Part shown: piece by piece, positions 1 through 22,605 of the stretch
How the letters are laid out: each line of letters starts with the position of its first letter
Position numbering within the stretch: position 1 is the first letter of the stretch
Origin: Phoronis ovalis
Lineage: Eukaryota; Phoronida; Phoronidae
DNA: 22,605 bases
Direction of reading: 5' to 3'
Assembly: GCA_028565635.1 (NCBI GenBank)
Contig: JAOXYB010086608.1
Coordinates: 1-22,605, forward strand
Program-made: the position numbers and the translations under genes
Notes under the pieces: model-generated
Databases searched by the model: none
Told to the model about the DNA's origin: nothing
The model's input: only the letters and a program-made list of their open reading frames with translations

Positions 1-179
1 GCGCCAACTCATTTTCATCACTTCTACTGTACTTATAAAACATGTATGCTTCATATTAATAATATGCAATTCCTTTCCCTCAAATAACCAATTTAAACAG
101 CATACAATGATGATTCTTCGAATCGTCGTTGTCTTGTTTAAGGATATAACTTGTCTAAGTGTTTTTTTCGTTTTTTCAG

Positions 180-428
180 CACGAGAGATGACAAGAGGAA
201 AATTTTTAAATATTTTGGAAAAACCTCCAAAGAAATAACCGGAGATGACTTTACATTTAGAATTATACTATATCTTCTCTGTATGTCAGACCGCCCAGCC
301 CGGATGGCAAATACCAAGATGCATATCTGTGGCCATCTGATGATAGGTTTGCAACTGTCCACATGATTTGGTTACGCAATAACATATTTGTCATGATAAT
401 GTTAACGCTGAGTTTTTATCTAAATTAG
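180..428 (+). CDS. Terminal exon of a + strand gene that begins outside the window (partial; frame uncertain)
   Basis: A strong splice acceptor (T-rich tract then TTTTTTCAG ending at 179) opens an exon followed by a poly(A) signal at 598, so this is the 3' end of a gene entering from the left. Two readings are open. From 180, one frame runs to a TGA at 364-366 and begins TRDDKRKIFKYFGKTSKEIT. A second acceptor (TATGTCAG ending at 289) would start an exon at 290 in another frame, running to TAG at 426-428, with residues PPSPDGKYQDAYLWPSDDRF followed by a hydrophobic C-terminal stretch. Both look protein-like and I cannot choose between them. I recognise no family. Exon and orientation are fairly sure, the reading frame is not. 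Confidence 0.45.
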
Positions 429-597
429 ATAATGCAAAAACAGCAGGTATTTCAGTGAAAAAGTCTGTTGTCATACTAGCTAATTGATACAGTATTAAAT
501 TGTGAAATGCTAGAATCCTGCTGTTTCAAACTTTCACAAGTATGAATTATCTGCAGACTATTTTTTGCATATTTACTGTGTTTAACAAAGAATGTTA

Positions 598-603
598 AAT
601 AAA
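598..603 (+). terminator. Poly(A) signal AATAAA of the left-edge + strand gene
   Basis: The canonical hexamer lies about 170-230 bases after the candidate stop codons, in AT-rich sequence with a T-rich run just downstream (about 620-635). It marks the probable transcript end of the gene entering from the left. Confidence 0.5.
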
Positions 604-619
604 AATATAAATAATTTAT

Positions 620-1500
620 TACATTTTTTTTAAATTCAATTTTATACTCTTACATACATCCTTGTAGATTATGTACAATACCGTGTTGATTGCACACAAC
701 AATTACAGTTTACCGGTATACCATTTCTGGTAGACGGCAGCATTGCAAATCCACAAATGAAAGCAAAACCTGTAAAATTTTACTGATTTTCCCATTATTT
801 TTAAAACTTTTTTCAACTGTACTGCATACAAAACAAACAGAAACAGCAAGTTAAAATGTCTATTGTACAGTTTCAAAACAATACTATCACTAAGTACTCT
901 ATTCCCAAACACATGTTAACGGTACAAACATTGACCAATAAATTATTAACATTTTCTGAGGCTTGTACAAAAATGCAGGCTTTCTGATGTGTACATTCCA
1001 AATTTAGTGAACAATGCTACATCTGAGATTGGCAAAGTAAACTCTTCTGTTGTTGGGCTTTGTTAATTGTTAATTAGCAAGCACCAGTAACACAACAGAT
1101 GAATGCATGGAATGATTAACACTTGCTATTAAAATACAAGTATCTCTGACACAAAATCATGTAGACTTTAAGTAAACTATAAATCACACAGGATGGCACT
1201 AAAACCAGATGTGTTAATACAAGGAAAGGCACCAAAGTCCTAGCTCATGTTGCTATTACCAGTGATTGAAATGATGTACTATCTGTTTCATAATGGATAA
1301 TCAAGTGTTTTGTGATGGAAAAACACATAGATTAGAGAGAAAATATTCTGACATTAATAGAGACTTCAATCCATAACCCCCCCCCCCCAGTAAACCTCTT
1401 TAATTAGTCTCACCAACATGGAAAATTTGATGAACCATATTCTTTACGCTAAATATAACAAAAAGTATAAAGTGTTACTATTTTATAGTACCACATTGCA
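620..1500. other. Intergenic, AT-rich, no gene seen
   Basis: No open frame here has supporting splice sites or a recognisable product. It contains an uninterrupted run of 12 C at 1377-1388 (G on the - strand). On the - strand an ATTAAA (plus-strand TTTAAT near 1399-1404) precedes that G-run, which could serve as a poly(A) site for the candidate - strand exons at 1450-2044. Confidence 0.4.
1377..1388. repeat. Homopolymer C12 tract
   Basis: Twelve consecutive C on the + strand, the longest C/G run noticed in an AT-rich window. Length polymorphism or sequencing error is likely here. Confidence 0.8.
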
Positions 1501-2044
1501 AATAAAAAAATCGTTTCAAAGGTGTTGCGATTTTCGGGTGTTTCTGCGAGTTTGTACTCGGCATTGTATACGTCACACCATGTACCGCCATTGTGGTCAT
1601 TGTGCACACTCATGCCGCTGCTTTGAGCTCGATATAAATTTCAATATGACTAGAATCGTCTGTCGCCGATGTGTGGCTAGCTGGTTTAGTAACACTAATA
1701 AGGACAATGTTAGCGTTCTTCCCAAAAGAACCGAAAACTAGACAATAGTGGGTGAAATTCGTGCAAGTTAAGAGATCAAAGTTAACAACCTCGTCGTCCA
1801 GTGTGCTGTGCTTTTTACCCAGCTGCTTCACAGGATTTGCAATAGACTGGAATACGACAAAGACTATCTTTACTCCTTGTGCAGGCTGCCATATTCTTGT
1901 TTTAGCTCCAAAACAGAAACCACACAGATTATTTTAATAAGAAAGAGTGCCAGCCTATATTTTTACAAGCAGTTTGTAATAACAGATACGAGTTCACAGA
2001 TGTTTATGATTATTACCTGAAAATGAACATGTTTTGCAAAACTC
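1455..2044 (-). CDS. Possible small unrecognised - strand gene, exon pieces only
   Basis: On the - strand, the ATG at 2042-2044 has an acceptable context (ACC before it), encodes MSFAKHVHFQ and ends exactly at a CAG|GTAATA donor (exon end 2015). Downstream, an open frame from about 1924 to a stop at 1610 encodes residues such as SIANPVKQLGKKHSTLDDEV. It joins in phase if the acceptor is the CAG just after the ATATGG near 1893. Its stop overlaps (ATGA) the start of another open frame beginning MSVHNDHNGGTWCDVYNAEY. A third frame over the first part reads MAACTRSKDSLCRIPVYCKS. These overlap, so at most one or two are translated. No family is recognised. The pieces look more coding-like than the surroundings, but the gene model is unresolved. 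Confidence 0.22.
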
Positions 2045-2200
2045 ATGGTTACACGAGGCGGGTAACAATTTGTTTAAAAAAAATAAAACTGCTGTTAATC
2101 CTCCACACCAATGGAAACAACGAAACAAAAAGTATCGACATCTCCGGGGACTAGAAAGCCCAAACCCTTGACAGCAGATGTCATCTCAAGTATTACAGCA
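1520..2200. promoter_or_regulatory. CpG-containing, less AT-rich island, possible promoter region
   Basis: CpG dinucleotides are visibly denser here (for example 1520-1700 and 2055-2160) than in the flanking sequence. The region includes a CRE half-like TACGTCAC near 1569, a TATA-like GATATAAAT near 1630 and an inverted CCAAT box (ATTGGTGTGG on the - strand, near 2105-2114). It carries candidate first exons on both strands. It may be a promoter for a small gene or a remnant; nothing here proves transcription. Confidence 0.3.
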
Positions 2201-2236
2201 ACAACATTTTTTAATACTATACAGCATTTTGTATAA
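2112..2236 (+). CDS. Candidate short + strand ORF or first coding exon, unrecognised
   Basis: The ATG at 2112 has a good context (CACACCAATGG). It opens a 41-codon frame starting METTKQKVSTSPGTRKPKP, less AT-rich than its surroundings, ending at TAA in 2234-2236. A possible donor (TCAA|GTATTA near 2196) could make it a 5' exon after SPGTRKPKPLTADVIS. It is divergent from the candidate - strand exon starting at 2044. Low confidence; no downstream exon was identified. Confidence 0.18.
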
Positions 2237-2239
2237 CTC

Positions 2240-3375
2240 ACATGATATTAGAAAATGTGTCATCACTTTAACATTCTGAAAAATTCCTGAAAAGTTAAAT
2301 AAATATAAACTGCTGATTGTCCTTTTTTTCATTGCCAGTCATGCTATAACAATCATAAACGAAAAAAAACAATGAAATTCAACATGCAAAAATTAATATT
2401 GTCAGAACTGCAAAAAATATATAACCAACAAGATTTGCAGACTAGGATAGCAAATATTAACCAGTATAGTTCTGTGAACTGCATCCTAGGAAATATCAGA
2501 GGTCTTATTATGATACTATGTCCATGATGACACAAATTTAGAAGGTAAAGTTCTCAACTATTATCTCAGAATTAAGAAATTGAAAACCTATTGGAAAGAA
2601 GTAAGAATTAGTGTTAGGGATTTTGCAACTGTTGAGCAAAATGCTCTACAAATGTGGTTGCTGTGGATAAATGTGAATTGAAAAGTGTAGTAACAACTAT
2701 CGAAGGACTGTTGCTGGAACTAAGTAATTACCTGACAATTAGAAAGTAGAACAGAGTGGCATACTGAAGTGGCCGGTATTATTTTAGAGTGATAATATAA
2801 TAACGTTAATGTAATGAAGGACCATCCTGGTCAATTACAAAAACAGGGTACAAGGAGGGAAACCCATATCATAGGTACGATACGTACCTGTGGCTCAAAG
2901 AAATTTTCATTAATAACATTAGTGATCAAGTTTAAGTATTGCTTCACGAAAGCACACTGTACTCATTCCATGAAAATTAGTTATGTCCTATACAAAGACT
3001 TACAAACCTGTGACTTGTGATTGATATGAGGAATAGAGTTTTGAATATCATAATTGCAGACAGCACTCACATGGGAATGGTATTAGCAATTGTGGTTAAA
3101 TATACTTAAATTCAATATATATAAGGTCTTTCTTGTTATCAGTGTTTGACAGAATATACTAAATTCCCTAAAGTTATATTATATTACCAAAATTGAATTA
3201 TTAATCTTCTTGTCCATTATGAAACAGATAGTTATATATAGTCAGTCTTTGACAGGGCGGATGCTCCAATTTTCACTGGTACCTTGCATAAGGAAAATTA
3301 TAACAAGTTTGGATACAAGTTAATATAAACAAGATAACTACTACTACGACTCCGTAAATATCTGCAAACAGTGAG
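2240..3375. other. Intergenic, AT-rich, no gene seen
   Basis: Only short, low-complexity open frames occur. The longest on the + strand (2814-3020) starts with plausible residues but has no supporting splice signals or family resemblance. No RNA gene or intact mobile element was recognised. Confidence 0.4.
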
Positions 3376-3391
3376 TTGTACATTGCAACAG

Positions 3392-3397
3392 TTTATT
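3392..3397 (-). terminator. Poly(A) signal of the kinase gene (AATAAA on the - strand)
   Basis: The hexamer lies about 360 bases past the kinase stop codon at 3754-3756, with T/G-containing sequence downstream on the - strand. This gives a 3' UTR of roughly 375 nt and supports 3754 as a real end of at least one isoform. Confidence 0.5.
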
Positions 3398-3753
3398 TTT
3401 CTTATCTGTCACGTTCTTTACCCTGTCTTCACGTCAGGTTTCATAACATAAGTTCCCAGGTCTTTCATCTATTTCTGTTAATTTCAGTTTATGTAACGTA
3501 AGCCTAGTACAGGTACATCAAAAATCAAGCAGTAGTACATCCTATAATGTAAATTAAATACTGGCAAAATGGTAGCTATAATGAAGTGTGAGTGCTTTTA
3601 AAAGTCTTACCAATGTAATGAGTCACAAAAATGTAGAATAGTTACTTCAAACAAAAATATGTTTCATACCTACTGACAAAGGTACAGTAATTAATAGGAA
3701 CTGGGATTGCAGCCATGAAAACATTATGAACGAATTTCTAAAATAATATGATC

Positions 3754-6700
3754 TTAGTAAAATGACGATTTAGAGAAAGTGTAAACAAGACTTACATCAT
3801 CATCATCAGCTCTAAATCTTTCCTCCTCAGACTCTTCAGCCACAGAATTCTCAGGTATGAGTACAACATTAATGTCATCCTCCTCTGAGGAACTACAGGT
3901 TAGTATTGATGAATTCGTATAAAAAACATCTCTAGTAACATTCTGTGCAGATTCTACACTGCTCGACTGGTCCAGTTTTAATCTTTTCCCCACTGTCAGT
4001 TTATTTCTCATCTTCTTTGTAGGTGCAGATAGTTTCGTATCTTTACTAATTGATAGCCGGGGCAAGTTCTTTATTTTGCTGTGATGTCTCTTGGTTAATT
4101 TGTGTTTACGAAGGGAATGTATGTCTATAAATTTTTTCACACAAGTTTTACATTCATATCGACTTTGATTTGCTGTAACATGACAATATCTAACATTGCT
4201 ATCCATATTGCAAGCTGAAGTATTGCTTTTTTCATTATCCTTCTTCTTGTAAGAAAACAGTTGAAGTTTCCGCCTTGCTCGTTTCTTGTCACTTGGAGAA
4301 TAGTCCAGAAAACTATATGGATCAATTGCACTATTATGACCAGCATTATTGTACATTTCACTTTTTATTTTGCAACTTTCTCTTCCATTTTTCATCATAT
4401 CACAACTTTCCATTTTGTTGCAATCCTTTATATCAATTTTCTTTTCATTGGAAGTTTTCACATTCCTGGAAGTTACAATTTCATTTCTAATTTTCCTGCA
4501 ACCCTCATTTCGAGTCATTTCTCTTTCAACTCTTCCCTGTTCTTCATAAATATTTGTCATCAAATTTGAAAATTCATTATTGCCAACAGCTGCTGTAATG
4601 GAATTTCTGATTGGTTGATCTGCTGCTGCCCTTGAATATCTGACTGATTGCCTCTCATGTTCACTTTCATCAGAGTCACTACACGAGGCTTCATATTCTT
4701 CATTCATAACATTAGGTTGAGCAGAATTATCTACAGGATTGTCCATCGTTTGAGTCCCTGCACTAGGAATAAAATGTTCAGTTCTTGAAGATTCTGATTG
4801 AGATTGTAACATATAGTCCGACTGCATTTCAATATTATTAATATGCGATGATTCATTATTGCCAACAGCTGCTGTACTGGAATTTCTGATTGGTTGATCT
4901 GCTGCTGCCCTTGAATATCTGACTGATTGCCTCTCATGTTCACTTTCATCAGAGTCACTACACGAGGCTTCATATTCTTCATTCATAACATTCGGTTGAG
5001 CAGAATTATGTACAAGATTGTCCATCGTTTGAGTCCCTGCACTAGGAATAAAATGTTCAGCTCTTGAAGATTCTGATTGAGATTGCAACATATAGTCCGA
5101 CTGCATTTCAATATTATTAATATGCGATGATATCACATCATCAACAGACAAAGTATTGTGACTGTGTGAATTTGATACACTATTCAAATTTACATTCTGT
5201 CTAACAGTATTCTCTTCAACATTAAATTCAGCTGCTGTATTGTTTAATACTTCCTTCTGCTTCATAGGATTAACATAAGCAACACGTTTCAATTTAGTGT
5301 TATTTCTTTCTACTGTGGTTCCTGATCTAAGTAGCTGATAAGATGACAGGTGCTGTCTTTTAATAATGTCTGATATTTCAGGTTTGTATTGGTAACTTTC
5401 CGCAGTCAGAAGAATAGACGAGTTATAACTGTTTCCTGTAAGAAAGATATTTGTTATAAACATGTTAAAAAATAATAATAATATAAAGCCTAAACATTAT
5501 CTTAATACTTGAACATTTTTACTAAAATATAACAAACTAGAATCACAGAAAAGCAGATTCCAAATAAACACTTTACTTCAAGAGTTCCCATTACTCCAAA
5601 CTAGATTAACAAAATTTAAAACTGTGACGTTTCGTGCCAAAACGAAAAAGTTCTGAGATTATTGAAAGTCTTAGATAGCTAATGACAATGATGATGTCTT
5701 TTGCTTACCAGTAACTGACGAAGGTGATAGGTACATGCATGGGATTTCTGAGGCTAAAAATGGATGGCACGCAGCTTGAATAGGAGTAAATCTTTCAGCT
5801 GAAAAAGAAAATGTTTGATTATTTGTTATGTCAGTGAAAAAGTCTGCTGAAACAGCAAATATTTGCTCAAAAATTTAAATTTTCATATAAACTTACAAAA
5901 CATTTCATGTTCAGTTTTCAAAGCAAGTCTAAGAAATAACGGAAAAGCTGCAGTTACTACTTCGTGTAAATAATCAAGTTTTTACACAATCACATAGTTT
6001 TGTGGACAGCACTGTAAAATTATGAATGGAATTGCTACCTATTAAGTATTTACGTACCTGGATCATACTTTAGAAGACCACACAAGAAATTAACAAATAA
6101 GAAGTCAGCACTATCACCTAACAGCCTTTTCATAGAGTATGTGGCTGAAAATAGTCAGTAAATATCTTCAATAATCCAAGTGACAAATAATTATTTAAAA
6201 TGAAGACATCTATTGTAAAAAACATTAAATTTCAATGTTTCAAAAAAGTTTAAAACATCTAATGATAGTAGTTAAAGCAGAAGATACAGGTAAAGTGGCT
6301 CTTATAGACTTTATTTATATTTATTGTTGCTACGACACTTTCATCTGCAGTGCTGGTGTTCTCATCTAACAGAGACAGATTGTGAATTTCATTTTTCCGT
6401 ATTTTATTGCAATATATACACTCCCAACCGTCAATCACACCAGTAACTGTCAATGATATTTTTTTACGAAACTAGATTAATTACAGTATTTTACCATTTG
6501 TTTGTGCTGAATTTGTTGTTATAGCCTGTAAATCAGGAAAGAATTTTCCTCGTTGAAATGGTTCTTGAGGAATTGGTCCAAGTAACTGTACCATCTAAAA
6601 CAAGTAGTAACATTACCGTGACTTTGACTTGTCATAAACTCTTCAGCATACTGTACACATATTGTATCTCATAACTTTGTATCACCGCGACGTCAACGGG

Positions 6701-9700
6701 TGTAAACAATTATAAGAATTATTGTCCCTGCAGTAAGAATCAAATGTCTTTCTATAGATTTTATTGCATGCAGAAGATACTTACTGATTCCAGATTCATA
6801 CTTCAGAGCTACTGTTAAATCTACTTTTGTCCTTCTAATTAAATGATTATATGAATTCACATACTACAGGAAAAGTGTCATGTTCCAAGTGGCAACAAAG
6901 TCTCCCATCAAAAACCCAATGTTGCAACCTCTACATCATCAGACATGGTTTATTCTCATGAACACTATTGGAAAGGTTCCCAAGCACATGTGTCTATGTT
7001 TAAAACAAATATTTCAAAATGAAAATTCCACTCTCAGGCAGTCAACTATCAAGACAAAAGGTGAATACACAAGAATAGTTTATTGTTGAAATTAAGGGGA
7101 TCATAGCTAAGACTGCTAAAAAAAACTAGCACACTTTTAATGGACTTTGTATCAAACCCAAAATATAACTAAAATTGCGAATCATATGTGCTTTTCTACG
7201 TTTATCTAGCTCCCTATCTCAACCTAGACTATCAAACTTTCTCCAAAACTGTCCATTACTGACAGTTGTTTTTTGATCTGAACAATAATCTTTACCTTTT
7301 TAATTACTTGTTCTTTAGTTAATCCATAAAAAATAGCATCTCCAACATAAAATTCTGCAAGAATACATCCTAGAGACCACATGTCTATCTCCGTGCCAAA
7401 AGGACAGCCAAACATAACCTACAGGAAAAAGGAAAAGTTCCACTTCAGATCTAATTTAGAGACTTATATGAGCATGAGAATGAGATAATTTAAATGCAAA
7501 ATACAAGAACAAGTTTTTACACAGTCTCACATTGTCACACAGAAAAACAGTAGGTGGCTGGTCTTCGTATATACCCTTACCCAACTGGACACATGGCCAA
7601 AACCATCCGCCAGCTCTTGACATTCACTTTTAAGGTTCAGAAATATTATTAATACAAATTATATTAAACACATTTCTAGATTATTCTACACATCAACTTT
7701 CAACCTGACATTCAAGCAATTTTATATAGTCCACTAAATGATAATTTTTTTCATAAAATACTAGCCCTCTACACAAGTAACTTTAGGCTGGTGTTTACCA
7801 CATTTCACCACCGGTGGCGCTATTTCAGAATAAACGTAAAGGTTAAATTTTTCATTTTAATATTTGTTTTTAAAAACTTTAATGTGGTACTCACTGCTTT
7901 TGGCTAAAAAATCAGGTGACTCATAGGTATGTGCGCACTTACCTGTGCTAAAAATTACACCTAATTTAACTAAGTTTCCAATGAGATAAACGATCTAATT
8001 TTTTGGTAAAATTAGTTAATGTGTTTATTCAAGAAGATAACTGGACTAGGGCATATTTCGTTTTTTGTTTCCATTTTACGTTTTTTTTCCATGTAACTCT
8101 TATAAAATCTGCCATTTTCGCTTGAAAATATGTTATTCGTAAAAAACACCGAAACATTTTGAGTATGCCATAAGTACATGATCTCATAATTTACAAAAGG
8201 GAATGCACAGAATTTCAATTATATCCTACTTTACTGCAAGCAACAGTGCTCAGTGGAGCAAGCTCTCCTTCCTGTGGAGATAAGAAAATAACATGTGGTA
8301 GGCACAGAGTGGAGATATTCTGAATTATAGCATGTGTGTCTGGAGATAAATTTTAACCTCTCTTAAGTTACTTGCATGAAAGAAAACAGTCTGGGAACCT
8401 GGTAAACAGCAATGTTTTGCCACCAAATGGCAATGTTCTGCTTTTACCTTGAATTAACTGAGGTATAGTGATACATGACTAAGTACCCTATGATGAGTAA
8501 ATTGACATTTCATAGAGATAACCAGTATATTGTTCAACTTCTTTGGAATCCAACTTAGTTTCACTCATAAATAAACAGAAACAAATGAAAAGTTAAACTG
8601 TACTAGCAATCAAAAAGATTTTTTTTTACATTTCTTGGGTAACAAGGTTTTAAATTTTAGCTTAAATGTTTGATAAATTTCAAAGAGCAAAAGATATAGG
8701 AAAAGAGAGTCTTTTTTAATTGTAAGTGTAACATCAACACAAATTAATCACCAAGGGGTAATAAGTCAAAAGATACAGAAAACACAAATGTTTTTCTTGT
8801 GTTGCTGTCTTTTATTGTTAAGCATATACTTGTTTCTTTTTACCTCAGGTGCTCTGTATAGTAATGTTTGTAACTCAAAGTCCTCATAATACAACGATAA
8901 TTCATCATGGACACAGTGCACTGCATTCCCAAAATCGACAACTTTCAAAGAACTTGGGTCTCCCTCTGCAAGCAGAAATAAGAAAAACATGAGATTTTAG
9001 GAAAAATGTCCTTGCATATAAATTCATTTAACGTGGCGAGAACCGTTAACATGCTGTAACTTGCAAAAAATATTGATATTTTCTTTTTTTGTGAATTCTG
9101 CTTGGCCATATTCTTTGGAATAAATTTACAAAATAAAGTCTCACTTTTCTTGTCGATTTTTAATGAAAAAACAGCCTTTTCTGAAGACCGTTGAAAAGTC
9201 CAACTTTGCTAGAAATCACGTGACATATACGTCCCTCCTACCATATATGCCATTTGACCTAGATCAACATCACAACTCCTGGGAAAGTGGCTACTCGAAA
9301 GAAGCCCAGTGAAAAGTCGCCAAATCCCCGGTCTGCGACTTCAAAGCATTTTTAAAGCTATTATGCTTCACTCATCTATATTCCCTGCATTCCTTCACCA
9401 GCTTCCTGTTGCCTTTTTCAATGTTTCTTTTCTATTTGTAGGCATCGTGATCATCAATTATTTTACGTAATAAGTTGCAACAAATAAATCTTCACTCGGA
9501 AGCGTATTATAAACATGTGTTGACCTATATATCCATAATATGAAAAGCGCCGCCCACATGAATAATCCAGGTCACGTGATTAAAGTTTTCGCGCAATTGG
9601 CTACCCATTCGATTATTTTGTCATTTTTTGACCAATCATGGGCCGAAATTTTGTAGGCACGTGTCGAAACATATTTTATATGCTTTTCAGCTTCCAGACG

Positions 9701-12700
9701 AATGGTTTCTGGCTGTTTTGGAGTGAAAATTGCTCCACGAGGACTGTTTGAAGTTTATAGGATTGAAATCTCGATTTTCTAGTCTTTTGAATTTGTGATA
9801 TCTGCTGTGATTTGAATTAATTTAACTTATTATCCCAGTGTGCTATGAAAAGTTTTAGTGGCTATATCGCAAGAAGACACATTGATCTTCAATAAAGTGT
9901 CTCAGATTTTTGAAAGGGCGTCTAGTTCTATTTTCAGGGACGTGTTCGGAATAAAATTGCAGACGCCCAAATCTAAAACCAGTGGCCCGCCTTTGAAACA
10001 ATGTTGCAAATTAACAGAGTTATTTATCAAAATTTTGAGACAATTTTTTGTGCTAGACACGTGGCATTTTCGGATGCAATTTGAATTACGCTATTTTCCC
10101 CAAAAGGTGTAAAAGTTAAATTCTTATAAAGTTAAAACTGTAGTTTTTGAGGTAAATAGCAGAAATTTCGTTACCATGGCAACAAATTGAACCAAAATGT
10201 AATCAGATTGAAAGAAAAAAAGCTGACTAAAAGAACATGTATACATTATAATATTTTTAGTCTATAGTTTTAAATATACATTGTAACAAAGATAACTAAG
10301 AAATAAACGGTTTTTGCCCCTTAAATCACTCGAGTCAACATATCTGCCGTGATATCAATTTGTATTATAGTAATTAACTATTAATCAAAAGACTTGCATC
10401 GGTCTCTATTCATGGACCAGGATAATGAGAAAAGCAATTTCTTGGTTCTATAGTTTAGAATCAAACATTGATAAAAACACAGCGTTATTTTCGATGAAAT
10501 ATTGTAATAGAAATAATGTTTGCTATCATAGAAAAGATGTCCCATGCCTGTAGTGTACTTATCTTTTAAAAACTTTAAAAAAAGAAACAGTGACTTTTCT
10601 AAAAGGAGGAAAATGTCAAGCCAAACTGCTGGCTTCCAAGTAACTTAGTGTAGTTGTTAAAAAAAATATTTTTGGTTAAAATCTAAATTAATAGATTCCC
10701 ATTTTTCTGTTCCAGTTTAAAAAATAACTCACTTTGAAATGCATTACTTTATGAGCAATTGAACATATCAGTATAAGGAGGGTCTTGCCAAATATCTTAG
10801 ATTACCCAACCACTTTGAAACTATATCAAATTATAATGTTCAAAAGTGTTTTGCAAATTATTGCATACTTACACAAATGTTTATGGCAATATAAATTACA
10901 GTGTAATCTTCCCAAAATAAAGGCTATTTCCCTAGGTTCTGAATTCCTCAATGTTTTATTTCATCAGCATGTTGTTTCATTTTAATAAGCTTATTACTGA
11001 CCAGGTTTGGAGCCAGGTCTCAGTTATTTTTTTTTACATGCACATTGATTAATAAATATTTTAAGAGATCATTAATTAGTATTTTACTGCTCAATAACTT
11101 ACGAAATATACATTCAATTAGGCAATTTACAACTGTTATTTAATATACAGCTACCACATGCACAATTTTCTATATTCTTTTACTTGCACTTTACTAAATT
11201 CTAGAAAATAAAATGTTCCAATAATAAAAAATTTTAAAAGGAAACTTAAGAAATTAATAAAATTTAAAAATAACAAGTTTGTTAATCATTTGCTAAATAA
11301 AACATTCTTTTTAAACCACAGTGTTAGGGTAGTAGTTATGGTGTAGAATTTAAGAGAAAATTTATTTTGTATTACTAAGATTTAATACTTTAGTAATCCA
11401 CATTCAATTACTGAGTTTATCCTTAGAGCACCTGGGATTAAAAAGAAAAATGGCCGAAAATAGCATTAAAGCTATAAGGGGATATAAATGCACTTCAAAC
11501 TTAATCTTCAACAAACACATGTCTAATACTGGTTTTTAAAAAGGTTTAACTATGATTATGCTCAAACCTTTAATACTTTGAATTCAATCTTAGTTATCCA
11601 CTTGTGAAAATAAGGCATTTTACAGAATAGTGGGAATATGTATACTGCAAAGCAAAAGGATAATACTTGGAAACGAAGTGCAGGTTAAAGGTAATCATAA
11701 TGCAACCTTTGATTGGATGATGCGATTAACCTCCAAATGACTAGCTTTTAAATAATCTTTGAATGCGAAAATGCGGGTAAAACTTCCATCGATCGGGCAG
11801 CTGCGGTCAGGTCAGCTATCACAATGCACAGAAATTAACAGACGAAAAGAAATTATGCAACCTATTATTGTTAAGTTAAATATATCCAAGTTTCCTACTT
11901 CAACTGTAGAAAAGTATGCTGGCGGAAATGAAAGCAAATTACTTATACTAGTTATAATAAGGCCATCGATTGATTATATGTAGAAAAGATGTTAATACTT
12001 CAATTTCTCGGAGCTGCATAGAGTTTAAACTGAGGTCAATACATACAAGGAGATGGCATTAGAACAGATGTCTTTAAAACGTTACATGACATGAACTTTC
12101 GTTATGAATAGAGAACTTTCAACTCGCGGTGACCTGATCGTGTATAAATACGACAAACGCAGACTGGGTTTATCATTCAACAAACTGACAACTGAAAAGA
12201 ACACAGCAACACTTGAAAAATATTTAAAAGACACAAAGTATCTATCCAGCAGTTGGAAAGCATTAAAAGGATTAAAGAAGCATTTCATCATTAAAAAGGT
12301 AAGCATTTCTTACAAGAGGGATATGAATATACTTTTGGTACATTTTGAGTTTCACTTGTAACATTAGGATTTCAGACGGATAAAGTTGCATAACCAATAT
12401 CATGTTTATTTTCAAAGTTCAAAAATTTAGATTTTAATACATTAGGCATGTTTTTATTTATTTTTACTTTTGTTGAGTGTTGGGCACATTTGTAACACTA
12501 TGTCATATGATGTAGGGAACTGTTATGGGCTTTATGTAGGGTCTACTGCATGTTTCTAGTACTGTACCTTTCGCAAGTAGGATATTTTCTGGCTTGAGGT
12601 CTGCATGAATGACATTTTCCTTTCTCAAAAATCCAAGAGCTGCTACAAGTCGGACGGTTACTTTTCTAATCTGTGAAATCGACTATAAGAAATAACCACA

Positions 12701-15392
12701 AAATCAATTTTCTAAATTGAGGTTAACAAGAGGTTCACCAAGACAGCTCAAACTTTATTTGTCTGAATACTACTTAAGTTATTTGCTGCATACAACACGT
12801 ATATAGCTTTCATTATATTCTTAGACATAAGAAATATACAGTATAATATTAAACTGAAGCTTTATCTTAGGTAATGCTAGTCAATAATAGTAAACTCTTA
12901 TATAAGCACATAAGTAAAATATAAATTGATTTGATAATTCACACTGACAAGCATGGTTAGTATTGATTTTTAAAATCAAATAAACAGCACTTAATTTAAA
13001 ACCTACATGTTACCAAAAGCAGATTGTGGATTCATAGAAGGATATGTATTTTATTACTTTTTGGTAGATAATGGATTGTTTTGATCAGTCTTTAACCTAG
13101 ATCCTGATTTAGCAGAAAAGAGGATATTCAGACCCATCTTATAGCTAACCATAAATCTGTCATTGGACATAACCCAATTTAAAAAAATACCTGAGATTTC
13201 TCCACAGATCTGAAGTACTTTATCATAGGTTTGGGATCCAAATATTCAAATACCATACAGTAATGATCATCAAAAGAAAACATATTCTGAAATTCAAATT
13301 GAGTAGATAGCATTACATAAATAAATATGCATGGTGAACATTATACTTATAATAATAGATTTCATATCTTTGCTTATGAGAGTTTCCATGTTTAGTATTT
13401 AAATGGTAATACTATCCAGTGCTGACACCTATTGCCTGTATCATAAGATTCACTATCATATACCAAGGTAAGATTAGAATTTAAACTTCAAATACAGGAC
13501 TACCATACCTCGCATACAATACTGAAAATTGCATTCCTAGCTTACCTTTAACCTCAAAGTAGAGGAGGCATTGAACGGGTCAGCTTTGTTTATCCTTCGA
13601 ATCAAGTCCACTTCTTGGGCACCAAGTTCATGGTAGCATGTACGAAGAATCTTAATAGCAACATGTTCTTTACGAAATAAATCCTATCATGTATAACAGA
13701 GAAATGAAACAAATGTTAACAAGGCGACTACAGATATTGTAACTGTTCAGAATGGATGTTCATATGCTGGTCAGTTGTATAATGTCATGAATTCAGTCAC
13801 TTATTGAATTTACGTTCTTCAGCTAATTCTGAGAGCTTTTGACTCAATTTCAATCTTTATCAATGAAGATCCTTTCGTCTGAGATAGAGCCAAATGCTTT
13901 CAGAAATTGCGGAAGAATATTATTTCAATGAACTTCATTATATCGTTACCGATATTTTAAATAGTGCAGATACTATGTAGCTACTATTTTCAAATTAATT
14001 TTTGAAGAATAATTCTGAAATAAATCATTTCATATATTTTCTTATACATACCCAAGCCTTAATAATCACTGAGGACCGACCACGCCCTATTGTTTCATTA
14101 TAAGTATACCGTAGTGCAAGAGGTGGCATGCCCTGTACTGGACAGAAATAACCAGAGGCAGTGGTATATTTTCCAAAATCTGCAAACATTTTTAACTATG
14201 GAAACAGCAGTTATATATTAATAAAGACTTTGACTTATGTCCATATCACAAAATAAAGGAAACATGATGCCTTGACTTCCAAAACTTTAATCAAACTTTT
14301 GCCAGCTCAGTAAGCTAGTTGATTTAAGGCAGAGGACATTATAGTAGGGTGGTAAAATTTTCTGTCATCTTCTGTTCAAATTATAAATAAGTCTAGACAA
14401 TACTTTTTAGAACTGAAATGTACAATCAGGTTACTGAAAAAGGACAAAGAGGTAAAAGAAAATTTTGAATTTGGTGAACCTTTAATTTTCTTTTCCGTAG
14501 CATAAAGATATCTTATCTGGTCTAAGGCTACTGTCTAGTCAAAACAATTAGTATTTATCTCCCTTTAGATGTGAAGGGCAATGTGTTGCCACTATAGTAC
14601 CGGTTGATATATATATGTAGGTCTCAGCCATATTGAGGCTTGTGGTTCATTTTAGCTATTCTCTGAAGTTTTTGTTCAATTAAATATGAATGAGAAGAAT
14701 TGTTTACCTGGTAAATTATTAATTCCACGACATCTCTCATATAACACCTGCCGCCCACCAGTCACATAAGGTAATGTGTGTACAATAGGTGGTGGAATTC
14801 GTTTGAGGCGATGCCTGCTTCTACAAATTACAAAGTAATAGCTTTAAAGCCTAATAATTATATAATAATTAATAACTGTTATAAATTAAGAAATATCATG
14901 ATAATATTATACACTTTTTATTAAATGCACTTCTGCCGTTCTGGTTCTGCAATATTCTCGTATCAAGTTATCTCAATTTTTAGTGATGCTGAGCAAGGAA
15001 CAAGTTTCAAGTCTCAATCTCTGTCCTTTACCATGTGTTCTACTGTAATAAAATTCAAACCTTCTTTCAATCTTTGTTTAAAATATTGCTAGTTTAACTT
15101 TAAGTTTTAACAAACAATGCCAATGGAGATTACAACCCGAGTTACAGAGTTAGAAACTGCGAGTAGGGTACGACACACACACAGTGCGGTACACAGAAAA
15201 GCATGCAATGTCAATGAGTAACAGATAACAAAGCTCATGTCACTGTCAGTGTCACACTCACCACACTCCACAGCAGCTGGGACTAATATTATAATTATTA
15301 TATTAGTCCCAGAGTCCAGACAGCAGCAAATAAACAAGAGTAGTAACTTACTTTGGTGGGGTTATAAAGCATGATTTCGTGTGACTATCCAT
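3754..15392 (-). CDS. DYRK/HIPK-like CMGC protein kinase with a C-terminal C2H2 zinc finger (multi-exon)
   Basis: Twelve exons join with consistent phases and GT/AG borders: 15352-15392, 14708-14820, 14052-14179, 13546-13683, 13191-13286, 12568-12682, 8844-8965, 7296-7418, 6495-6594, 6058-6144, 5709-5798 and 3754-5435. The total is 2835 nt and 944 residues. The Gly-rich loop is IGRGRSSV (82-89). The catalytic Lys is in VAIK (105), the alpha-C Glu is 118, the catalytic loop is HADLKPEN (198-205), DFG is 221-223 and APE 249-251. Next come DMWSLGC in the C-lobe and a terminal ERFTPIQAACHPF. The order and the LKPEN/YRAPE style place it in the CMGC group near DYRK/HIPK. All catalytic residues are present, so it is probably active on Ser/Thr. 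The tail (about 385-944) is low-complexity with a duplicated block, a KKRARRK basic NLS-like cluster, a C2H2 finger and acidic segments, suggesting a nuclear role. I do not recognise a named orthologue. It lies head to head with the BH3-only gene. Confidence 0.88.
4084..4152 (-). other. C2H2 zinc finger in the kinase tail
   Basis: The sequence YECKTCVKKFIDIHSLRKH continues KLTKRHH, giving C-x2-C-x12-H-x5-H, with the aromatic/hydrophobic positions (F, L) of classical fingers and a long final His spacing like U1/matrin-type fingers. It is at residues about 813-835 in the 944-residue model. A single finger may bind RNA, DNA or protein; the sequence alone does not tell which. Confidence 0.75.
4572..5129 (-). 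repeat. 279-bp tandem direct duplication within the kinase coding exon (two copies)
   Basis: Copy at 4572-4850 and copy at 4851-5129 are directly adjacent and differ at about six bases by my comparison. The unit is 93 codons, so the frame is kept. Each copy encodes an EMQSDYMLQSQSESSR stretch, SAGTQTMDN (an LC8-type TQT motif), and an acidic Ser-rich block (CSDSDESEHERQS). Three of the differences are clear amino-acid changes near TQTMDN, and all are conservative in frame. The low divergence points to a recent duplication (or, less likely, an assembly artefact). Confidence 0.92.
6288..6446 (-). CDS. Candidate cassette exon in the kinase C-lobe insert
   Basis: Between exons 9 and 11, an acceptor (ATTGACAG) opens a frame that continues exon 9 in phase 1. 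It reads VTGVIDGWECIYCNKIRKN and goes on through an acidic Ser/Thr-rich stretch. Using a weak donor CCT|GTATCT gives a 159-nt exon (53 residues) that keeps phase 1, so it can be included or skipped without a frameshift. The position corresponds to the variable CMGC insert between helices alpha-G and alpha-H. If included without that donor, it would end at a stop at 6259. The poor donor is the main doubt. Confidence 0.35.
7419..8843. other. Kinase intron 7
   Basis: No gene is seen. It contains an imperfect 20-bp palindrome at 7925-7944 (AGGTATGTGCGCACTTACCT, one mismatched pair). A 68-codon - strand open frame at 8012-8218 has no splice or homology support. Confidence 0.4.
8844..8965 (-). other. 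Kinase activation-segment exon (exon 7)
   Basis: It encodes VDFGNA through LLYRAPE. The segment YYEDFELQTLLYRAPE aligns with the DYRK type YQYIQSRFYRSPE and HIPK type STYLQSRYYRAPE. The second, autophosphorylated Tyr of DYRK (Tyr in HIPK) falls on Glu241 here, and the neighbouring Arg is replaced by Leu. The acceptor is TTGCAG and the donor GAG|GTAAAA. A 3.6 kb intron separates it from exon 6. Confidence 0.85.
9216..10063. promoter_or_regulatory. Cluster of four CACGTG E-boxes in kinase intron 6
   Basis: CACGTG occurs within 9216-9223 and 9572-9579 (both TCACGTGA, the core bound by TFEB/MITF/USF-type bHLH-Zip factors) and at 9658-9663 and 10058-10063. The interval is less AT-rich than the flanks and also carries a CCAAT (near 9631) and an AT-rich TATA-like stretch (near 9672). 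Roughly 0.1 such hexamers would be expected in this length at the window's composition. It could be an intronic enhancer or an internal promoter. Confidence 0.4.
12104..12298 (+). CDS. Candidate first coding exon of an unrecognised gene nested in kinase intron 6
   Basis: ATG at 12104 opens 65 codons (MNRELSTRGDLIVYKYDKRR at the start, KALKGLKKHFIIKK at the end) that stop exactly at a consensus donor AAG|GTAAGC. In-frame stops lie just upstream (TGA four codons before ATG), so the ATG would be the true start. Codon use looks coding and the stretch is less AT-rich than the intron. The peptide is basic and unrecognised. No downstream + strand exon was found, and the antisense frame is also open, so it could be a transposon remnant or chance. 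Confidence 0.3.
12568..14179 (-). other. Kinase N-lobe and catalytic-loop exons (exons 3-6)
   Basis: Exon 3 encodes the Gly-rich loop. Exon 4 encodes VAIK and the alpha-C helix (QEVDLIRRIN). Exon 5 encodes the hinge (MVFEYLDP). Exon 6 encodes the catalytic loop, reading HADLKPENILL where DYRK and HIPK kinases usually have HCDLKPENI. Exons 3, 4 and 5 end in phase 0 and exon 6 ends in phase 1, and all join without a frame break. Introns here are short (about 370-510 bases). Confidence 0.85.
15277..15312. repeat. Perfect 13-bp inverted repeat with 10-bp AT spacer
   Basis: Arm CTGGGACTAATAT (15277-15289) is followed by a 10-base A/T spacer and the exact reverse complement (15300-15312). In the kinase pre-mRNA it lies about 40 bases inside intron 1, where it could form a stable hairpin next to the 5' splice site. 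It could also be the end of a small inverted-repeat element. Confidence 0.85.
15352..15392 (-). CDS. Kinase exon 1 (start codon)
   Basis: The ATG at 15390-15392 begins MDSHTKSCFITPP and ends at a consensus AAA|GTAAGT donor. It joins exon 2 in phase (SRHRLKRIPPPIVHTLPYV), which makes this start convincing. Sequence upstream on the - strand contains a CGCCATTTT-type YY1 site near 15530, where transcription may begin. Confidence 0.75.
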
Positions 15393-15471
15393 ATTTTATG
15401 GTGTACTTCAAAGAACTGTTTAAATTTGTTTGTCCAGCATTCTGAATAACTTCACAACAGCGTAAATTATA

Positions 15472-15489
15472 GCAATGAATGAATGAATG
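15472..15489. repeat. Short (AATG)n microsatellite
   Basis: About four AATG units lie just upstream of the kinase start codon, in its likely 5' UTR. Length variation between individuals is likely. Confidence 0.6.
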
Positions 15490-15523
15490 CATATTGCTAA
15501 TGCATTTTCAAAAATGTTGAAAT

Positions 15524-15533
15524 CCGCCATTTT
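15524..15533 (-). promoter_or_regulatory. YY1-like CCGCCATTTT site, probable kinase promoter
   Basis: The - strand reads AAAATGGCGG, matching the YY1 consensus often found at or just downstream of TATA-less transcription starts. It is about 140 bases upstream of the kinase ATG, so a start near here would give a short 5' UTR. The kinase side shows no clear TATA box. Confidence 0.35.
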
Positions 15534-15734
15534 CTGTGTAAATCACGCGTGACAACGAAACGAGATACTAAAAAGGCAATAGAGGGTGCTGAGGTCTTTT
15601 TCAAGTTGTTGCATTTTAGTGCTGGAAGAATTATTCTAATTATTCCAGTATTATGGTTACATTCTACTATTATCATCATGTCCCGACTTTGGAATGGAAA
15701 TCTACGATTATTCTGGAATAAACTCATGTAAGCA

Positions 15735-15855
15735 TAACGTCATTTTAAGGGGGATTTCCATCCAAATTTGGACTTTATTCCTGTTTGGGCTTGCAACACA
15801 GATTTTATGCAATCTGATTGGTCTTTTCCGTATTTGGTATATAAAGATGACATCA
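15735..15855 (+). promoter_or_regulatory. Core promoter of the BH3-only gene with CRE-like, kappaB, CArG, CCAAT and TATA elements
   Basis: In order on the + strand: TAACGTCAT, a CRE/ATF-like half site (15735-15743); GGGGATTTCC, a perfect match to GGGRNNYYCC kappaB (15750-15759); CCAAATTTGG, a perfect SRF CArG box (15762-15771); an inverted CCAAT box ATTGG (15817-15821); TATATAAAG (15838-15846); and TGACATCA, CRE-like (15848-15855). The TATA box predicts a start near 15868. The spacing is that of a compact inducible promoter. Confidence 0.6.
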
Positions 15856-15867
15856 TCGACCAAAACA

Positions 15868-16002
15868 AACTAGTATTTCAACCTTTGTCCGGACTCTAAC
15901 ATTTTTGTTTGAAAAAGTTTTCGCGGGTGATAACTAGCGTAGGAGTGAGTGAACTTAGTCAGATTTTGTTTCAAATAAACTTCCATAAGGAGACTGGCTT
16001 AG
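15868..16002 (+). other. 5' UTR exon of the BH3-only gene
   Basis: It begins about 30 bases after the TATA box and ends at a consensus donor AG|GTAAGA (GT at 16003). The stretch contains no ATG, consistent with an untranslated leader. It would splice to the acceptor TTTTCAG at 17572, seven bases before the start codon. The exact 5' end is inferred. Confidence 0.5.
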
Positions 16003-17572
16003 GTAAGATTGTAAAAAACTATTTCGTTATGTGTTACAATACAGGTGTCATCTTCAAGTATTAAATTGTTATTCAGTGACGTGTATCAGTGTTTCTATTA
16101 AAATGCCTTCTGTAAAATAAGTTTGACTACACATTAACGCTATCTCGTGATATAGATACCCAGGCTTCCCAACTTCAGTTTGAAATTTCTGTAATTACCA
16201 AGTTGTAAAAGTTGTTGTTGTTTCATAACTTTTTTGGAATATTTCCAAGTTTTTGCACCTATGCAAGTGTGGTGTGAATTGTGATGTTACATGATGTTCA
16301 CATATGACCCCGTCATGATACTTTTGCTTTGCACAGGCTGTCTTATCTGTTGAACTTGAACTTATCTAAAATTACATTGGGTACCGAAATTGCATATTGT
16401 ACTTTGTAAATACAGCTTGTATTCTCAATATTTCAAGATTGTTTTGGAGTGCAAACATGTTTTTACCTGACTAAAATTTACACCTAAAAATAATCTTGCA
16501 ATTTTGAACTTCCTGTACATTGTATCCTTCCATCTAGTATATTATTTATATTATTAATAATTTCACTATAATATGTAAAAATCAATAAAACAGGAATTTC
16601 TTTTCAGCAATTAGGTTTTAGAATTGGTTGCTAAATTTCTTTAATTTTATTCAACTTGGAAAACCCCTCATTTACACAATGCTTGTTTGGCAATTTGAAC
16701 TGCCCATATCCTATTTATAGCAACAGGTTTTGGCATGTATAATTGTTTGTATTTAGGTTCTGTTTGTCATTGTAAATCTTTGAAGGTGAGATAGCTGCAT
16801 AAGTGGTTATGTGGCGAATCAAATTTGTAGGTCACAAATTTGGCATGTATGTAATGGGGCAGTAGCAACTTTGGCCCCACTTCTGTTTTTGTTTACTATA
16901 TATTTTTCTTGATTGGTGATTAATAATTTATACAAAAAAATCTGTTACAGTATTAGTACAGTATAGCTCTACACAGTAACAAAATCTGCATAAGGAAATC
17001 AGCAGGTTAAATAAAATTAATTATGTTTTTGTATTTTGTAATTAGATAATATTGCCAAAACTTGTTGATAATCTACAAATTAGGACTATTTAATGGATAT
17101 TAAACTGAATACAAAATAATGGTCATTAATATCAAAATAGTGGTCATTAATATCAAAATTTGATATGCATCAGTTCTAATTAGTAGCATACTGTAACTTT
17201 ATGACCTTTTCTTTATTTCATGGTCATCCCAATGGCTTATCTGTATCAAATTGATTTTGTTGTCAGATATAATATTTAACCTACATTATCTGTTATATAT
17301 AGTAGGTCACCATTTCAAGATTCAACTTGTATGCAAGTTAATTCTTAATTTACATGCTGCCCTCATAGGATGTAATTCTTAATTAGTAAAAATGCGGGCG
17401 TTCTTTTTAATCAGATCATATGCATAAACTGTTTGAAAATGTGCCAAGAAAAAAACTATAATCACCCCCAAAATACTGGTATAGTCCCAATTAATCATAC
17501 AAGCAACTCACAGTTAGTCATCCATGCTTGGCTATGTGTTCAATTTAATTATCTCGTCTTTTTGATTTTCAG
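16003..17572 (+). other. Intron 1 of the BH3-only gene
   Basis: The AT-rich intron has no recognisable gene. It contains an 18-bp direct repeat (GGTCATTAATATCAAAAT at about 17120 and 17142). Confidence 0.45.
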
Positions 17573-17578
17573 TTATAA

Positions 17579-20500
17579 ATGACTGAAACGCAGGTAGAAA
17601 GTACAGTCATCAAAAGAGATAGATTGAAGAAAACCATGCAGAATCCACCTCAGCCTGTGGAGAGTAACGGAAATAATCCTACAGAACCAATTAAATCGCC
17701 ATTTTTAAATAAGTGTGTATCGAACAGAGATAGCGGCTATGGGAATGATTCCCCAGCTAGTTTGAATACTGGAGGTCACTTTCCTTTACTTACAGACGAA
17801 CCAAGTGCAAATTCACTTAGTGACGGAAATATTACAAATACTTCAGACTTCGAAAAAAGTTCAGAAATGGCAGAAGCTGAACTTATTGATACAGATGATA
17901 TAACTTCGCCTCTTAATAGTTCTACTCCCATAGCAATCCCACGTAGACCTAGGGAGGAGAGGCATCATCGAGCTGTGTCACACCACCGTCCTATACAACA
18001 TCGATATTCAACAGGATCTTTTGGATATTTACCGAGCGAAAGCCAACAACGAAGTATATCAACACAAACACCGAGTCTTCCTGGACATGCGCATGTATGT
18101 GAACAGGTACAGTGGCAGTTGGATTCTGGTGAGGACTACGAGTTCGGGGCAACTCCACTTGAACAACAAAATACACCAACAGCACGAGGTAAGGTTTTAC
18201 TTTGAGAAAATGATTTAGTGTATATTTTGGGTTAGATACACATTTTATTATCAGAGGTAGATGACTCCCAAGGATGTGGTCTATCACATCGGCATTTGCA
18301 TGTGTTATGCATTTTCTAGTACAGAAGATGTGAAAGGATTTGTATTTGAATGATGTAATTAACATGCTTTTGATATCAAGTACTTGTAACAGATCCAGCT
18401 AAAATTAAAACTAAGTTTATTTGGCATATAGCCCTACCTACCCAAAAATATGATCCTACTCAAAAGTTTTTATTCCATAAATCATGTCATCTTTTTTTAT
18501 TTCTTTAGTGATAAAAATTGTAGTTGCATTCATAGGGATTGTACAGCGAAAACAAACTGTTACTGTGCTGCCTAGAAATGGTTCTGTACATAACTGTTAC
18601 TTATATCCTCAAAAAAGGTGTATATGCATCTTCATACATTTTGATTTTTTAAAAATCTACCTTCTTACCTACCCAATTTTCTAGATCCCTAGCTGTGGCA
18701 ACAAACATTTTTTTAATCTGGCCTGATTGTAAAAAAATAGGAAGACCAGTGTTGATAAAAGTAGCTGTAAGCTTTCATCACTGAAATAATTCTAGTTTGC
18801 TTTGTTGAAAACCATAGACCCAATAATAATTAGTAATAATATTACCTATATTATTGTACCAGACTACACCTTCATATAGAAGATGAAGGAAAGTCAAGGT
18901 GTCTGGGGGTAGTTATTTTGATTTCTTTGATTAAGGGTTAACCAAAATCCGGTCATCAATAACTGAACTGGATTCTGTAAACCATTGTTTACCTCATACT
19001 ACAATCAGCTGAGTTTCTAACTTCCTTGGCTTGATCAATATTTATTTTTGGGCGAGGTCAAAAAGCCACAAGAGTTCCTCATGACATTTACATGTGTTAG
19101 AAGTGTAGGAATTTATCAATACTAATTGCTGTTTAGAAAACTTAAAGCAAGTCACACAAAAACAAAGTATACCTTGTATTGTTTAGAAAACTTAAGTGAA
19201 GGTAAACAAAAACAAGACATTGTGTGATGGTATGGTTGGCATGACATCAGCTGATTTTGAAACCCCATCAACAAATAGGGTTTTTACATAGAAGCATTAA
19301 ATATACTAACAACTTGATTCCATGGGCTGTTTAAATCAAATATATCATACTGAATGTTTATATGCATGACAAAGTGCTAAATAGACAACATTTAGTAAAA
19401 AAAAATCATATTTCTGTTATTCACCATAAAGTAAATATTATCTGATTATACCACTACACCTGTTAGCCTGTTAATAATAACTGGTTAATTCAACTTAACA
19501 AATTATTACCTGCATGAAGTAATCTAACCAATAATTAAAACAGCTAGGGTTACTGAGTGCATTTAGGAGGGTGTCTTTATGTTTACAAAAGAACTGGTAG
19601 AATATTAATAAGAATAAGCTGTTTTGCTGATAATGTTAGATAATTGGCAAGGTGTCCACACAGTTATTTACTAAATAGACAAGTGTTTTCTTTTTTTCGC
19701 TTGAGGCAACGTGTCAGTTTAAGGTTATTAAGGACATTTTGTTGCCTTTAAGTACATATGTTATTGTACTATGTTATTTTTAGAATGAGTCTGATTAAAA
19801 AATACAGATTATTATCAAATTTATCGATGTGCATTAGATATGTACAGGATGAAGAAACAGATTTTCTTCAAAATTTGAAAGAAAAGTAACCATGAGTAAT
19901 AACGTAAACAAAACAATAACACCGCCCCAAAAGAATCCAAATTTCATAATATAGTATTTGTCATCAAAATCAACATTGGCCAACATCCAATTTAAGTAAG
20001 TTAATGCACACTATATACAAAAGACTAGATTATCTTCTCAACTGAGTAACCAATGTGTATTGAAGCTTCTGGAGTAACTATTTAGTTGCTGAAACTCTGT
20101 AAACCTGCTTTAATGACTTTCTTGTATTATATCTTTCATGCTTCAACTCATGAAAATTGAAAATTTTAATAAGCTGTTAATAGACTGGAAAGTACATAGA
20201 AAAGAAAATTGATAATTGTGTGTAATAGTAGCTTTGTATAAGCTATTATATGACAATAATAGCATTAGATATGTAGTGATAGGTTTTAATTTTCAGTTCC
20301 TGTAAATAAAGTATTTTTATTCCCAGAGTGATTATGAATTTATGATACATAATTAATATTATGTATGTAGGATGAGGAGCTTTAAGTTTATTTTAATGGG
20401 ACATATTCTGTGTTGGCCTTTGCAAATTTATTTAATGAAAATGAATAGAAATATGCGATTTTTTTTTTGAAGATCTTAATCAGACACACACTTTTAAATT

Positions 20501-21373
20501 AAAGTAAACAAAAAAAACAGCAGGGGAAATAGTAACTTGATGATCATCAGTATGTATTGTGTCTGGGCTTGTACTTTTGATAGAGTAGATGGTAGCATAT
20601 GGTTTTAGATGTTGTCTGCTATAATTAGCTTTTTATTGACTTCTACTGTTGGTACCAGTTTTCCATTTCAGGTGTGTTATTTTTGTTTACTAAATGATAT
20701 CACTATTGGTATAAACAGACACTTTGTAAACAGTGATTTGAAAGAAAGTCATTAATTTCCATAAAGTGTTATTTACTAATAAAGAAATGTTTACAAAATC
20801 ATGAATAAGTAATTAACATTGTGTGCGAGTAACATAGCATTGTTTGCTTGCCCAGTATCTTTAACAATTTTATTTCCAAAATAAATTAACATAAATCTTT
20901 GCATGATCAGGAGCATATCTTTTATCATTTCTGTGTAAACAGTGAATGAAGATGTTTCCAACATACTTAGACTCACCATAATGACACTGGTCTAATAAAT
21001 TATTGTTATTTTCAGAGAGCACTGGGAATTGACTCAAATTTTGTTAATTTTATTTATTTTAATATACATGAATTTATTTGTTTCAGGTGCAGGATTAGAA
21101 CAGTTCCAGGAAATCTTGAGTCAAAGTTGTGCAGAATGTAGGACAGGCTTGCCAGATGTAGTACAAGTGCCAAGGCGCAGACGAAGCGAACCTCATGTAC
21201 GTCCATACAGGCGCGATGTGGAAAGAGATTTCGGCCGAGAATTACAAAGGATTAGTGATGAATTTCACGTATCCTATCAGTGCGAAGCTGGACGACCAAG
21301 CTCAATTAGGGTAAATAATACTGCTTTGCTTTGCATGCACTACATGACATTTTTTCTGAGCTCTTCATGGTAA
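17579..21373 (+). CDS. BH3-only apoptosis inducer, BIM/BMF-like, with a dynein-light-chain motif
   Basis: Exons: 17579-18188 (203 codons plus one base, donor AG|GTAAGG) and 21087-21373 (acceptor TTTCAG, joined in phase), giving about 298 residues. BH3 motif: FGRELQRISDEF at residues 252-263 (21230-21265). It matches vertebrate BIM (AQELRRIGDEF) in the Leu, the small-Asp-Glu triad and all four hydrophobic positions. Such motifs insert into the groove of BCL-2-type guardians or BAX/BAK to trigger mitochondrial apoptosis. STQTPS (161-166) matches the LC8 dynein-light-chain motif that BIM and BMF carry N-terminal to BH3. DSGYGNDSP (51-59) resembles a DSGx(2+n)S beta-TrCP degron with a MAPK-type Ser-Pro. 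No BH1, BH2 or BH4 region is seen. The C-terminus ALLCMHYMTFFLSSSW is hydrophobic. A donor after residue 278 (AGG|GTAAAT) may create an alternative end. Assignment to BIM rather than BMF is uncertain. Confidence 0.82.
18059..18076 (+). other. LC8/DYNLL-type binding motif STQTPS
   Basis: Residues 161-166 (S-T-Q-T-P-S), preceded by RSI. BIM carries DKSTQTPS and BMF DKATQTLS at the equivalent place before BH3, binding DYNLL1 and DYNLL2 respectively. The Lys at -3 is replaced by Ile here, which may weaken but does not abolish the match. Confidence 0.65.
18189..21086 (+). other. Intron 2 of the BH3-only gene (2.9 kb)
   Basis: GT at 18189 pairs with AG at 21085-21086. No additional coding exon with matching phase-1 borders was found, though short optional exons cannot be excluded. 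A diverged 35-40 bp direct repeat (TGTTTAGAAAACTTAA, ending in an A-rich CAAAAACAA) lies at about 19130 and 19180, period 50. Confidence 0.5.
21230..21265 (+). other. BH3 motif
   Basis: Residues FGRELQRISDEF, with h1 Phe, h2 Leu256, h3 Ile259, small Ser260, invariant Asp261, Glu262 and h4 Phe263, followed by HVSYQ. The preceding Arg-rich segment (RRRRSEPHVRPYRRDVERD) is basic. The Leu and Asp that define functional BH3 motifs are both intact. Confidence 0.88.
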
Positions 21374-21800
21374 ATTTAGTAACTGCACAATATTGCAGGG
21401 AGAGGCATTTGACTGATATTTTTAAAGGTGCCTCTTGTCAATTATGCGAGTTAACACTGCATAATTAAGTTTTTGAGTTTATATTGATAGGACTTATATT
21501 TAATACAATGTTCCACAGTTAATTGCTACTAATATATCAGTGAGACTGTTACATGGCTAAGATTTGATGCTAAAAAACAATTAAGTCCTGTAACAAAATA
21601 TGTATATCTATAGTTTGATGAATCATTTGTTCAAATCGATATAAAATTACTGTAACACAGGTGTTGCCGCATTCCAAGCGTTACTAATAGTTGTTTGTAA
21701 ATATTAAAATGTACATAATGTAGCATTTGTTGCTTGCAATGTTATTTATTGTTATTTGTTACGTTTTGATTGTTATAAATAAAAGTTATATTAAATGCTG
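21374..21800 (+). other. 3' UTR of the BH3-only gene
   Basis: It follows the TAA at 21371-21373 and ends with AATAAA at 21778-21783. It contains TGTAAATA (21696-21703), a perfect UGUANAUA Pumilio element, and an AU-rich GTTATTTATTGTTATTTG stretch near 21740. This favours 21087-21800 as a true terminal exon rather than a mis-read intron. Confidence 0.5.
21778..21783 (+). terminator. Poly(A) signal AATAAA of the BH3-only gene
   Basis: It lies 405 bases after the stop codon in the composite terminal exon, followed by AT-rich and then T/G-rich sequence (about 21830-21890). Confidence 0.5.
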
Positions 21801-21984
21801 AATTTAAAGCAAAATGCATAACAGTTAATATTTTTTATACAGTCGTGTTATATACTTTATACAAATAAGTTGTTTTTTGTTGTTATTTATGCTTCAATAT
21901 TAAGTTTCCATCAGGTTACTAAAATTATAATTAAAATATTTATATAAAGTGTGGCTGATTGCTTTTGTTTATTTACTTTTAACA

Positions 21985-22527
21985 CTAATATTCATACTGC
22001 AGCAATCTGTAGTCATTCTTTAGCTGTTTACAAGTAGTGTACTTTACCACATAATTGGAAAGTATACCATAGATGCAAAAAGCAAAAAGTTTCCTAGGAT
22101 TGCTTTCTGTCAAAATGAGGCTAAAGGTTAAAAGCAGATAATATGCTTGGATTGTAAGACAGGCTTGGGTATATGCAGATGCATCATCAATGATGTCATT
22201 GCACTGACATTCAAAGACTCTGCTAGTTACTGTATCTGACATAACAGGTGTTTCCTTCTTGGATATCAAAGAGCAACCTTGAAAGTCAACACAGATGGCC
22301 CTCTTATAACCAAAGCAATTTACAGTAAACAGCAGGTTAGCTTTTACATGTATGAATAAGCTGAATTTTAAACTAATACTAGTAGAGTACACCTGCAATG
22401 AACAGTGCAGTACCAGCATGATACAAACAGGATTAGTGAACAGCTGGTTATCTACTTGCATGTGACACACCTGATGCCCTACCCACTTTAGGAGATCAAA
22501 GTGATTGTCTTTTGGTAATGGTATCAA
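21985..22527 (-). CDS. Unrecognised 180-codon ORF, possible terminal exon of a - strand gene
   Basis: An uninterrupted frame of 543 bases is unusual for this composition. It begins IPLPKDNHFDLLKWVGHQVC and contains a Cys-rich middle (VNCFGYKRAICVDFQGCSLI) and a hydrophobic stretch (AYYLLLTFSLIL). A good acceptor (TTCATTGCAG near 22395) lies within it, so the true exon may be shorter (about 21985-22393). An AATAAA on the - strand (21968-21973) sits 11 bases after the stop. No family is recognised. It could be a real terminal exon, a mobile-element remnant or chance. Confidence 0.25.
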   Translation of the reverse strand: MIPLPKDNHFDLLKWVGHQVCHMQVDNQLFTNPVCIMLVLHCSLQVYSTSISLKFSLFIHVKANLLFTVNCFGYKRAICVDFQGCSLISKKETPVMSDTVTSRVFECQCNDIIDDASAYTQACLTIQAYYLLLTFSLILTESNPRKLFAFCIYGILSNYVVKYTTCKQLKNDYRLLQYEY

Positions 22528-22605
22528 TATTAGCCTGTGTACAGGCTGAGGAAGGACCCCTGGAAGGACTAATTATATATAAGGATTTAATATATTGATA
22601 CTTGA

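Follow-up and report, generated by a model that had tools for sequence, protein, structure and literature searches.

BAD is held under 14-3-3 control via an R-x-x-S-x-P site upstream of its BH3, and we know of no LC8 motif in that protein. EGL-1 is an invertebrate BH3-only killer. Sayonara is another, the text of whose paper is silent on dynein, LC8 and BIM, and the phoronid gene described here resembles both as a candidate invertebrate BH3-only killer. Within the literature searched, the pairing of a BH3 with an LC8 (dynein-light-chain) motif was found described for vertebrate BIM and BMF only, and a search covering few subscription papers found no invertebrate BH3-only protein with an LC8 motif. 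The LC8 motif of BIM reads DKSTQT and, according to a review, contains a JNK site (Thr116) and a ubiquitinated lysine (Lys112); BCL2L11 (BIM) binds LC8 with an affinity of 0.16 µM (PMC6607443, in the part available), an isoform with a retained intron has been described, and BIM is reviewed as binding 14-3-3 following phosphorylation by Akt. A 2025 review treats LC8 chiefly as a dimerisation hub and not as a cargo adaptor, though it makes an exception of a BIM-LC8-BMF bridge; the “cytoskeletal sequestration” envisaged in a sequence-only reading of the present locus is therefore debated.

For lophotrochozoans, oyster and mussel papers state, in the sections available, that no BH3-only protein was found in molluscs or bivalves, and the available text of a squid paper classes Bnip3 as BH3-only. 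PMC8998228, in its accessible part, regards BH3-only proteins as potentially present in Lophotrochozoa; the legend of its figure 5, which by its own wording covers the BH3 region only, names BH3 candidates of Capitella, Lingula, Octopus, two oysters, scallop and Lottia. Unlike the gene considered below, these candidates are presented in a main text that mentions neither dynein nor phoronids.

The window (the whole 22,605-nucleotide stretch of Phoronis ovalis DNA that was analysed) contains a 208-codon ATG open reading frame starting at 17579 and a BH3-bearing frame at 20999–21373. Joining 17579–18188 to 21087–21373 gives 897 nt, or 298 residues plus a stop. The sequence-only reading had proposed that a single invertebrate protein on these two exons carries both a BH3 and STQTPS, the LC8-type motif coming first; both elements were indeed found in the joined protein, STQTPS at residues 161–166 and the BH3 core FGRELQRISDEF at residues 252–263. 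Coding exon 1 (17573–18188, plus strand) comprises 203 codons plus one base and ends in the donor GAG/GTAAGG; a phase 1 intron of 2898 bases (18189–21086) separates the LC8-motif exon from the BH3 exon (21087–21373), which closes with the stop TAA at 21371–21373, and a candidate polyadenylation signal, AATAAA, lies 405 nt past the stop (21778–21783). The acceptor TTTTCAG ends at 17572, has pyrimidines at 11 of 14 positions, and is followed by an in-frame TAA immediately 5' of the ATG at 17579. No ATG frame of at least 208 residues arose in 100 Markov copies of the window, the longest reaching 138. The exon 1 donor reaches 7 of 9, a value found at 50 plus-strand GT sites, seven others having 8; the exon 2 acceptor is ordinary (9 of 14 pyrimidines, with 164 AG sites equal and 128 higher). 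The intron has a GC content of 30%, against 42% in exon 1 and 47% at 21087–21310, and the two exons resemble each other in GC by codon position. A two-exon gene (17579–18188/21087–21373), presumably spliced and expressed, is supported by the upstream acceptor with its in-frame TAA, the fair donor, the AATAAA, the contrast in GC and the codon-position pattern.

The last 20 residues of the protein (VNNTALLCMHYMTFFLSSSW, 21311–21370) form a mildly hydrophobic tail that is uncertain, because an alternative donor after 21310, AGG/GTAAAT, scores the same as that of exon 1 (7) and the codon pattern of this stretch is not coding-like; it may instead be intron. No convincing further exon was seen on inspection by eye of the 1.3 kb that follow 21310. 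Were the main intron retained, the frame would end within a few residues (GKVLL, 18189–18205), yielding an LC8-motif product that lacks the BH3 and is comparable to the retained-intron isoform of BIM. Disorder-prone residue types make up 67% of the protein, as judged from composition alone, and no other domain in the joined protein exceeded a Pfam cut-off.

In the BH3 core (21230–21265, plus strand) all four hydrophobic positions (h1 F252, h2 L256, h3 I259 and h4 F263), the small residue (S260) and the invariant aspartate (D261) are present. The strict BH3 pattern, defined as a hydrophobic h1, E-L/F-x-x-I/M, a small residue and DEF, occurs once in the window's six frames (42,183 residues), at FGRELQRISDEF. 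Ranked by hydrophobic moment, the top five of 283 16-residue windows start at residues 246–250 and overlap the BH3, the exact BH3 16-mer itself ranking only 10th. An AlphaFold model of the BH3 frame, made from a single sequence with translated intron attached, placed a helix at the BH3 with a pLDDT of about 47–48; the translated intron was modelled with more confidence than this helix, and the model is therefore uninformative.

The sequence-only reading had described the BH3 as closest to BIM, a view that the rank order of matches, with BAD first both among solved structures and in Pfam, does not support. The top structure match was BAD peptide 2bzw_B (17.0 bits, E 0.044, with 10 of 18 aligned positions identical), followed by BAD 1g5j_B, a stapled BAD peptide, OR280 and only then BIM, whose peptides scored 14.3 (E 0.36), 13.6 and 13.6 bits, with PUMA at 13.4 and two engineered proteins after it. 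The 11 matches at E<=10 comprised three BAD, three BIM and two PUMA peptides along with OR280, OR277 and OR276, and OR280, by its name no BH3-only protein, stands above BIM. In Pfam the exon-2 frame scored 17.7 bits to BAD and 13.8 to Bclx_interact, both below their curated cut-offs (28.2 for Bcl-2_BAD); for the joined protein the sole hits were BAD (16.8) and a yeast repeat, neither above cut-off, and no solved structure matched it at E<=10. The BH3 thus appears nearer to BAD than to BIM by the small margin of about 3–4 bits, the Pfam scores being sub-cut-off.

How readily such a segment arises by chance was gauged with 400,000 shuffles of the joined protein, of which 0.042% contained a strict BH3. 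In simulated 80-Mb genomes strict BH3s appeared five times in 36 runs and not at all in one more, a rate of about 0.14 per genome irrespective of coding status; in one of the five, EF replaces EL. Reduced to E-L/F-xx-[IM]-x-DEF, the core is found four times in the real genome against once for the reversed pattern, and 87 times over 37 simulated runs (2–3 per 80 Mb), so that by itself it is at chance level. In the other three genomic copies the Asp is preceded by His, Leu or Phe, and only the window copy has a small residue there. A match in a bacterial genome, FGEELQRISDES, was rejected as a chance occurrence: it lies inside a 447-aa frame whose neighbours look bacterial by eye, and it lacks the h4 Phe. 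Its presence in what seems to be an enzyme-like frame shows that BH3-like strings arise in unrelated proteins too.

These figures bear on the possibility that the gene encodes an unrelated disordered protein with a chance BH3-like helix, which the bacterial string and the simulated rate would allow. Homologue searches likewise offered no sign of conservation in collections with few animal genomes: there were 623 candidates for the full protein and 74 for exon 1, none at E<=1, and two for the BH3 frame, none at E<=10. However, the strict pattern stands in frame within a supported coding exon, is rare among the shuffles, and is found in a protein with no competing Pfam domain above cut-off. We therefore regard a chance helix as quite unlikely, and a BH3-only-type gene of the phoronid as credible on the sequence evidence.

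STQTPS (18059–18076, plus strand) is a putative LC8 anchor by sequence rule. The flank preferences given in the available part of PMC6607443 are a polar residue at -4, one at least the size of valine at -3, none that is bulky at -2, then TQT, with Pro at +2; RSISTQTPS satisfies all of those listed there, with Ile at -3 as against the more usual Lys or Arg. If Lys112 is the K of DKSTQT, Thr116 of BIM is the second Thr of TQT and equivalent to phoronid Thr164, which is followed by Pro165 and appears to match the human position. The LC8 segment had no match among solved structures. A candidate LC8-binding site is credible by this rule.

On the minus strand of the same window, a 580-aa open frame at 3754–5496 contains a duplicated segment with SAGTQTMDN present twice, the flanks of its two TQT cores being poor, and a weak, sub-cut-off C2H2 zinc-finger match. 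Minus-strand exons at 7224–7418 and 8766–8996 match the protein kinase profile, and 41 residues of the former are nearest to DYRK1A among solved structures (E 7e-7); the 580-aa frame may be part of this kinase gene or separate from it.

LC8 cores arise readily by chance. TQT was present in 8.2% of the shuffles, TQT with favourable flanks in 0.73%, the exact STQTPS in 0.0088%, and a strict BH3 together with TQT in 0.005%. The unrelated protein bassoon contains the identical hexamer STQTPS, and a bassoon peptide ending FSTQTPSP binds LC8 strongly (PMC6607443, in the part available). Such figures, combined with the leading position of BAD in Pfam and among structures and with the published lophotrochozoan candidates, whose available text omits dynein, support a reading in which the protein is a genuine BH3-only protein, BAD-related or of an unplaced invertebrate lineage, and the TQT is accidental or convergent, perhaps lacking LC8 function. 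The satisfied flank preferences and the Thr in the position of the BIM JNK site weigh on the other side, and we give this reading somewhat less than an even chance. It shares all but the LC8 part with the explanation that we favour, in which LC8 binding is functional, and the two are not mutually exclusive.

Comparison with the individual vertebrate proteins gives a mixed picture. As in BIM, the BH3 has all key positions, an STQT-type LC8 motif lies N-terminal of it (putatively binding, by sequence rule), the two are encoded on different exons, and a Thr occupies the apparent JNK-site position. Unlike BIM, the phoronid protein has a BH3 core slightly more BAD-like and 85 residues between LC8 motif and BH3, parallels BIM's hydrophobic C-terminal tail only weakly and uncertainly, and shows no BIM family in Pfam as a joined protein, Bclx_interact appearing for the exon-2 frame below cut-off. 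With BMF it shares a BH3 plus an LC8 motif, yet Pfam lists no BMF family for it, and none of the 11 structure matches is a BMF peptide, in a library that may contain none. BAD is the top BH3 match, although the Pfam score falls well under the family's cut-off, and an R-x-x-S-x-P stretch upstream of the phoronid BH3, of a kind common in shuffles, may parallel BAD's 14-3-3 site. Outside both motifs we found no homology to BIM or BMF in Pfam or solved structures, searches that distant homology could escape. The joint presence of a BH3 and an LC8 motif would be suggestive, but not proof, of common descent with BIM and BMF, and membership of the phoronid gene in that family is not established by these sequence comparisons.

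Common descent would make this an ancestral BAD/BIM/BMF-like gene, with LC8 control of a BH3-only protein in place before the protostome/deuterostome split. The order of the motifs on separate exons, as in BIM, and a BAD-like BH3 with R-x-x-S-x-P nearby are compatible with this, and two echinoderm BH3-only candidates are likewise long (373 and 350 residues; PMC8998228, in its accessible part). However, Pfam shows no similarity to BIM or BMF beyond the BH3, a single species is involved, and LC8 motifs are easily gained; we consider such an origin unlikely. Ancient LC8 control of BH3-only proteins, which the sequence-only reading tied to conservation of both motifs, is possible and unproven, the searches in collections with few animal genomes having given no homologue.

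Two further stretches resemble regulatory sites. RRRRSEP (residues 233–239; 21173–21193, plus strand), between the LC8 motif and the BH3, fits R-x-x-S-x-P and is a possible basophilic-kinase/14-3-3 site; its Ser237 lies 19 residues N-terminal of the h2 Leu256. It could bind 14-3-3, the match being a weak one in that 21% of shuffles contain its like. DSGYGNDSP (residues 51–59; 17729–17755, plus strand) is a possible phospho-degron-like stretch, a resemblance that we presume from its form; DSG followed by Ser at such spacing occurred in 2.9% of shuffles.

The genome searched, in which the window lies, was a 77.4-Mb assembly of 4805 contigs. A phoronid genome exceeds 77 Mb by a wide margin, and the assembly is therefore perhaps partial. 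Within it, exon 1 and the BH3 segment each match only themselves. A BAX-like exon on contig C1421 scores 55.7 bits to PF00452, above cut-off, with E 8e-13 to BAX, and contig C7 carries two divergent BCL-2-like exons about 28 kb apart (L003 and L004; E 4.2e-5 and 0.13), both below the PF00452 cut-off, of which the second had no match among solved structures. Matches to 14-3-3 number 14 (best E 2e-51), of which three contain internal stops. LC8 was not found in the assembly by family and peptide searches, empty results that carry little weight.

The assembly also holds a mitochondrial contig, C1114 (15,713 bases), on which 13 protein genes were named by eye from open frames and tRNAs. Above Pfam cut-offs were cox1, atp6, cox3, nad3, nad1, cob, nad4L, nad4, nad5 and cox2; nad2 was matched by the Proton_antipo_M family only, nad6 was sub-cut-off (E 0.0005) and atp8 was weakly suggested (E 0.016). 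Along the cox1 strand run cox1, cox2, D, atp8 and, later, tRNAs, cox3, atp6, E, nad3, S1, nad2. After atp8 comes a reversed block, F, nad5, H, nad4, nad4L, S2, cob, nad6, nad1, L, L, rrnL, V, rrnS, Y, within which T and P sit on the cox1 strand; rRNA positions were placed from gaps, and a few doubtful overlapping tRNA calls were omitted. With atp6 between cox3 and nad3 (tRNA E preceding nad3), away from atp8, this order is that of the chiton Katharina apart from atp6. According to PMC2678162, phoronids arrange their protein and rRNA genes as Katharina does except for atp6, with no new place stated for that gene, and solenogasters retain atp6 within the cox1 block; for these reasons the animal is most likely a phoronid.

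Taken together, the best reading, which we hold to be probable, is a BH3-in-groove action with LC8 control, the LC8 part being its weaker half. The protein would be disordered, with the BH3 segment (residues about 246–267) folding into an amphipathic helix that inserts into the groove of pro-survival BCL-2 proteins of the same animal. Their occupancy would free BAX/BAK-like effectors, such as the product of the BAX-like gene on contig C1421, and lead to mitochondrial apoptosis. An LC8 dimer would attach to residues 156–167, bringing together either two copies or one copy and a different LC8 client, and would keep the protein restrained until proline-directed phosphorylation of Thr164 released it from LC8, in the manner reported for BIM; a BAD-like 14-3-3 lock may be added through phosphorylation of Ser237. 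We infer expression, splicing, and every binding event and switch in this scheme from the gene's sequence and from the described systems.

A bolder version, improbable in our view, is that BIM's LC8 switch with its Thr-Pro release site, a BAD-like BH3 and a 14-3-3 lock survive together here from the common ancestor of BAD, BIM and BMF. If true, light-chain and 14-3-3 control would be older than the protostome-deuterostome split and would later have been divided among vertebrate paralogues. With its full BH3 and well-formed LC8 motif, this lophotrochozoan gene opens two matters to testing: the existence of a three-part BCL-2 system in lophotrochozoans, and an origin of LC8 control over BH3-only proteins earlier than the vertebrates.
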